Shown: positions 1 through 64,000 of the stretch, piece after piece
Layout of the letters: every line of letters begins with the position of its first letter
Position numbering within the stretch: the stretch's first letter is position 1
Assembly: GCF_016595215.1 (NCBI RefSeq)
Contig: NZ_JAENHK010000001.1
Span: 1-64,000, forward strand
Source of the DNA: Chryseobacterium paridis
GTDB taxonomy: Bacteria; Bacteroidota; Bacteroidia; Flavobacteriales; Weeksellaceae
Direction: 5' to 3'
DNA: 64,000 nt
Made by a program: the position numbers and the translations under genes
Notes under the pieces: model-generated
The model's database searches: none
The model's input: the letters and a program-made list of their open reading frames with translations, nothing else
What the model was told of the DNA's origin: nothing

Positions 1-63
1 TCTCTTTTCTTTCGCGTCCTCTAAAGCGTTTTTTCTGTCGTTATTGCTTCAGATTTGCGAGTG

Positions 64-95
64 CAAAAGTAAGTAATGTTTTTCATCTGACCAAA
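64..95 (-). promoter_or_regulatory. Leftward promoter 1 of 3
   Basis: On the minus strand a TTTG box (92-95) lies 20 bp upstream of TACTTTTG (64-71). This matches the Bacteroidetes primary-sigma consensus TTTG, 18-21 bp, TAnnTTTG. It is the promoter nearest the left edge, and transcription would run out of the window. Confidence 0.65.
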
Positions 96-190
96 TGTTT
101 CTGAAGAAAATTTTAAAGTTTTTTTTTCATTAACCCTAACCTCTCATTTCATTCAATCTCTATACTCCTACGCTCCCTTAATTGGGACTG

Positions 191-220
191 CAAAGATACA
201 AACTTTTTTGACTTTTCAAA
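191..220 (-). promoter_or_regulatory. Leftward promoter 2 of 3
   Basis: On the minus strand a TTTG box (217-220) lies 18 bp upstream of TATCTTTG (191-198), a good match to the Bacteroidetes promoter consensus. It is in tandem with the boxes at 64-95 and 304-336, all pointing left. Confidence 0.65.
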
Positions 221-303
221 ATAAATCTTTATTTATTTTTTTATCAGCCTCTCGTTCTTAATTACTCTTCTGCGCTACCTACTATCTCTCGTTTTCAGTG
301 GGG

Positions 304-336
304 CAAAAGTAGTACTTATTACCCTACACTTCCAAA
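304..336 (-). promoter_or_regulatory. Leftward promoter 3 of 3
   Basis: On the minus strand a TTTG box (333-336) lies 21 bp upstream of TACTTTTG (304-311). It is the most upstream of three tandem promoters. Stacked strong promoters with no gene between them are typical of stable-RNA operons. Confidence 0.65.
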
Positions 337-687
337 ATTATTTAACTTCAGATTCGATATAGTGGAAAAGTATTTAGCTAAGTAACTGGTATTACATAAT
401 TTAAAAACTCAATATACTTATCCACATTAACCAATTAATTTCTAACAGAGGATATAGATGGAGTTTATTGGCAGAATAACCTTATTATTATAGTGGAAAT
501 GATTTAAAAGAAACCTCCCTAAAAAGCTTTATTATATAAAAATTGAAACTTTTTGTGAATCCAACAGCTATTCTTCTGTTTACTATTTTATCGAAATGTT
601 TCAGATGATAGATTTTTTAGCTCTATAAATAGGTATAAAAGAAAACTTCTTTTCTGTATAAGAGCAATAATACAAAAAGGACGAATA

Positions 688-787
688 CTCTAGCCCCGAT
701 AGTAACGGCTACCCCGCAGTAAGCGTGGCTCTTAAAGAAGGCGATGGAACGAGGAGTATGAGTGGATAGCGGGATTAAGCTTCTAAG
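688..787 (+). ncRNA. Structured RNA, Flavo-1-like
   Basis: This is a GC-richer island in AT-rich intergenic DNA. The 5' segment AGCCCCGATAG (from 692) and the 3' segment GGATAGCGGGA (from 763) can pair through CCCG/CGGG, and an internal hairpin is possible around 711-727. From memory, this pattern recurs in intergenic regions of Chryseobacterium and Flavobacterium; the named class I associate with it is Flavo-1, but I could not run a covariance search. It contains no sensible ORF. The palindrome GATGAAGACTTCATC at 800-814 could end the transcript. The orientation is taken from the conserved motif order. Confidence 0.5.
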
Positions 788-835
788 AAAAAAGGGAAAG
801 ATGAAGACTTCATCGTAGGTTAATAAATTATCTGA

Positions 836-1195
836 TCAGAAAAACCGCTTAATAAGTACCTTATATATATAGTATCCAAGAAGGCATCCAATAATATCTG
901 CCACTATATCTAAGGTTTCCATAGATCTTCCAAGACCCATCTCTTCCTGCAATATTTCTGTAAGGAAGGCATATATAAGGATGATCTGAAAGAAGTAAGA
1001 GAATTTGATTTTGGGGAAAGTTGCAATAAAGCAAAACCCAAGCATTGCAAATATACTTACGTGCAAAACTTTATCGAATCCATTGAACATAAAAAAATAT
1101 TCGTGGTTCTCTTCTCCGGGCTTGAGAAGCATATAAGTAAGAAATGCCCAATAAATGGGCAATATCTTACTAAATATTTTTGAAATTCTATCCAA
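836..1195 (-). CDS. VanZ-like family membrane protein
   Basis: Small integral membrane protein with about four hydrophobic segments. It has the VanZ-like features of a DKVLHVSIFAMLGF helix, a glutamate-rich turn (LTEILQEEMGLGRSMETLD) and a final DIVADIIGCLLGYY helix. VanZ itself gives low-level teicoplanin resistance, but the flavobacterial relatives have no established role. An upstream ATG at 1252 would bury 65 bp in gcvH. The TTG at 1195 (reading MDRISKIFSKILPIYW) overlaps gcvH by only 8 bp and fits translational coupling, so I chose it, giving 119 residues. Co-transcription with gcvH is likely. Confidence 0.7.
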   Translation of the reverse strand: MDRISKIFSKILPIYWAFLTYMLLKPGEENHEYFFMFNGFDKVLHVSIFAMLGFCFIATFPKIKFSYFFQIILIYAFLTEILQEEMGLGRSMETLDIVADIIGCLLGYYIYKVLIKRFF

Positions 1196-1565
1196 TGATA
1201 GCCTGGTATTCTTCCGCAGAAAGTAAATCAGACTGATCTGCACCATCAGCAATCTCTAATTTAATGATCCATCCATCACCATAAGGGTCAGTATTCAATA
1301 ATTCAGGTTGAGCTTCTAACTCTGAATTGAATTCTGTAACTTTTCCTGCGATAGGTAAGAATAGATCTGAAACAGTCTTTACTGCTTCTACACTTCCAAA
1401 TACAGCTCCATTGTCAAGATCGTCATCTACAGTATCTATATCAACATATACAATATCTCCAAGCTCTCCCTGTGCAAAATCTGTAATACCAATAGTAGCT
1501 ACGTTTCCTTCAATCTTGATCCACTCGTGATCTTTAGTGTACTTTAATTCCGATGGTGTGTTCAT
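1188..1565 (-). CDS. gcvH: Glycine cleavage system H protein
   Basis: This lipoyl carrier of the glycine cleavage complex shuttles the aminomethyl group from the P protein to the T and L proteins. At 125 residues it has the usual length. The lipoylation motif GSVEAVKTVSDL is present, with the acceptor at Lys63. The N-terminal KYTKDHEWI segment is typical. gcvP, gcvT and lpd are not nearby, so the cleavage genes are scattered, as is usual in Flavobacteriia. The 3' end overlaps the VanZ-like gene. Confidence 0.96.
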   Translation of the reverse strand: MNTPSELKYTKDHEWIKIEGNVATIGITDFAQGELGDIVYVDIDTVDDDLDNGAVFGSVEAVKTVSDLFLPIAGKVTEFNSELEAQPELLNTDPYGDGWIIKLEIADGADQSDLLSAEEYQAIIG

Positions 1566-1740
1566 TTTTTGATTTTTATTATTCTACAAATTTATTCAAA
1601 ATTCTATAAGCTCCAAAAAAAGAATGTTTGTTTATTTAAAATGTTTTTAAAGCTTATCACTGTAGCAAAGCTTAATTAATTTATCATGCTGTAAATATAC
1701 TTCCATCTGTTTTTATTACATGTACTCTATTTAAAAGAAA

Positions 1741-1766
1741 ATCCCCTTCTATGACAAGAAGGGGAT
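1741..1766 (-). terminator. Terminator after sprA
   Basis: A perfect 10-bp stem (1741-1750 with 1757-1766) encloses a 6-nt loop. On the minus strand it is followed by TTTTCTTTT. It lies about 25 bp past the sprA stop codon and closes the ruvA-sprA unit. Confidence 0.85.
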
Positions 1767-1791
1767 CAACTAATATGGAAATAATTGTTAT

Positions 1792-4700
1792 TTAAAAGCC
1801 TCCGGAATCGCCAAATGTAAATGTTGCAGACAATCCAGCTCTAACAGTTGATAGCGGGAATGCTGTAGAGATTTTGTATTTAGAAGTCATTTGCTCATAG
1901 AATACTCTTAAGTTTAGATTTTCAGAAACATTATAATCTGCAGAAAGCTTTATGTTCATTAATCTTTGTCCTCCTGTAAGTTGAGAATCATCTAATAATA
2001 TATTCGTAACACTTGTTCTGCTATCTCTCAATGAGAAGTCTCCACGGATATTGAGATCACTTCCCTTACCTTTACCTCGTCTTCTGGTGTCATTCACACC
2101 TAATCTGAAGTTACGGATGATATATCCTAGTCTAACTACATATTCTGTGTTTGCATCTTCTGTAAGCGTTTGGTTAACCAATCCTAATAACAACATTCTG
2201 TTTCTGTTGTATTGAATACCAAACTGCATATTGTTTCTCATAGTAACATCAACTCCAATCAATGGTGAGAAAGATTCCACATATCCTACCTGAGAGAATG
2301 TAAATGGATTGATTCTATTTCCATTCACATCAAAGAGACTACCATTGGTTGAAATCGCATTAAAATAATCAATACTTGACTGAATTCCCGTTGCTGTATA
2401 AGTAGCATTATAACTATGTAAAATATCAAACTTAGAGAACTGACCATTGATAATTGGTACATTTCTTAAACCTGAATAAGTTACCTTCCAGTTTGGAATT
2501 GGTAATCCTGCTTTTTTGGCATCTCCAATTGCTTTAGGAGATTTCCCTTCAACTGCTGCCCTAAATGCAGGTATTAAAACATATGCATTACCAATACCAT
2601 ATCCGTCAGTGAAACCATTATTATCTGTAGTAGCAGGATTTCCCATTTGCTGAGAAATAGCTCGCGCGTTCTGTCTAATGGATTGATATACGGCTGCACC
2701 ATCCTTGAAGGAAGTCTTCAAAAGTACCACGGAATTTGAATAAGTAATCAAATCATTCGCAAATGTATAATCATGATTGGTTCTACCTAGATTAAGTCGA
2801 TTATTATATCCTGTCTGTGAAAAATTTCTATTATAATTATGCAATACACTGACATCAATCCTTAAGTCATTCATTGGCACAACCTGCAAATTGGCTCTTA
2901 GTTCTCTTGTTGACATTCGAACGTATGGATCAGTCATATAGTCGGAACCACTCACCCAACCATTCTCAATTACTGTTCTTCGAATATCTGCTTGTGACCC
3001 TAATAGGAATCCAATAGTAGGACCACCTAACGTTTGTCCATACCCATACCAATTTGGTGCAGATAGCAAACCTGGTAATACAGTTCCATTATTTTCTGAA
3101 TAGTTAACATCCAACTGTTTTAAAGAAGTAAGTAAAAATGCTGCACTTTGTAAAACAGTCAGTCTATTTTTAAACTTATAGTTTTTAAACTTATATCTTT
3201 TCTTTTCCCATTGCTGTGTATACACATTATTCAATGAGTCAATCTCCTGCTTACGTTTTGAAAGTTTGGTCGCTATGTTTTTGAAATATTTGAACTGACC
3301 AAAGAACTTAGGGAAATCAGCTGTTGCAGTTGCTTGAATAACATTAGTGTTTTGTCCTATTGATCCTAAACTTTCTGATTTTTGAGTATCTGGATTAACA
3401 AAACTGTATAAAGCAGTAGATCTGGCATTCCAATTATAAGTAAATCCATAACCTAATTCGGCATCGATAAAATCAAGGTACGGTAAGTATTGGAACGGCA
3501 GTTTATAATTTAACTGTACTCTATGGTTATATAAGACAGGTCTTCCCGCTCTGAATACATTTCCAAAAATTGAAGAATTATCCATTGTATTTACATCAAC
3601 GTTATCATTCAATGTTCTTGTTGCAGAATTGATCTCTAATTTTAATGATTTCGTAAAATTAAATCCTAAACCATATTGCCATCCAAAATAGAAGTTTCTA
3701 TTTCTAATCGCTTGAGATTGATCATTAAAATTACCATTGATAATAGCATCAACACTTCGGAACTCAAGTTCATTGTAATTCCTATCAATTTCTGTTCTGA
3801 AAGAGAACCTTGTAGGAATTGGATTAAGATTAAATTCTTTGACCCATCTCAAATACTTCGTTGACTTAGCCGTATCACTAATCATCTTATTAAATGGCTT
3901 GATCACCCAAGGTTTGAAAGTATAATTATAATCTACATAACCTCTAAGATACTGTCGATAATTTTTCTTGGTATAAATATCCCTGAAGAAATCATCGTTG
4001 TACACTGCAGTAACTGAAACATTTTCTACATCATAAAATTTAGGTTTCTTATTAGGATTCACTCTTTCCTTATGCATATTAACAACTCCTAAACTTCTCT
4101 GTTGAGTGTAGGTTCTTGCTACCTTTTTGAGCTGCTCTCTGTTTGGTGCATTCTTAAACTCAACGTCTGTATCTAGTGGATTATACTTAGGATCTTCAAT
4201 AGTTTGTGCGTAAGAATAATTAACCGGAATCTTAACCCCTGTTTTTTCAGGAAGGAATTTATCTAGATTAATAGCAGTATTAATACTAAATGCTGACTGT
4301 GTAGACTGGTTTCTTTCTGCAGGTTTTGAATCAATATTTCCAAATCCAACTGATGTATAAGACCCATTGGCGTTTACTACTGCAAAATCACCAAGATTAA
4401 AGTTTAAACTTGCATTTCCTGCATACCCTCCTTTATTATCAATCTCCGAAAGTCGAATTTCATTAACCCATAATATTCTATCAGGAAGAGCTGCCCTAGT
4501 ATCTCCATTCCTAATACCGATTACTATAGTTGTGATATTTCCTAAACTTGGACGTCCTTTAATATAAATATTTTTAAGAGCATCCCCTTCACCAAATACT
4601 GCATCTCTAATTCTCTTTGAAATATCATTTGGTGCACTTTTATCTCTTCTAATCTTCGCATCAACGAAATTTTGAATTTCCAGATCAACATCATTTTCCA

Positions 4701-7700
4701 TAGGCCATATCTCCATTGGAGTGGTCGCTGTTTTTGCTGTGATCTTCAATGAAGATTCATATTCATAGTAATTATCTGCAGCATCACTTCCGAAGCGGAT
4801 AAAAAATTTAGTTCTCGGATCCATACCATCACCACTTCCAGTAGGATCTTCAGCATGTACAAAAAGTTTTAACTTTTTATACCTTCTCATATCTAATGTT
4901 GTGTTTTTAAACACCCCTCTTGATTGTCCAGACGGAAGACTCTTGACTTTTAAATACAATGAACTTTCATTTTGTCTTTGTACACCTGCGTTTCCACTTA
5001 GGATTTGTCTGTCTATTCCTGGAGGCAAAACATAAGGAGGTTGATTTAGAGCATTTTCTTCAATATTAACACTTCCTATTTCAAAATTTGCAAGGTCACC
5101 GGAAGATAAATCATTAACCCCTTCAGTCCCTGGATCAGTAGCCCCAACTTCTCCTGTCGCTGCAGTTTTTTTAGGATATTTTCTCCAGTCTGACCTTACT
5201 AAATCCATTGTTCCAAATCTTATGGTAGAAGTCTGATCAAAACCTGTCAATAACATTCTTGCAAATCTTACATTATTAAGAACTCCAGGATTATGATCTC
5301 CAGCATCCATTACATATTGTGAAACAGGAATTCTGAATAAGTACCATTTTACAGGTGATGTCTGTCCATTTTGAAATTGTGCCTGAACTGTTTTTACATC
5401 AACAATATTATTATCCCCTAAAACTAAACTTCCTGGATCTAACTTAATCTGATATTCGTTATAGTTCTCACTTTGATCAAGGTTATAATCTTTATTGATA
5501 TCTTCTGCATCAGGAGTTTGAGAAGAAACCTCTAATGAGTTACTTTGTGAGTTTCCTTCAGGACCTCTGAAGTATTTATATCTCTGAACCAATGATGATG
5601 CCTGAGTTCCAGTAAACCTTGCTGACATATAGAATACAAAATCATCCACCGCAGGGTCAGCAATATTGGTCACTGGATTGGTAAATGTATTTCCAAATCT
5701 CATGGACTCCTGGTCTGAAGTTAAACCATCATATCCGGCATCCTGTACAGTCCTGTCTTGTCCTTCACTTGAGAAAGCATAGAGAATAGGAGGTTGTTTT
5801 GGTTGTGTTCCCCAATTTGAACTTGTTGTAACTGATGGTGCAGAACCTGTTGGCAATCCATTTTCATACTGCATAAAACCATCTTTTAGTACATCTTCAG
5901 ACACGTTACCTAACTGAAGTAATAATTTTGGATTAGCTCCTAAATTATTTCCATCAGCATACGGATCCATCATCCAAAATTCAACATATTCAATATTTGA
6001 ATTCACAAAATTGGATACACTAATAGGCCTCATAATACCTGCCCATCTTTGTTGGGTAGCCTCATTATTCGGATTGACATTATAAGGACCTTTTTCCGCT
6101 GGGTAGTAAGAAATATCAAATGTGTTGGTAAAAGTTTGCTCACCAGCAACAAAATCTCTGTTATTATAAATCTCTGAATATTGTACCCTTCTGGAAGCAT
6201 GATTGGAAACTGATTGAGGAGTAATCCCTGCAGGAGGTCTTCCTCCTACTCCCCAGAACCTAGGGTCAATAGTATACCACGATAAAAGTCCTCTTCCATA
6301 TCCATTCGTAAGATCATTGCTGGCACCTGCACCTTGGAATACCCCACCTGATTTTTCAGGTTTAGAAGCTAAACTCCATGCTGCAGGCTCTTTTAATGAT
6401 ATTTTTGATGTGGTCTGTTCAAAATCATCAATATAGGATTGATCATTTGTTCCTTTATTTAATCCCGGAAGTAAGTAGGCACCCTCCATTTTAAAGTTTA
6501 AATTGGATGGAGCTTCGGTCTTCACCATTGGAATTTTATTGGTGAGTCTTGTAAGGAAAGGAAGCTGGTTGTTGTACATCAAATTAATTCCAGCCATTGT
6601 ATTATTAACAGCCTCCTGCCCATAATTTACCTTTTGGGTAAGTGGAGATTCAGAATAATTGACAACAGTAGCTCCTAAAATAAAGTTTTCATTAAATCTT
6701 CTCTCGAGATTTAATCCTAGAAATCGTTTTCTTTGAGTATTAAAAGTTAATTGATTTTCTAACGAAATGTTAATAGCCTGTCCGGACTGTTTTACATTTT
6801 CGTTGATAATGGTAACCGTTCCTAGCATATAGTCTACGGTATAATCTATTCCTTCTGTCAGTTGGACACCATTAGCAGAAACTTTTACAGAACCTTGAGG
6901 AACATTCACTGCACCCAAAGAGATTCCCTGCCCTGCTGTTCCTTTGTATCGTCCTTCAAGTGTATAACGTTTAGGGACATATGTTGCAAACTGTTTTTGT
7001 TGATTATAAATATCTGTTTGAACAAACTGAGGGTTACTTGATCCCAGAACACCCGCCATGTAGCTACCAAAAGGTTGTGTTTTCGTGAAAATAACCTTAC
7101 CATTTTCTGGTCTGATTGTGATTCCGTTTACAAAGTCAAATATACCATCTCCTGTGGTTCCACCACTATTGTTCTGTATATCTCCGTTCATGTTCAAACG
7201 ATCCCAATTCAATAACTTCAGTAAGTTGATATCTTTAACACTTGTATTGGGAAGGTAGTTTACTTTACCTCCGGTTTGAGCATCTCTGTAAAGCACATTC
7301 AAGATGAATCCATCCTGGCTTATTTGCCCGGCATCTAACGAGTAGATATTCTTCATCATCAATGGCCACATAGGAGAAGATACATTCACCGTAGTGTTTG
7401 ATCTTAAAACTTTAGTAATAAGAACAGGGCTCTCTTCCGAGAATTCCCCTACTTTATATACTTTATTGGCTCCGTCCGTATAGGAATAGGAAACCGCTAA
7501 AAGCTGGCCGTCATTTAATTTCTGATTTAATGAAATATACCCCAGCTTAGGTTCCAATGTATATTCGCTGGTATTTAATCTTCTTGCTTTTTTATTAAAA
7601 ATAAAGTTTTCCCCTTCTACATATGGCACCGAAGCCCCAGTTGCATCTGGGAGAGACTGATTTTTGATAAGATCGTTATAATTAATACCGGGATCTCTTG

Positions 7701-8871
7701 TCCCCATCGTAGTTGAAATCGCCTGATAAAGATTATTGTTAGGGTTGTCAGGAAGTATTCCGTCCTTATCTCCTAAATCTCTAATTCCGACAATACTTTT
7801 TTGAGCGGCAAGATTACTATTTCCTTGATCCAATACCCAGACTTCCATCCTCGTGATATTAATTCTCGAATTGATCTGAGGATAATTGGTTAGCGCCCTA
7901 TCATAGTTATCTAAGAAATAATGTCCTACAAAGTAGTGTTGATTGTCTTCATAATCTATCGCATCAATCTTAAAGGTATTTACAGCACCACCACCCTGGA
8001 CTACAATATTTCGAGCTTCTCCCTGTTGTTGGGAAAGTACTACTGTTCCAAAAGTTTTCCCTAGCTGGAATTCCGTTTTAACCCCAAATAAAGACTGAGA
8101 ACCTCTAATTAAACTTGTAGAAAGGGGCATGTTAACATTACCAAATTCTACTCTTTTGATGATCTTATCTTCAGATCCGGCTCCTGGTGCATTGACATCG
8201 CCAAGTCCTTTTTGCTGCAAATCTTTCCAGCTTCCCTTTGCTTGCCAGACCAAGTTCATTCTGTTCTCAAATGCAAAACCACTTTGGGTATCATAGTTGG
8301 CTTTTAACTGAAGGTTCTCCCCAACTTTCCCCAACAACCCAAGCTGAATCCTCTGATTAATATCAAAGGTAAAACTGGTTCTGTTTTGTGGTAAAATTAA
8401 TGGGTTATCGATCTTTTGATAAAGACCGGCAAAGTCAAAGGATGCAAATCCTGTAGGAATAATTTCTATTTTATTACTTCCAAAAATAGTTTCAAAAAGC
8501 TTGTTACGAATGGTTAAAGCAGGAATTAAGCCTTTTCTCTGTGCATCACTTTTATCTTTTCTGAAAAGTAAATTGTATTTGTCTGATTTATCTTTGTAAT
8601 AGGCTTTTGTCTGACTTGCGAGCATAAATTCCTTATACTCTTGGGGAGACATAGCTGTCGGTGGCCCTGTTACCGTATTTCCAATCTTAGGATATACGTA
8701 GTACATTCCGGTTTTTATATCGTAAAATGCTTCGAATTGTGTAGGGTCCGCCAGTTCGTAGTCTTTCTTAATAATTGCGGTGTCTCGTCGTACCTGTGCA
8801 AAAGTACTTACTGACATACACAAGAACGACAGGAACAGGAATATATTGAGATACTTATTATTTGCCACCAA
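1792..8871 (-). CDS. sprA: Cell-surface gliding/T9SS translocon protein SprA
   Basis: SprA (Sov in Porphyromonas) forms the giant outer-membrane beta-barrel through which type IX secretion cargo leaves the cell; it is also needed for gliding in motile species. The 2359-residue length fits the family (about 2400). A signal peptide (hydrophobic NIFLFLSFLCMSVSTFAQ) precedes a long chain of beta-rich repeats, and the protein ends in an aromatic C terminus, as expected of an outer-membrane barrel. The start is TTG at 8871 or GTG at 8868; neither changes the signal peptide. It lies 3 bp after the ruvA stop, an arrangement I recall as common in Flavobacteriia. It implies a working type IX system, consistent with the type IX cargo found elsewhere in this window. 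Confidence 0.95.
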   Translation of the reverse strand: MVANNKYLNIFLFLSFLCMSVSTFAQVRRDTAIIKKDYELADPTQFEAFYDIKTGMYYVYPKIGNTVTGPPTAMSPQEYKEFMLASQTKAYYKDKSDKYNLLFRKDKSDAQRKGLIPALTIRNKLFETIFGSNKIEIIPTGFASFDFAGLYQKIDNPLILPQNRTSFTFDINQRIQLGLLGKVGENLQLKANYDTQSGFAFENRMNLVWQAKGSWKDLQQKGLGDVNAPGAGSEDKIIKRVEFGNVNMPLSTSLIRGSQSLFGVKTEFQLGKTFGTVVLSQQQGEARNIVVQGGGAVNTFKIDAIDYEDNQHYFVGHYFLDNYDRALTNYPQINSRINITRMEVWVLDQGNSNLAAQKSIVGIRDLGDKDGILPDNPNNNLYQAISTTMGTRDPGINYNDLIKNQSLPDATGASVPYVEGENFIFNKKARRLNTSEYTLEPKLGYISLNQKLNDGQLLAVSYSYTDGANKVYKVGEFSEESPVLITKVLRSNTTVNVSSPMWPLMMKNIYSLDAGQISQDGFILNVLYRDAQTGGKVNYLPNTSVKDINLLKLLNWDRLNMNGDIQNNSGGTTGDGIFDFVNGITIRPENGKVIFTKTQPFGSYMAGVLGSSNPQFVQTDIYNQQKQFATYVPKRYTLEGRYKGTAGQGISLGAVNVPQGSVKVSANGVQLTEGIDYTVDYMLGTVTIINENVKQSGQAINISLENQLTFNTQRKRFLGLNLERRFNENFILGATVVNYSESPLTQKVNYGQEAVNNTMAGINLMYNNQLPFLTRLTNKIPMVKTEAPSNLNFKMEGAYLLPGLNKGTNDQSYIDDFEQTTSKISLKEPAAWSLASKPEKSGGVFQGAGASNDLTNGYGRGLLSWYTIDPRFWGVGGRPPAGITPQSVSNHASRRVQYSEIYNNRDFVAGEQTFTNTFDISYYPAEKGPYNVNPNNEATQQRWAGIMRPISVSNFVNSNIEYVEFWMMDPYADGNNLGANPKLLLQLGNVSEDVLKDGFMQYENGLPTGSAPSVTTSSNWGTQPKQPPILYAFSSEGQDRTVQDAGYDGLTSDQESMRFGNTFTNPVTNIADPAVDDFVFYMSARFTGTQASSLVQRYKYFRGPEGNSQSNSLEVSSQTPDAEDINKDYNLDQSENYNEYQIKLDPGSLVLGDNNIVDVKTVQAQFQNGQTSPVKWYLFRIPVSQYVMDAGDHNPGVLNNVRFARMLLTGFDQTSTIRFGTMDLVRSDWRKYPKKTAATGEVGATDPGTEGVNDLSSGDLANFEIGSVNIEENALNQPPYVLPPGIDRQILSGNAGVQRQNESSLYLKVKSLPSGQSRGVFKNTTLDMRRYKKLKLFVHAEDPTGSGDGMDPRTKFFIRFGSDAADNYYEYESSLKITAKTATTPMEIWPMENDVDLEIQNFVDAKIRRDKSAPNDISKRIRDAVFGEGDALKNIYIKGRPSLGNITTIVIGIRNGDTRAALPDRILWVNEIRLSEIDNKGGYAGNASLNFNLGDFAVVNANGSYTSVGFGNIDSKPAERNQSTQSAFSINTAINLDKFLPEKTGVKIPVNYSYAQTIEDPKYNPLDTDVEFKNAPNREQLKKVARTYTQQRSLGVVNMHKERVNPNKKPKFYDVENVSVTAVYNDDFFRDIYTKKNYRQYLRGYVDYNYTFKPWVIKPFNKMISDTAKSTKYLRWVKEFNLNPIPTRFSFRTEIDRNYNELEFRSVDAIINGNFNDQSQAIRNRNFYFGWQYGLGFNFTKSLKLEINSATRTLNDNVDVNTMDNSSIFGNVFRAGRPVLYNHRVQLNYKLPFQYLPYLDFIDAELGYGFTYNWNARSTALYSFVNPDTQKSESLGSIGQNTNVIQATATADFPKFFGQFKYFKNIATKLSKRKQEIDSLNNVYTQQWEKKRYKFKNYKFKNRLTVLQSAAFLLTSLKQLDVNYSENNGTVLPGLLSAPNWYGYGQTLGGPTIGFLLGSQADIRRTVIENGWVSGSDYMTDPYVRMSTRELRANLQVVPMNDLRIDVSVLHNYNRNFSQTGYNNRLNLGRTNHDYTFANDLITYSNSVVLLKTSFKDGAAVYQSIRQNARAISQQMGNPATTDNNGFTDGYGIGNAYVLIPAFRAAVEGKSPKAIGDAKKAGLPIPNWKVTYSGLRNVPIINGQFSKFDILHSYNATYTATGIQSSIDYFNAISTNGSLFDVNGNRINPFTFSQVGYVESFSPLIGVDVTMRNNMQFGIQYNRNRMLLLGLVNQTLTEDANTEYVVRLGYIIRNFRLGVNDTRRRGKGKGSDLNIRGDFSLRDSRTSVTNILLDDSQLTGGQRLMNIKLSADYNVSENLNLRVFYEQMTSKYKISTAFPLSTVRAGLSATFTFGDSGGF

Positions 8872-8874
8872 ATG

Positions 8875-9459
8875 TTAAAGGTTTTTTAAAATTTGTTTCA
8901 CCAATTCTTCTACTGAAATACTTGGATTTTGTTTTATCATGCGATCTGCAATCTTCTCGCTCATGCGTTTAGGAATTCCTAAAACTTCTAATGCAGATAA
9001 CGATTCTTCCTTGATTTTATTATTTGCAACTGTAGAAATATTTTCTTCCGGGTTGCTGAATTTTTGGACTTTATCCTTCAAATCTACGATGATTCTTTCT
9101 GCTGTTTTAGCCCCTATCCCTTTAGCTTTTTGAATCAATGCACTATTGCCTGAAAGTATCGCTGAAGCAATCTCATCAAGGCTTAATGTCGACAACAAAA
9201 TAAGAGCAGAAACTGCTCCAACACCATTAACACTTATTAACAGATTGAACATTTCTTTTTCTAAACGACTGTTAAAGCCGAATAGTAAATGTGCATCTTC
9301 CCGAATAATCTGTTGAATAAATAAAAAGGTCTCCTGATTAAGTGTCAGAGTTTGTGAGGTCATTAAACTAATGCCCGTATAGTAACCAACTCCATTGACG
9401 TTGATTACAGCATAAGTTGGCGTAAGTTCTTGAACAATGCCTTGTAAAGAAAATATCAT
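8875..9459 (-). CDS. ruvA: Holliday junction helicase subunit RuvA
   Basis: RuvA binds four-way junctions and loads the RuvB motor during recombinational repair. It has 194 residues, the standard length. An N-terminal OB-fold (MIFSLQGIVQELTPTYAVI) is followed by two helix-hairpin-helix motifs (LISVNGVGAVSALILL and KAKGIGAKTAERIIVDL) and a C-terminal RuvB-binding domain (EESLSALEVLGIPKRMSEKI). It is transcribed with sprA directly downstream. ruvB and ruvC are not in the window. Confidence 0.96.
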   Translation of the reverse strand: MIFSLQGIVQELTPTYAVINVNGVGYYTGISLMTSQTLTLNQETFLFIQQIIREDAHLLFGFNSRLEKEMFNLLISVNGVGAVSALILLSTLSLDEIASAILSGNSALIQKAKGIGAKTAERIIVDLKDKVQKFSNPEENISTVANNKIKEESLSALEVLGIPKRMSEKIADRMIKQNPSISVEELVKQILKNL

Positions 9460-9580
9460 TATAATTTTTTAAAACTCCCAAATATAGTAATTTAAACTAA
9501 TTAATGTTTTCATTTCACGTACGAATGATTTTTAACTTAAATTTTGAGGTGATATTCAATCATTTGGTTTAAAAACAAAA

Positions 9581-9599
9581 AACTCCAAAATTTGGAGTT
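9581..9599 (-). terminator. Terminator after malic enzyme
   Basis: The stem AACTCCAAA/TTTGGAGTT has a minimal loop. On the minus strand it is followed by a T-rich run. It lies 35 bp past the malic enzyme stop and separates it from ruvA. Confidence 0.8.
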
Positions 9600-9633
9600 T
9601 TCAATATTTATTTAAACAATTTGTTAAAAAAGA

Positions 9634-11922
9634 TTACTTTTTTGCTTCTCTTCTTTGAGCATCAAGAACAGCAACAGTAGCCAGATTTACAATTTCATCT
9701 ACGCTTGAACGCATTTGTAAAACGTGTACAGGTTGCTTTAATCCCATAAGAATTGGCCCTATCACCTGAGCTACTTTCATACCTCTGATAATCTTGTATG
9801 ATAAATTAGCACTTTCAAGATTTGGGAAAATAAATGTGTTGGCTGGAGTTTCTCCTAATTTTGAAAAAGGATAATCACTAAGATGATCAGCATTCATTGC
9901 AAAATCAGGTTGGATTTCTCCGTCTACAATCATTTTAGGATATTTTTCGTGCAAGATGCTTACAGCCTTTGCTACTTTTTTAGAAGTATCAGAAATCGCT
10001 GCAAAATTTTCAAATCCAAGCATCGCAATTCTTGGTTCAATAGCAAAAGACTTAACTGTAATTTCAGCCATTTTTGCAATATTAACCAGGTCTTCTGCTG
10101 TAGGATTATTATTGATGGATGTATCTGCAAAGAAAATAGGTTTCTTTTCGGAAAGGATCATCATCATCGCCGCCACTTTGTCTACTCCTTTTTCCTTTTC
10201 AATAATTTCTAAAACAGGACGTAAAACAGATGCATAGTTTTTAGAAAACCCAACAATCAAGGCATCTGTATCTCCATGTTTCAACATTAAAGGACCGAAA
10301 TAGTCTCTCTGACGAACATATCTTTTTGCTTTATACTCGTTCATCCCTTTTCTTTGACGAAGTTTCCAAAGCGTTTCTCTGTATTTTTTTCTATTTTCCT
10401 CCTGATCGTCGTCACTAGGATCAATAATCGGAACATCAAGGTTAATTCCATAACGCTCCATCTGTTCTTTGATATATTTCTTTTCCCCTAAAAGACTTGG
10501 ATATGCAATTCCTTCTTCATAAAGAATCTGAGCCGCTTTCAATACATTATATTCCTCAGCATTTCCTAATGTAACTCTCTTTGGATTAGATTTTGCGCGG
10601 CTTTGCATCATTCTTACAAGCTTCTCATCTCTTCCCATTCTATCAAGAAGCTGATGTTCATATTCTTCAAAATCAGAAATCGTTTTACCTGCAATTCCAC
10701 TATCTATAGCCGCTTTTGCTACTGCACTTGAAACTCGGGTAATTAATCTGTTATCAAATGGTTTTGGAATAAAATATTCTCTACCAAATTGAAGATTCTG
10801 AAGGTTATAAGCTAAAATAACAGCTTCTGGAACTGGTTCTTTTGCCAAATCAGCAATAGCATGAACTGCCGCCAACTTCATCTCTTCATTAATCCCCCTT
10901 GCCTGCACATCCAATGCTCCACGGAAAATATAAGGAAACCCTAGTACGTTATTAACCTGGTTAGGAAAATCACTTCTTCCCGTAGCCATGATCACATCTT
11001 TACGAGTTTCAAGTGCTAAATCGTAAGCGATCTCAGGGTCAGGGTTGGCTAAAGCAAAAACAATAGGATTTTCATTCATACTGCTTAGCATCTCCGGAGT
11101 CATCACATTTCCTTTAGATAATCCAACAAATACATCAGATCCTTTTACAGCATCTTCTAAACTTTCAATATCTGTCTCTACAATAAAATCTAATTTTTCA
11201 GGAGTAAGATTTTCTCTTTTGTGATTAATAACTCCTTTGCTGTCGCACATTAAAACATTTTCTTTCTTAAGGCCTAAAGAAATATAAAGTTTGGTACATG
11301 CAATTGCAGCAGCTCCTGCTCCATTTACAACCATCTTCACATCTTCAATGTTCTTATTGGCAATTTGCAAAGAGTTAATCAATGCTGCCGCAGAAATAAT
11401 TGCAGTTCCATGTTGGTCATCATGCATCAAAGGAATATCCAGCTCTTCTTTTAACCTCTGTTCAATATAGAATGCCTCAGGAGCTTTTATGTCTTCAAGG
11501 TTGATTCCACCAAAAGTAGGTGCAATTCCTTTTACAATCTGGATAAATTTATCAGGATCTTTTTCATTGATTTCAATATCAAAGACATTGATATCAGCAA
11601 AAATTTTAAATAAAAGGCCTTTTCCTTCCATTACCGGTTTTGAAGCCTCTGGTCCGATGTCACCTAATCCTAAAACGGCAGTACCATTAGAAATTACCGC
11701 AACAAGATTTCCTTTTCCGGTATAATCATAAACTGTTTCTGGTTTTTCGTGAATTTCCATACAAGGAACTGCAACTCCCGGAGAGTACGCCAGAGACAAA
11801 TCTCTTTGAGAAGAATGCGGTTTTGAAGGAATGACTTCAACCTTACCTTTAGGTTCAGCCTTATGATAATCTAATGCGGCTTGATTAAAGTTCTTTTCGT
11901 CGCGATGGATTTTATTTGACAT
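9634..11922 (-). CDS. maeB: NADP-dependent malic enzyme, MaeB type
   Basis: Converts malate to pyruvate and CO2 with reduction of NADP, supplying NADPH and pyruvate. The 762-residue protein has the two-part MaeB layout: a malic enzyme domain to about residue 430 ([31 protein letters not shown], and the Rossmann motif VVNGAGAAA), then a phosphotransacetylase-like domain ([20 protein letters not shown] onwards) that is usually regulatory rather than catalytic. It starts with ATG 11 bp past the stop of the upstream kinase-like gene, so the two are probably co-transcribed. A hairpin terminator follows. Confidence 0.94.
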
Positions 11923-11933
11923 AGAATTTATTT

Positions 11934-12785
11934 TTATAGTATATATTTAATATGGTAATTTACTAAACTTTCGATAGGTTTTTGTACAATTTTACCAACA
12001 TTTAAATTAAGTTCTGCTGCTGCAGATCGAAGAGTATCTTCATAATAATAGGCAATAGAGCCAATAAAATTAATTTCGGCATCTTGCGATTCTTCATAGG
12101 GAAGAACCTGATATTCGAAGAAATTTTTCATTTCTTCGAAAACCATTTGTTGAAAATAAGGATGATCTTTTCTTTCAACAACAAATTTATTGAAATTCGC
12201 TAAATAAGCATTGGGTCTTGAAGTGTGATACATGTTTTTCAATGCATCCTCAATAGTCAGGTGATAAGTTTCTTCAAATTCAGTATGCAAATCTTTTGGA
12301 AGCTTGAGCATAAAAAAACGTCGAACCAATTGTTTTCCAATTGAACTACCGCTGCCTTCATCACCAATAAGAAATCCAAGTGATGGAAGCTTTATTTTTA
12401 AATTCTGTCCATCGAAATAACAGGAATTCGACCCCGTTCCTAAGATGCAGACAATTGCAGGTTTACCAGTATATGCGGCATATGCAGCAGCCATTAGATC
12501 TTCTTTCGCTACCACATCTGCTTTGATAAAAAATTTCGCAAGTTCTCTTTCGATAGTAGCGCAATTTTCAGGTATTCCACAACCTGAACCGTAGAAAAAT
12601 ACTTTTGTTATAGAATTTTTGACAGCGCTAAGGTTGATGTTCTTTTCTATTTCGGGTACAATAAGTTCTGCACCAATATTATTGGGATTAAAACCAATAG
12701 TTTCCGTTTTCATAAAGACTTTTTTGAAGTCGTCTAAAATCACCCAATCACATTTGGTAGAACCACCATCAACAATAGCAACCAT
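11934..12785 (-). CDS. BadF/BadG-type ATPase, N-acetylglucosamine kinase-like
   Basis: ASKHA-fold sugar kinase related to eukaryotic-type N-acetylglucosamine kinase. It has 283 residues. The phosphate-1 loop is visible at the N terminus (VDGGSTKCDWVILD). The central phosphate-2 region is CILGTGSNSCYFDG, followed by GFLIGDEGSGSSIGK, typical of this family. The likely job is phosphorylation of an amino sugar salvaged from peptidoglycan or chitin, but the substrate is inferred. It lies directly upstream of maeB, probably in one transcript. Confidence 0.8.
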   Translation of the reverse strand: MVAIVDGGSTKCDWVILDDFKKVFMKTETIGFNPNNIGAELIVPEIEKNINLSAVKNSITKVFFYGSGCGIPENCATIERELAKFFIKADVVAKEDLMAAAYAAYTGKPAIVCILGTGSNSCYFDGQNLKIKLPSLGFLIGDEGSGSSIGKQLVRRFFMLKLPKDLHTEFEETYHLTIEDALKNMYHTSRPNAYLANFNKFVVERKDHPYFQQMVFEEMKNFFEYQVLPYEESQDAEINFIGSIAYYYEDTLRSAAAELNLNVGKIVQKPIESLVNYHIKYIL

Positions 12786-12870
12786 ATATTACATTTTAAT
12801 TTAAGGATGCTAAATTATGAATTTTATCTCTAAATAGCTTTACAAACGAGCCAGAAGGTGGCTTGGAAAA

Positions 12871-13134
12871 TTAATGTTTTATATCATCTTTTTTCTCATT
12901 GAACTGTATTAGCCAATCCTGAATCTCATCTTCAAGGTAGGAAGTCTGTAAGATCATAGCATTTATAAAATCATCAGGCACCTGTTCTCCTTTAGAATTC
13001 TCAAGATTCCAAAGTTCATCAGACATATTTTCATACTCGGAGTAAACTCTCTTAAATCTTGAATTCTCTCTTTCAAGAGTCTCAATATTTTTCTGTTGGA
13101 GCTGGAATTTTCTGTATTTGTTTTGACTTTTCAT
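12871..13134 (-). CDS. Small coiled-coil protein, unknown function
   Basis: An 87-residue, highly charged protein with no signal peptide or membrane segment. Residues 1-45 have the spacing of a coiled coil (IETLERENSRFKRVYSEYENM), and the C-terminal half is an acidic helix (TSYLEDEIQDWLIQFNEK). I do not recognise the family. It lies alone between the kinase-like gene and a divergent operon, with an 85-bp gap on the kinase side. Confidence 0.6.
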   Translation of the reverse strand: MKSQNKYRKFQLQQKNIETLERENSRFKRVYSEYENMSDELWNLENSKGEQVPDDFINAMILQTSYLEDEIQDWLIQFNEKKDDIKH

Positions 13135-13338
13135 ACAAATATTATTATAAATTGGGTTATAAAGTTCTGGAAAATGCTTTCAATCGCGCATTACAAGATA
13201 GAAAAAACCATCAACACAACTAGTTGAAAATGAATTTATTATCAGGTGCTTTTTATTTGTTTCTGAAATTAAAATTAGAACTATTTTTCATTAAAAAAAA
13301 ATATTTAACAACTTTTTTTACTGTTTAACATATAGTTA

Positions 13339-13346
13339 TAAATTTG
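13339..13346 (+). promoter_or_regulatory. Promoter -7 box for the gtrA-acyltransferase operon
   Basis: TAAATTTG fits the Bacteroidetes -7 consensus TAnnTTTG and lies 17 bp before the ATG of the GtrA-family gene. The upstream -33 region is a T-run rather than a clean TTTG, so it is a partial match. Confidence 0.5.
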
Positions 13347-13363
13347 CACATCAGATAAATTCG

Positions 13364-13822
13364 ATGAGAGAATTACTACTACGTCAGAAACAAATATTTT
13401 TCTTCATATTAGCAGGAGGACTAAGTGCTATTATGGAAATCGGAAGTTTTAAAATTTTCAGCACCTACCTTCCTCAATTTTTGCATTCGGAAACAAATTT
13501 CCATGGAATCCATTATCCACTGAGTAATATTTTCTCTACCTGCTGCGGGATTATTACAAATTACTTTTTAAGTATATGGTTTGTTTTTGAAAGAGGGAAA
13601 CATTCAAAAAGAAAGGAATTTGTTTATTTTATGGTAGTCTCTTTTATTTCAACACTACTCAGCCTTAGTTTCTTCCAGGTATTTTATAGTTTCATATTTA
13701 AAGATAATATCAATTTAATTTTTTATACCTTGAGCCCGGAAATACTGAGTAAGATTGCAGCAATTTTATTGGTTTCTATTCTTAATTATTCGGTCAAGAA
13801 GAAAGTAATTTTTAATGGTTAG
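13364..13822 (+). CDS. GtrA family membrane protein
   Basis: A 152-residue protein with four predicted transmembrane helices in the GtrA pattern: FFILAGGLSAIMEIGSF at the N terminus, ICCGxITNYFLSIWFVF-like helix two (CCGIITNYFLSIWFVFERGK), then two more helices and a basic tail. GtrA proteins are thought to help flip polyprenyl-linked sugars or modify surface glycans. The next gene, a glycerolipid acyltransferase, starts 3 bp after its stop, so the two are translationally linked and probably serve envelope lipid or glycan synthesis. Confidence 0.85.
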   Translation: MRELLLRQKQIFFFILAGGLSAIMEIGSFKIFSTYLPQFLHSETNFHGIHYPLSNIFSTCCGIITNYFLSIWFVFERGKHSKRKEFVYFMVVSFISTLLSLSFFQVFYSFIFKDNINLIFYTLSPEILSKIAAILLVSILNYSVKKKVIFNG

Positions 13823-13825
13823 TCT

Positions 13826-14554
13826 GTGGTAAAGATTTTAAATTATATGTGGAGGCTTTGGCTTCTGATATTAGCCTTTGTTTTAACGATTGTATTTGGA
13901 ATACCGGTTTATATTTTATCGTTTAGCAAAAAACATTATAAATACGCTTATCAGTTTATCCGTTTTTGGTGTTTTGGAATGTTCTATGGAATGGGACTTC
14001 GATATGAACTCATCAATCTCACAGATAAAAAAGTTGATCCTAATAAGCAATATGTGGTCATTTCGAATCACACCTCTATTATGGACATTATGCTTCCCTG
14101 CATCCTGTTTCCTAACCACCCTCTTTGCTATGTTGGTAAAAAAGAATTGGTAAAGATTCCCATTTTCGGAACTATTTATAAAAGAATATGTGTAATGGTA
14201 GATCGTGGAAGCGCAAGAAGCCGTGCAGATGTATACCGAAGATGTGCAGAAAAAATGGAAGAAGGTAATAGCATCGTTATTTTTCCTGAAGGGGGTGTTC
14301 CGGATGATACCTCTATACTCTTAGACGAATTCAAAGATGGTGCATTCACCTTGTCTACAAAACATCATTCTCCTATAGCAGTTTATACATTCATTGGTTT
14401 AAAAGAAATATTTCCATTCGACAATTCTAAAGGTCGCCCAGGCAAGGTCAAGGTGTATTTCAATGATATTATGGAACCTACAGGCTCACAAAAAGAGATG
14501 AAAACCGAGGCTTTTAACGAAATAAAAAAAACCTTGCTAGAACGTTCTATTTAA
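13826..14554 (+). CDS. Lysophospholipid acyltransferase (PlsC-like)
   Basis: Transfers an acyl chain to lysophosphatidic acid or a similar lysolipid at the inner membrane. It has 242 residues: an N-terminal hydrophobic anchor, then the HX4D catalytic motif (NHTSIMD), the substrate-binding motif FPEGGVPDD and the VDRGSARSR segment, all typical of the PlsC superfamily. The start used is GTG at 13826, three bases after the upstream stop; ATG at 13847 is an alternative that removes only seven residues. It forms an operon with the GtrA-family gene. Confidence 0.9.
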   Translation: MVKILNYMWRLWLLILAFVLTIVFGIPVYILSFSKKHYKYAYQFIRFWCFGMFYGMGLRYELINLTDKKVDPNKQYVVISNHTSIMDIMLPCILFPNHPLCYVGKKELVKIPIFGTIYKRICVMVDRGSARSRADVYRRCAEKMEEGNSIVIFPEGGVPDDTSILLDEFKDGAFTLSTKHHSPIAVYTFIGLKEIFPFDNSKGRPGKVKVYFNDIMEPTGSQKEMKTEAFNEIKKTLLERSI

Positions 14555-14564
14555 AAGAAATAAT

Positions 14565-14572
14565 TATATTTG
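14565..14572 (+). promoter_or_regulatory. Promoter -7 box before the MFS gene
   Basis: TATATTTG matches TAnnTTTG exactly and sits 23 bp before the ATG of the sugar transporter. No clean TTTG was found at the expected -33 distance, so support is partial. It would allow the transporter to be expressed separately from the acyltransferase. Confidence 0.4.
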
Positions 14573-14595
14573 TTATTAAGAAATCTTTAACAAAC

Positions 14596-16041
14596 ATGTC
14601 GAATTATTCTAAACAAACTAATTGGGGACAATTCATCCCATTAGTCACTGTATTTTTTTTCTGGGGATTTGTTGCAGCAAGTAATGATATTCTGATCCCA
14701 GTTTTCCAAAAAGCTTTTAACTTAACACAAACCGAAAGTATGCTGGTACAGATTTGTTTCTATGTTGCCTATACAGTCGGTTCTTTAATTTATATGGCTA
14801 TTTCTAAAGGGCTGAAACAAGACCTGGTAAACAAAATTGGATATAAAAACGGTCTGATTACAGGACTACTTATTTCAGCTGCAGGAACTTTATTATTCTA
14901 TCCGGCTGCCAATATGGGATCGTTCCCATTGATGATTTCAGGACTATTTATAGTTGGGCTAGGCTTCTCTTTACAGCAGATCGTAGCCAATCCTTTAGCC
15001 ATCGAAGTTGGTCCTATTGAAACTGGATCACAAAGATTAACAATGGCAGGAGGTATTAATAACCTTGGGACAACTATTGGTCCATTAATTGTTTCTTTTG
15101 CTATTTTCGGTTCTGCAGCTGCTGCCAATACAGAAGCAAGTATCGAGAGTGTTAAAATACCCTATTTAATATTAGGTGTTGCGTTTGTTTTAGTTGCCAT
15201 AATGCTTAAGTTTTCCTCTCTTCCAGCTATTACTCCTACAAATCTTGAAGATACTGAAGATGCTACTCCAGGAGAACACAGAAAATCGGCTTTTCAATAC
15301 CCACAGTTGGTACTTGGAATGATTGCTATATTTGTCTACGTAGGTGTAGAAGTTTCTACAGCAAGTAATCTACCTGCTTATATGGAAAAAAATCTTGGAT
15401 TTGAAACAAAGGATGTTGCTCCCTACATCTCTCTATATTGGGCTTCATTAATGATTGGACGTTGGACAGGTGCCGTGGAAGCATTTGACCTTAGTTCGGG
15501 TTTAAAAAAGATATTACGATTTTTAGCTCCTTATCTTGCATTTGGTGTATTCTTATTAGTAAATGCCATTGCTAAACACGATCTTTCTCATTTTTATGTT
15601 TACGCATTTATTATTATAGCGATGATCATCTGCGATATTATGAGTAAAGGAAACCCAGCAAGAATGCTTCTTATATTTTCCGTTGCAGGGATTATTGCTC
15701 TATTGACAGGAATGCTAACAACTGGAATGGTTTCAGTTTATGCATTTACAAGTGTAGGCTTGTTCTGCTCTACTCTTTGGCCATGTATTTTTGCCCTTGC
15801 TATTAATGGATTAGGAAAACATACCAATCAAGGTTCAGGATTCCTGATCATGATGATTATGGGAGGAGGTATTGTAAGTATTATCCAGGGATATGTAGCT
15901 GATTTGACAACAGTGCATTTCAGTTATATAATTGGAGTTATTTGTTTTGCTTATCTGGCATTTTATGCCATCCGTGTGAGTGGAATTCTGAAATCTCAAG
16001 GAATTGATTTAGATAAAATTTCAAAAGGTAGTGGACACTAA
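14596..16041 (+). CDS. Sugar MFS transporter (FHS/fucose permease-like)
   Basis: A 481-residue, twelve-helix major facilitator of the fucose-galactose-glucose:H+ symporter type. The first helix carries FFFWGFVAASNDILIPVFQ, a hallmark of this family (compare FucP and GlcP). The inter-helix stretch QQIVANPLAIEVGP and the later GGGIVSIIQGYVAD also fit. The substrate is likely a hexose or amino sugar, but it cannot be read from sequence. The next gene overlaps its 3' end by 11 bp. Confidence 0.88.
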   Translation: MSNYSKQTNWGQFIPLVTVFFFWGFVAASNDILIPVFQKAFNLTQTESMLVQICFYVAYTVGSLIYMAISKGLKQDLVNKIGYKNGLITGLLISAAGTLLFYPAANMGSFPLMISGLFIVGLGFSLQQIVANPLAIEVGPIETGSQRLTMAGGINNLGTTIGPLIVSFAIFGSAAAANTEASIESVKIPYLILGVAFVLVAIMLKFSSLPAITPTNLEDTEDATPGEHRKSAFQYPQLVLGMIAIFVYVGVEVSTASNLPAYMEKNLGFETKDVAPYISLYWASLMIGRWTGAVEAFDLSSGLKKILRFLAPYLAFGVFLLVNAIAKHDLSHFYVYAFIIIAMIICDIMSKGNPARMLLIFSVAGIIALLTGMLTTGMVSVYAFTSVGLFCSTLWPCIFALAINGLGKHTNQGSGFLIMMIMGGGIVSIIQGYVADLTTVHFSYIIGVICFAYLAFYAIRVSGILKSQGIDLDKISKGSGH

Positions 16042-17089
16042 AAATATACATATATATAAGAAAAAAAGATTTTGGGCGGGTATATTACTTGCCCAATTTC
16101 TTTTGTTTTTCTTTTTTTCAAAATCGAAAATAATCGTTTCTGTGTTCGAAAAGTTTTTTGAATTTCAAAAAGGATTTCATCAGATAATCTTTTCCTGGAT
16201 CCCTTTTTCATTGGGCGATGTAATGTACGTTTTACTCGCTTTCATTTCTATATACATCATATTCCAATGTTTCAGTAAGAAAAGTAGAAACAAGGCCATT
16301 CTAAAGCTTTTATTGATCATCAATCTCTTTTACTTTTCTTATCAGGTTTCCTGGGGAATGCTTTATTTCCAAACCCCTATCATTAAAAAATTAAAAAAAC
16401 AAGAAAAGCCAGATGTAAGAAAGGCGAAAATACTAGCTCTCCAATATCTTGAAAAATGTAAGATTACTCGAAAACTTGTTTCTGAGGATAAAAACGGAAT
16501 CTTTGTAGCCCGTGATTTAAAAACTGTTCAAGAGGAAATACTTTCGCAACAACAAAGGCTTCCCAATTATATTTCAGGTAAAAAAGAGACAGGAATTAAT
16601 TCAATAAAACCGAGCCTATTCAAAACGGTGATGAACTTTACAGGAATTCTTGGATACTATAATCCCTTCACCGCAGAAGCGCAGTACAATCCAAATCTTC
16701 CTTCCTCATTTATACCTTTTACTCTTGCTCATGAAAGCTCCCATCAATTAGGTTTTGCCAGAGAACAGGAAGCGAATTTTGTGGGATATTTGGTGGGTAT
16801 ACATTCAGAAAACCTGGAGCTAAGATACAGCACTGAATATTTTACGTTAAAAAGCCTTTTAAGATTTATCGTTGAACAAGACCCTAAGTTCGTAAAATCT
16901 ATCATAAATAACTATTCTGCAGGAATGAAAAGGGATCGATTGTATGAGAGAAGTTTTATTTTAAAACATCAGGGATGGTTGGATGATTTTTTTGGATTTA
17001 CAAACAATTTGTTTTTACAAAGCAATCAGCAGGAAGGCTCTGTAACATACTCGTATTTCATTGATTTACTGTTAAATTACGAGCAATAA
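16031..17089 (+). CDS. DUF3810 membrane protein with HExxH-like motif
   Basis: A 352-residue protein with two or three N-terminal transmembrane helices and a periplasmic domain carrying LAHESSHQLGFAREQEANF. The HESSH and the downstream EANF look like a zincin metalloprotease site (HExxH plus a third glutamate ligand). DUF3810 is widespread in Bacteroidetes and has no proven activity as far as I know. The GTG start at 16031 overlaps the transporter gene by 11 bp, which implies coupled translation. A hairpin follows the stop within 4 bp. Confidence 0.85.
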   Translation: MDTKNIHIYKKKRFWAGILLAQFLLFFFFSKSKIIVSVFEKFFEFQKGFHQIIFSWIPFSLGDVMYVLLAFISIYIIFQCFSKKSRNKAILKLLLIINLFYFSYQVSWGMLYFQTPIIKKLKKQEKPDVRKAKILALQYLEKCKITRKLVSEDKNGIFVARDLKTVQEEILSQQQRLPNYISGKKETGINSIKPSLFKTVMNFTGILGYYNPFTAEAQYNPNLPSSFIPFTLAHESSHQLGFAREQEANFVGYLVGIHSENLELRYSTEYFTLKSLLRFIVEQDPKFVKSIINNYSAGMKRDRLYERSFILKHQGWLDDFFGFTNNLFLQSNQQEGSVTYSYFIDLLLNYEQ

Positions 17090-17092
17090 AAA

Positions 17093-17118
17093 AGAATCGT
17101 ATCAGGCGATACGATTCT
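17093..17118 (-). terminator. Hairpin terminator, T-run on the minus strand
   Basis: A perfect 11-bp stem AGAATCGTATC/GATACGATTCT encloses an AGGC loop. The T-run follows the hairpin on the minus strand, while the plus strand has an A-run there, so it best ends transcripts coming from the right. No intact minus-strand gene lies there now; the decayed hydrolase gene at 17411-17614 would have been its source. It may still stall plus-strand transcripts of the DUF3810 gene. Confidence 0.7.
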
Positions 17119-17922
17119 AAAAACACAAATGATGAAAAAAAATTTATTACCTTGACTTGTTCCCTCATTCAAGGCGATGTAAAAGTACAACATTATTTAT
17201 AAAAACAAAAACATTTTTATTCTTTTGTAAAACTTTATGAAAACTTTATGATTTTTTAAGTTTATTTGAGTTTACACCGAATAGGCAATTTTTATAGTAA
17301 TTTTTTAATTTCAATAAAAAACATTTTATTTAGATACATTTTATCCAAAAAAAGCAGCTTAAAAACTTAAAATATTCAATTTTAAAAATTCCGTCCTTAT
17401 ATAAATAACTCTACTTTTCAACAGTCGGAATTTCTATAAAATTATCTGTATATCTTTTTACTTTCAATGGTTCTTTAGCATCATCTATTGTTTCATCACT
17501 TACATATTTTCTTTAACCTTAATCAACCTGATAAGCTGATGTTTTATTAATTAGCAACAATACTATTAAACGGCTTCCTTTTGGAATCTTTTTACGAAGA
17601 GGTATCGTTTGTACCCTGTTGTAATTATTTTATTTATCTTATAAGAAAGTTATTTGTTAAAAATATTTGAAAAGCATTTTAGTGAGTATATAAGCTTTAT
17701 AGGTGAAGTAAATCCAATTGAATCTCTCTTTTAATACAGAATAAATATTATTTCATACAAAGTTGATTAATTCTACATAAATTAGCAATAAATGTATAAT
17801 TATCAGAAACTTATAAAAACAGCGCAAGAAAACACCTATAAAAATGGCGTAATAAGTCCCATAAATATGAAAAACCATTTGCTTTTTTAAAACATCTTTG
17901 TATTTTAGATAAAAATATTAAC
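17119..17922. other. Long AT-rich gap with a dead gene fragment
   Basis: About 800 bp without an intact gene. It contains the decayed end of a hydrolase gene (listed separately) on the minus strand. The remainder, mainly 17119-17400 and 17640-17922, is very AT-rich, and I see no ORF, RNA or clear promoter in it. The gap borders the peptide-export locus, which fits a history of insertion or deletion here. Confidence 0.6.
17411..17614 (-). pseudogene. 3' remnant of a CocE/NonD-type hydrolase gene
   Basis: One minus-strand frame reads VQTIPLRKKIPKGSRLIVLL, then LINKTSAYQVD, a stop, G, a second stop, RKYVSDETIDDAKEPLKVKR and YTDNFIEIPTVEK to a final stop. The two internal stops fall where the family has a short glycine-rich turn of the form NYGxGK. 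From family knowledge this matches the C-terminal jelly-roll end of CocE/NonD hydrolases (the X-Pro dipeptidyl-peptidase S15 group), with basic KKIPKGSRL, VSDETIxDAxEPL and a closing IEIP. The rest of the gene, including the catalytic domain, is absent. Conserved protein wording with point-mutated stops shows a genuine dead gene, not chance. Confidence 0.7.
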
Positions 17923-19425
17923 ATGACCTTCGATAAACTAATCAACTACTTAAAACTAGATAAACAGGAGTTTCTTTTTCAGTTTAATTCTCATCCGAAT
18001 TACCCATCAGCACTTGCTTTTAGTGACACACTTAACTTTTTGGGAGTTAAAAATGATGCTTACCAATTAGATAAAGAATATTGGGATGAACTTCCAGAGG
18101 AATTTATTGCTATTGTAGATAATTCTTTCTCATTGGTAAAGAAAGCGGGAGCTCAATATTCTGTTTATTCTGATAAATCAAAAACTGTAAATAAAGAAGA
18201 ACTTCATAAAACATCATCCGACTTTGTTCTTTTATTTGAAAAAACGGAAAATTCGGAACAAAAGATATCGAATTATAAGCCATTTATATATGCTATTCTC
18301 GGAATAATTCTTTTGTATTCTGCTATCAACTTCGCCTGGTATCAAATCTTATTTAATCTCTTGTCACTAGCAGGTGTCTATATTTCCTTAGAAATCTTCA
18401 ATCAGAAGTTTGGAAATACTTCAGCGGTGATTGGAAGTATTTGTGGCGATACGTCAGCAAATCAAACCGTAAACTCATGCAACAAAATCATTAATCAAGA
18501 TAAAACCAGCATACTTGGATTAAAATTCTCAGATTTCTCACTGATCTATTTCATAGGAATTGCAGTTCTCGGAGTATTTTTACCGGCAACTGGTTATATA
18601 ATTAAAGGCTTCACAATTGTTTCACTCATCGCTATTGGCTACTCTATTTATATACAAGCATTTGTAGAAAAGACATTTTGTCGTGTGTGCCTTTTGATTA
18701 TCTCAATTTTAGTAGTTCAGTTAATCCTTACATTATTCTTTTTTGAGAACTTCTATTTCAACACCAACATTGCAATATTAAGTTTACTATTATGGGGAAT
18801 TATTTTCTTTGCTGTTTCTTATTTCAATACTATACTCACAGATAAAGAGGCTCTACAGAAATCAAATGCTAAAAACTTAAGATTTAAAAGAAATTACGAT
18901 CTATTCAAAAGAGAACTTTTAGAAAAAGATAAAGTAACATTCAGTGATAACCAAACTTTTTCCCTAGGAAATAAAGATGCAAAACTCCACATAGCTGTAG
19001 TTTCAAATCCATATTGTGGCTTCTGTAAAGGAGCACATGAAATCCTGGAAAGCCTATTAAAAAAATATCCAAATGACATTTCTGCTCAGATAAGATTCAA
19101 TTATTTTTCTGATAGATCAAATGAGAAATCTACGGGTCTTTTATCAGACTTCATGAATATTTATAAAAACAAGCATGAAAATGAGTTCTTAAAAGTGGTA
19201 GAAACGTGGTTCGAAAATAGAGATGAAAAACAGATCAAAGATCTGGTAGGTAATAATCAAGTAGAAGATCTTAGTGCTCTTAATGCAATGTCACATGAAA
19301 ATAGCAATGCGGGATTAAACTTCACTCCTATTTTGATCATTAACGGATTTCAGTTTCCGGATAAATATGATCGTGAGGATATTCATTATTTCATTGATGA
19401 ACTGATTGAAGATGATGAAATTTAA
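17923..19425 (+). CDS. VKOR-thioredoxin fusion with C39-like N-terminal domain
   Basis: A 500-residue membrane oxidoreductase. Residues 1-105 resemble a peptidase C39-like fold (FNSHPNYPSALAFSDTLNFL) but lack the catalytic Cys. Residues 120-305 hold a VKOR helical bundle with loop cysteines Cys174 and Cys186 and the CRVC active site (253-256). Residues 340-500 are a DsbA/thioredoxin-like domain with CGFC (365-368). Known VKOR fusions oxidise substrate thiols and pass electrons to quinone. In this locus it most likely forms disulfides in the exported Cys-rich peptides. It stands at the head of the export genes, 100 bp before a small Cys-containing ORF. Confidence 0.85.
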   Translation: MTFDKLINYLKLDKQEFLFQFNSHPNYPSALAFSDTLNFLGVKNDAYQLDKEYWDELPEEFIAIVDNSFSLVKKAGAQYSVYSDKSKTVNKEELHKTSSDFVLLFEKTENSEQKISNYKPFIYAILGIILLYSAINFAWYQILFNLLSLAGVYISLEIFNQKFGNTSAVIGSICGDTSANQTVNSCNKIINQDKTSILGLKFSDFSLIYFIGIAVLGVFLPATGYIIKGFTIVSLIAIGYSIYIQAFVEKTFCRVCLLIISILVVQLILTLFFFENFYFNTNIAILSLLLWGIIFFAVSYFNTILTDKEALQKSNAKNLRFKRNYDLFKRELLEKDKVTFSDNQTFSLGNKDAKLHIAVVSNPYCGFCKGAHEILESLLKKYPNDISAQIRFNYFSDRSNEKSTGLLSDFMNIYKNKHENEFLKVVETWFENRDEKQIKDLVGNNQVEDLSALNAMSHENSNAGLNFTPILIINGFQFPDKYDREDIHYFIDELIEDDEI

Positions 19426-19525
19426 AAAAATTGTAATAATTTAACAAATTTCACTAATTTAGGAAAAAAATAAAACAGGACTCTAAAAGCCTTGTCGCAG
19501 CCAGTTATATCAGAAAATTTTCACC

Positions 19526-19702
19526 ATGGAAAACTCAAAGAAAAGTTCAGAACCAGATCGTAAAAAAGTAAGCGATAGATCCTCGAAAATACACTCTCCA
19601 TGTACTATAGGAGTTTCGTTAAATTCAGGTTATTATCCTTTAGAGATTTGTAATGAAATACCTTCTAAGTGTTTAATCACTGATAACATCTGTCAGCACT
19701 AA
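19526..19702 (+). CDS. 58-residue Cys-containing peptide, possible export substrate
   Basis: A short ATG-started ORF encodes a 58-residue peptide: a charged, Ser/Lys-rich first half (MENSKKSSEPDRKKVSDRSS) and a C-terminal half with four cysteines (26, 42, 49, 56). There is no double-glycine leader and no signal peptide. It lies between the VKOR fusion and the C39 exporter in the same direction and is followed by a clear hairpin terminator, which supports a real transcript ending here. The charged leader plus Cys/Ser/Thr-rich core resembles a ribosomal peptide precursor, but I do not recognise the family. Confidence 0.5.
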   Translation: MENSKKSSEPDRKKVSDRSSKIHSPCTIGVSLNSGYYPLEICNEIPSKCLITDNICQH

Positions 19703-19730
19703 TTTAATTGGTATTAAAAAATATTAATAA

Positions 19731-19757
19731 AAAATGTCGTCAAATATGACGGCATTT
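19731..19757 (+). terminator. Terminator after the 58-residue peptide ORF
   Basis: A 12-bp stem (AAAATGTCGTCA with TGACGGCATTTT, one G-U pair) has a 4-nt loop followed by a short T-run. It lies 29 bp past the small ORF and 18 bp before the exporter start. It could set a higher level for the first two genes than for the exporter. Confidence 0.75.
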
Positions 19758-19774
19758 TTAAATGATTATAAATT

Positions 19775-21967
19775 TTGAAGAAATTTCCTTTTTACAGGCA
19801 GCCTGATGCCAAAGATTGCGGTCCAACATGCCTTAGAATAATTAGCAAGTACTACGGCAAAAGTATTTCATTGCAACAAATCCGCAGCCTTTCTGAAACT
19901 ACTCGTGAGGGAAGCAGTTTGTTGGGATTAAGTGATGCAGCCGAAGACTTAGGATTCCGATCATTAGGAGTTCAGGTCGATTTTAACACATTTGCTGAAG
20001 AAGTTCCTTTTCCATGTGTGGTACACTGGAACAAAAATCACTTTGTAGTTGTCTATAAGGTGGACAAAAATAATAAAGTATATATTTCAGATCCCAGTTA
20101 TGGGCTAATCACCTATAGCAAAGAGGAGTTTATCAAATTATGGATTGGTGAAAATGCAACTGAAAAGACAGAGGAGGGAATTGTTTTAATTTTAGAAACG
20201 ACTCCGGCTTTCTTCCAGACAGAATTTGATGACAAAGAAAGTAAAGCCAGTTTTTCATTCCTATCAAAATATTTGTTTAAATATAAATCGCTGGTCATTC
20301 AGCTTGCTGTAGGACTTTTAGCGGGGAGTTTATTATCTCTTATATTTCCATTTTTGACGCAAAGTATTGTAGACGTTGGTATACAAAATCAGGATTTACA
20401 TTTCATTTATTTGGTTTTACTTGCTCAAATTATGCTTTTTATTGGTAGAATGGGCATAGAAGTAATCAGAAGCTGGATTTTGCTTCATCTCTCTGCAAGG
20501 ATAAACATTTCCATTATTTCGGATTTCTTTATCAAACTCATGAAACTTCCTATTAGTTTCTTCGATACCAGAATGACAGGCGATATCATGCAGAGAATTA
20601 ATGATCATCACAGAATTGAGCAACTTCTTACCAGCTCATCGCTGAATACATTATTTTCCTTGGTAAACTTAATCATTTTCAGTATTGTACTCCTACTTTA
20701 CGATTATAGATTGTTTATCGTTTACCTGGTTGGAGCCATTTTGTATATCGGATGGATCACATTCTTTTTAGGCAAAAGAAAAGAACTTGATTATAAAAGG
20801 TTTTCCCAGGTATCTCAGGAGCAGAGTAAGGTCATCGAACTGATCAATGGAATGCAGGAAATAAAAATGCATAACGCCGAAAAACAAAAACGATGGGATT
20901 GGGAATTCCTACAGGTAAAATTATTCAAAATCAGAATAAAATCTCTTTCTCTGGAACAATGGCAATCTGTTGGAGGTAACTTCATTAATCAGATGAAAGA
21001 TATTCTGGTAAGCTTTCTATCAGCTAAATTGGTTCTTGATGGAAATCTGACACTGGGGATGATGCTTTCTGTACAGTATATTATTGGTCAGCTAAATAGT
21101 CCTTTATTACAGTTGATTGATTTTATCAAACAAACTCAAGATGCCAAGATCTCCCTGGAAAGATTAGGCGAAATACATGACAAAGAAGACGAGGAAAATA
21201 AAGATGAGCAATATGCTTCTGAACTCCCTCAAAAAGATATAGAAATTGAAAATCTTTCTTTCAGATATATTGGTTCTGATGTATATGTATTTGAAAATTT
21301 AAGTTTGAATATACCCTACCAAAAGACGACTGCCATTGTTGGTGCCAGCGGAAGTGGAAAAACAACATTACTTAAGTTATTAATGAAATTTTACGAACCC
21401 AATAGTGGTGATATTAAAATTGGCAATACAAAATTAAAAAACGTTTCGCCAAGATTTTGGAGAGATCATTGCGGTGTAGTAATGCAGGAAGGATATGTTT
21501 TCAATGATACGATTGCTAATAATATTGCTATTGGAGAAGACACTGTTGACAAGCAAAAATTACGAAAAGCCGTAGAAATAGCAAACATAAAAGAATTCAT
21601 TGAAGAACTCCCATTAAGCTATAATACTAAAATAGGAAACGAAGGTGTTGGTGTAAGTGGTGGACAGAAACAAAGGCTTTTTATAGCAAGAGCTGTATAC
21701 AAGTCTCCGGAGTACATCTTCTTTGATGAAGCTACTTCTGCACTGGATGCAAATAATGAAAAGATCATTATGGAAAATCTGGAGCAGTTTTTTAAAGGAA
21801 AAACAGCAATTGTAATTGCTCACAGACTATCTACCGTTAAACATGCCGATAAAATAATTGTTTTAGACAAAGGAAAAGTAGTGGAAGAAGGAAGTCATGT
21901 TGAGCTTGTTGCTTTACGAGGTGAATATTACAGACTTGTAAAAAATCAACTTGAATTAGGAAATTAA
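19775..21967 (+). CDS. C39-peptidase ABC exporter of bacteriocin type
   Basis: A 730-residue, three-domain exporter that cleaves double-glycine leaders and pumps the mature peptide out. The C39 protease domain (1-130) has Cys15 in DAKDCGPTCL, His89 in NKNHF and Asp106 in SDPSYG, so the catalytic residues are intact. Six transmembrane helices follow (about 165-440). The ATPase has Walker A GASGSGKTT (about 522), signature VSGGQKQR and Walker B FFDEATSALD. The start is TTG at 19775, giving MKKFPFYRQPDAKDCG, which matches relatives; a nearby ATG at 19762 is out of frame. The six-Cys precursor and HlyD adaptor follow. Confidence 0.94.
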   Translation: MKKFPFYRQPDAKDCGPTCLRIISKYYGKSISLQQIRSLSETTREGSSLLGLSDAAEDLGFRSLGVQVDFNTFAEEVPFPCVVHWNKNHFVVVYKVDKNNKVYISDPSYGLITYSKEEFIKLWIGENATEKTEEGIVLILETTPAFFQTEFDDKESKASFSFLSKYLFKYKSLVIQLAVGLLAGSLLSLIFPFLTQSIVDVGIQNQDLHFIYLVLLAQIMLFIGRMGIEVIRSWILLHLSARINISIISDFFIKLMKLPISFFDTRMTGDIMQRINDHHRIEQLLTSSSLNTLFSLVNLIIFSIVLLLYDYRLFIVYLVGAILYIGWITFFLGKRKELDYKRFSQVSQEQSKVIELINGMQEIKMHNAEKQKRWDWEFLQVKLFKIRIKSLSLEQWQSVGGNFINQMKDILVSFLSAKLVLDGNLTLGMMLSVQYIIGQLNSPLLQLIDFIKQTQDAKISLERLGEIHDKEDEENKDEQYASELPQKDIEIENLSFRYIGSDVYVFENLSLNIPYQKTTAIVGASGSGKTTLLKLLMKFYEPNSGDIKIGNTKLKNVSPRFWRDHCGVVMQEGYVFNDTIANNIAIGEDTVDKQKLRKAVEIANIKEFIEELPLSYNTKIGNEGVGVSGGQKQRLFIARAVYKSPEYIFFDEATSALDANNEKIIMENLEQFFKGKTAIVIAHRLSTVKHADKIIVLDKGKVVEEGSHVELVALRGEYYRLVKNQLELGN

Positions 21968-22014
21968 TCTATGATTTTTAGTAACTTGACTAAATTAATC
22001 CTAAAATATTAACT

Positions 22015-22218
22015 ATGAGAGATTTAAAGAAAATCGGAAGACAAAATTTAAAAGAAATTACGGGTGCAGGACCTATTCCTGCTTATCCATGTAATTGCTT
22101 TTGCATCATTGGCAGCAATAAAGTATGGAATGCATGCAATCAATACTGTCCGGGAGGGGTAATTCCTGGAGTTGAAATGGGGAATGACCCAAAATGTGAT
22201 TATAAATTACCTCTGTAA
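22015..22218 (+). CDS. Six-Cys bacteriocin-like precursor with GA leader
   Basis: A 67-residue precursor. Residues 1-18 (MRDLKKIGRQNLKEITGA) form a double-glycine-type leader: Leu12, Ile15, Gly17 and Ala18 fall at -7, -4, -2 and -1, so cleavage after Ala18 is expected. The 49-residue core has cysteines at 26, 28, 30, 41, 45 and 61, enough for three disulfides, and several Pro/Gly turns. From memory the leader resembles the Chryseobacterium 'bacteriocin-like' leader family. It lies between its probable exporter and adaptor genes. Antibacterial activity is inference. Confidence 0.85.
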   Translation: MRDLKKIGRQNLKEITGAGPIPAYPCNCFCIIGSNKVWNACNQYCPGGVIPGVEMGNDPKCDYKLPL

Positions 22219-22291
22219 ATAATTTAATTATATCAAGATTAAAGTAAAATCCTCGATTTGAGGATTTTTACTTTCAATCGTTTATTCTTAT

Positions 22292-23593
22292 ATGGAAAAA
22301 GAAATTTTAGATAATATAGAACTTCGTTCGGAGAGTGTTCAGGATATTCTTACACGCCCACCTCATTGGATGATCCGATGGGGCAATAGCGTTATATTCA
22401 TTATTCTTATACTCATTTTAATCATGAGTTATATAATAAAATATCCTGAATTTGTCTCAGCACCTATTGTTGTTACTTCACAAAATCCACCAGAGAAATT
22501 AGAAGCCAGAACTAATTCTAAAATTGAGAAGATATTTATAAAAGATCATCAGGAGGTCAAAAAAAATGATGTCCTTATGGTCATGCAATCTGCAGCCAAT
22601 TACAATGATGTTCTAACATTAAAAAAGATCATAGACTCCTTGGCTCCAAATCAGCTCTCTTCTTTCCCTATTCAAGAAACATCACACTTTAAATTAGGAG
22701 AATTACAAGGTGATTATAACAATTTCGCAAAAGCTTTCCAGGATCAGGATCTTTTTACAAGGCTACAGCCTTATGCTCCTGAAAATCTCGCAGCGAATCA
22801 AAGTATTTCTGAGTACAGACTAAGGATTGCTACTACCAAGCAACAAAAGAGCCTGGAACAGGCAAAATATCAACTTACAAAGAAAAGCTATCAAAGATCT
22901 CAGGAATTGTTTAATCAGGGCGTAATCGCATCTATGGAGCTTGAGGCTGAAAAGATAAAATACATCCAGGCTCAGCAAAATCTGGAAAACATTACTATTT
23001 CACTGTCTCAGATGGAAGAAGCTATTTCCAACCTTAATAAAACAAAAAGTGGAACTGCAATTAATACTGAAAAAGATAAAATCAATTATTCTTCACAGAG
23101 CTTACAACTATTTGAACAATTAAGAAAGTCTTTAAAGCAATGGGAGCAAAATTTCCTGGTTATTTCATCTACAGATGGTATTGCCAGCTTCCAACAGTTT
23201 TTTGGCGAAAATCAGTTTGTAAAAAGTGGTGAAGCTATACTATCTATTCTTCCAAAAAATAGAGAAAGGCTGGTTGGAAGAATGTCTGTCCCTCCTACTA
23301 ACTCAGGGAAAATTACTCCAGGAGAAAAAGTATTGATCAAGTTAGATAATTATCGGTTCCAGGAATATGGTATTGTAGAAGGGAAAGTTCAAAGTATTTC
23401 TCTCTCTACCGATGATAAAGGTAATTATTATGTAGATGTCCTTCTACCAAAAGGACTGAAAACGTCTTATAAAAGAGATCTTACATTTGATAAAGAACTT
23501 AAAGGAAATGCAGATATTGTAACTCAAGATCTAAGACTGATCGAAAGGTTCTTCTATCAGATCAGAAAGCTCCTTGGATATCAAAGTAGCTAA
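22292..23593 (+). CDS. HlyD-family periplasmic adaptor
   Basis: A 433-residue membrane fusion protein that links the ABC exporter to an outer-membrane channel. It has a short cytoplasmic tail, one transmembrane helix at about 33-50 (FIILILILIMSY), a split biotinyl/lipoyl-like hairpin (VSAPIVVTSQNPPEKLEA and later VISSTDGIASF) and a long coiled-coil (about 165-285). It lies 73 bp downstream of the precursor gene. No TolC-like outer-membrane gene is in the locus, so a shared one must serve. Confidence 0.9.
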   Translation: MEKEILDNIELRSESVQDILTRPPHWMIRWGNSVIFIILILILIMSYIIKYPEFVSAPIVVTSQNPPEKLEARTNSKIEKIFIKDHQEVKKNDVLMVMQSAANYNDVLTLKKIIDSLAPNQLSSFPIQETSHFKLGELQGDYNNFAKAFQDQDLFTRLQPYAPENLAANQSISEYRLRIATTKQQKSLEQAKYQLTKKSYQRSQELFNQGVIASMELEAEKIKYIQAQQNLENITISLSQMEEAISNLNKTKSGTAINTEKDKINYSSQSLQLFEQLRKSLKQWEQNFLVISSTDGIASFQQFFGENQFVKSGEAILSILPKNRERLVGRMSVPPTNSGKITPGEKVLIKLDNYRFQEYGIVEGKVQSISLSTDDKGNYYVDVLLPKGLKTSYKRDLTFDKELKGNADIVTQDLRLIERFFYQIRKLLGYQSS

Positions 23594-23615
23594 TTATAAA
23601 TATCCATATAAAACA

Positions 23616-23643
23616 AAAACCGTAACATGTTTGTTACGGTTTT
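23616..23643 (+). terminator. Terminator closing the export locus
   Basis: A perfect 11-bp stem AAAACCGTAAC/GTTACGGTTTT has a 6-nt loop and runs into a T-tract on the plus strand. It lies 22 bp past the HlyD stop and just before the convergent tRNA gene; it may serve both strands. Confidence 0.85.
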
Positions 23644-23647
23644 TTTG

Positions 23648-23721
23648 TAGCGAAGACGGGAATTGAACCCGTGACCTCAGGGTTATGAATCCTGCGCTCT
23701 AACCAACTGAGCTACCTCGCC
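23648..23721 (-). tRNA. tRNA-Met (CAU)
   Basis: A 74-nt cloverleaf on the minus strand. The acceptor stem GGCGAGG pairs with CTTCGCT allowing two G-U pairs. The D-arm is GCTCAGTTGGTTAGAGC and the T-arm has the GGTTCAATTCC core. The anticodon loop TTCATAA gives CAU. D-arm and acceptor features fit elongator Met rather than initiator, although a CAU tRNA modified to read AUA cannot be excluded. CCA is not encoded. Confidence 0.93.
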
Positions 23722-23765
23722 TTTTTGGTGGTGCAAATATATAAAATATTTCTATACCTCCAAAA

Positions 23766-25052
23766 TTATTTTAGCTTAAAAAACTCCAAAACATCGGCAA
23801 CATGGTCTGGTTTATTGATTATCTTATTGTTAGCATCTAAAATAAAATAAGTAGGTGTTGCATGAATATTGTAAGTTTCGCTATAGCTGCTATTCCATCC
23901 TCTTAGCTCTGAATCATTAATCCAAGGAAATGCAGTAATTCTCTTAGAATAGGATTCTTTATCCACGTCTAATGAAAGTCCAATTACTTGTACATTTTTA
24001 GCTTTTAGATCATTATATTTCTCCAACAGTTTTGGCAGTTCCGTCTCACAATGAGAACATGTAGAAGACCAGAAAATTACAATCTTTTTATCCGCTTTTA
24101 CATCATAAATAGATTTAGCAGTTGTATTAACCGCAGACTGGAATTTATAGTTAGGAAAAGCCGCTCCAATCTGTACATTAGCATTTGATTTAAGGGTTGA
24201 TGCTAATCTATCATTAATTGTACATTTAAGATTCTTTGCCTGATCAAGATATTTCTTCTTTAGATCTGCCATTTCATACACATCAAAAATATCAATCAAT
24301 TCTGATAAAACAGTTTGCCCCCGTGGTGTTTCCACTTTAAGTTGATCCAACAATTTATCCACAGAACCAGCAACATTTGTATTACCTCCTGAATTAAGAT
24401 AAGCCACCAATAATGGTCTCAATAAAGATGAGCTTTCAAGCATGTCATTGGATTTATCAATAAAATTAATGATCTCATCCTGAGAAACTTTTTTAGAAGG
24501 ATCTGCACTTAAAAACTTACTATAATTGGTATTATAATAATAAATAAATGGATGATCAGTTTGGTTTATTTCATTACCACCTCCAGAAAGTCTACTAATT
24601 TCAGTTTTCAATGCTTTGCCAAAATCAGTATTATCTTTATAATACTCCTTGATTTGAGTTAATGCTGGCAAAATAAGTTCCTTCTTTTGAGAACCCTCCT
24701 GCTGCTTGCTCATCAAATTATTAGCCTCATCCTGGTAAATAACATCTTTGATCTTATTACCTTGCGTATCTAGCCTAATGCTTACATTTTTATTTTCGGA
24801 AATAAAATTGAATGTATTATTGGTAGAAGGAAAGTACATTTTCATCATCCCCACATAGTTTTGAGGATATTTAAAAGTCCATATATTATTTTTACTTTGT
24901 TCTTTCGTGAAAATAATATCCTTAGAACCGTTTAATGTATATAGAATTGCATCTTGATCTTTAAAATCAGCTGGAGCCTGAACTGTAATTGTAAATTGCG
25001 CCTGTAAAGAAAATGCAGATAAAACTGCTGATAATACAAATATCTTTTTCAT
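23766..25052 (-). CDS. Secreted TlpA-like thioredoxin-fold protein
   Basis: A 428-residue exported protein: signal peptide (MKKIFVLSAVLSAFSLQAQ), a beta-rich N-terminal domain of the kind that precedes many Bacteroidetes thioredoxins, a helical middle, and a C-terminal TlpA/AhpC-type domain from about residue 290 with active site SSTCSHCETEL and the cis-Pro region HATPTYFILD. It probably reduces or isomerises disulfides in the periplasm. It converges on the peptide-export locus across a tRNA, so a role in that pathway is possible but unproven. A terminator lies just upstream of the start, so it has its own promoter. Confidence 0.85.
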   Translation of the reverse strand: MKKIFVLSAVLSAFSLQAQFTITVQAPADFKDQDAILYTLNGSKDIIFTKEQSKNNIWTFKYPQNYVGMMKMYFPSTNNTFNFISENKNVSIRLDTQGNKIKDVIYQDEANNLMSKQQEGSQKKELILPALTQIKEYYKDNTDFGKALKTEISRLSGGGNEINQTDHPFIYYYNTNYSKFLSADPSKKVSQDEIINFIDKSNDMLESSSLLRPLLVAYLNSGGNTNVAGSVDKLLDQLKVETPRGQTVLSELIDIFDVYEMADLKKKYLDQAKNLKCTINDRLASTLKSNANVQIGAAFPNYKFQSAVNTTAKSIYDVKADKKIVIFWSSTCSHCETELPKLLEKYNDLKAKNVQVIGLSLDVDKESYSKRITAFPWINDSELRGWNSSYSETYNIHATPTYFILDANNKIINKPDHVADVLEFFKLK

Positions 25053-25066
25053 AATGTAAAAATAAA

Positions 25067-25094
25067 AAAACTCCCTGATTAATCAGAGAGTTTT
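25067..25094 (-). terminator. Terminator after the Pro/Gly-rich small protein gene
   Basis: A 14-bp stem with a single mismatch (AAAACTCCCTGATT with AATCAGAGAGTTTT) and an AT-rich run beyond it on the minus strand. It ends the unit made of the type IX cargo gene and the small membrane protein gene. Confidence 0.8.
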
Positions 25095-25113
25095 ACATAT
25101 TTTAATAAAATTT

Positions 25114-25338
25114 TTATATTTTTTGACTTTTGTATTTTTTTGTATAAAATACAATAAATGCTACCGCGACTATTGATAGTAAATAAATATACATATCAAT
25201 TGGCACTGAATCTCCACCAGGACCAGTAGGTGGTCCACCTGGCTCAGGAGGTTGTCCTCCAGGGCCCGTTCCTTGTGCATTCAATACACAAAAAACAAAA
25301 AGAAAAAGACTATATAATAGTTTATTTAAAGCTTTCAT
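25114..25338 (-). CDS. Pro/Gly-rich small membrane protein
   Basis: A 74-residue protein: signal peptide ending in NAQ, then a linker of about 25 residues almost wholly Gly/Pro, then a PIDMY motif, a single hydrophobic helix (YLLSIVAVAFIVFYT) and a basic tail (KKYKSQKI). From memory similar small proteins are common in Flavobacteriia but have no assigned function. The motif, helix, basic-tail order resembles tripartite C-terminal sorting signals. It starts 5 bp after the stop of the type IX cargo gene, so the two are surely co-transcribed. Confidence 0.75.
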   Translation of the reverse strand: MKALNKLLYSLFLFVFCVLNAQGTGPGGQPPEPGGPPTGPGGDSVPIDMYIYLLSIVAVAFIVFYTKKYKSQKI

Positions 25339-25343
25339 ATATT

Positions 25344-27350
25344 TTATTTTAAGATTTTAGTGTTAACAGTTTCTCCCTTATCTGAAACAATTTTTACTAC
25401 ATAAGAGTTTTTAATAGAATTATTTAATTCAATTACAAAATCTGCAGAAGTATTTACTGCTTTTTTAGAGATTACTAGTTTACCACTCATATCATAAACT
25501 TCTATATCTGCTTTCTTCCAATCCGGATCAAATCTTACAATATAATTTGTAATATCCGGGTTATAAACTACTTTAGTTCTTGATGAAGGCTTCACCCCTG
25601 CCCCATCCATTGCAAGATTTCTTGCTGTTGATGCATCAGGTGCACCATAATATAAACTGTATTCAGTTCCCTTAGCAGGAATTACATCTCCTTGTTTTGC
25701 TTCAGTTACTGTTCCGTTTGGAGCTTTGTAATAGAAACCTGTACCAGAAGATAATTGGTGTGTTCCTTTACTTACCAATTCAGCATTCTCTCTAATTTCA
25801 AATTTAAAAGATTTTATATCAGAACTGTAAGTTGCTAACATTACACTTTTTCCTTTAAAATCATTTTCATTAGCTTCATTGATATGTAACCAATACTTTG
25901 AAGTATAATCATTATCATATCCTCCAGTCGTATTTTCTTCAAAAGTACCCACAACATCTGCTGTTGATGCAGCATATTGTGTTTTAGCAGCTGCTGAATG
26001 TCCAGTAGTTGCATTTGGATAAACCACATAATAAGTTTTACCAATTTCTACACCATTAGCATCAAGAGCAATAATTCCTAATTGCTTTACAGTGCCTTGA
26101 CTCGTGCTACCTGCAGCACTTCTGCTTGCATTAACATTATAATCAGTATTCGCCGCTCTGCTATAGTAATTAAACCTCCTAAGGTTTCCAAAGTTTAGAA
26201 CATCCGTATTATTATTGTTATTAAGCTTAATCGTAAAAGTTCCAAATGGTCTAATCATCAAATAATCAACATCCCCTGTTGGAACGCCCGCATTAAATGT
26301 AACCGATTTATAACCACCAGTAGTTGTTCCACCTTGATTATTTACAACCCCAGATACATCAAGTACTACACCATATATATTACTAAGATTTACTCCGTCG
26401 CCATTAGCAGCAGGTTCGTTATATGCAATTTTTGATAAGTCAAGGTTGGTTAGGAATGGATTACCAAATTGATACATGTTTCTAGCATAATTACCTGTCC
26501 ACAACGCTCCACCTGAAGGAATTTCGAATGGGTCATATGCATAGGTATTGTATTTTTCTCTATATGCATTTAGATTATTTCCACCTGCCCCAAAGTTGAT
26601 TCCCGCGCCTGCATTTTGTAGTGTAAGACTAGTTCCAAAAACATCTGCTCCACTTACATCACTCACAGGTCGTCCTTTTACTGTACGAGTAGTAGAACTA
26701 ACATCTAAGCCCGCTCCACCTAATGCCCAATAAGCATAGGTAGGTGCAGCATCACCGAACTTGTAAATACCATTGATTGGTGACAAATGAACAAACTGTA
26801 CTGTAGTGTTATTCCAATATAGAACATCATTCTTTGATTTCCTTACTGTGGTAAATGTTTTACCAAATTCAGCATTTAAAGTAGCTGGAGTTTTAAAATA
26901 GAACGGCATACCAATTTGTTGATAATCACCCTGACGAACTTGTCTGAATTCTTGATCTACAATTCCAGTAATGTTCGCTTGAGGAATACCAGTAATAAAT
27001 AATTGCCCGTATGTATAAACGGGAGTAGCCGTAGAACTATTGGTATTTACAGATGCATAAGCAGTAGGCTCATTAAGCTTGTTAATAAAATTTCCACCTC
27101 CGTTAGCTTCTGTTTTATTAGCGTTGGAAGCATCAATTGTTTTAACAAGATCAGTACTTGTACCTGAAACCATAAAATTACCATGGTTTTCAATAGTACC
27201 ATTGGCTTTCATTTGTAAACCTCCACCACTATAAACTAGCGTGCCCTTACTTACATACATATTAGCATTAGTGTCTACGTGACATAATATCTGCGCCTGA
27301 ACAGAATAACCAATTGCTAAAAGACCTATAGCAAATAAACTTTTTCTCAT
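25344..27350 (-). CDS. Type IX secreted surface protein
   Basis: A 668-residue exported protein: signal peptide (MRKSLFAIGLLAIGYSVQAQ), a long beta-rich region with many Asn/Gly/Thr-rich loops and no catalytic motif I recognise, and a C-terminal type A sorting domain. That domain carries VRFDPDWKKADIEVYDMSGK and ends in VNTKILK, as in other type IX cargo. The protein would cross the outer membrane through SprA and be attached to the surface. The Pro/Gly-rich small membrane protein gene follows immediately. Confidence 0.8.
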   Translation of the reverse strand: MRKSLFAIGLLAIGYSVQAQILCHVDTNANMYVSKGTLVYSGGGLQMKANGTIENHGNFMVSGTSTDLVKTIDASNANKTEANGGGNFINKLNEPTAYASVNTNSSTATPVYTYGQLFITGIPQANITGIVDQEFRQVRQGDYQQIGMPFYFKTPATLNAEFGKTFTTVRKSKNDVLYWNNTTVQFVHLSPINGIYKFGDAAPTYAYWALGGAGLDVSSTTRTVKGRPVSDVSGADVFGTSLTLQNAGAGINFGAGGNNLNAYREKYNTYAYDPFEIPSGGALWTGNYARNMYQFGNPFLTNLDLSKIAYNEPAANGDGVNLSNIYGVVLDVSGVVNNQGGTTTGGYKSVTFNAGVPTGDVDYLMIRPFGTFTIKLNNNNNTDVLNFGNLRRFNYYSRAANTDYNVNASRSAAGSTSQGTVKQLGIIALDANGVEIGKTYYVVYPNATTGHSAAAKTQYAASTADVVGTFEENTTGGYDNDYTSKYWLHINEANENDFKGKSVMLATYSSDIKSFKFEIRENAELVSKGTHQLSSGTGFYYKAPNGTVTEAKQGDVIPAKGTEYSLYYGAPDASTARNLAMDGAGVKPSSRTKVVYNPDITNYIVRFDPDWKKADIEVYDMSGKLVISKKAVNTSADFVIELNNSIKNSYVVKIVSDKGETVNTKILK

Positions 27351-27428
27351 TGTATAAATTATTTGTGTGTGTTATAATACAATCTCACCCGCAAAGGTAT
27401 GATTTTTTTCATAATAAAAAAATTATTT

Positions 27429-28616
27429 TTATTTATTAACAATAATATTATCTTCCGTTAATACTATTTTTTTCTCTTCGCCTATCGCAAACATATGATC
27501 TTCCAAGACTTTTTCGGTTGTTCCTCTAAGCCCTCTGGCTCCCAACCCTTTATCAAGAGTTTCATCAACAATTTTTTCAATAGCACCATCCGTAAATACC
27601 AATTCCGTGCCATCCATCTTAAAGAGCTCTATAAATTGGTTTACGATTGAATTTTTTGGTTCCTTCATTATACGCACCATAGTTTCTTTGGTCAATTTTT
27701 CAAGGTAAGTAATGATTGGAAATCTTCCCAAAAGTTCGGGAATTAATCCGAAAGAACGAAGGTCAATTGCATTAATATTTGTTAATACATACTCATCTTC
27801 ATCTACATTATTTATTTTTTCTGAACTGAAGCCAATTGCTTGTTTGTTCATTCTTCTTTCGATAATTTCTTTGATACCATCGAAAGCACCTCCGGCTATA
27901 AATAATATATTTTGTGTATTTACCTGGATATATTTCTGATCAGGGTGTTTTCTTCCTCCCTGAGGTGGAACATTTACAATACTTCCTTCTAATAACTTAA
28001 GTAAACCCTGTTGAACACCTTCTCCGGAAACATCTCTTGTAATACTTGGATTATCTGATTTTCTGGCAATTTTATCTATTTCATCAATAAATACAATTCC
28101 TTTTTCCGCTTTCTCCACATCATAGTCAGCTACCATTAGAAGTCTTGACAAGATACTTTCTACATCTTCCCCTACATATCCGGCTTCAGTTAATATCGTA
28201 GCATCAACTATACAGAAAGGAACATTCAATTCTCTTGCTATTGTTTTTGCCAATAATGTTTTTCCAGTTCCGGTTTCACCAATCATGATGATATTCGATT
28301 TTTCCAGCTCCACTTCACGATTTTCTTCCTGAGCGTGGAGTAATCTTTTATAATGGTTGTAAACAGCAATTGCAAGTTGTTTTTTTGCCTGATCCTGACC
28401 AATTACATATTGATTAAGAAATTCTTTAATTTCTTTTGGTTTCTTAAGAGTATCTATATTTTCTGCAGGTGAAAATTCGGTTTTATTAGCACTGTCTTTA
28501 ACAATGGAATGTGCCTGCTCTATACAATTTTCACAAATAAAGCCATTCTGACCAGAAATAAGCATTTGTACTTCATTTCTTTTTCTGCCACAAAAAGAAC
28601 ATTGGTTTGAATTCAT
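27429..28616 (-). CDS. clpX: ClpXP unfoldase subunit ClpX
   Basis: AAA+ unfoldase that feeds substrates to ClpP. It has 395 residues. The N-terminal zinc-binding domain has CSFCGRKRNE and CENC. Walker A is GETGTGKTLLA, Walker B is IVFIDEIDKIA, and the pore loop GYVGEDV and sensor arginine region (LLGRFPIITYL) are present. The ClpP-docking loop is IGF-like (AIGF). clpP is not adjacent. It starts with ATG and stands apart from its neighbours. Confidence 0.97.
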   Translation of the reverse strand: MNSNQCSFCGRKRNEVQMLISGQNGFICENCIEQAHSIVKDSANKTEFSPAENIDTLKKPKEIKEFLNQYVIGQDQAKKQLAIAVYNHYKRLLHAQEENREVELEKSNIIMIGETGTGKTLLAKTIARELNVPFCIVDATILTEAGYVGEDVESILSRLLMVADYDVEKAEKGIVFIDEIDKIARKSDNPSITRDVSGEGVQQGLLKLLEGSIVNVPPQGGRKHPDQKYIQVNTQNILFIAGGAFDGIKEIIERRMNKQAIGFSSEKINNVDEDEYVLTNINAIDLRSFGLIPELLGRFPIITYLEKLTKETMVRIMKEPKNSIVNQFIELFKMDGTELVFTDGAIEKIVDETLDKGLGARGLRGTTEKVLEDHMFAIGEEKKIVLTEDNIIVNK

Positions 28617-28682
28617 ATTATTATATAATATATATGTGTTAAAGAAAATCGTAAAAAATTTCTTTTTTACGATCTTTTATTT

Positions 28683-29072
28683 TTAGTAATTAGTAATTGA
28701 GTCTCGAATCTCGATATACTCTTCGTCTGTTAATTTCAATCGCTCATTTCGGAAGTTCATATCCTCCACTTTATTGAGTGGTATCAAATGAATATGCGCG
28801 TGCGGAACTTCTAGTCCTACTACTGCAACACCCACTCTTACACAAGGAATTGCATTTTTTATCTGTTTCGCCACCTTTTGAGAAAATCCCCAAAGATTTT
28901 TATATTCTTCACTTTCCAGATCAAAAATCAGATCAACTTCTTTTTTAGGAACTACCAGAGTATGTCCTTTCACCAAAGGCATTGCATCTAAAAATGCAAT
29001 AAAGTTTTCATCTTCCGCAATCTTATAAGAAGGAATTTCTCCATTAATGATTTTTGTGAATATTGTACTCAT
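28683..29072 (-). CDS. HIT family nucleotide hydrolase
   Basis: A 129-residue HinT-type protein that hydrolyses purine nucleoside phosphoramidates and related nucleotides. The histidine triad is visible as HAHIHLIPL, and the N-terminal IFTKIINGEIPSYKI and GHTLVVPKKEV segments are typical. It lies 40 bp downstream of greA on the same strand and is probably co-transcribed with it. Confidence 0.93.
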   Translation of the reverse strand: MSTIFTKIINGEIPSYKIAEDENFIAFLDAMPLVKGHTLVVPKKEVDLIFDLESEEYKNLWGFSQKVAKQIKNAIPCVRVGVAVVGLEVPHAHIHLIPLNKVEDMNFRNERLKLTDEEYIEIRDSITNY

Positions 29073-29112
29073 ATTACCTGATTATATTTCTAGAAGTTAA
29101 ATATTAATTGGA

Positions 29113-29583
29113 TTATAAAGTAATTTCCAGTACTTCAAAAGAAAGTTTATTTCCATTTGGTAGGACGATCTCAGCAGTTTCTCCAACAACCTTGCCTAAT
29201 AAACCTTTTGCAATAGGTGTATTAACAGAAATTTTACCACTTTTCAAATCGCTTTCATTATCTGGCACCAAAGTAAATACCTGCTGCTGTTGAGTAGCAT
29301 TATTTTTTAGTTTCACAGTCGTTAAAATGGAAACTTTTGAAGTATCTAGTTGACTTTCATCTATAATTTTAGAACCAGAAATAACATCCTTTAGTTTAGA
29401 AATTCTCATTTCAAGCATTCCCTGCGCTTCCTTCGCTGCATCATATTCTGCATTTTCAGACAAATCACCTTTGTCTCTTGCTTCTGCTATCTGCTGAGTA
29501 ATTTTAGGTCTTTCTACAGTTTCTAACTGTTCCAGCTCAGCTTTCATTTTATCTAACCCCTCCTTTGTAACATAGCTTGCCAT
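29113..29583 (-). CDS. greA: Transcription elongation factor GreA
   Basis: Rescues backtracked RNA polymerase by stimulating transcript cleavage. The N-terminal coiled coil carries the acidic tip residues in ARDKGDLSENAEYDAAKE, and the C-terminal FKBP-like domain contains TPIAKGLLGKVVGE. ATG at 29583 (MASYVTKEG) gives 156 residues, the normal size; a TTG three codons upstream is possible but less likely. Confidence 0.96.
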   Translation of the reverse strand: MASYVTKEGLDKMKAELEQLETVERPKITQQIAEARDKGDLSENAEYDAAKEAQGMLEMRISKLKDVISGSKIIDESQLDTSKVSILTTVKLKNNATQQQQVFTLVPDNESDLKSGKISVNTPIAKGLLGKVVGETAEIVLPNGNKLSFEVLEITL

Positions 29584-29692
29584 AATTTTCAAAATTTAGT
29601 TTTAGTATAAAAAAATAATCCGACATTTGTCGGACAATGTTTTCGTGTTGTAATCGTTTAATTTTTACAAATATATAAAAATTTAAATTGAA

Positions 29693-30145
29693 ATGAAAAA
29701 AACTTTTTCAATATTATTCTTTTTTACACTACTGACAATCAGTTATTTAACTATCAATTCTTGTGGAAGCAGAGAAGATACTGTAAGCTGCTTTCCTAAT
29801 ACTCCAATTAACGTAACTTTAAACCTTAATCTAGCGGCTTATAATAATTTAAACTATGTTGGAGGGTGGATCTATGTAGATGAACAGCAATCCGGAACCA
29901 GAGGTCTAATTGTTGTTAGGAGATCTGATGCTCAATTTATGGTATACGACAGGAATGCTCCTCATATTTGTCCAGATAATGATACAACACTTGAAGTAAA
30001 AGATAACATTAGTATCATATGTCCAAAAGATAATGCAAAATGGTTTTTACTTACCGGCCAACCATCATCCGGTACAAACCTTCCGCCAAAAACATATCCT
30101 TATAATTACAATTCATCAAGCAGAATTTTAAATATTTATTATTAG
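29693..30145 (+). CDS. Rieske-like lipoprotein lacking cluster ligands
   Basis: A 150-residue lipoprotein (lipobox TINSCGS). The fold resembles a flavobacterial Rieske-like family: NVTLNLNLAAYNNLNYVGGW, then RGLIVVRRSDAQFMVYDR, then the ligand region. There the usual CPH becomes APH, and the second CPxHG-type pair becomes CPKDNAKW, so a 2Fe-2S cluster is not expected. Remaining cysteines are in HICPDN and IICPKDN. It is probably a structural or disulfide-stabilised relic of the fold. It lies 3 bp before dtd and is co-transcribed with it. Confidence 0.6.
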   Translation: MKKTFSILFFFTLLTISYLTINSCGSREDTVSCFPNTPINVTLNLNLAAYNNLNYVGGWIYVDEQQSGTRGLIVVRRSDAQFMVYDRNAPHICPDNDTTLEVKDNISIICPKDNAKWFLLTGQPSSGTNLPPKTYPYNYNSSSRILNIYY

Positions 30146-30148
30146 ATC

Positions 30149-30598
30149 ATGAAGGTTGTCGTACAAAGAGTTTCTGGAGCTCATGTAAAAGTAGATGGAA
30201 AGATTGTTGGAGAAATAAATAATGGCTTCATGCTTCTTATTGGAATTGATGAAAATGACGAAAAAGCAGATGCAGAATGGCTTGTACAAAAGATATTAAA
30301 TCTTAGAATTTTTGCAGACTCTGAAGAAAAACTAAATCTTTCTATAAAAGATATTACAGGGGAAATACTTTGCATCAGCCAATTTACGCTGATTGCTGAA
30401 TATAAAAAAGGGAACCGTCCCTCATTCATAAAGGCAGCAAAACCTGATAAAGCTGTTCCTCTTTTTGATTATTTTAAAGAAGAAATTGCAAAATCAGGAT
30501 TAAAGACAGAGAGTGGAATTTTTGGTGCTGATATGAAAGTCTCTCTAATCAATGATGGCCCTGTCACAATTGTAATGGATAGTAGAACAAAATCATAA
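30149..30598 (+). CDS. dtd: D-aminoacyl-tRNA deacylase
   Basis: Removes D-amino acids (and glycine from tRNA-Ala) mischarged onto tRNA. It has 149 residues. The two family motifs are intact: SQFTL (active-site Thr region) and the Gly-Pro motif NDGPVTIVMDS. The start MKVVVQRVSGAHVKVDG is typical. It follows the Rieske-like lipoprotein gene after 3 bp. Confidence 0.96.
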   Translation: MKVVVQRVSGAHVKVDGKIVGEINNGFMLLIGIDENDEKADAEWLVQKILNLRIFADSEEKLNLSIKDITGEILCISQFTLIAEYKKGNRPSFIKAAKPDKAVPLFDYFKEEIAKSGLKTESGIFGADMKVSLINDGPVTIVMDSRTKS

Positions 30599-30683
30599 AT
30601 TCTTAACATTTCATTAAAATCATTATTAAAATATCAATATAATTCAATAATTTTATTTCACCAAATGTTGAAATTTTAATAAC

Positions 30684-32381
30684 ATGAAAAGAAAAATCTT
30701 TATTCTATTGATTTTCTGTTTTGCTATATCCTTTGGACAAAGCAGAAAGGGGCAATTTCAACTCCAACAAAATTCGAGATCTCATTCTCTCTATGTTTCT
30801 TTTTCTAAGGCAGCTGGTTCACATGACCTTATTCCCTATGTTCTGGATAAGAATCCTTCACTTAAGGAATTCGTTAAAAAGAATGATTTATCATTTGTCA
30901 ATGATCTTGGGTTCGATGACAGGAAACTGAACGAAATGATTGAAGCCAGTAAAAAGAACAAACAAACGGGAGAGTCAATTGAAAAATTAAAACGAATTTA
31001 TAAAATTGAGACACCTACGAAAGAAAACGAGGATATCATAAAACTTGCCCAAGGCCTAGAAAAATTTACTGAAGTCGAATATGTTTCGATCCAAAGCAAT
31101 GAACCTATTACCCCTCCATTTATTAATACGTTTGTTGCTACTCCAAATTTGGAAGCCTCTCAAACTTATTTATTAGCTGATCCAGGGATCAATGTAAATT
31201 ATGCATGGTCAAGGGGAATTACTGGTCAAAATGTAAGGGTTCGTGATGTAGAATATGGTTTTCATAAGTCTCATGAAATGCTTGTTAGTAGAAGTGCTAT
31301 ACAATTTGAATCAGGAGTTTCACCAAATTCATCATTAACGAATCCAAACAGTTCATATTATAACTTCCTTGACCATGGAACTGCTGTAATGAGCATTCTT
31401 GGTTCAGCAAAAGATAATATAGGGCTTTCAGGAACAGCATATAATGCAACAGAAATGAAAGGTTTTCTGGAATGGACGACAAGTTCATACAATAGGGTTG
31501 CTGCGGTTTCCAGATCCATAAATGCGTCTCATGCAGGTGATATCATCCTATATGAAATGCAAACAGGAGGACAGAATTCTAATTACGTTCTTGCTGAATA
31601 TGATAATCTTATCTGGGATCTAACAAAGGCTGCAACAGATTCAGGAATCATAATCATAGCAGCTGCTGGAAATGGGAATGAAAATTTAGATGCTTCATTT
31701 TATTCAGCTTACAGAGCAAGAGGGAATAGCGGAGCTATTGTTGTTGGGGCAGGATCAAATACTACCCAACATTCAAAATTAAGTTTCAGTACTTATGGTT
31801 CGAGAGTAGATGTACAAGGTTGGGGGCAAAATGTATTAGCAGCAGGTTATGGTGATTGGGCCAAATATGATAATGACAATAACAGAACCTATAACTTATT
31901 CAATGGAACAAGTTCAGCTACACCCATAGTGGCATCTGCTGCAATATTGATACAGTCTTTTAATTTTCAACAAACGGGGCAATATCTTACCTCCGCAAAA
32001 ATGAGAACTTTATTAATCAACACAGGAATTCCTCAAGGGGGAGATTTATCAACAAAAATTGGGCCTCTCCCTAATATTAAAGCCGCGATACAATATTTAG
32101 AAAATAATAAAACTGCTCCTTCTATTTCTGATAAGGCTTTAAGTTTAGCTCCATTAAAAATAGAAGTATACCCTAATCCGGCATCGAATTATATTTCAGT
32201 TCGAAATTCTGAAAATAAAGATATTAATTTTGAAATTTTTACAATGACGGGTCAGTTGATTTTAAAAGGAATAACCTCAACTGATAAAAAGTTAGATGTT
32301 TCGAATTTACCAAAAGGAAACTATCTTATCAATGCAACAGATGGTGAAAGAAGAGTTGTAGAAAAATTTATTAAACAATAA
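30684..32381 (+). CDS. Secreted subtilisin-like protease with type IX tail
   Basis: A 565-residue S8 peptidase. It has a signal peptide (FILLIFCFAISFGQ), a propeptide-like region to about 150, and the triad in VRVRDVEYGF (Asp), LDHGTAVMSIL (His) and NGTSSATPIVA (Ser), with oxyanion-region IIAAAGNGN. The C terminus from about 485 is a type IX sorting domain (IEVYPNPASNYISVRN ... KGNYLINATDGERRVVEKFI). It should be surface-bound or released and degrade external protein. It has its own terminator downstream. Confidence 0.92.
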   Translation: MKRKIFILLIFCFAISFGQSRKGQFQLQQNSRSHSLYVSFSKAAGSHDLIPYVLDKNPSLKEFVKKNDLSFVNDLGFDDRKLNEMIEASKKNKQTGESIEKLKRIYKIETPTKENEDIIKLAQGLEKFTEVEYVSIQSNEPITPPFINTFVATPNLEASQTYLLADPGINVNYAWSRGITGQNVRVRDVEYGFHKSHEMLVSRSAIQFESGVSPNSSLTNPNSSYYNFLDHGTAVMSILGSAKDNIGLSGTAYNATEMKGFLEWTTSSYNRVAAVSRSINASHAGDIILYEMQTGGQNSNYVLAEYDNLIWDLTKAATDSGIIIIAAAGNGNENLDASFYSAYRARGNSGAIVVGAGSNTTQHSKLSFSTYGSRVDVQGWGQNVLAAGYGDWAKYDNDNNRTYNLFNGTSSATPIVASAAILIQSFNFQQTGQYLTSAKMRTLLINTGIPQGGDLSTKIGPLPNIKAAIQYLENNKTAPSISDKALSLAPLKIEVYPNPASNYISVRNSENKDINFEIFTMTGQLILKGITSTDKKLDVSNLPKGNYLINATDGERRVVEKFIKQ

Positions 32382-32391
32382 TTAAATAAAA

Positions 32392-32423
32392 AAAACGTCT
32401 TTCAAAAATTTGAAAGACGTTTT
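32392..32423. terminator. Bidirectional terminator
   Basis: A 13-bp stem (AAAACGTCTTTCA with TGAAAGACGTTTT) has a 6-nt loop, a T-rich run on the plus side and an A-run (T-run on minus) on the other. It lies between the convergent protease and lipoprotein genes and can serve both. Confidence 0.88.
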
Positions 32424-32443
32424 CTTATAAACTTTTATAAAAA

Positions 32444-32956
32444 CTATTTTGCAGGAATACTGCTAAAATTAAGCGCTACTTTTAAGTTCATATCTGAACT
32501 TGTCTGGTTTTTCAATTCATAAACTGTTCTTACAGTTACCCCATTACTCTTTACCACTTCATCTAAAAATCCGTTATTATTTAAATCCAGATTCAGACTG
32601 GAACTGTTTGAAGAAATATTGGAACGGGAAGCAACCAGTCTTTCACCTGTTCCTGCTGAAGAAATATATACTTTAATATTTTTTAAGGCACTTAAATTTC
32701 CATCCGAAGGAGAAACCACAGATATTTTCGCATCTGCTAATCTTACATCTTTTATTTTTGCGTTGTTATTTCCTCCAAACCAGGTCTGTACATTAGAAGC
32801 TGTAGCAGTAGAAGAAACTTCTTTATCAGCAGGCACTCCTGTAGACACTAAAACATTAGCTGTATAGGGAAATGTATTTTGAACCAATGATTGCACTGTT
32901 CCGCAACTAACAAGAGCAGCTGAAGCTACTATTGCTGTCAAAAATATATTTTTCAT
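32444..32956 (-). CDS. Lipoprotein of unknown function
   Basis: A 170-residue exported protein with lipobox ALVSCGT. The mature part is Ser/Asn/Thr-rich and beta-prone, with SLNLDLNNNGFLDEVVK resembling an EF-hand-like calcium loop by spacing only. I do not recognise the family. It lies 49 bp after another lipoprotein gene on the same strand and may be the last gene of the run starting with the phosphoesterase. Confidence 0.65.
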   Translation of the reverse strand: MKNIFLTAIVASAALVSCGTVQSLVQNTFPYTANVLVSTGVPADKEVSSTATASNVQTWFGGNNNAKIKDVRLADAKISVVSPSDGNLSALKNIKVYISSAGTGERLVASRSNISSNSSSLNLDLNNNGFLDEVVKSNGVTVRTVYELKNQTSSDMNLKVALNFSSIPAK

Positions 32957-33005
32957 AATTGTAAATCTTAATACTCAAATTATCTTACAGAAATTATACC
33001 AAAGA

Positions 33006-33545
33006 CTACTCTACAGTTACTGAAAAACTTCCTTTTGTATTTCCTGAAGCCATATTACTTTTTCCTATAATTAACCAAACTTCTCCTTTCCCTGCAATCT
33101 GATAAAAAATATCTCTTCCAAAAGGTCCATCGTAGTCACCATTTGGTAATTTGATCTGATTAAATCTAATATTAAAGTCTTTTTCTTTGGTGGTAATAGC
33201 AGCTTTAAGATCACTTTTATTGTAATTTGTAATTTTTAGAATGAGCTCCTGCCCTTCTTTAGTAAATTGCTCTCCCACCGTAAATGGAAGTTGTGAAGCA
33301 TCCGCAGTCCTTATAATCTGGCCATCTTTCTCACTTCGCATGACGCCTTTTTTTAAGACATGCTTTGTAACCGGAGAATTATTAATAATAGAATCTTTTT
33401 TTCTTAAAGCAACGGAATCCACTGATGATTCCTGATGGGGCTGCTCCGTAGCCATAACCGAATCTTTGTTGGTAGTTTCGTTTAATGTAGCTTCTTTCTT
33501 ACAAGAGATCATAATTAATGGGATCAGCAATAAGGACTTTTTCAT
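33006..33545 (-). CDS. Lipoprotein of unknown function
   Basis: A 179-residue lipoprotein (lipobox LIMISCKK). A disordered, Ser/Asp/Lys-rich linker (residues 20-65) leads to a C-terminal domain of about 110 residues with LPFTVGEQFTKEGQELILKI and a closing SFSVTVE strand, so a small beta-sandwich is likely. I cannot assign a function. Its start lies 5 bp past the DUF4153-like gene stop, so it belongs to that operon. Confidence 0.65.
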   Translation of the reverse strand: MKKSLLLIPLIMISCKKEATLNETTNKDSVMATEQPHQESSVDSVALRKKDSIINNSPVTKHVLKKGVMRSEKDGQIIRTADASQLPFTVGEQFTKEGQELILKITNYNKSDLKAAITTKEKDFNIRFNQIKLPNGDYDGPFGRDIFYQIAGKGEVWLIIGKSNMASGNTKGSFSVTVE

Positions 33546-33550
33546 AATAA

Positions 33551-34924
33551 TTATTCTTTTAATGTTTCATAATAAAGAATCTTTGAAAGGAGAGTTGGTG
33601 ATTTCTCTTTTCTAACTTTATTTATAATTTGTTTTTTTAATTTTATATCATTCTTTTTCTCTGCAAATTCCAGCATTTCTTTCTCACTGAAATTAATAGC
33701 TGTCAAATGATAATTGATTACAAAATCATTTCGTTTCATGTTCTGGGAAGTTATAAATCCACCCCAATTGATATAACTACAAGCCAAAATTGTTCCATAA
33801 AAATACCAGGTCATGGTATTGAACAGGAATGCATTTCTTTTTTTGTACTGAATTTTAATAAACGTCATTATTAATCCTATCAATGATAAAATCAAGAAAG
33901 CATACACTCCCAATCGCTTATAGGTAAAACCATAATTGATGATATATTCGGAATTTTTTATCATCGCAGAAACAATCAATATTGCATTAAAAAATATCCA
34001 GATCTTAGCCAGAGTTTTCATTAACCCTGCTTTTGGATCAAAGTTGAAGCTTGATTTAAAATAAAACATAATAACCAGAATAGCCATAATAATTGACATG
34101 ATCACTGCGTTTACCCTCTCATGAGTCTCTTCTGATAATTGATTGGGAGTCTTCGATGTTTCATAGAACTGTTCATAATTATAGGAAAAGATAAAAAAGA
34201 TCAACAATATATTGAGTAAGAAAAAGGAAATCACTCCGCTCATTCTCTCCGTATCAAGATCCAGAAAAGAATAACTTGACTTTATCATTTTTTCTTTATC
34301 ATGAAAAGTATCATTTAAAATGTGATTTTGCTTATAAATAAGTTTCTCTACGGTATAGTTCCAATAATTAAATGCTATAAACATTCCCAAGACACTAATA
34401 CAGAAGAGTTGCCAGAAATTGAAATCTATTTCAATATTGGCAAATAGTTTCGCAAAGTGGGCACTTCCAACAGAATAGATTCCAAAGAAAACAGCAACTA
34501 ATACTAAAGGGATTAGAATAAATGCAAAGAGCTTTTGCCCCAGACCTGATATATTTCTTTTGGGAAGCCACCCATCGAAACTAAAAAAGCGGCATAAAAA
34601 AGTAAAGCAATTGACTACAAAAACAGGAATAAGCAAAAGTATTTTCATTTTCCTATTTTTTGATCTATACGACAATAATAAAAGTGAACTTACAACCGCT
34701 AGAAATGAAGGAAAGTCTCCATACCATGCAAAGGCAATACTGGAAAGAATACTGGTTATGAAAAGAATCAGAAAAGTTTTGGTCCTATTTTTCTCAGGAG
34801 TTTTGTAGCCAGTAAGTATAGCATAAATAATTCCCAGAATTCCAAGATTCAATCCTACGTTTTCATTGTAAAACAAAAAGACAAATAAAGCGGTTGTAAG
34901 AAATATATAATGATGTGTTTTCAT
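33551..34924 (-). CDS. Polytopic membrane protein, DUF4153/DUF4173-like
   Basis: A 457-residue protein with about eleven hydrophobic helices and a soluble C-terminal tail (NFSEKEMLEFAEKKNDIKLKKQ). Helix order and the YGFTYKRLGVYAFLI segment recall the DUF4153/DUF4173 group of uncharacterised membrane proteins in Bacteroidetes; the exact family number is from memory. It is tightly spaced in an operon: 7 bp after the COQ4-like gene and 5 bp before a lipoprotein gene. Confidence 0.7.
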   Translation of the reverse strand: MKTHHYIFLTTALFVFLFYNENVGLNLGILGIIYAILTGYKTPEKNRTKTFLILFITSILSSIAFAWYGDFPSFLAVVSSLLLLSYRSKNRKMKILLLIPVFVVNCFTFLCRFFSFDGWLPKRNISGLGQKLFAFILIPLVLVAVFFGIYSVGSAHFAKLFANIEIDFNFWQLFCISVLGMFIAFNYWNYTVEKLIYKQNHILNDTFHDKEKMIKSSYSFLDLDTERMSGVISFFLLNILLIFFIFSYNYEQFYETSKTPNQLSEETHERVNAVIMSIIMAILVIMFYFKSSFNFDPKAGLMKTLAKIWIFFNAILIVSAMIKNSEYIINYGFTYKRLGVYAFLILSLIGLIMTFIKIQYKKRNAFLFNTMTWYFYGTILACSYINWGGFITSQNMKRNDFVINYHLTAINFSEKEMLEFAEKKNDIKLKKQIINKVRKEKSPTLLSKILYYETLKE

Positions 34925-34931
34925 GATGAAT

Positions 34932-35417
34932 TTAATAATATGTTATTATATTTTTTTGTTGAATAAAATCTTTTAGATTTTCGAAATTCTGCCATAGTAA
35001 GCCTTCAAAATCCCATTGGTGAAATGGTCTCATATTTTTCCCTTTTTGAAATGCTTTAGCATACATTTTAGAATACTCAGGTAAGATCAATGTTCCCAAT
35101 ACAACTGCAGCCAAAAGGTGTGCATTGAGCTTTCCATTTCCAAGAAGTAAATATTGCATGGCAATTTCATCTTCGAAGTTGGTTCCGCACCCGGTAATAA
35201 GGTGATGGACGTCATGATTTTCCATCTTTGGAATCATTGTGAATCCATGACGCTTATAAAATTCTCCTAACTTCCTGCCTAAAGTATCTTCATTGAAACT
35301 GAGCAATTGCTGTTCATTGAACTGCCATTGTCTTTTCTTTTTCTTAAAGTACTTTCTGTATAGTTTTTGAGTTTTGTCGTATACAAAAAGGAGAAAGCGA
35401 ACACGTAATTTTTTCAT
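34932..35417 (-). CDS. COQ4-like protein
   Basis: A 161-residue soluble protein with the COQ4 metal-site signature HDVHHLITGCGTNFEDE (HDxxH with a downstream Glu) and the following LLGNGKLNAHLL helix. Eukaryotic COQ4 organises coenzyme Q synthesis. This lineage uses menaquinone, so another role is likely, perhaps binding an isoprenoid lipid. The basic N terminus (KTQKLYRKYFKKKKRQW) suggests peripheral membrane contact. It lies 12 bp after a small membrane protein gene in the same operon. Confidence 0.75.
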   Translation of the reverse strand: MKKLRVRFLLFVYDKTQKLYRKYFKKKKRQWQFNEQQLLSFNEDTLGRKLGEFYKRHGFTMIPKMENHDVHHLITGCGTNFEDEIAMQYLLLGNGKLNAHLLAAVVLGTLILPEYSKMYAKAFQKGKNMRPFHQWDFEGLLWQNFENLKDFIQQKNIITYY

Positions 35418-35429
35418 AGTTTGATTATT

Positions 35430-35723
35430 TTAAATAATATGTAATCCAATGAGTGCATAAAGAATAGCAATAGGAATATTAGCCAGAAGAATACTTGTTG
35501 CTTGTAAGCAAGTATTAAGTTTAGACGTATTGACAAAGCCATAAATTAACAAACCTGATATCACTAAAAGATTAAAAACAGATCCAACAATGAGCAATAA
35601 AAAGCCACTCATTGCAAATAAGGCAAGTTTGGTGCTCCAGTATCCGAAAAGACATATATTCCCTAGTAAAAATGAAGATGCGAACACGTATTTTCCAATG
35701 TTTAAAATTTGCTTGTTATTCAT
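35430..35723 (-). CDS. Small membrane protein, unknown function
   Basis: A 97-residue protein with three predicted transmembrane helices (VFASSFLLGNICLFGYW, LALFAMSGFLLLIVGSVF and ILLANIPIAILYALIGL) and little else. No family recognised. It lies 7 bp after the phosphoesterase stop and 12 bp before the COQ4-like gene, so it is clearly part of the operon. Confidence 0.65.
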   Translation of the reverse strand: MNNKQILNIGKYVFASSFLLGNICLFGYWSTKLALFAMSGFLLLIVGSVFNLLVISGLLIYGFVNTSKLNTCLQATSILLANIPIAILYALIGLHII

Positions 35724-35730
35724 ATTTATT

Positions 35731-36570
35731 TTATGCTTGCTTTAAAGTGAAAACTGTAATTTCCGGGCGAACCATAAAGCGAACCTGATAGGAATGTCCA
35801 ATCGCCCGGTTGATATAGAGCATTCTCCCATCCTTCAGATCAATTTCCCCAGATACATATTTCTTGTTTTTAACAGGCAGTATTGGAGTGATCACTCCAG
35901 GAATCCGACACTGTCCCCCATGGGTATGTCCACTCAGAATCCATCCCTGATAACCATTCCAGACATCTTTATCGCAAGCATCCGGATTGTGGCAAAGTAC
36001 CAGATTAGCTTTTGAGGGATCATAGTCTTTCATTACTTGCATTGGATCGAAATTGGATGAATATAAGTCCTCAAAACCAATAAAATTAAGGCCTTGTTTT
36101 TCTTGCTGTTCATTATTAAGCATTTCAACTCCAAAGTCATTTAATATTCCACAAATATTCCGGGAAAGCCCAATATCTTTTCCATCAAGTCCATAATCAT
36201 GATTTCCTAAAATTCCAAAAGTTCCCAATTGACCATAAACAGCTTTTTCCATTACTGTTCTTAAATCATTTTGTTCCTGAGCATTTCCCCGATTGACAAA
36301 ATCCCCAGTGTAAACAACAAAATCAGGCTTAAACTGTTGCGCCTTTTCGAATGATTCAATCAAAAAGTTCCAATCAAAACGGTCTCCTACATGTAAATCT
36401 GAAATCTGCATTAAAATTTTACCGTCAAGATCATCGGATAAATTTTTAATATGAAGTTTCCTTTCAACAAATTCAACCCAAAAGGGTTCTACCTGCCAGG
36501 AATATAATGCTGGAAAAGCTCCTACTAAGGAAAGCTGAAAGATTCTTTTTAAAAATGTTTTTCTTGTCAT
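35731..36570 (-). CDS. Metallophosphoesterase, YkuE/YaeI-like
   Basis: A 279-residue calcineurin-type phosphoesterase. An N-terminal membrane anchor or signal (RIFQLSLVGAFPALYS) is followed by the metal-binding motifs MQISDLHVGD, YTGDFVNRG, LGNHDYGLDG, LCHNPD and SGHTHGGQ. The family includes UDP-2,3-diacylglucosamine and other phospholipid or phosphodiester hydrolases. I chose ATG at 36570 (MTRKTFLKRIF); a longer reading from TTG at 36615 starts inside an operator-like repeat and is rejected. It heads the operon that runs to the lipoprotein genes. Confidence 0.9.
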   Translation of the reverse strand: MTRKTFLKRIFQLSLVGAFPALYSWQVEPFWVEFVERKLHIKNLSDDLDGKILMQISDLHVGDRFDWNFLIESFEKAQQFKPDFVVYTGDFVNRGNAQEQNDLRTVMEKAVYGQLGTFGILGNHDYGLDGKDIGLSRNICGILNDFGVEMLNNEQQEKQGLNFIGFEDLYSSNFDPMQVMKDYDPSKANLVLCHNPDACDKDVWNGYQGWILSGHTHGGQCRIPGVITPILPVKNKKYVSGEIDLKDGRMLYINRAIGHSYQVRFMVRPEITVFTLKQA

Positions 36571-36601
36571 TGATCTTCTTATAATTTCACTAAAACAAAG
36601 A

Positions 36602-36618
36602 ACTTTGAAATACAAAGT
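36602..36618 (-). promoter_or_regulatory. Operator-like inverted repeat, copy 1
   Basis: ACTTTG-N5-CAAAGT, perfectly symmetric, lies 32 bp before the phosphoesterase start. It sits within a 22-bp stretch identical to copy 2 (37615-37636). The winged-helix regulator gene ends 24 bp upstream of it, so it is the obvious candidate ligand for that protein. Confidence 0.6.
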
Positions 36619-36641
36619 ATATTTGCAAAAAAATATAGCTT

Positions 36642-36932
36642 TTATCTACCTATTAATTTTTCTAAAGCATCTAAATGCTCTGTAAAAGCCTGCCTTCCGT
36701 TTTGTGTTACCCTATAAGACGTCTTTGGCTTTTTCCCAACAAATTCTTTTTTTACTTCTATATAACCCGCTTTTTCTAATGCATTACTATGGCTGGCCAA
36801 ATTCCCGTCTGTGATCTCCAGCAAGGCCTTCATTTCAGAGAAATCAACCCAGTCGTTTACCATAAGAACAGACATAATGCCTAATCTTACACGACTTTCA
36901 AATTCTTTATTGAGTTGATTTATTTTAATCAT
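36642..36932 (-). CDS. Winged-helix transcriptional regulator
   Basis: A 96-residue single-domain DNA-binding protein of the HTH_34/MarR-like winged-helix type: helix one RVRLGIMSVLMVNDWVDF, recognition region EITDGNLASHSNALEKAGYI, and wing VGKKPKTSYRVTQNGR. It has no sensor domain. It lies 62 bp after a small membrane protein gene, a common pairing in Bacteroidetes that suggests signalling or autoregulation. Matching inverted repeats precede both its own operon and the next one. Confidence 0.88.
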   Translation of the reverse strand: MIKINQLNKEFESRVRLGIMSVLMVNDWVDFSEMKALLEITDGNLASHSNALEKAGYIEVKKEFVGKKPKTSYRVTQNGRQAFTEHLDALEKLIGR

Positions 36933-36994
36933 AATGTAAAGGTAGCAGGTGTTGAGTAGCAGGATTTAGTTCTTCAAATCGAAAATTTATATAT

Positions 36995-37612
36995 TTATTT
37001 ATACTTTTTATGCATAATCAATCCATACACAATATGCAAAACGCCAAATCCAATGGTCCAGGCAATTAATCCCCATCCTAAAAAAAATAATGAAAGGAGT
37101 CCTAATATAATTTGGCAATATCCCAGATACTTCACATCTGTCAACGTGTATCTTTCAGCGTTCACCAATGCTAAACCATAGAAAATCAAAGTAGCAGGGG
37201 CAATTAATGGAAATAGATGATGGTGTAAAAGACCAAGACATACAACTCCTCCGGTTATTAAAGGAACAGAAAATGTTAATAAAAGACGCTTTGTGGTAGC
37301 ATCCCAGATTTTCAACCCTTTCTTCTTACTTTTATTTGCAGTGAAAAAATATCCGCTTAACACTGCAACAAACAAAATTAAAGTTCCAATGATCATCAAT
37401 TCTCTAACTAATGCCGGACTATAAATATTGCGGTCTCCATCAAAATAGTCAATCCCTTCTCTTTGAAAAACAAAATAGACGTATACAGCTCCTGCAATTG
37501 CAGCAAGACCGGCAAAGACACCAGATAATCCGCTCAATGAAATAAATCTTGAAGATCGCTCCATCATAGAGCGGATATGAGATAGGTCTTCTTGATAATT
37601 TTTTGAATCCAT
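36995..37612 (-). CDS. Four-to-six-helix membrane protein paired with regulator
   Basis: A 205-residue protein: cytoplasmic N terminus (DSKNYQEDLSHIRSMMERS), then helices GLSGVFAGLAAIAGAVYVYFVF, LMIIGTLILFVAVLSGYFF, LLLTFSVPLITGGVVCLGLL and more. Family not recognised with certainty. I use ATG at 37612; the reading from TTG at 37633 begins inside the operator repeat. Downstream is the winged-helix regulator, making a bicistronic pair. The promoter with an overlapping operator is directly upstream. Confidence 0.7.
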   Translation of the reverse strand: MDSKNYQEDLSHIRSMMERSSRFISLSGLSGVFAGLAAIAGAVYVYFVFQREGIDYFDGDRNIYSPALVRELMIIGTLILFVAVLSGYFFTANKSKKKGLKIWDATTKRLLLTFSVPLITGGVVCLGLLHHHLFPLIAPATLIFYGLALVNAERYTLTDVKYLGYCQIILGLLSLFFLGWGLIAWTIGFGVLHIVYGLIMHKKYK

Positions 37613-37618
37613 ATAAAG

Positions 37619-37637
37619 AACTTTGAAATACAAAGTT
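37619..37637 (-). promoter_or_regulatory. Operator-like inverted repeat, copy 2
   Basis: AACTTTG-N5-CAAAGTT, fully symmetric, lies 6 bp before the start of the membrane protein gene. It overlaps the -7 box of the promoter at 37631-37660, a layout typical of repression. Its core is identical to copy 1. Confidence 0.65.
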
Positions 37638-37660
37638 AAATCTTTTTTTGAATCTCCAAA
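37631..37660 (-). promoter_or_regulatory. Promoter of the membrane protein-regulator operon
   Basis: On the minus strand TTTG (37657-37660), 18 bp, TAACTTTG (37631-37638) matches the Bacteroidetes consensus in full. The -7 box is part of operator copy 2, so bound regulator should block it. Confidence 0.65.
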
Positions 37661-37675
37661 ATATTTTTAAAAAAA

Positions 37676-37695
37676 ATCCTGCCTTTTGGCAGGAT
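37676..37695 (-). terminator. Terminator after susD-like gene
   Basis: The stem ATCCTGCC/GGCAGGAT has a TTTT loop. On the minus strand it is followed by a run of T. It lies 25 bp beyond the SusD-like stop. Confidence 0.9.
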
Positions 37696-37719
37696 CATCT
37701 TAAATATAAACTCATTAAA

Positions 37720-39240
37720 TTATAATGGATTTTGAACCACTAATGGATTAGCATTAATTTCCTTCAATGGAATTACAAATTCCCAGCGCTTATCTGTATT
37801 AGGTACTGTAAATAAATTGTTCACCACTACAGAGGAATGGTTGGCTCCTGTTCTGTCTAAACCTTGATTCAACCTCTTAAGATCGAGAAATCTAAAACCT
37901 TCTCCCCATAATTCAATTCTTCTGCTATTAAGAATTTCATTAATATACGCAGCTCCTGTAGTGACAGCTCCCAAATACGGTTCATCTCTATTTTTTTCAA
38001 ATTCATTAAATACAACTTTCGATTCAGTTTCTTTATTTAATCTTGCTAAAGCCTCAGCTTCTATCAAATACATTTCTGCAGCTCTCATATAAGGCACATC
38101 TACACGACTGTCTGAGGCACTAAATGATAAAAACTTTTGACTTGTATAAGGAAACTTCGAATACGTGGATGGCAAATTAAGATCCACGTGTTTTCCTGTA
38201 GAATCAACGACTTTTCTTCTAATATCAGTTTTGGGAAACATTCCGAAAAGTTTGGAACTCATCGCTTTGGGTGCCTGGCGGATATTTGTAGAATTAAAAT
38301 TCCTGGACATGTATGCTCCAAAATTTGAGAATGAGTCTCCTTGATCTGAAACAATTGTTGAGCCCCACATCCACTCACCATTACTTTCCAGATTATTGAA
38401 ACCAGAAGTATAAGTGGCATTGTTCATTAAAGGAAATCCTGATCTTGCTAATTTTGCTGAAGCAGCAGCAACAGAATAGTTCCCCTGTGTTAAAGCAACT
38501 CTTGCTCTAAGCCCTAGCACTACATTTTGATTAAAGTGAGATTTATTAGCTCGAGGGCTTCCGCTAAGTCTAGTTAAGGCTTCATTTAAATCAGTATTTA
38601 TTTGTGCGTAAATCTCTTCAACAGTATTCCTGGCCATGGGAGCCTCATCCGCAACTAGCCTCAAAGGAATACCTAATTGGCTATTTACAGTATTCGGAAC
38701 ATATCTTTTTCCATAAATCTGAACCAGCATATAATAACAAAATGCTCTAAAAGCATGAGCCTCTCCAATTGCTAATTTAATTGTTGTTTCATCTGATGAA
38801 GAAAGTACGGGAACTTTAGGCCCATTCGCAATGACCAGGTTAGCATTTCTAATCAAGGCGTAATAGAATTGGTAAGGATAAAAGCTATAATCACTACTTA
38901 CGTTTACCTGATCCTGCCATCTCACTACAGAAACATACCAATTATTACCGGTAGAAGGGAAAACCAAGTCTTCCCCTACTGCATCCATCATGATCATTAT
39001 ACCACCTTGTCCATTTTGCCCCTGACTATTATTGTTATTATTTTGTCTTGAGTACATATCTCTGTGCATACCATTAACAATTGCCATAAGATTTGCCGCA
39101 CTGGCATATGCTGCTGACTCAGAAACAGCCGTTGTCGGATCCGTTTCAAGATAATCTGTTTTACAAGAACTTAATGATAAGATGGTTACAGCTGATAGTA
39201 ATAACGCTAATTTTTTATTCTGTTTTATTATATTTTTCAT
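37720..39240 (-). CDS. SusD/RagB family nutrient-binding lipoprotein
   Basis: A surface lipoprotein that caps a SusC channel and binds the nutrient. The ATG at 39240 gives 506 residues with a clear lipobox (LSLSSCKT); an upstream in-frame Met would overlap the SusC gene and is rejected. Family features: the TPR-like region AIGEAHAFRAFCYYMLVQIYG, then VEEIYAQINTDLNEAL, and the closing INEILNSRRIELWGEGFRFLDLKR. It starts 10 bp after the SusC stop. No glycosidase, sulfatase or sigma/anti-sigma gene is adjacent, so the substrate is unknown and could be a peptide or glycan. Confidence 0.93.
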   Translation of the reverse strand: MKNIIKQNKKLALLLSAVTILSLSSCKTDYLETDPTTAVSESAAYASAANLMAIVNGMHRDMYSRQNNNNNSQGQNGQGGIMIMMDAVGEDLVFPSTGNNWYVSVVRWQDQVNVSSDYSFYPYQFYYALIRNANLVIANGPKVPVLSSSDETTIKLAIGEAHAFRAFCYYMLVQIYGKRYVPNTVNSQLGIPLRLVADEAPMARNTVEEIYAQINTDLNEALTRLSGSPRANKSHFNQNVVLGLRARVALTQGNYSVAAASAKLARSGFPLMNNATYTSGFNNLESNGEWMWGSTIVSDQGDSFSNFGAYMSRNFNSTNIRQAPKAMSSKLFGMFPKTDIRRKVVDSTGKHVDLNLPSTYSKFPYTSQKFLSFSASDSRVDVPYMRAAEMYLIEAEALARLNKETESKVVFNEFEKNRDEPYLGAVTTGAAYINEILNSRRIELWGEGFRFLDLKRLNQGLDRTGANHSSVVVNNLFTVPNTDKRWEFVIPLKEINANPLVVQNPL

Positions 39241-39250
39241 ATTACTTTTT

Positions 39251-42202
39251 TTAAAATGATAGATTAAAACCAATAGTGATAATTCTGGCTGGAGTGTATC
39301 TGTTTGAAGTTGTACCACTAAAAGTTTGTACAGGCTCCAGACCTTTTCTTGCAGTTTTACTCCATAGATTTTCTCCAGACACTAAAATTCTTAGAGAGGT
39401 TAGACCAAGTTGTGAGATATCACTGGTATTGAAAGAATATCCAATTGTCGCCTGCCTGAAAGAAAGAAAGTCTGATTTCACCAACCATCTGCTTGAACCT
39501 GCATTAGAGCTATTGTAGGTAGCAGAGTTTAGTGCAGGAACATCTGTAATCTGACCTGGAGTAGTCCATCTATTCAATATATCTGTACTTAATGCTCCCC
39601 CTTGCGAATAACTTGACATTAAAGAAGCATAGTTTGAATCATAGGTCATTCCCCCCAGCTGATAGGTGAACATAGCTGATAAAGACCAGTTTTTATAGCT
39701 GAAAGATGTTCCAAAGCTTCCAAATAAATCAGGAATAGCAGTTCCGGAATAATCATATTTAGCTTTATTAAAATTTGTAGTTACTAAAGTTCCGTTCACA
39801 GTTCTTATATCCGAAGCCGTTGTCCCAGCATAATCATCTGCTACCAAAAATAAAGGAGATCCATCTGCTGCATCAACACCGTACCATTGTCTTAACCAAT
39901 AATCATATACAGAGTGTCCAACAGAAATTTTCTTCGTTCCATTAATGATTTCATTAATACCATCTGATAATTTTGTAACCTTATTTTTTAATGTAGAAGC
40001 ATTTGCATTGATATTCCAGGTAATATTTTGAGTTTTGAGAACATCTGCACTTAAACTGAATTCAAAACCTCTGTTATACATTGTACCCACATTTTTGTAC
40101 ACATAGTTATTAGGTACCCCAGAAGAAACAGGCAAAGGAACCTGAAAAATTAAGTCATCAGTAATTCTATTATAATATTCCACAGAACCAGTAATTCTAT
40201 TATTAAGGAAACCAAAATCAATTCCGACATCTGTTTGCTTGTTGGATTCCCAGGTAATACTAGGATCAGCAAGATAACCAAACAAAATTCCAGGCTCCTG
40301 AGCGTTATTATATCCCAGATCATAAGTACTTTGATACATATAATAACTATTTGTATTATCATTCCCTACCTCGCCATATGAACCGCGAATTTTTAGCTCA
40401 TTGATCGTTTTAGAATCTTTAAGGAAATCCTCTCCTTTTATTCTCCATCCTGCACCGGCAGACCAAAATGAATGCCATCTTACATCTTCTTTAAATCTTG
40501 ATGAAGCATCCCATCGGATAGATCCAGACAATAAATATTTAGAATTGAAATCATAATTGATTCTTGAAAAAACACTCTCTTTTCTATAATTATCAGTTTG
40601 TGATGGTAGAGATCTTATGGTTACAAAATTAATCAGGTCGTCATTATTGTCAACCACCTGCCCTTGCTTGTAGCCGTACAAATATTCGTACTGAAATTTG
40701 TAATTTTCATGACCCAATAGAAATTCAAAATTGTGCTCACCAAATTTTCTTTTGTAATTCAATAGCTGATTAAAAGTAAGTGTTTGCTCAGTAATAGCTG
40801 TTTTAGTCGCCGATCCAGCTGGCGCAGCATCTCCAATTATTCTGTTTCCATAAGTGCTTCTTCTATTATTTCTAATATCATAACCTACATTTGTTGATAA
40901 TGTCAAATACTGATCAACTTTAATTTCGGCATAAGCTCTTGAAATGATATAGAAATTTTTTGATATATCTTTATTTAAAAGAGTTTCCTGAATTACATTT
41001 CTTCCTGCGGCTGCATCAGCACCCCTGCCACTACCTGCATCGTAAATAACATTTCCAGAACTGTCATAGAGCGTAGCAAATGTTGTAGGATCATGTGCAT
41101 AGGGACTGTAAATAGGACCAATAAACCTTGTCCATCTGTATGGATTGATATATGAAGAATTGCTATCTGCTCCATCAACAGAATTATTACCATAAGAAGA
41201 AACTCCAGTAATACTTGTCCCTACTTTAAGCCAGTTTTTAATTTGAGAATCTACTTTTAATCTTGCTGTAAATCTTTCGAAATCAGATTTTATTATATAC
41301 CCTGTCTCGTTGGTATAACTTACAGAAGAAAAATAAGTCGTTTTATTAGTCCCACCGCTAAAATTTAACTCATAATTTTGTCTAAATCCGGTCTTCACCA
41401 ATGGTTTTTGCCAATCCAGGTCAGTATATCTTAATTGTGCATCAGGATTTAAAATACCATCAATTACCAACTGATTATCCGGTACATTAAAGACGTTTGT
41501 TTTTAATACTCCTGAAATCAAATTTGCTGTAGCATAGGCATTAGCTGCAGTAACAGTAGTACCGGGAACAGATGTTAAGCGTCCGTTTCTTATAGCCTCC
41601 CAAATAAGTGGATAATATTGACGTGCATTCACTCTGTCGTATTCTGGAATTGATCTACCCACATATCCTGTACTCATATTGAAATTCAATACATCCGATC
41701 CCTTCCTTCCTGATTTTGTTGTAATCAATATGACACCATTGGCAGCAGCAGAGCCATACAAAGACGTTGATGCAGCATCTTTTAGAATATTAAAAGAAGC
41801 AATATCATTCGGGTTTAAAGCTGAAAGAGATCCTGTATATATCACCCCATCCACTACATACAAAGGAGATGTTGAAATATTGTAGGATCCGATCCCTCTA
41901 ATTTGTATACTAGGCGCACTACCTGGCTGTCCGGTACTAGTACTTACCTTTACTCCCGGACTTGCTCCGTCAATTGCCTGTCCAATATTTGAGATTGGAC
42001 GATCTGCAAATTGTTTCGCTTTAACTTCCGTATTGGAACCAACCAAGGTTTCTTTTTTCTGACTACCATAAGCTACAACGATAACTTCTTCAATTTTCTG
42101 TTCTTTTGGAAGCGTATCGGTTGAGACTTTCTGAGCTTCAACCAACTGTCCTCCGACAAAAAATAAAACAGCCGTAGTCATTAAAGACAATTTTAATTTC
42201 AT
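39251..42202 (-). CDS. SusC/RagA family TonB-linked channel
   Basis: A 983-residue outer-membrane transporter that forms a complex with the SusD protein downstream. After the signal peptide (ending VEAQ) comes a TonB-box-like EEVIVVAYG, then the plug (VKVSTSTGQPGSAPSIQIRG, SPLYVVDGV, LKDAASTSLYGSAAANGVILITTKSG) and a 22-strand barrel ending in ARIITIGFNLSF. The carboxypeptidase-regulatory-like domain usual in this family is missing; only about 15 residues separate the signal peptide from the TonB box. Confidence 0.94.
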   Translation of the reverse strand: MKLKLSLMTTAVLFFVGGQLVEAQKVSTDTLPKEQKIEEVIVVAYGSQKKETLVGSNTEVKAKQFADRPISNIGQAIDGASPGVKVSTSTGQPGSAPSIQIRGIGSYNISTSPLYVVDGVIYTGSLSALNPNDIASFNILKDAASTSLYGSAAANGVILITTKSGRKGSDVLNFNMSTGYVGRSIPEYDRVNARQYYPLIWEAIRNGRLTSVPGTTVTAANAYATANLISGVLKTNVFNVPDNQLVIDGILNPDAQLRYTDLDWQKPLVKTGFRQNYELNFSGGTNKTTYFSSVSYTNETGYIIKSDFERFTARLKVDSQIKNWLKVGTSITGVSSYGNNSVDGADSNSSYINPYRWTRFIGPIYSPYAHDPTTFATLYDSSGNVIYDAGSGRGADAAAGRNVIQETLLNKDISKNFYIISRAYAEIKVDQYLTLSTNVGYDIRNNRRSTYGNRIIGDAAPAGSATKTAITEQTLTFNQLLNYKRKFGEHNFEFLLGHENYKFQYEYLYGYKQGQVVDNNDDLINFVTIRSLPSQTDNYRKESVFSRINYDFNSKYLLSGSIRWDASSRFKEDVRWHSFWSAGAGWRIKGEDFLKDSKTINELKIRGSYGEVGNDNTNSYYMYQSTYDLGYNNAQEPGILFGYLADPSITWESNKQTDVGIDFGFLNNRITGSVEYYNRITDDLIFQVPLPVSSGVPNNYVYKNVGTMYNRGFEFSLSADVLKTQNITWNINANASTLKNKVTKLSDGINEIINGTKKISVGHSVYDYWLRQWYGVDAADGSPLFLVADDYAGTTASDIRTVNGTLVTTNFNKAKYDYSGTAIPDLFGSFGTSFSYKNWSLSAMFTYQLGGMTYDSNYASLMSSYSQGGALSTDILNRWTTPGQITDVPALNSATYNSSNAGSSRWLVKSDFLSFRQATIGYSFNTSDISQLGLTSLRILVSGENLWSKTARKGLEPVQTFSGTTSNRYTPARIITIGFNLSF

Positions 42203-42355
42203 ATTAACATATTTTTAACATTAAGCTGGTAAATATGATAATAAATATTAATATATACAAATTTTAGTTAAATTTATAAATATATTACATTTTAAAGACT
42301 TAATTAACAAAACATAAATAACCATTAAGCAATAATATTAATAGTTCAATATCAC

Positions 42356-42377
42356 AAAACTAACTGACGTTAGTTTT
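42356..42377. terminator. Hairpin terminator 1 between SusC and hydratase genes
   Basis: The perfect 9-bp stem AAAACTAAC/GTTAGTTTT has a TGAC loop and runs into T on both strands. It lies 17 bp from a second hairpin, so the pair firmly separates the enoyl-CoA hydratase gene from the SusC gene. Confidence 0.75.
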
Positions 42378-42393
42378 TTAAGTTTTATGCACA

Positions 42394-42425
42394 AAAAAAC
42401 CGCTGATTCTCATCAACGGTTTTTT
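42394..42425 (-). terminator. Hairpin terminator 2 after enoyl-CoA hydratase-like gene
   Basis: The outer 9-bp stem AAAAAACCG/CGGTTTTTT has an inner TGA/TCA pairing and a T-run on the minus strand. It lies 19 bp past the hydratase stop. Confidence 0.85.
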
Positions 42426-42443
42426 ATATTTATTTTAAAAGGA

Positions 42444-43208
42444 TTACTTAGCTCTCAGCCTCTCCTTAATGGATTCAATATTTTTCTTTGCAGAGTCTTC
42501 CAAAATCAAACTTGCACTCATGTGAATTCTTGCCGGCATCAATTCATTAAAATGTTCTGTTCCTTCCCAGGAAACCTTTTTAATCAATGCTAAAGCATCA
42601 CTGCTTCTTGAGGCAAGAGTTTGTAAAAACTTCTCTAACTTATTATCCATTTCTTCAATGCTTTCAGAAACAGAATGATATACATTATGTTGTTCTGCCC
42701 ATTCTGCTGATCTAAAATCTGCATCTATAGCCATTGCAGAAAATTGAGATTTCCCTATTTTTCTTTCTACATATGGACCAATTACAAAAGGGCCAATTCC
42801 AAGATTAATTTCAGTAAGTGCCAGTGCAGCATCTTTTGTCGCAAAACAGTAATCAGCACCACAGGCAATACCTACTCCCCCACCCGTTGTTTTTCCCTGT
42901 ACTCTAACCACAACTATTTTACCACAATTTCTCATTGCATTCAAAACTTTAGCAAAACCTCCAAAAAATTTTGTGGAAGCATCCAGTTCTTCAATTGCAA
43001 GAAGTTCATCAAAACTCGCCCCAGCGCAGAAAGCCTTTTCGCCTTCACTTTTAACAAGAATAGCTTTAACCTCATCTTTTGCACCTTCTTCCAAAATGGT
43101 TTGTGCTAATTTTTCCAGAATTGCTCCTGGAAGCGAATTACTTTTAGGGGTCCCAAAAGTAATTTCTGCGATATTATTTTTAAGTTCTGATTCTACAAAT
43201 TCGTTCAT
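42444..43208 (-). CDS. Enoyl-CoA hydratase/isomerase family protein
   Basis: A 254-residue crotonase-fold protein. The oxyanion-hole segments are visible as KAFCAGASFDEL and GKTTGGGVGIACGADYCFAT. At the usual hydratase glutamate positions it reads LALTEINLGIGPFVIGPYVE. The exact reaction is unclear. It stands alone, 6.6 kb from paaZ, and could supply the second hydratase (PaaF-type) that I do not see in the paa operon, but this is a guess. It starts with ATG and ends in a terminator. Confidence 0.8.
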   Translation of the reverse strand: MNEFVESELKNNIAEITFGTPKSNSLPGAILEKLAQTILEEGAKDEVKAILVKSEGEKAFCAGASFDELLAIEELDASTKFFGGFAKVLNAMRNCGKIVVVRVQGKTTGGGVGIACGADYCFATKDAALALTEINLGIGPFVIGPYVERKIGKSQFSAMAIDADFRSAEWAEQHNVYHSVSESIEEMDNKLEKFLQTLASRSSDALALIKKVSWEGTEHFNELMPARIHMSASLILEDSAKKNIESIKERLRAK

Positions 43209-43496
43209 TTTTAATTTATATTGGATTGTTACAAAAATACTAAATACAGGCTGTTAACAAAAATTAAACCTGTACAAAATCATCTCCGTTATATTTTTAT
43301 TTATTATTTAATTTCTACTGGCATCACAGCAATTATATTGTCTTATAAATTCATTACGTAAAAATACGGATTCATCAATTTGGTATTTTCTACTCTACCC
43401 TCACCTCTGTATATATTGTTCCTTTGGGGTATTCATAAATTACTCTTTTGACCTAAACGAGGGTATAAAACTTACAAACCAAAAAAACTTATTATT

Positions 43497-44039
43497 ATGG
43501 AAGAATACATGGGCATAGTAAAACTATTTGCAGGAAATTTTGCACCAAGAAATTGGATGTTCTGCGATGGAAGACTTTTGAGCATCGCCAATAACAGTGC
43601 TTTATTTTCTTTATTAGGAACCACATATGGTGGTGATGGTATAACCACTTTTGCTTTACCCAACCTAATTGGCCGTATGGCATTAGGAGCAGGAAACGCA
43701 AGTGGTAAATCTTATCCCTTAGGTATTATTGCAGGGAGTGACACCACAACCTTATTACAACAAAATATGCCAAGCATGGCAGGGTTTCAATTGAAAGTGG
43801 CTAATAAAAATGCTAATTCATCAACTCCAACTGCATCATCTTCTATTGCGATAACAGGAAATCAAGTAGGAAGAGACTTTACAGCAGTACCAAGTTATGT
43901 AAATGACACACCAGATACAGTAATCAGTCCTCAATCAATTACTTATGTCGGACAAAACCTACCCATAAATAATATGCCTCCTTTTCTGGGTCTTAATTAC
44001 ATTATTTGTGTGGCAGGTATATATCCTTCAAGAGAGTAA
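43497..44039 (+). CDS. Phage tail-collar domain protein (MdpB-like)
   Basis: A 180-residue protein of the microcystin-dependent-protein group: N-terminal tail-collar domain MGIVKLFAGNFAPRNWMFCDG, then LLGTTYGGDGITTFALPNLIGR, and a C-terminal LNYIICVAGIYPSRE. Such proteins occur in many bacteria outside prophages, often in gene sets; their role is unclear. There are no other phage genes here. A type IX cargo protein gene follows after 36 bp on the same strand. Confidence 0.9.
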   Translation: MEEYMGIVKLFAGNFAPRNWMFCDGRLLSIANNSALFSLLGTTYGGDGITTFALPNLIGRMALGAGNASGKSYPLGIIAGSDTTTLLQQNMPSMAGFQLKVANKNANSSTPTASSSIAITGNQVGRDFTAVPSYVNDTPDTVISPQSITYVGQNLPINNMPPFLGLNYIICVAGIYPSRE

Positions 44040-44075
44040 AATTCACCAATATAATAATCTAAAAAAACAAAAATT

Positions 44076-44897
44076 ATGAAAAGCACTACTTTTTTAATGA
44101 TCTGTAGCCTGCTCATTTCTATTTTTTCTTTTGGGCAGACCAGTACGGAAGTATTTGAAACCGAATCCAATGGCAGTACTAGCTTTACTGATAACGGAGT
44201 AATATTTAACATTATATCACATGTTTCAACTTTTGATATACAAGCCAACTACCCCGGAACCGGCTGGAATGGAACAGCTAATGACAACCGATATATAGAT
44301 AATTCTGGTTCGGTGGCTCCTGGAGCATCTTTCAGTATTAAAACAACTTCAAATTTATTTAAGGTAAACAGATTTTGGGTATTCCTTTCAAACAATTCTT
44401 TAAACCAAAATGTAGTGGGTGATCTTACTATAGTTGGAAAACTAAGCGGGGTGACAAAATTTTCACAAACAAAAACTTCCGGTTTTGCAACATCTTTAGG
44501 ATCAACCAATGGACATACATTAATTGATTTAACGAATCTGAATGGTCAGAATTATTCAAACCTCATTATTGATGAACTTCAAATCACATTGGGTGGTGCA
44601 TACACTTATGCAGACTTTGATGCCTTCACATGGGTAAAAGATACAAACATTGTATTAGCTACAGGCGAAGTAAAAGCACCAATGGAAAATGTCTCTATTT
44701 ATCCTAATCCAACAAGTGGTCCTCTTTCTATAAAAACTGATGAAAACTCCAAAGCTGAAATATACAGCCCGGAAGGTAAACTGCTAAAAAGCATAGATAT
44801 TAAAAAAGGAGTAACAGATACGGATATCTTTGAGTTCCCTACAGGAGAATATCTAATCAAAACTTCTTCCGGATCTTATAAGATCATAAAAAAATAG
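44076..44897 (+). CDS. Type IX secreted protein
   Basis: A 273-residue exported protein: signal peptide (FLMICSLLISIFSFGQ), a lectin-like beta-sandwich core (GSVAPGASFSIKTTSNLFKV, and a TYADFDAFTWVKD motif typical of such folds) and a type A sorting domain (VSIYPNPTSGPLSIKTDENS ... TGEYLIKTSSGSYKIIKK). It probably acts at the cell surface. Its spacing to the tail-collar gene suggests one transcript. Confidence 0.85.
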   Translation: MKSTTFLMICSLLISIFSFGQTSTEVFETESNGSTSFTDNGVIFNIISHVSTFDIQANYPGTGWNGTANDNRYIDNSGSVAPGASFSIKTTSNLFKVNRFWVFLSNNSLNQNVVGDLTIVGKLSGVTKFSQTKTSGFATSLGSTNGHTLIDLTNLNGQNYSNLIIDELQITLGGAYTYADFDAFTWVKDTNIVLATGEVKAPMENVSIYPNPTSGPLSIKTDENSKAEIYSPEGKLLKSIDIKKGVTDTDIFEFPTGEYLIKTSSGSYKIIKK

Positions 44898-44980
44898 CTT
44901 ACTGAGGTAAAAACTAATAACCATGAAACTTATATCATAAGCTAGATTGTACCGTGAAAGATTCTATCACACAAATGGAA

Positions 44981-45005
44981 AATCCTCTGAGTTATTCAGG
45001 GGATT
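44981..45005. terminator. Bidirectional terminator
   Basis: A 10-bp stem (AATCCTCTGA with TCAGGGGATT, one G-U pair) has a 5-nt loop. It lies between the convergent type IX cargo gene and helicase gene, with T-rich DNA on both exits. Confidence 0.75.
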
Positions 45006-45009
45006 TGTT

Positions 45010-47688
45010 TTATCTACTCCATTTGTGTAAATGCTCAATTCTTGCATTCCTTTTCATTAATGATTGAAATCTCAATTTTATAAGTATTTTTCTTCCCTCA
45101 ATTGTTCTTGTAAAAACTAACTCTGATTTGTCCATTAATTCACTCCAAGTCTTATTAAAAAATTCGGCGCTCTTTTTATTTTTGGCAAATACTTCAGGAA
45201 GTGGATAATAATTATCACTTTTTATAAAAAATGAGAAAGTTTTTTGTTTAAGTAAATACCTGGGATTATCAACTGGCGAAATTAGTTCTTGTAGAGTCAT
45301 TATAAATTGAGCCTTTTCATAGTTAGTTCCACCACTCAGATAGCAAATTGCATTTCCTTCATTATCTTTAGTACTAATAACACTTAATTTTTCAATGGGC
45401 GTGATTATAATCTTTTCTCTTAAAAGATTCTTTAAAATAATATCTCCAAATATTTCAATATGCTTTGCAATATTTTTATATTTCAAATATTGCTTCAGCG
45501 CTCTGTAAAACTTTCCACTGTAAGTTACAAATCCGACAAATCCAAATATCAAAGCGAGCCAAGAAAAGTTACTTTCAAAATGTACTGATTTTGCAGACTT
45601 AAACATTCCTACAAAGAAATCCCACCAAAACATTACAAAAGAAGAGATTACTATCATTGAAAAATTACTCATCATCTTGCTGAGGTAACTCAGTTTCATT
45701 TGTTTAGCTTCTCGATTACTTTCAAGAGGTATTTTAATTTCTTCTATTAGAATATTCCCTTTGCCCAGAGCTAGTTTCCATTTTTTACTTAATTGATTTC
45801 TTTCATTAGCTAATAAAAAACTGCTTTTATTAATTGATACTATATCATTAACACTCTCTATCTCTTTAATACGAAGTCTTTCAAAATTATTTTCTATAGT
45901 AGGGTCATCATCATTAGAAATCCCTACGAAAGTTTTAAAACGTCTTTTCAGGACATTAAAATCTTCTCCTCCTGAAGCATTATTTTTATCAAAACATACT
46001 AAATGCCAAATATTTCCAGTTTTATCCGGATTATCTTTTTGAGTTCTTATCACTCTTCCCCTCATCTGATTAGATAAGACAAAAGAGCTTACAAAGCTTG
46101 CCAGAATTAAAGAATTCATTTTAGGAGCATCCCAGCCTTCTCCTAAAAGAGATTTTGTTCCAATCAAAATTTGAATTTGCCCACATTGAAAAATTTCAGT
46201 AACGATATGAACTGTATGACTTCTTAATTGGTCATTAACATAAATTATAAAATAGTTTTCATCATACGGCAGTAATGAAATAAACTCGTTTGAAATAGAA
46301 ACTTTAGAATAAAGCTGATCGAACCTATCTTTAGCTGTCTTAGGAATAATAATTATACTTCCTGTTAAAACCCCGATTTTTACATTCTGAGTATTTTCCC
46401 TTCTTAATTTTTCAAAAATTGGAATTGCACCTAATTTATCCAGATTAAAATTATTTTCAATCCCATTATTAAGATATTCCTTCTTAATAAAATCAGTAAG
46501 AATTACCATTTTTAATTCGTCCTGCAATGCTGAATATTCAAAGTCTACAATTTCTTTTATTCCATTAAATTTTCCAACACTTGAATTTAAGGTTTGAACT
46601 AAATTTTTATTATTAAAAAAATTCACCATTTTTTCTTCAATAAAACCTTCACGTCTAAGTCTATTCTCTAATTTTAAACGATGTTCTGTTACATTTTCAT
46701 CATCAACAAATAAATAAAAATCCAATAATTCCTCCATCCAAAAAAAATCAAACTCAGGAATGTATTTTTCCTGATCTCCGATAATTTCAAAATGTACTTC
46801 GGCAATTTTCCTTCCTCTAAAATGTAAATAAATCAAAACGGATGAATAAGATGAAATATTTTCATATATCCATTCCAAATGCTCTTGTGGAGCTCTAAAA
46901 ACAGGGTGATTTTCAAGAGTATTAAGAAGCATATCATCATTTCTGATTTCGTCAAAAAATTGATTTGCGGATGTGTAATAATGTTCAATTTTCAGATGCT
47001 CTTTTTCTGTTGGAAGTGTAAAATAAACCAAATCTTGATGTGGACATAAATCACCTTCAAGCATTAATTCCGGAACAGAAATTTCCACATCAATATTACC
47101 ATTAAGTTGAATGTACCTTTGCCATTCTAAAGCTGACACATCAAACGGAGGAGTTGCAGTAAGGGATATAATGATAGGATTAACTTCATGCTTCAGTTCT
47201 ATCAGGCTTTTCCACCATGCCTTCTTTAAATGATGAGCTTCATCGAAAATAAAAATCTCAATTTTATTTTTCTTTAATGTTTTTACAATCTTTGAAACAT
47301 TAAAATTTGAGGATATTTCATCCTGTTCTTTATCCACATCCATCGAGTTAATAAACGCAGAATAAATACCCTGATAAGTGGTAACTGTAACAAAACCCAA
47401 GTTTTTAAGGTCGGTAGATATCCATTCCGGCATATCTTCCACTTCTAAAAACAATTCGCAAAATCTTTGCACCCATTGGTTTCTGATTGCTAGTGTGGGG
47501 GCAACAATTAATGTTGGCTTATTAAGCCTTAACATAACCTCTAATCCTAATACTGTTTTCCCAGATCCAGGAGGCGCAATAATATGCAAATGATTATCAA
47601 TGAGATATTCATTAAGGTGATTCAAAAAATTCTTCTGATAAGTCCGCCAACTGTATTTAAATTTGATATTTTCAGGAAAGGATTTCAT
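45010..47688 (-). CDS. SF2 DEAH helicase with membrane segment
   Basis: An 892-residue superfamily 2 helicase-like ATPase. Motif I is APPGSGKT (38-45), motif II DEAHHLKKAWW (about 148), motif III LTATPP, and motif VI QMRGRVIR. The C-terminal third contains two hydrophobic helices at about 677-697 (SFVMFWWDFFVGMF) and 705-728 (LALIFGFVGFVTY), then a basic domain. This suggests a membrane-anchored helicase, which is unusual. It follows the SMUG2-type glycosylase gene after 57 bp, in a possible four-gene operon. A defence role is conceivable but not shown. Confidence 0.85.
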   Translation of the reverse strand: MKSFPENIKFKYSWRTYQKNFLNHLNEYLIDNHLHIIAPPGSGKTVLGLEVMLRLNKPTLIVAPTLAIRNQWVQRFCELFLEVEDMPEWISTDLKNLGFVTVTTYQGIYSAFINSMDVDKEQDEISSNFNVSKIVKTLKKNKIEIFIFDEAHHLKKAWWKSLIELKHEVNPIIISLTATPPFDVSALEWQRYIQLNGNIDVEISVPELMLEGDLCPHQDLVYFTLPTEKEHLKIEHYYTSANQFFDEIRNDDMLLNTLENHPVFRAPQEHLEWIYENISSYSSVLIYLHFRGRKIAEVHFEIIGDQEKYIPEFDFFWMEELLDFYLFVDDENVTEHRLKLENRLRREGFIEEKMVNFFNNKNLVQTLNSSVGKFNGIKEIVDFEYSALQDELKMVILTDFIKKEYLNNGIENNFNLDKLGAIPIFEKLRRENTQNVKIGVLTGSIIIIPKTAKDRFDQLYSKVSISNEFISLLPYDENYFIIYVNDQLRSHTVHIVTEIFQCGQIQILIGTKSLLGEGWDAPKMNSLILASFVSSFVLSNQMRGRVIRTQKDNPDKTGNIWHLVCFDKNNASGGEDFNVLKRRFKTFVGISNDDDPTIENNFERLRIKEIESVNDIVSINKSSFLLANERNQLSKKWKLALGKGNILIEEIKIPLESNREAKQMKLSYLSKMMSNFSMIVISSFVMFWWDFFVGMFKSAKSVHFESNFSWLALIFGFVGFVTYSGKFYRALKQYLKYKNIAKHIEIFGDIILKNLLREKIIITPIEKLSVISTKDNEGNAICYLSGGTNYEKAQFIMTLQELISPVDNPRYLLKQKTFSFFIKSDNYYPLPEVFAKNKKSAEFFNKTWSELMDKSELVFTRTIEGRKILIKLRFQSLMKRNARIEHLHKWSR

Positions 47689-47745
47689 AAAATCTAATAA
47701 AAAAATAATTTAAAACTGTGGAATTAACATATATACTTACAGGAG

Positions 47746-48456
47746 CTAAAACTCCATTTTACTCTTTAAAGCTAGAATATATTTATCAATATACAATTGT
47801 TTTTCTTTCAGTTTATACTGCTGTATGTATCTAGGATGCTCCAATATGGTCATTTTTTTAAATAGCTGGGCTTCCTTATTAAGTTTTGAAATAAAATCAG
47901 CATTTTTCTTTCCGAGAATAAACACCTCTGAAGTATCGATATTTAAACTAATATGTTTTCTCAAAGAATCAATCATGAAATCCTTGACGTTAGCGAACAA
48001 TTCTTTATCATCATAATAATTGGCATTCAACCAACCGTTCTTTGATTTTCTTACAATAGCTAAAGGAAAAGGTGAATTGATATAATAATCCTTATAAAAT
48101 TCATCGGCTCCTCCATATTGTTCAATCATATCATACACAAAAACAGATGAAATTTCATGAGTTCTGGAAGACTTCATTGGTATCCCACATACATTTTCCA
48201 ATCGTTTTGTATCTGTAAATGGAACTCCAGTTACACCCGCTCCATGGCGACTGGGATTAATTCCTATAATAAATTTTCTTGGTTCAGAGTCGTTATAATA
48301 TTTATGATAAAACTTCTGCATAACATCTATTGTTTCAGGATTATCAAAATATGGGTTCAGCACTTCAAAATTACCAGGCAACTCTCCATGATATTGAAGT
48401 CCTTTATTAAACTCAATAACTTTATCTGCAAAATTATGATCTTCCCTATAAATCAT
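47746..48456 (-). CDS. SMUG2-type uracil-DNA glycosylase family protein
   Basis: Uracil-glycosylase-fold protein of the SMUG2 (DUF4918) group, about 236 residues from ATG at 48456 (MIYREDHNF); Mets at 48462 and 48471 are alternatives. The active-site region reads IIGINPSRHGAGVTGVPFTDT, and the C-terminal EHPRYIQQY is the second motif. It should excise uracil or a damaged or modified base from DNA. The gene overlaps the DUF4241 gene by 11 bp and is followed by the helicase gene. Confidence 0.85.
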   Translation of the reverse strand: MIYREDHNFADKVIEFNKGLQYHGELPGNFEVLNPYFDNPETIDVMQKFYHKYYNDSEPRKFIIGINPSRHGAGVTGVPFTDTKRLENVCGIPMKSSRTHEISSVFVYDMIEQYGGADEFYKDYYINSPFPLAIVRKSKNGWLNANYYDDKELFANVKDFMIDSLRKHISLNIDTSEVFILGKKNADFISKLNKEAQLFKKMTILEHPRYIQQYKLKEKQLYIDKYILALKSKMEF

Positions 48457-49183
48457 TCTCATCTTCCTCATCCTCGTCGGAAAGAGCTAATTCGATATCA
48501 ATAAATTGAATATACAACCCACAAATCTGATCGTTGTCATCATAGGCAAAGTATACAGGATATCCGCCATCCCCAAATCCGCTTGCAAACATAGGAATCT
48601 GAAAAGATGTATTAGGAATAGTCCAGTTGATCCAGTCACCAAGATCTCTTTGATTTTTTGGATGATCTTTGAAACTTTGCGCAAAAATACCTGCAAAATA
48701 ATCATCATAGATATTCTCTACATTGGTTTCCGTAAGAAAACGATCAAAATAAGGGATTACTTCCGCATCGGTAATACAAGCCAAACCAGCATCCACAGCA
48801 AATCCAAAATAGTCACCTTCAGCTACTCCTTCCAATTCCTCATGCCCAATTAAAGCTTCTCTATAAACCGCAGGTTTTTTGTCCGTAAAGATCACCCTTA
48901 CTACAGCGTATCTATCACCCCATTCTTCTGACTTCACGACTGCAATTTGTACCGGAAAGTTGCCTTTGGGTGCCTCAACAAAATAAGGCTTTTCTCCAGA
49001 ATTAAGATAAACCAAAGGATCCCTTACAATAACCTTTCCAGAAGGGAGAGAAACATTTCCAATATCCATTACTTCCATTTTCTGCCCTAAAATTTCACCT
49101 GATGTAAAATAGGCTTCCAAATCTGTGGGACAAACAAGTATTTCTTTTACCGCTTCCCATTTTTGCATCCAGCTTTCGTTCAT
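48446..49183 (-). CDS. DUF4241 protein
   Basis: A 245-residue acidic protein of the DUF4241 type: VIVRDPLVYLNSGEKPYFVE, then GDRYAVVRVIFTDKKPAVYREALI, then GFAVDAGLACITDAEV, and an Asp/Glu-rich tail. From memory DUF4241 proteins occur near polymorphic toxin systems and may act as immunity proteins, but no toxin gene is present here. It overlaps the glycosylase gene and lies 48 bp after the SMI1/KNR4 gene. Confidence 0.85.
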   Translation of the reverse strand: MNESWMQKWEAVKEILVCPTDLEAYFTSGEILGQKMEVMDIGNVSLPSGKVIVRDPLVYLNSGEKPYFVEAPKGNFPVQIAVVKSEEWGDRYAVVRVIFTDKKPAVYREALIGHEELEGVAEGDYFGFAVDAGLACITDAEVIPYFDRFLTETNVENIYDDYFAGIFAQSFKDHPKNQRDLGDWINWTIPNTSFQIPMFASGFGDGGYPVYFAYDDNDQICGLYIQFIDIELALSDEDEEDENDL

Positions 49184-49231
49184 TATTTTATATTTTATGA
49201 TTTTGAATTAATGATTAAAAATACTGTTTAT

Positions 49232-49768
49232 TTATTCCAGATCAAACTCTTCTTCATCTTTTAAGCCTTTAATAAAAGTTTCAAAATCCTTAGCAAGAAA
49301 TGTTTTTCTATAATCATCTTCCTGATCTACATGAACAACTTCAGGTTCTCCATTTCTACCACATTTTGAATAATCCAGTAAAATCATATCATGACCAGCA
49401 GAAGGACAATCACAAATATAAACTCCATCGTTAGGGTACTCCCATTCATCAATCATAAATTGGCTTCCTAAATCTCCACCAATAGAATACCTTTTGTCTC
49501 TTCCGATTCCCATGATTCCGGTAATTGCAATATGATCCTCAGCCCATGAAGTACTTTCAGAAGTTGGGAAACAAGTCATTTTCGGCGTCCCTCCGTTTTG
49601 CAGCCTCATTAATTCTATATAGGAGTCTGGCAATTTATACCCTAACTCCTGCTCGATTGATGTGATTAATTCATCACCAGGAAAATCTTCTGTATATTCT
49701 TTCCGGGAATACTCATCATTATCCCAAAAATTCGTAAAATCAAAGTTTTTAAAAAATTGTAACTCCAT
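49232..49768 (-). CDS. SMI1/KNR4 family protein
   Basis: A 178-residue acidic protein with the SUKH-fold signature: SIEQELGYKLPDSYIELMRLQNGG, then an aromatic/Gly-rich centre (GIMGIGRDKRYSIG) and HDMILLDYSKCGRNGEPEVV. SUKH proteins are the commonest immunity proteins of bacterial toxin systems but also occur alone. It is the first of four same-strand genes ending with the helicase; only about 20 bp separates its start from the paa terminator. Confidence 0.9.
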   Translation of the reverse strand: MELQFFKNFDFTNFWDNDEYSRKEYTEDFPGDELITSIEQELGYKLPDSYIELMRLQNGGTPKMTCFPTSESTSWAEDHIAITGIMGIGRDKRYSIGGDLGSQFMIDEWEYPNDGVYICDCPSAGHDMILLDYSKCGRNGEPEVVHVDQEDDYRKTFLAKDFETFIKGLKDEEEFDLE

Positions 49769-49789
49769 ATCGTTTTGTTCATTAAAAAA

Positions 49790-49807
49790 GGGAGCTATAA
49801 AGCTCCC
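49790..49807 (-). terminator. Terminator of the paa operon
   Basis: The perfect 7-bp stem GGGAGCT/AGCTCCC has an ATAA loop and is followed on the minus strand by TTTTTT. It lies 25 bp past the paaZ stop and ends within about 20 bp of the SMI1/KNR4 start. Confidence 0.88.
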
Positions 49808-49831
49808 TCAAATATCATTATTTTATTTGAA

Positions 49832-52327
49832 TTAAATCAATCCAAACTGCTCAAAATGATGGGTAAAATGTTTTCTGTGCATCAGTTCCCACATTTCTTT
49901 ATTTAATTTTCCAAATACAAAATTCATATGTTCCGCTTGTGGATTTTCTTTGTAATAAATTGAAAATCTCTTCAGGGTTTCCATAAAGGATTCTTTTGCA
50001 GCATCGAGGTTTTTATGTCTTAGTTCCAATAACGTATCATCTTCAGCTAAGAAAGGTGCAGGAAAATCTTTTGGCATCTTTCTATGATTATAAAGGGAAT
50101 CTTGCCATTTTTCTAACTGCTCCTCTGGCGTAAAACACTTGCTTGCTTCTGGTTCTCCCAGACTTACAAGGACTCCATGTTCAAGATGTTCAATCATCTG
50201 TTGTGGAGACATTTTACCCCAATTAGATTGGGTATTTTCAGTTAAGCCTCCTAATGATTTTTGGATACCCTTTAGATTTAAATCGATAAAAGGAGATTTT
50301 TTAGCAACCAATGTTAAAATGGTAGCAACACAAACCACCTCATCTCTTTGGTTAATTACTTCAACCAACCATTTAACAACTCCTGAAGGAATATTTCTTC
50401 CTTTTACTCCTCTGTTGATCTTCTCTTTTGCAGTTAAATAAACGGTGATTGTATCTCCCGCATAAACAGGTTTGAAGAACGAACAGTTTTCCAATCCATA
50501 ATTGGCAATTACAGGGCCTTTTTTCCCGGAAACAAACAATCCTGCCGCAGCAGAAAGGATGAAATATCCGTGAGCTACGGTTTTATCAAAAATAGTCCCC
50601 GTTAAGCTTGTCGCATCAGTATGTGCATAGAAATGATCCCAAGAAACATTAGAGAAATTTACGATATCTGCATCGGTAACTGTTCTACCTGCCGTTTCCA
50701 ATGAATCCCCAACCTCAACATCTTCAAAATATTTTTGGAAAGGGTGTTTATCTGCAAACTTTTTCTCAGCTCCTTGCTGATATATTTTAGTAATAGCTGT
50801 CAAAATATCTGGTGATCCCTGAATAGCTGTTTTTTGTAAGAAGAAATGAAGACCGTTTAATCCGCCCATTTCTTCTCCTCCTCCGGCTCTACCAGGACCT
50901 CCATGCATCAATGTCGGAAGTGGTGAACCATGACCTGTACTTTCTTTAGCATTATCTCTGTTCAATACATAAATTCTACCATGTTGAGATGCCATCTTCC
51001 AGGAAGTTTCTGCAACGAATTGATCATCATGAGAAACGATAGAACCCACCAAACTTCCTTTTCCTCTTTTTGCCAATGCTGCAGCTTCTTCAGCATCTTT
51101 GTAAGGCATCAAAGTAGAAACAGGCCCAAAAGCTTCTACATCATGAGAGATGTTTTTTTCAAATGGTTTATCATTCAGGAATAACTTAGGACTCATGAAA
51201 GAACCTTTTTCATAATCAGCATCTATCAGCTCGTGTTTTCCATCATAAACAAGTTCAGTTTCAGTTTTAAGAATGTTTACTTTTCTAAGCACTTCTTCAT
51301 ATTGTTGTTTTCCTACTAAGGATCCCATTCTGGTTTCTCTGCTTAGAGGATTTCCAATTTTAGTTTGATCTAAAGCTTTAGACAATGCGTTTTGAACATC
51401 GCCTATTAAATGCTCAGGAACAATAATTCTTCTGATCGCCGTACATTTCTGACCTGCTTTGGTCGTCATTTCATTACGTACCTCTTTAATGAATAAATCA
51501 AATTCCGGTGTTCCTGGTTTTGCATCTAATCCAAGAATTGAACAGTTTAAAGAATCTGCTTCCATATTGAAACGCACTGCATTTCCGGAAACCGAAGGCA
51601 AAGCTTTTAGTTTTCTACCAGTTGTTGCAGAACCTGTAAATAATACAGAATCTCCGTCCTGAACATAATCCAGAATATTTCCTGGCTCTCCACAAACCAA
51701 TTGGACAGCACCTTCCGGAAGAACACCACTTTCAATCATATCTTGAAATACAGCATTCGTTAAATAAGATCCAAAAGGAGATGGTTTCACGATAGAAGGA
51801 ACTCCAGCCAATAGTGAAGTTGATAATTTTTCCAACATCCCCCAAACCGGGAAGTTATAAGCATTGATCTGCACAGATACCCCTTCACTTGGAGTCAAAA
51901 TATGAGTTCCCAGATGAGTTCCGTTAGCTGAAATTTTCTGCGTATCTCCGTCTACCCAAAAAGGTGTATTAGGAAGCATTCTTTTTGCTAATCCGGAATA
52001 CGTGAAGAAAGTACCAAAACCACCTTCAATATCTACCCAAGAGTCAACATGAGTCGCTCCAGTTTTATATGATAAATCGTAATATTTTTTCTTTCTTTCC
52101 AACAGATATAATGCTACTTTCTTCAGCATTTCTCCACGATCATAGAAAGTCATAGAGGATAAGTTTTTGTATCCTACTGTTCGCCCGAAATCAAGAGCCT
52201 GCTCAAAATTAAGGCCTTCTGTATCTGAAACAGCTACCTGTTCACCTGTAACAGCATTATAAAGTGGAATACCGATTCCGGTTCCTTCTACCCATTCTCC
52301 GTAGATATAATTCTTTAATTTTTCCAT
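49832..52327 (-). CDS. paaZ: PaaZ oxepin-CoA hydrolase/aldehyde dehydrogenase with extra domain
   Basis: Opens oxepin-CoA with its MaoC-like hydratase domain and oxidises the semialdehyde with its dehydrogenase domain. ALDH domain 1-520 (catalytic Cys in KAGQKCTAIRR, Glu in FNMEADSLN); MaoC domain about 530-680 (DHFYAHTDATSL, VAHGYFILSAAAGL). Residues about 690-831 form an additional helical domain (NWGKMSPQQMIEHLEHGVLV ... HLNxxHFTHHFEQFGL-like end) resembling DUF1569/DinB. Usual PaaZ is about 680 residues, so this is a fusion of about 150 residues. It is the last paa gene. Confidence 0.93.
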   Translation of the reverse strand: MEKLKNYIYGEWVEGTGIGIPLYNAVTGEQVAVSDTEGLNFEQALDFGRTVGYKNLSSMTFYDRGEMLKKVALYLLERKKKYYDLSYKTGATHVDSWVDIEGGFGTFFTYSGLAKRMLPNTPFWVDGDTQKISANGTHLGTHILTPSEGVSVQINAYNFPVWGMLEKLSTSLLAGVPSIVKPSPFGSYLTNAVFQDMIESGVLPEGAVQLVCGEPGNILDYVQDGDSVLFTGSATTGRKLKALPSVSGNAVRFNMEADSLNCSILGLDAKPGTPEFDLFIKEVRNEMTTKAGQKCTAIRRIIVPEHLIGDVQNALSKALDQTKIGNPLSRETRMGSLVGKQQYEEVLRKVNILKTETELVYDGKHELIDADYEKGSFMSPKLFLNDKPFEKNISHDVEAFGPVSTLMPYKDAEEAAALAKRGKGSLVGSIVSHDDQFVAETSWKMASQHGRIYVLNRDNAKESTGHGSPLPTLMHGGPGRAGGGEEMGGLNGLHFFLQKTAIQGSPDILTAITKIYQQGAEKKFADKHPFQKYFEDVEVGDSLETAGRTVTDADIVNFSNVSWDHFYAHTDATSLTGTIFDKTVAHGYFILSAAAGLFVSGKKGPVIANYGLENCSFFKPVYAGDTITVYLTAKEKINRGVKGRNIPSGVVKWLVEVINQRDEVVCVATILTLVAKKSPFIDLNLKGIQKSLGGLTENTQSNWGKMSPQQMIEHLEHGVLVSLGEPEASKCFTPEEQLEKWQDSLYNHRKMPKDFPAPFLAEDDTLLELRHKNLDAAKESFMETLKRFSIYYKENPQAEHMNFVFGKLNKEMWELMHRKHFTHHFEQFGLI

Positions 52328-52369
52328 AATTTAAAACAGAGTTTACTGTAAATATAGATTTTGTCTTAT

Positions 52370-52503
52370 TTATTTTATGATATATATTTTCTTATCAGGA
52401 ATACTGATCATGATCTTTTTCCCAATCCATTCAATACCTGTTATACCTTCGTATATGAGTCCGTCTACAAAAAAGTATCTTTTTCATGATAAAAATAGTT
52501 TGA
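52370..52503 (-). pseudogene. Frameshifted gene fragment, family unknown
   Basis: Between paaZ and a small membrane protein gene, one minus-strand frame reads KRYFFVDGLIYEGITGIEWI and then GKKIMISIPDKKIYIIK before a stop, which is protein-like and Lys/Ile-rich. The preceding codons fit a neighbouring frame (SNYFYHEKD) shifted by one base in a run of six T. With seven T the two halves would join as YHEKDTFFVDG. No start codon is present. I read it as the tail of a lost gene, but it could be chance in AT-rich DNA. Confidence 0.35.
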
Positions 52504-52773
52504 TTATTGATGTCTATTCAATTTAAAAAGTTTCATTATTAATAGATAACCCGCCAATAAAATAATTGTAATGTCTAAAATTAAAAACAATGAGTTAATA
52601 ATCGAATACGTAAAATCTATAGCTCTAAGTCTTTCAATCATTTCATTAGAATCTGCATGTTCTAAAGCATCAGAAATACCAATTGATTCTTTTATGAAAC
52701 AAAATCCTAAAATATTGATTGCAATAAATACTATCAATAGTAAAGGCCAATATCTTTTCAAGGCATTTATCAT
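52504..52773 (-). CDS. Small membrane protein, unknown function
   Basis: An 89-residue protein with two hydrophobic helices (YWPLLLIVFIAINILGFCF and IINSLFLILDITIILLAGYLLI) and a basic tail. I do not recognise it. It lies in the paa operon on the same strand, 12 bp after the esterase stop, and is probably a passenger. Confidence 0.55.
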   Translation of the reverse strand: MINALKRYWPLLLIVFIAINILGFCFIKESIGISDALEHADSNEMIERLRAIDFTYSIINSLFLILDITIILLAGYLLIMKLFKLNRHQ

Positions 52774-52785
52774 TTTTCAATTGAA

Positions 52786-53613
52786 CTATTTTGGCTCCTG
52801 ATAAGGAAACAATTTTACCAAGCCTTCATATAAACTTCTATGTAAGATCGTCGCATGATTATCTCCTTCCATCATTTTATATTCTACTGTCCAATTCTTC
52901 TTGCCAGAATTATTAAGAATATCATAAAAAGTTTCTGCATCTTTTACCATGACAGGATGCTCCCCCTTACCTACAGAAACATAAACAAATTTCTTTGTAT
53001 CTGTTGATTTACCAAGTAATTCCTTTGCCTGCTTTAAAAGACTTTCATCATCCCACCATAAGCTCGGGCTGATGATAAAATAATTAGTAAACATTTCCGG
53101 CTTTTTAAGCAAAATTTCTGTTGCAAGAAGCCCTCCCAATGATTGTCCAAATAAATAAGTATCTGTTACTTTATACTGACTTTCTACAAAAGGTTTCAAT
53201 TCCTTTTCAAGAAAGCTGATAAATTTATCAGAATGCCCCGTCGTCGGATAATCTTTCTGCAGATCTTTTAAATCCGTATGAAAGGTAAAATCTCTCTTGC
53301 GATCTACATTAGCAACCCCGATCACAATAGTCTCAGGCATCGAATACATTTGATTAAAAAACTGAACCAATCCTGAAACATGTATGAAATCTTCTTTTAT
53401 ACTTCCATCCAGTAAATAAATAACAGGATAAGATTTTGTTTTATCAAAATTACCTGGCAGGTAAATATTCAACGTTCGTTCTTCATTTAGAACTTTAGAT
53501 TTAAAAGTTCTTATTTCTCCAATAGTAAGAGGTTTTACTGATGTATTTTGTGCTAAAACCACAAATTTCAAACTTAATAAAACGCTGCATACAACGAGAA
53601 TTTTCTTTATCAT
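52786..53613 (-). CDS. Secreted alpha/beta hydrolase, esterase D-like
   Basis: A 275-residue exported esterase-fold protein. A signal peptide (MIKKILVVCSVLLSLKFVVLAQ) precedes the domain; the nucleophile elbow is FGQSLGG (Ser), with oxyanion region PVIYLLDG and a probable His in EGDNHATILH. It resembles the Fes/IroE group that includes siderophore and S-formylglutathione-like esterases. The real substrate is unknown. It sits between paaY and paaZ, 20 bp after the paaY stop, and may be co-expressed by position only. Confidence 0.82.
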   Translation of the reverse strand: MIKKILVVCSVLLSLKFVVLAQNTSVKPLTIGEIRTFKSKVLNEERTLNIYLPGNFDKTKSYPVIYLLDGSIKEDFIHVSGLVQFFNQMYSMPETIVIGVANVDRKRDFTFHTDLKDLQKDYPTTGHSDKFISFLEKELKPFVESQYKVTDTYLFGQSLGGLLATEILLKKPEMFTNYFIISPSLWWDDESLLKQAKELLGKSTDTKKFVYVSVGKGEHPVMVKDAETFYDILNNSGKKNWTVEYKMMEGDNHATILHRSLYEGLVKLFPYQEPK

Positions 53614-53633
53614 AATAAATTGAATTGGATTAA

Positions 53634-54227
53634 TTATTTAATATCTGCCCAAATACTGTAATCAACAATTTTGGTTGGGATCTGCTCTACAAATCCTGAA
53701 AAAGGTTCACAAGGTAAAATAGCTTCCTTTCCTTCTCTTGCCAATTCCTGATATAATTTTGTTCCTTGGGTTTTCCAATGGATCATATCATCAGAAACAT
53801 CACGGATAATTTTCGCGGGACTTCCTACAATTAATTTTCTTGGTTCGCTTCTAAAATTAGCAGGTATGAAAGCCAAGGCACCAATAATGCATTCTTCACC
53901 AATTACGGCTTTATCCATTACAACAGCATTCATTCCTACTAAACAGTTTTTTCCAATGTGTCCGGAATGAATGATTGCCCCATGTCCAATATGCGCTGAT
54001 TCTTCTAAAATCGTTTCAATATTAGGAAATACATGGAGGGTACAGTTTTCCTGAACATTAGCACCGTCTTTTATAATGATTTTACCCCAATCCCCGCGAA
54101 TAACTGCGTTGGGACCGATGTAAACTTCTTCGCCTATCTCTACATTACCAATAATCACCGCTTGCGGATGAATATAAGCTGAAGGCTTTATAACCGGACG
54201 AATTCCGTGATATGAGTAGATGTTCAT
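53634..54227 (-). CDS. paaY: PaaY gamma-carbonic-anhydrase-fold thioesterase
   Basis: A left-handed beta-helix protein of 197 residues. PaaY is a thioesterase that clears dead-end CoA products during phenylacetate breakdown. Hexapeptide repeats are obvious (VIIGNVEIGEEVYIGPNAVI, CLVGMNAVVMDKAVIGEECI), and metal-ligand histidines sit in LHVFPN and HIGHGAIIHSG. Its place between paaJ and paaZ supports the PaaY assignment over a generic transferase. Confidence 0.85.
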   Translation of the reverse strand: MNIYSYHGIRPVIKPSAYIHPQAVIIGNVEIGEEVYIGPNAVIRGDWGKIIIKDGANVQENCTLHVFPNIETILEESAHIGHGAIIHSGHIGKNCLVGMNAVVMDKAVIGEECIIGALAFIPANFRSEPRKLIVGSPAKIIRDVSDDMIHWKTQGTKLYQELAREGKEAILPCEPFSGFVEQIPTKIVDYSIWADIK

Positions 54228-54238
54228 GATTCTTAATT

Positions 54239-54306
54239 AATTTAACAATGTATCAGTTTACCAATATACCAATGAGATGCTTCGGCTACGCTCAGCATGA
54301 CAGAAG
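54239..54306. repeat. Type A repeat arm with REP-like core
   Basis: In the paaY-paaJ gap. The arm TTTAACAATGTATCAGTTTA matches the type A arms found elsewhere in this operon. It is followed by a small hairpin (ATGCT at 54277-54281 with AGCAT at 54294-54298) whose loop TCGGCTACGCTC recurs in the paaA-paaB gap. This CGCT-rich core is, from memory, a widespread Bacteroidetes intergenic repeat. No second arm is seen. Confidence 0.7.
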
Positions 54307-54318
54307 GTTACTAGATTC

Positions 54319-55524
54319 TTACATTTTTTCAATAACCATTGCGTATCCTTGTCCGACACCAATACAAAGGGTACACAACGCATACTTTTTATCTTGCTTC
54401 TGAAGTTCCATCGCTGCAGAACCTATAATTCTTGCTCCTGAAACTCCAAGCGGGTGGCCAATAGCAATAGCTCCTCCATTTGGATTCACTCTTGAATCGT
54501 CATCTTTTAATCCTAAGCTTCTTGTTACGGCCAAAGCTTGTGCTGCAAAGGCTTCGTTCAATTCAATGACATCCATATCATCCAATGAAAGATTTAATCT
54601 TTTCAATAATTTTTGAGTAGCCTCTACAGGACCTATCCCCATAATTCTTGGCTCAACACCAGCAACGGCAGATCCCAAGATTTTTGCTTTTGGTTTTAAA
54701 CCATATTTTTTAACAGCTTCTTCACTTGCTAAAATAAGTGCTGCTGCACCATCATTCATTCCAGAGGCATTTCCTGCAGTTACTGTACCTTCCTTTCTAA
54801 AAGCCGGACGAAGTTTTCCAAGCCCCTCCATAGAAGAAGTTGGTTTGATGAATTCATCTTTATCAAAAATTTTCGGTTCTCCTTTTTTCTGAGGAATTTC
54901 TACTTTCACAATTTCTTCTGCCAATCTTCCGCTCTCTTGAGCTTTTGTTGCCTTTTGTTGAGACCACAATGCAAATGTGTCCTGATCTTCTCTGTTGATC
55001 TGATGAAGGTCCGCTAAATTTTCAGCAGTATCACCCATTCCATCTACGCCGTACAGCTCTTTCATTCTAGGGTTTATAAAACGCCATCCGAAAGTAGTAT
55101 CAAACATTTGACTATCTCTTCCGAAAGCTGCACCTGGTTTTGACATTACATATGGAGAACGGGTCATATGCTCCACTCCACCTGCTATATAAATTTCACC
55201 TTCACCAGCTGCAATTGATCTGAATGCATTAGCAACCGCAGACATTCCTGAAGCACACAGCCTGTTGACTGTCTCTCCTCCAATTTTATAAGGAAGTCCA
55301 GCCAACAAAAGTCCCATTCTGGCCACGTTACGATTATCTTCCCCAGCCTGATTTGCACATCCAAAAATAACATCTTCAATTTCTTCTACCGGAACTTCAG
55401 GATTTCTTGCTACAATTTCTTTGATAACAATTGCTGCTAAATCATCAGCTCTTACTTCTGATAGTCCTCCCTGTAATTTTGAAATTGGAGTTCTGATATA
55501 ATCTATGATGTATACGTTATTCAT
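54319..55524 (-). CDS. paaJ: 3-oxoadipyl-CoA thiolase
   Basis: Final thiolysis of phenylacetate breakdown, giving acetyl-CoA and succinyl-CoA. It has 401 residues, normal for the family. Catalytic residues: Cys in NRLCASGMSAV, His in NPNGGAIAIGHPLG, Cys in TLCIGVGQGYAM. The N terminus (IDYIRTPISKLQGGLSEV) is typical of PaaJ/PcaF. It lies in the paa operon just upstream of paaY. Confidence 0.93.
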   Translation of the reverse strand: MNNVYIIDYIRTPISKLQGGLSEVRADDLAAIVIKEIVARNPEVPVEEIEDVIFGCANQAGEDNRNVARMGLLLAGLPYKIGGETVNRLCASGMSAVANAFRSIAAGEGEIYIAGGVEHMTRSPYVMSKPGAAFGRDSQMFDTTFGWRFINPRMKELYGVDGMGDTAENLADLHQINREDQDTFALWSQQKATKAQESGRLAEEIVKVEIPQKKGEPKIFDKDEFIKPTSSMEGLGKLRPAFRKEGTVTAGNASGMNDGAAALILASEEAVKKYGLKPKAKILGSAVAGVEPRIMGIGPVEATQKLLKRLNLSLDDMDVIELNEAFAAQALAVTRSLGLKDDDSRVNPNGGAIAIGHPLGVSGARIIGSAAMELQKQDKKYALCTLCIGVGQGYAMVIEKM

Positions 55525-55532
55525 ATTATTTT

Positions 55533-56012
55533 AATTTATCAATTTAACAATGTAACAATTTGGCAATATTAAATTGATTGGTTTTTATTTAGGTTTTTGT
55601 TTAGGCTTGTACTTAATATTTTATAAATAATTTTCCCTAATTCAACAATTTGATGTTCTAACTTTTCATCAAACGGATAGTTTTTGGAATGTTTACACAA
55701 ATACAGCCAATATTTGGTCTCTTCTAATTCTTTGGCTGAAATCTTAATTTTGTGAATAAAATCATTTTTACTGTGAGGATTTTGGGCTTCAAATGCATTT
55801 GCCCCAATACTTGTTCCGGAACGCAATAGTTGTTTCGCAATAACAAATTTTCTTTTTTCTTCTAACAGCTCACAGAATTCAATAATATCTAATGAAAATT
55901 GAACAGTCTTCTGGATCAATGGATTATTTTCAAAATTTATCATCAGCTTAAAATTACGTTGATATTTATATTGTTACATAGCTAAATTGATACTTTGGTA
56001 AATTGATAAATT
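55533..56012. mobile_element. Inverted-repeat-bounded cassette A (four-helix-bundle gene)
   Basis: A cassette of 480 bp bounded by two 32-nt inverted arms (55533-55564 and 55981-56012). Reading the right arm as its complement, 28 of 32 positions match, with the shared opening AATTTATCAATTTA. The only gene is the four-helix-bundle protein. The outer ends abut paa genes: the right end overlaps the first two bases of the paaI stop, and the left end is 8 bp from the paaJ start. There is no transposase. The arms look like terminal inverted repeats of a small non-autonomous element. Confidence 0.6.
55569..55943 (-). CDS. Four-helix-bundle protein, 23S rRNA IVP family (cassette A)
   Basis: A 124-residue, all-helical protein of the 23S rRNA intervening-sequence/S23 family, related in fold to Avd of diversity-generating retroelements. 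The signature is LLRSGTSIGANAFEAQNPHS, then KNDFIHKIKISAKELEETKYWL. Family function is not established. It sits between paaI and paaJ, enclosed by inverted repeats, and has a paralogue in this operon (57829-58182) whose signature reads SGTSIGANVREAQNAESKAD. It is an insertion into the paa operon rather than a paa gene. Confidence 0.9.
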   Translation of the reverse strand: MINFENNPLIQKTVQFSLDIIEFCELLEEKRKFVIAKQLLRSGTSIGANAFEAQNPHSKNDFIHKIKISAKELEETKYWLYLCKHSKNYPFDEKLEHQIVELGKIIYKILSTSLNKNLNKNQSI

Positions 56013-56424
56013 ATAATTCTACTACTTTTTTTCCAATTTTATAAACTGTTCCGGTAAATTTAGCAATCAGCTCTTCATTTTGATTCGTGATTACAATATC
56101 GTAGATCGCTGTTTTTCTGGTATTATTCACTAATTTACTTTCGGCTCTGAAGACATCACCTTCTTTTCCTGCTTTGGTAAAATTGATGATACAATTTAAT
56201 GCTACCGCAGCATCTCCGGAACTGTTGGATGAGAAAGCTAATGCAGAATCTGCAAAAGCAAATGTAACTCCTCCGTGAACCGTTTTTAACCCATTAATCA
56301 TATCTTTCTTGATGGGCATTTCTAGTAAACAATAATTTTCTTTTACTTCAATCATTTTGATATTCATCCACTGGGAGAAATAATCCTGATCGAACATATA
56401 ATCGACAACTTGTTTCGGCGTCAT
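56011..56424 (-). CDS. paaI: PaaI hydroxyphenylacetyl-CoA thioesterase
   Basis: A hotdog-fold thioesterase of 137 residues that releases CoA from dead-end phenylacetyl-CoA derivatives. The catalytic region reads GLKTVHGGVTFAFADSALAF. The start overlaps the preceding small ORF by 4 bp (ATGA-type), so the two are coupled. Its stop codon overlaps the right arm of cassette A. Confidence 0.9.
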   Translation of the reverse strand: MTPKQVVDYMFDQDYFSQWMNIKMIEVKENYCLLEMPIKKDMINGLKTVHGGVTFAFADSALAFSSNSSGDAAVALNCIINFTKAGKEGDVFRAESKLVNNTRKTAIYDIVITNQNEELIAKFTGTVYKIGKKVVEL

Positions 56425-56642
56425 TTATTATTTTTTAATGTATTACTTTTATTTATCAGATCGATAAGATAGTATATCACAAAAATCCCTAAGAAATACA
56501 ATGAATATAGTTTCCAATTTAAATTTTCGTAAGAAGAAATTTGAGATTCTTTACTATCAGGCATCTTTATGAGGATAAACATAAAAGTCATAAAAAAAGC
56601 AACAGCAGTACATTTTATGATTCTTTTTTTATAAATGTTCAT
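56421..56642 (-). CDS. Small membrane protein, unknown function
   Basis: A 73-residue protein with two hydrophobic helices (AVAFFMTFMFILIKM and LYSLYFLGIFVIYYLIDLI). No family recognised. It starts 12 bp after the paaH stop and overlaps paaI by 4 bp, so it is translated in the paa operon. Confidence 0.6.
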   Translation of the reverse strand: MNIYKKRIIKCTAVAFFMTFMFILIKMPDSKESQISSYENLNWKLYSLYFLGIFVIYYLIDLINKSNTLKNNK

Positions 56643-56654
56643 TTTAAAGATGTA

Positions 56655-57788
56655 TTAAATTAATTTCTTTAGCAATGGGCTTTGTCTGTATCTTTCTTCC
56701 TGATATTCCTGATAGAGATCTTGTAAGGTTTCAGAAATTTTTGAATATCCTATTTCTTTCCCCCAGCTTAACAATCCCTTCGGATAATTTACACCTTTTT
56801 GCATTGCTAATTCGATGTCCTCATCATTGGCAACTCCTAATCTTTTTGCTTCTACTGCTTCGTTAATAAGCATCGAGATGATTCTAAGAAATATTTGTTG
56901 GTATAAAGTTTCATCCTTCTGAGCAACAGGATTTTCAGCACCTTCACTATAATCGAAGAAACCTTTTCCGGTTTTTCTACCATGAAGTTTAGCCTCAGAC
57001 ATACGTTGCTGCAATAAAGAAGGTTTGTATTTAGGATCATTGAAATAATCCTTATAAACTGTAGTTGTAACAGAGAAATTCACATCAACTCCAATGAGAT
57101 CCATCAATTCAAAAGGTCCCATTTTAAAGCTCCCCAATGTTCTCATCGCATCATCTACCTGTTCCGGTGTAGCTATGTTTTCCTCAACAATTCTTAATCC
57201 CTCGCCATAATAAGGACGGGCAATTCTGTTCACAATAAATCCTGGAATATCTTTAGCAATTACAGGAACTTTTCCCCATTCTTTCATGAGTTTGTACATT
57301 TTCTCTGCTAAAGATTTTTCAGTTAATAAAGAAGGAATAATTTCAACCAAAGGCATTAATGGTGCTGGATTGAAAAAATGGATCCCAATGAAACGTTCCG
57401 GTTTCTTTAATTCCGAACCAAGAGAGGTAATGGAAATAGATGATGTATTGGAACTGATCACACAGTTTTCAGAAACATGATTTTCTAATTCTGTGAAAAC
57501 TTTGGTTTTAATTTCTTTGTTTTCAATAATGGCTTCAATGACTAATTCACAGTCTTTGAAATCTTTTAATTCTGTAGCGATAGAAATATTGGCTAAAATT
57601 TCAGTCATCTTTTCTCCTGAAATTTTCTGTTTATCCACCAGTTTGGTTAATGTTTTTTCCAAACCTACGGTTGCCGTTTCTATTTGTTTTGGATTGGCAT
57701 CATATACCCAAACTTTGCATCCGTTCGTTGCGGCTACTTGTGCGATGCCTATTCCCATAGTTCCGGCACCAATAATTCCTACATTCAT
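56655..57788 (-). CDS. paaH: 3-hydroxyacyl-CoA dehydrogenase PaaH
   Basis: NAD-dependent oxidation of 3-hydroxyadipyl-CoA. The Rossmann motif is GAGTMGIGIAQVAA; the catalytic stretch is HFFNPAPLMPLVEIIP with the following GKVPVIAKDIPGFIVNRI. At 377 residues it carries a second C-terminal domain beyond the usual 280-residue form. It lies between cassette B and the small membrane protein gene. Confidence 0.92.
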   Translation of the reverse strand: MNVGIIGAGTMGIGIAQVAATNGCKVWVYDANPKQIETATVGLEKTLTKLVDKQKISGEKMTEILANISIATELKDFKDCELVIEAIIENKEIKTKVFTELENHVSENCVISSNTSSISITSLGSELKKPERFIGIHFFNPAPLMPLVEIIPSLLTEKSLAEKMYKLMKEWGKVPVIAKDIPGFIVNRIARPYYGEGLRIVEENIATPEQVDDAMRTLGSFKMGPFELMDLIGVDVNFSVTTTVYKDYFNDPKYKPSLLQQRMSEAKLHGRKTGKGFFDYSEGAENPVAQKDETLYQQIFLRIISMLINEAVEAKRLGVANDEDIELAMQKGVNYPKGLLSWGKEIGYSKISETLQDLYQEYQEERYRQSPLLKKLI

Positions 57789-57802
57789 ATTTTAAATTTG
57801 AA

Positions 57803-58215
57803 AATTTGAAAATGAGTTAATTTGAAAATTATTTAAATTTTGACGTAGAAATAATTTTATTAATAATTAATATAATTTCTTTTAAACTTGAAAGTAATTT
57901 CTCATCAGGAGAATTTAAATACTCTGACTGTAGACATAACAAAAGCCAATATTCTGTTTCATCTGCTTCTTTGGCTGCAATTTTTATTTTATGAATAAAA
58001 TCAGCCTTGCTTTCTGCATTCTGAGCTTCTCTTACATTGGCTCCGATCGAAGTTCCTGATTTAAAAATTTGATTTGCTAACGAGTATTTATTAATCTTAT
58101 ACAGACTTTCCGAAAATTCAATAATATGTAATGCAAATTCGAAAGTCTTGTTTACGATAATATTTTCTCTGTCATTCCTCATTTTCAAATTTTCAAATTA
58201 ACTCATTTCCAAATT
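57803..58215. mobile_element. Inverted-repeat-bounded cassette B (four-helix-bundle gene)
   Basis: A cassette of about 413 bp bounded by inverted 28-nt arms (57803-57830 and 58188-58215), matching at 27 of 28 positions, with core AAATGAGTTAATTTGAAAAT. It contains only the second four-helix-bundle gene. The right arm ends 2 bp from the paaG stop and the left arm starts 14 bp from the paaH start. The arm sequence differs from that of cassette A. Confidence 0.6.
57829..58182 (-). CDS. Four-helix-bundle protein, 23S rRNA IVP family (cassette B)
   Basis: A 117-residue all-helical protein with the family signature SGTSIGANVREAQNAESKAD followed by FIHKIKIAAKEADETEYWLL. The start used is ATG at 58182; a TTG two codons upstream is possible. 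It is paralogous to the cassette A protein but clearly diverged. It lies between paaG and paaH within inverted repeats; the stop codon falls inside the left arm. Confidence 0.9.
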   Translation of the reverse strand: MRNDRENIIVNKTFEFALHIIEFSESLYKINKYSLANQIFKSGTSIGANVREAQNAESKADFIHKIKIAAKEADETEYWLLLCLQSEYLNSPDEKLLSSLKEIILIINKIISTSKFK

Positions 58216-58217
58216 GA

Positions 58218-59018
58218 TTATCTTCCTTTATAATTAGGTTTTCTTTTCTGTAAAAAGGCATTTACACCTTCAATGAAATCTTCAGTTTCTGCTGCCTCCT
58301 GCTGTAGATCACCTTCTAACTCAAGCTGCTCTTTCAATGTATTGTTGTATGATTGAGCAAAAGCTTTTTTAGTTAATTTTATAGCTGCCGTTGGCATATT
58401 CGCCATTCTTTCTAAGATCTCCATTGACTTTGGAACGAACTCCTCTTCTGTGAAAACTTCAGCCACTAATCCATGGCTTTTTGATTCTTCTGCGGATAGT
58501 TTTTTTCCTGTAAAAGCCAAATAGTTTGCTAACTGTCTTCCTAATAATTTAGGCAAGAAGTAAGTTCCACCTGTATCAGGAATTAATCCAATATTTGAAA
58601 ATGCCTGAGCAAAATAAGATTTATCAACGGCTAAAACAAAATCACAAATCAATGCTAACATAGCACCAGCCCCTACTGCAGGACCATTTACTAAAGCAAC
58701 AACAGGTTTCCTGCAATGCGTAATTTCCGTCACCAAAGGATTATAATAATCCACTACAATTTTTCTAATGATATCATTATCATGATGCTCATTACCTTGC
58801 ACGAACGCATCATCTAAATTTTGTCCGGAGCAAAATGCTCTTCCTCTTCCGGAAATTGCCACACATCTTACTGTGTCATCATTATTACAATCGCTAATAA
58901 AATCTTTTAAATCTGATAAAGATGGCTTAGTAAGAGCATTCATCGTTTCCGGTTGATTCAGGTAAGCTATTTTGAGTTTCCCATCAAAATGCGTTTCAAT
59001 ATCAAGTTGTGTATACAT
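58218..59018 (-). CDS. paaG: PaaG-type enoyl-CoA hydratase/isomerase
   Basis: Converts ring-epoxyphenylacetyl-CoA to oxepin-CoA. It has 266 residues. The crotonase oxyanion segments are GRAFCSGQNLDDAF and GPAVGAGAMLALICDFVLA; IGLIPDTGGTYFLPKLLG has the Asp found in PaaG, and the closing EGVNAFLQKRKPNYKGR matches PaaG well. I prefer PaaG to PaaF on these features. It is the only such gene in the visible operon. Confidence 0.88.
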   Translation of the reverse strand: MYTQLDIETHFDGKLKIAYLNQPETMNALTKPSLSDLKDFISDCNNDDTVRCVAISGRGRAFCSGQNLDDAFVQGNEHHDNDIIRKIVVDYYNPLVTEITHCRKPVVALVNGPAVGAGAMLALICDFVLAVDKSYFAQAFSNIGLIPDTGGTYFLPKLLGRQLANYLAFTGKKLSAEESKSHGLVAEVFTEEEFVPKSMEILERMANMPTAAIKLTKKAFAQSYNNTLKEQLELEGDLQQEAAETEDFIEGVNAFLQKRKPNYKGR

Positions 59019-59050
59019 GATTTTAAATTTAAAAATTAAATGATTAGATA

Positions 59051-59099
59051 ATTACATTGCCCTAATTTAACAATATTAAATAACCTAGCAATGTAGAAT
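59051..59099. repeat. Palindrome in paaG-paaD gap
   Basis: TACATTGC (59053-59060) pairs with GCAATGTA (59088-59095). The gap (59019-59160) also holds type A wording (TTTAACAATGTAACAA around 59119). There is no ORF in the gap. Confidence 0.6.
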
Positions 59100-59160
59100 A
59101 ATGCACAATCAGACAGTTTAACAATGTAACAAATAAATTACTATTAAACCGGCCGATTAA

Positions 59161-59625
59161 TCAATGGCATTTAAAATAATCAAAGGGTTCCAAACAGTCC
59201 AGGCATTGATAAGAAGCCTTACATAATGTAGACCCAAACCTGCTGATCTGCTTTGAATTCATAGAACCACAACGTGGACATTTTTTTGGTTTCCCAATAT
59301 GATGTTCATCCGCTCCTTTTTCGGGAGGTGTAATTCCATAAACACGAAGTTTTTCTCTCGCTTCATCAGTCAACCAGTCTGTTGTCCAAATCGGAAACAT
59401 TTTGGTTACTACTTTTGCATCCCAACCATTCTCCTTCATGATCTTCATAATATCTTCCTCGATCGTAAACATGGCAGGACAGGCAGAATAAGTTGGCGTA
59501 ATAGTCACCTCAACAGAGTTCTCACTGGTAACTATCGCTTCTCTCACAATACCTAGTTCCACAATATTAATCACAGGAATTTCCGGATCGGGAACCATTT
59601 CTAATATTTCTAAAGGGCTTTTCAT
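59161..59625 (-). CDS. paaD: Phenylacetyl-CoA epoxidase maturation protein PaaD
   Basis: A 154-residue MIP18-type Fe-S assembly protein needed for epoxidase activity. The N-terminal DUF59 domain has EMVPDPEIPVINIVELGIV and TPTYSACPAMFTIEEDI. The C-terminal zinc-ribbon-like part has CPRCGSMNS and CLDCLEPFDYFKC. The gene order paaA-B-C-D supports it. Confidence 0.93.
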   Translation of the reverse strand: MKSPLEILEMVPDPEIPVINIVELGIVREAIVTSENSVEVTITPTYSACPAMFTIEEDIMKIMKENGWDAKVVTKMFPIWTTDWLTDEAREKLRVYGITPPEKGADEHHIGKPKKCPRCGSMNSKQISRFGSTLCKASYQCLDCLEPFDYFKCH

Positions 59626-59646
59626 TTATTAATTTGAGAATTAAAA

Positions 59647-59683
59647 AATTTGAAAATTTAAAGCAGTTCACCATTTTCAAATT
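59647..59683. repeat. Type B palindrome in paaD-paaC gap
   Basis: The inverted arms AATTTGAAAAT (59647-59657) and ATTTTCAAATT (59673-59683) are perfect and fill much of the 71-bp gap. The wording is that of cassette B arms, but no gene is present. Confidence 0.65.
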
Positions 59684-59696
59684 CACTCATTCTTTT

Positions 59697-60446
59697 TTAC
59701 CAGGTACATCCAGGATAAGCTCTTTGCATATATTGTAATTCGCAAAGAATGAATCCAAAATATTCTGTATGATATCCTGTTCTTGATTTTGGCTGCATAA
59801 AATGATCTTTAGGATATTCTAAACCAAAATCCTGAAAATCTTTTTCTGTAATCGCAACAAACTGATTGTATAATTCGTCTGCATTCGGAACAATGTTTAA
59901 GGCTATTAAATCATCCTCTCCTTCCACTTTCGCAAATAGACCTTTTGTGTATTCCCAGATATTTTCAATTGCTTTTACTAAACGTGCTTTACTTTCTTCT
60001 GTTCCCTGTGCAAAAATCTTCATCCACGAAGCAGCATGGGTGTAGTGATATCTAACTTCTTTAAAAGATTTCTGAGCAATTGCTGAAAGTTCTTCATCCG
60101 TAGAGTTTGATAATGCTTCATACATCAGTTTCTGATACACAGCAAAAGCATATACTTTAAGAATTGTTTGTGCATAGTCTTCATTAGGAAGTTCCGTTAG
60201 ATGCGCATTGAGATATTCATGCTCGTATCTTAAAAATGCTAAATCATCTTCACTCTTGCCATTATCAGCAACTCTTGATGCATATACATAAAAGTTATTA
60301 GCCTGACCTAATTCATCCAAAGCGATGTTTGTCAATGCAATATCCTCTTCCAAATACGGACCTTCACCACACCATGCAGACAATCTTTGTCCCATAATGA
60401 AGCTATCATCCGCTAATTTTAATAAATAATTATATAATGAATTCAT
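59697..60446 (-). CDS. paaC: Phenylacetyl-CoA epoxidase subunit PaaC
   Basis: A 249-residue, ferritin-like helical subunit that pairs with PaaA and is structural rather than catalytic. Family features: MGQRLSAWCGEGPYLEEDIAL, then ALDELGQANNFYVYASRV, and RYHYTHAASWMKIFAQGTEE. It ends MQRAYPGCTW. Confidence 0.95.
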   Translation of the reverse strand: MNSLYNYLLKLADDSFIMGQRLSAWCGEGPYLEEDIALTNIALDELGQANNFYVYASRVADNGKSEDDLAFLRYEHEYLNAHLTELPNEDYAQTILKVYAFAVYQKLMYEALSNSTDEELSAIAQKSFKEVRYHYTHAASWMKIFAQGTEESKARLVKAIENIWEYTKGLFAKVEGEDDLIALNIVPNADELYNQFVAITEKDFQDFGLEYPKDHFMQPKSRTGYHTEYFGFILCELQYMQRAYPGCTW

Positions 60447-60454
60447 TGTTTAAT

Positions 60455-60530
60455 AGATTTCAGATTTCAGACACTAGATTTCAGATGTTGACATTAAGTC
60501 TGGGGTCTGATATCTCATATCTTCAAATCT
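60455..60530. repeat. Type C imperfect palindrome in paaC-paaB gap
   Basis: A 5' arm beginning AGATTTCAGATTTCAGA (60455) faces a 3' arm ending in CTTCAAATCT (60530). The match is imperfect but extends over about 25 nt. The wording differs from types A and B. It fills the gap between paaC and paaB and has no ORF. Confidence 0.5.
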
Positions 60531-60537
60531 ATATTAA

Positions 60538-60819
60538 TTACATATTTTTTACATCATTAGGAATATCATAGAAAGTTGGGTGACGGTATAATTTGTCGTC
60601 AGCAGGATCAAAAAAAGATTCCTGATCTACCCCTTCTGAAGTCACTATATATTTGCTTGGAACTACCCAAACAGAAGTTCCTTCTTTTCTTCTTGTATAA
60701 ACGTCTCTTGCATTTTGCAAAGCCATTTCTGCTGTTGGTGCCTGTACAATTCCGGCGTGTTTGTGAGATAAACCTGGTTTAGTCTGAATAAACACTTCCC
60801 ACATATCTAAATTTGCCAT
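60538..60819 (-). CDS. paaB: Phenylacetyl-CoA epoxidase subunit PaaB
   Basis: The small bridging subunit of the epoxidase. ATG at 60819 (MANLDMWEVFIQ) gives 93 residues. Features: KHAGIVQAPTAEMALQNARD, YTRRKEGTSVWVVPSKYI and a DPADDKLYRHPTFY tail, all typical of PaaB. Confidence 0.95.
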   Translation of the reverse strand: MANLDMWEVFIQTKPGLSHKHAGIVQAPTAEMALQNARDVYTRRKEGTSVWVVPSKYIVTSEGVDQESFFDPADDKLYRHPTFYDIPNDVKNM

Positions 60820-60830
60820 AGTCAAATTTT

Positions 60831-60938
60831 AATTTAACAATGTATCAGTGTAACAGCTTACCAATAAAATTCTTCGCTTTGCTCAGAATGATAAAATTGA
60901 TTGTTACATTTTTACATTGGTATATTGTTACATTATTA
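60831..60938. repeat. Type A palindrome with REP-like core in paaB-paaA gap
   Basis: A left arm of type A wording (TTTAACAATGTATCAGTGTA) and a right arm of similar wording in the opposite direction surround a core hairpin (ATTCT at 60869-60873 with AGAAT at 60885-60889; loop TCGCTTTGCTC). The core matches that of the paaY-paaJ gap element. The layout is that of a gene-free cassette. Confidence 0.65.
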
Positions 60939-61874
60939 TATTACTTCTTTTTGTTGTTTCGCTGCAAAAGCTGCTGCCGCTTCTTTTACCCAAAGATTTT
61001 CCTGCTGCGCTTTCACTTTCGTTTGCAGTCTTTTCTTGTTACAAGGGCCATTTCCTTTTAGGATCGCCATGAATTCATCCCAAGGAAGTTCACCAAAATC
61101 ATAGTGACCTCTTTCTTCGTTCCATTTCAAATCTTTATCCGGAACTGTTAAGCCCAGGAATTCAGCTTGAGAAACGGTAACGTCGATAAATCTTTGACGA
61201 AGACTGTCATTACTTTCGCGCTTTACTCTATAGTTCATTGAAATTTTAGAGTTTGGCGAGCTGTCGTCATTAGGTCCGAACATCATTAAAGCCGGCCACC
61301 AGAAACGATCTAAAGAAGCCTGAGCCATTTCTTTCTGTTGTTTTGTTCCACGGCAAAGAGCCATCAGAATTTCATATCCTTGTCTTTGATGGAAAGATTC
61401 TTCTTTACAGATTTTCACCATCGCTCTTGAATAAGGGCCATAAGAATTCCCCATCAACATAACCTGGTTCATAATGGCAGCACCATCTACTAACCAACCA
61501 ATTGCTCCGATATCAGCCCAACTTAAGGTAGGATAATTGAAAATGCTTGAATATTTTGCTTTTCCTTCAAGCATATCATCATAAGTAGCATCTCTGTCAG
61601 CTCTAATGGTTCCATTTCCTAAAGTTTCAGTTGCTGAATAAAGGTACAAACCATGCCCTGCCTCATCCTGAACTTTAGCCAACAAAGCCATTTTTCTTCT
61701 TAATGAAGGAGCTCTGGAGATCCAGTTAGCTTCAGGCAACATTCCAACAATTTCAGAATGTGCATGCTGTGAAATCTGACGAACCAATAATTTTCTGTAA
61801 TCATCTGGCATTACATCTTTTGGTTCTACTTTATTCTCTTCGTGAACGTATTGAACAAATTTTTCTAAGTCCAT
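60936..61874 (-). CDS. paaA: Phenylacetyl-CoA epoxidase catalytic subunit PaaA
   Basis: The diiron ferritin-like oxygenase subunit that epoxidises the ring of phenylacetyl-CoA. ATG at 61874 ([10 protein letters not shown]) gives 312 residues. Features: [19 protein letters not shown], then [21 protein letters not shown] (ExxH ligands), then [18 protein letters not shown] with the second ExxH. It is highly conserved in the family. Confidence 0.96.
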
Positions 61875-61879
61875 AATTT

Positions 61880-61956
61880 TCAATTTAGCAGTGTATCAGT
61901 TTAACAATGTACCAATGATTGTTACATTGGTAAATTATTACATTGTTACATTAATT
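61880..61956. repeat. Type A palindrome in paaA-paaE gap
   Basis: Nested inverted repeats: ACCAATG (61911-61917) with CATTGGT (61925-61931), and outside it AACAATGT (61903-61910) with ACATTGTT (61940-61947). It fills the gap and resembles two fused type A arms with no gene between. Confidence 0.7.
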
Positions 61957-61957
61957 T

Positions 61958-63043
61958 TTAAACGTCGTAATTAAGCATCACCACATTGGTTGTTGGGTGA
62001 CATTGGCAAGTAAGAACAAATCCTCTTGCTACCTCGTCTTCAGTAAGCGCAAAATTTTTCTCCATGAAAACTTCACCTTCTAAAACTTCCGCTTTACATG
62101 TACAACAAACTCCTCCTTTACAAGCGAAAGGTACCGGAAGATTGTCTTTCAATGCTTTATCTAAGATACTCTCTTTTTTAGAATTAAGGTGAAACGAATA
62201 TTCATCATCATCAATAATGACCGTTACCATACTTTCTATATTGGCAATAGCTTTAAATTCATCACTCATTTCCTCAGAGTTTTCATCATCCGGAGCTGTG
62301 AAGTATTCAAATAATACCTGAATAGCGGGTACCTTTTTATCTTTCTTTAAATAATCAGAAATCCCCTTGATCATTTCCGCAGGTCCACAAATGAAATAAG
62401 TAGCCTCTTTAACATCAATATCAGCATATCTTTCGAATAAGTGATCCAGCTTTTCAGGAGAAATCCTCCCTTCAAAAATAGGATCTTCGTGTTTTTCACG
62501 ACTTACAAGATAAACTACATTCAGTCTTCCTTTGAAATACTCAACCAATTTATCGATTTCGCCTTTTTTCATCACATGGTTCATGCTTCTGTTGCTATAA
62601 AACAGATAAGCTTTGCTATCAGGCTCCTGATAAAGACTTTCTTTAATATTGGAAAGCACCGGACTGATTCCACTTCCCGCAGCTAAACCAACATATGTTT
62701 TAGTATTCGTTGGATGGTAACTCGTGTTGAAGCCCCCCATCGGTGGCATCACTTCCAGAAGTTCATCCATATGAAGATGTTCATTAAAATATCCTGAAAC
62801 TTTTCCGCCTTCTAAAAGCTTTACCAATACTTCTAATGTATTGCTTTTTTCACTTGGAGCATTGCAGATAGAATAAGAACGTCTCTCCTCATTTCCGTCG
62901 ATCATCATTCGGAAGTTAAGATATTGTCCTTGCTTAAACCTGAATTTATCTTTTAGCTCATCAGGAATTTCCACTGCTACATTTACAGCTTCATCGGTAT
63001 CTTTCTGAACCTTTACAGTTTTTAGTTTATAAAATGAATTCAT
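61958..63043 (-). CDS. paaE: Phenylacetyl-CoA epoxidase reductase PaaE
   Basis: A 361-residue NADPH:ferredoxin-type reductase that feeds electrons to PaaA. The FAD-binding domain has RRSYSICNAPSE; the NAD-binding part has YVGLAAGSGISPVLSNIK and FICGPAEMIKGI. A C-terminal 2Fe-2S ferredoxin domain has CKGGVCCTCKAEVLEG and a final Cys in LTCQCHP. Its start overlaps the paaK stop (ATGA). Confidence 0.95.
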   Translation of the reverse strand: MNSFYKLKTVKVQKDTDEAVNVAVEIPDELKDKFRFKQGQYLNFRMMIDGNEERRSYSICNAPSEKSNTLEVLVKLLEGGKVSGYFNEHLHMDELLEVMPPMGGFNTSYHPTNTKTYVGLAAGSGISPVLSNIKESLYQEPDSKAYLFYSNRSMNHVMKKGEIDKLVEYFKGRLNVVYLVSREKHEDPIFEGRISPEKLDHLFERYADIDVKEATYFICGPAEMIKGISDYLKKDKKVPAIQVLFEYFTAPDDENSEEMSDEFKAIANIESMVTVIIDDDEYSFHLNSKKESILDKALKDNLPVPFACKGGVCCTCKAEVLEGEVFMEKNFALTEDEVARGFVLTCQCHPTTNVVMLNYDV

Positions 63044-64000
63044 TTTTTCTTAAGTATTCTATTAATTTTTCCACCCTCGCATTTCGGCAAGCTGTCTTGA
63101 GCATGAATTTTCACTTTTGTGGTTATTCCTACTCGTTTTTTTATTTCGTTTTCTATATTCTTTCCAAAATTCCCGACAAAAATAGCATAATCATCGGTAT
63201 TTATATCAAGTTGTTGAGAAATAACAAAATCATTATCAATTTCTAAGTCTATATCTAATGCTACACACATTTGTTCTTTTTCGATGGGTGTCAGATAATA
63301 ATTCGGAACCACCCCCTGTACATGTGAAAAGGCTTCTTCTATCTGGCTTGGATATACATTTACACCTCTTACGATCAACATGTCATCAGCTCTTCCAAGC
63401 AAAGGCTTCATTTTCACCATTGTCCTTTTCCCTTTTTCATCATAGTAAAGACTTGTAATATCATTCGTCCAATATCTTAAAAGAGGCATTGCTTTTTTCG
63501 TTAAGGTGGTAATGACCAAAACTCCCTCCTCTCCAAAAGGAACTGGTTCTTTTGTAATAGGATCTAAAATTTCAGGATAAAAGTGATCTTCCCAAATGTA
63601 AGATCCTCCTTTCTCTTCGAAATCTTCCATAGATACCCCAGGTCCTATAATTTCGCTCAGTCCATAAATATTAGTTGCATGAACTCCCAGTCTTTCTTCA
63701 ATATGATGTCTTATAATTTCGGTCCAGGGTTCTGATCCCAGAACAGCATATTTTAAACTGATTTCATCAGCCGAGATTCCTCTTTTAGCAAATTCATCAG
63801 CGATTGTCAAAGCATATGATGGCGAACAACAAATTACCTCAGGTTTAAAATCCATAATTAAATCCACCTGCCTCGTTGTCATCCCGCCCGAAATAGGAAG
63901 AACACTCATTCCTAATTTTTCAGCTCCATAATGAAGACCTAATCCACCTGTAAAAATCCCATAACCATAAGCATTGTGCAATTGCATTCCAGGTTTAGCA
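63040..64000 (-). CDS. paaK: Phenylacetate-CoA ligase, partial
   Basis: Activates phenylacetate to its CoA thioester, the first step of the pathway. Only the C-terminal 320 or so residues lie in the window; the reading frame continues past base 64000 (KPGMQLHNAYGYGIFTGGLG). Motifs: AVLGSEPWTEIIRHHIEERL, NIYGLSEIIGPGV, and LLGRADDMLIVRGVNVYPSQ. It heads the visible operon and overlaps paaE by 4 bp. Confidence 0.95.
   Translation of the reverse strand, partial: AKPGMQLHNAYGYGIFTGGLGLHYGAEKLGMSVLPISGGMTTRQVDLIMDFKPEVICCSPSYALTIADEFAKRGISADEISLKYAVLGSEPWTEIIRHHIEERLGVHATNIYGLSEIIGPGVSMEDFEEKGGSYIWEDHFYPEILDPITKEPVPFGEEGVLVITTLTKKAMPLLRYWTNDITSLYYDEKGKRTMVKMKPLLGRADDMLIVRGVNVYPSQIEEAFSHVQGVVPNYYLTPIEKEQMCVALDIDLEIDNDFVISQQLDINTDDYAIFVGNFGKNIENEIKKRVGITTKVKIHAQDSLPKCEGGKINRILKKK

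Follow-up and report, generated by a model that had tools for sequence, protein, structure and literature searches.

The window analysed here, a 64-kb stretch of DNA from Chryseobacterium paridis, contains two small genes of the S23/IVP family set between genes of a paa operon, each bounded by a pair of inverted arms. The features of this region are as follows.

54319..55524, minus strand: paaJ/pcaF-like 3-oxoadipyl-CoA thiolase, the downstream host gene (NCBIfam PRK09050 and TIGR02430, both above cut-off)
55528..55567, minus strand: 3' arm of S23a (in the sense of S23a), an array of period 8 nt lying 3 nt away from the start codon of paaJ (complementarity, period, RNA fold)
55569..55943, minus strand: S23a, an S23/IVP four-helix-bundle gene of 124 aa (ORF, PF05635, TIGR02436, AF2 model, dN/dS)
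55978..56017, minus strand: 5' arm of S23a (in the sense of S23a), an 8-nt periodic array overlapping the end of paaI (34/40 complementary; partner arm of period 8)
56011..56424, minus strand: paaI-like thioesterase, the upstream host gene (PF03061; TIGR02286 at 114.4 bits, just below its cut-off of 118.9)
56655..57788, minus strand: paaH-like 3-hydroxyacyl-CoA dehydrogenase (PF02737, PF00725)
57803..57830, minus strand: 3' arm of S23b (27/28 complementary)
57829..58188, minus strand: S23b, the second S23/IVP gene, between paaG and paaH (ORF; PF05635, E 1.3e-24); the coordinates are those of a TTG start, with an ATG at the third codon
58188..58215, minus strand: 5' arm of S23b (27/28 complementary)
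58218..59018, minus strand: paaG-like enoyl-CoA hydratase/isomerase (PF00378)

A first-pass annotation of this DNA had placed the gene between paaI and paaJ in the S23 family. The ORF at 55569-55943 (minus strand) bears this out, exceeding the curated cut-offs of both PF05635 (76.2 bits against 33.8, E 2.8e-21) and TIGR02436 (88.6 against 24). The annotation had also reported arms at 55533-55564 and 55981-56012 that match at 28 of 32 positions, the right one touching the paaI stop codon. Both points hold: no other inverted repeat within 700 nt scores as high anywhere in the window as these arms, and when extended to 55528-55567 and 55978-56017 they match at 34 of 40 positions, with the right arm running over the last bases of paaI (56011-56424). 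Absent from that annotation were the make-up of the arms, which are tandem 8-nt units (CAATNTAN-like) in place of unique sequence, and the second cassette between paaG and paaH.

With the detector used, three inverted repeats in the window scored at least 16 within 700 nt. The highest score, 26.8, belongs to the repeat around S23a and the second highest, 25.8, to that around S23b. Dinucleotide shuffling of the window, repeated 40 times, gave best scores that averaged 15.1 and never exceeded 20.2. The arms of S23a are AT-rich, as would be expected if they were low-complexity sequence paired by chance, but a chance origin is refuted by the shuffle maximum and by a G+C-rich example elsewhere (L161), and its probability is negligible. 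The third-strongest inverted repeat of the window (33598-34234) scored 18.4 and has a loop of 543.

Folding of the S23a strand as RNA is predicted to pair both arms (z -2.14; 3 of 100 shuffles were as good). In the plasmid collection searched there was no match to the S23a cassette, and a Pfam scan of six proteins at 54319-59018, two of them S23 and four paa, found no reverse transcriptase. Proteins partially related to S23a are encoded on two phage contigs from human faeces, MT835815 and MT835590, with identities of 48% and 40% across 60-65% of S23a.

PF05635 is the only Pfam match of S23a at E 0.001, and its AF2 model (pLDDT 92.8) is a four-helix bundle rather than a tyrosine transposase. 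The best structural match is 2rld (Z 17.8), followed by 2gsc (Z 16.2); the S23 profile finds these same two entries at E 3.6e-25 or better, and each contains five chains. The S23 protein of X. campestris is described as a homopentameric toroid (PMC4990558). A relationship to Avd, an accessory protein of diversity-generating retroelements, had been proposed in the first-pass annotation. The model does match Avd of the Bordetella phage retroelement, both by itself and as part of the ribonucleoprotein (Z 12.8-13.3), but such values are borderline for helical bundles, and unrelated bundles come next at Z 11.7 and below. The fold shared with Avd (4dwl, 8ub7, 8ube) extends over 104-107 residues at Z 13.1-13.3, whereas the reverse transcriptase with which Avd belongs is lacking among the six proteins at 54319-59018.

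S23/IVP genes are widespread in the phylum, with at least one above the curated cut-off in 113 of the 148 genomes sampled. The genome of the window has 12, with differing types of repeat. The first-pass annotation had named inverted arms around S23 genes of other genomes as a check on its proposal, and such arms proved to be common. In a phylum set of 45 S23 loci (12 from the genome of the window and 33 from other genera), the 200 nt upstream and the 200 nt downstream of each gene were compared. The median match was 16.0 in inverted orientation; direct orientation gave 9.6, and flanks taken from different genomes gave 9.0. The inverted match exceeded the 95% level of the cross-locus null at 33/45 loci and the 99% level at 24/45, while the direct match exceeded the 95% level at seven. 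A second set comprised 79 of 80 S23 loci from a collection of named genomes, one being dropped for a short flank. Its titles include Bacteroidota, Desulfobacteria, Nitrospirae, Firmicutes, Proteobacteria, Acidobacteria, Planctomycetes and others; several are bins of metagenome-assembled genomes (MAGs) and may be misassigned, and the S23 protein of a 'Limnohabitans' entry (L278) is 81-86% like those of Flavobacteria. Here the medians were 16.0 inverted, 9.0 direct and 8.8 across loci, with 56/79 inverted matches above the 95% level and 35/79 above the 99% level (direct: 14 and 10). Arms did not rise above the 95% level at 12 of the 45 and 23 of the 79 loci. An earlier comparison of 41 loci, most of them from the genus, had put 10 above the 95% level, a weak result because orthologues share arms and so inflate the null.

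The inverted score is also higher at S23 genes than at other genes of the same loci (medians 16.0, n=121, and 9.2, n=113; p 4e-19), but a few of the other genes have repeats that are stronger still: 30 of the 121 S23 loci lie above the 95% level of these genes, 20.7, and none lies above their 99% level. Arm sequence follows the protein: between different organisms, arm likeness (5-mer cosine) was 0.20-0.22 for S23 proteins less than 60% identical, 0.33 at 60-70% and 0.52 above that. The Mantel correlation of arm likeness with protein identity was 0.13, with 5 of 500 permutations as high; among the closest pairs, some may come from orthologous loci. An Rfam scan of 20 of the 80 multi-phylum loci gave no rRNA match. 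It did pick out two Acido-Lenti-1 RNAs near the S23 gene of a KSB1 MAG (L233:3486-3531 and 4059-4104) and a group II intron match about 2 kb from that of a Gemmataceae MAG (L298:3637-3736).

The arms have a characteristic period. In 121 S23 loci compared with 113 other genes, the upstream flanks are enriched at lags 7, 8 and 14 (p 6e-14, 5e-8 and 1.5e-11), the remaining lags from 4 to 13 giving p of at least 0.04. The same lags stand out downstream (p 3.5e-6, 1e-3 and 3e-3; others at least 0.17). Upstream, runs of at least four AG occur at lag 7 in 41 of 123 flanks and at lag 8 in 23, with 0-2 at lags 4-6 and 9-12, and CT runs occur in four (lag 7) and five (lag 8) of the 123. The downstream mirror pattern is CT, at lag 7 in 37 and at lag 8 in 21 of 124 flanks. 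S23a is exceptional in that CAA, not AG, recurs every 8 nt. The usual setting of an S23 gene is a pair of inverted arrays built from 7- or 8-nt units, of types that differ between genes. Allowing one miss, five is the commonest number of AG units in an upstream flank (30/123), and another 62 of these flanks have two to four, many of them no doubt background. The match between five repeat units and five S23 subunits is suggestive only.

The orientation of S23 genes relative to their surroundings is also biased. Neighbour strands were callable at 95 of 125 S23 loci, and both neighbours lay on the S23 strand at 71 of the 95, compared with 46-52% of control ORFs (p ~1e-5); both lay on the opposite strand at four, compared with 11-12% of controls (p 0.03-0.04). 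Such an excess is unexpected from plain DNA transposition and is favoured by transcription through the unit. The strand of hairpins without a gene is uninformative, since a palindrome reads alike both ways.

Arrays of the same kind also occur away from S23 genes. One S23 gene of the genome of the window (C10:153602) has flanks of the GAAAGTT type, and a search with a gene-less hairpin of this type placed GAAAGTT arrays at 38 or more separate sites of that genome, of which one adjoins an S23 gene. This figure is a lower bound, since 40 of 140 candidates were scored and 100 matches listed, and the pattern count shows further sites. When 30 of these loci, some of them overlapping, were passed through the detector, 14 had an inverted partner and 16 were one-sided. 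Three gene-less GAAAGTT hairpins (L166:11952-12139, L168:2254-2462 and L171:1724-1850) have a second heptamer (CGAGATN-like) in their loops, as if nested.

Among the 98 genomes of the genus, the pattern of three GAAARTK units followed by GAAA was present in three (76, 26 and 4 matches) and gave zero matches in the other 95; the reversed control gave 0-3. The best hosts of the C10-type S23 protein are these same three genomes, at 100, 64 and 61% identity, the next by E-value being 54 and 56% identical. The chance that the two other array genomes would coincide with the best S23 hosts is 1 in 4,656, taking the genome of the window as given and ignoring kinship. In all three the gene lies, to judge by eye from its flanks, at one shared locus with three to four GAAAGTT-type units upstream. 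Of six more distant homologues, five are without GAAA-type units; the sixth (L406 in G095, with one in-frame stop) has four such units upstream, yet its genome is without arrays. At 10 of 12 array loci from the two other genomes, G092 and G097, no inverted partner was found. Those 12 sites have no stretch of at least 90 nt in common with the 30 array loci of the window's genome and part of its other sequence, and from this comparison the arrays seem to lie largely at different places in the three genomes. On the tree G092 is the row nearest to the genome of the window and G097 falls in another clade. Part of the agreement could therefore be shared descent, G092 being the nearest row. One repeat family, GAAAGTT, thus co-occurs with its closest S23 gene.

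The corresponding link for the octamers of S23a is looser, and is an association only. The median number of octamer arrays is 18 in the 30 genomes with an S23a-like DNA match and 5 in the 68 without (p 7e-9), and the contrast persists after subtracting four arrays from each of the 30 (p 7e-6). Ten genomes free of S23a nonetheless have more than 15 octamer arrays (33 in G089, 29 in G063, 27 in G083, and seven more), and five of them (G063, G065, G074, G103 and G108) contain no S23a-like protein at E 1e-20. Ten tree-independent pairs, taken from starred branches, gave 5.2 for and 0.2 against the link (median p 0.06). Periodic inverted repeats as a whole, at 17.5, 5, 40 and 5 per Mb in S23-bearing genomes and 10, 0 and 0 in S23-free ones, give no clean separation.

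DNA matches of at least 74% to the C11 copy fall at two shared loci, with one further copy in G087. The first-pass annotation had looked to similar arms around S23 genes at unrelated sites as a sign of mobility, and such arms do flank an S23 gene at an unrelated site, its protein there being 83-85% identical. In the pair formed by S23a and C11, DNA identity ends near the ends of the ORF; of the 40 best pairs listed in which similar S23 genes have unrelated surroundings, none is more telling than this one on where the element ends.

The paaI-paaJ junction itself was followed in relatives. A paaJ match was found in 97 of the 98 genus genomes (own included); two relatives with partial matches were left out of the 94 listed, from which the paaG-paaJ regions of 80 were sampled. 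S23a occupies the paaI-paaJ gap in 16 of the 80, as 14 copies near full length and two remnants, and at least three of the 14 have broken frames. An S23a-like match is absent from the gap in the other 64, of which 46 have short spacers and 18, classed by length alone, have gaps of more than 300 nt. Folding of 44 of these 46 spacers, with no shuffled control for comparison, gave mostly imperfect short-period hairpins of several sequence types, a few of them weak. The first-pass annotation had named clean junctions in strains lacking the cassette as support for its proposal; the gene is indeed absent from 64 of the 80, but clean empty sites were not found, their places being taken by the short, mostly hairpin-like spacers and the longer inserts. 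The longer inserts (e.g. L098, L111) have no S23a match and in most of those shown there is apparently another gene. An octamer half-arm still ends some of these gaps (L068, L076, L106, L111). In G090 the region after paaH (L096:3157-3746) holds several tandem copies of the paaH tail with an octamer hairpin, 128 nt apart.

On a weakly supported protein tree of 80 rows (79 relatives and the window), the presence of S23a requires 16 changes, and the near-full-length label 14, compared with 13.3 in shuffles, so that it is unclustered. These tree tests are based on one operon. The 49 changes of gap type are indicative only, as the classes follow simple string rules and some C and D labels are wrong by eye. 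The site thus turns over rapidly, and where the gene is absent no simple clean junction stands in its place. The intact copies are under purifying selection at the protein level, with a median dN/dS of 0.057 (77 pairs from 13 long-frame sequences; dS ~1). Compensatory evolution of the arms was considered and dropped, because among orthologues own arms (mean -28.1 kcal/mol) have only a slight advantage in pairing over swapped ones (-24.2; shuffled, -10.8) and were the best in their row in 2 of 13.

Besides Avd, three known systems bear comparison with these units. In Coxiella, the intervening sequence (IVS) of the 23S rRNA contains an S23p ORF preceded by tandem heptamers, GACAGAT; its ends form a 28-bp stem, it is excised by RNase III, and its ORF has been judged to be in reductive evolution (PMC4990558). 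The units described here resemble it in having an S23-family ORF, complementary terminal arms able to form a stem, and tandem heptamers beside the ORF. In contrast, S23a is found outside rRNA, between paaI and paaJ in a catabolic operon; its intact copies are conserved, and its stem is a predicted one, a putative substrate of RNase III. Dispersed cognate arrays are present here, whereas the parts of the Coxiella account consulted make no mention of them (PMC4990558).

RAYT genes likewise lie between two inverted repeats, the REPs, with which they co-evolve, and the abundance of the cognate repeats follows the presence of the gene (PMC2817692). S23a and S23b each lie between two inverted repeats in the same way, and arm sequence tends to follow the S23 protein. 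Repeat abundance follows the gene for GAAAGTT and the C10-type S23; for the octamer of S23a there is an association only, ten array-rich genomes being free of S23a. The proteins differ, RAYTs being tyrosine transposases and S23 a four-helix bundle, and so do the repeats, as REPs are palindromes of 20-40 bp (PMC3733652) and the arms here are arrays of 7- or 8-nt units. Arrays of the heptamer TAACTGA have been described in Beggiatoaceae, some cyanobacteria and five Bacteroidetes (PMC4679880). They too are heptameric, dispersed and mostly intergenic, but consist of a single fixed heptamer, nearly always in direct repeats. Binding proteins were merely proposed for them, the authors suggesting that a repeat-binding protein might be the mobile element; neither 'S23' nor 'four helix' appears in the text (PMC4679880). 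In anatomy the present units are closest to the S23-bearing IVS of Coxiella, and in genome behaviour to RAYT/REP systems, but S23a falls within the definition of neither, as it is not in rRNA and is no tyrosine transposase. Our search of the open-access literature found no paper that connects heptamer arms with S23 genes lying elsewhere than in rRNA, although one may exist.

We consider it probable that S23a and its arms are one instance of a general kind of element, made up of a protein and its cognate repeat. The anatomy of the units, their 7- and 8-nt periodicity, the same-strand excess, the selection on S23a, the turnover of its site, the kinship of arms with proteins and the co-occurrence of arrays with a gene are all features that our data show; the binding, RNA processing and mobility that such an element may entail are inferred from them. 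The S23 gene would lie between inverted 7- or 8-nt arrays, with cognate arrays, one-sided or as gene-less hairpins, dispersed through the genome. The S23 pentamer would most likely bind its own array as RNA or single-stranded DNA, at about one unit per subunit. In a transcript, pairing of the arms would give a long stem whose loop holds the S23 ORF, an arrangement also seen in the rRNA intervening sequences excised by RNase III; the paired arms may set the unit apart from the message of its host, and RNase III would perhaps act on them. The interaction between protein and array would maintain the arrays or spread them. To our knowledge, no catalytic activity is known for the four-helix-bundle S23 fold, which counts against this reading.

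The same features can be read in other ways. S23a could be an intervening sequence borne by an mRNA, whose essential part is the stem. RNase III would cut the transcript at the arms, the S23 protein would be a passenger or would act on the RNA of its own element only, and there would be no link in trans to dispersed arrays. The Coxiella IVS, with its S23p ORF, 28-bp stem, GACAGAT heptamers and RNase III cutting (PMC4990558), is the model for this, and both the predicted pairing of the S23a arms and the 71 of 95 loci with S23 on the strand of both neighbours are in keeping with it. It leaves unexplained why GAAAGTT arrays, with at least 38 sites in the genome of the window, occur only in the three genomes (of 98 sampled) that have the closest S23, and the strong conservation of intact S23a contrasts with the reductive evolution attributed to the Coxiella ORF (PMC4990558). 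We regard it as unlikely, though worth serious consideration. The hairpins might instead be host elements for the stability or processing of mRNA between operon genes, in or near which S23 genes tend to insert. Gaps free of S23a do contain short-period hairpin-like spacers, of other types, as this would predict, but host elements would give no reason for arm sequence to track S23 kinship across organisms or for GAAAGTT arrays to track the closest S23, and we find the idea highly improbable.

The first-pass annotation favoured a conventional mobile cassette with terminal inverted repeats, moved by a transposase supplied in trans. The patchy presence of S23a (16/80, with the 16 changes on the weakly supported tree) and the similar unit at a second site are what such a cassette would leave behind, and this part of the proposal stands. 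The unit is without a transposase, the comparison of relatives brought out no fresh insertion, its arms are periodic arrays that vary in sequence and offer no fixed terminus, and the matches of at least 74% to the C11 copy are confined to two shared loci and the one copy in G087. The strand bias is likewise unexpected under plain DNA transposition. Taken in this conventional form, mobility seems to us improbable, if a shade less so than host-encoded hairpins.

Returning to an element of protein and cognate repeat, a broader form of the proposal may be put forward tentatively, as a possibility that we hold with less confidence than we would need to prefer it. S23 would be the protein half of unrecognised protein-plus-repeat systems, in which pentameric rings each read their own array of about five units, in the manner of the TRAP ring with its spaced triplets, and spread or maintain the arrays without a transposase of their own, the rRNA intervening sequences being the best-known special case. 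The S23 family, long mysterious, gains a candidate substrate in its own repeat array, which can be read from the flanks of each gene. Three puzzles, those of S23 genes, rRNA intervening sequences and dispersed heptamer arrays, are thereby linked. If the arrays do spread without a transposase, this would be a new route of repeat multiplication in bacteria.
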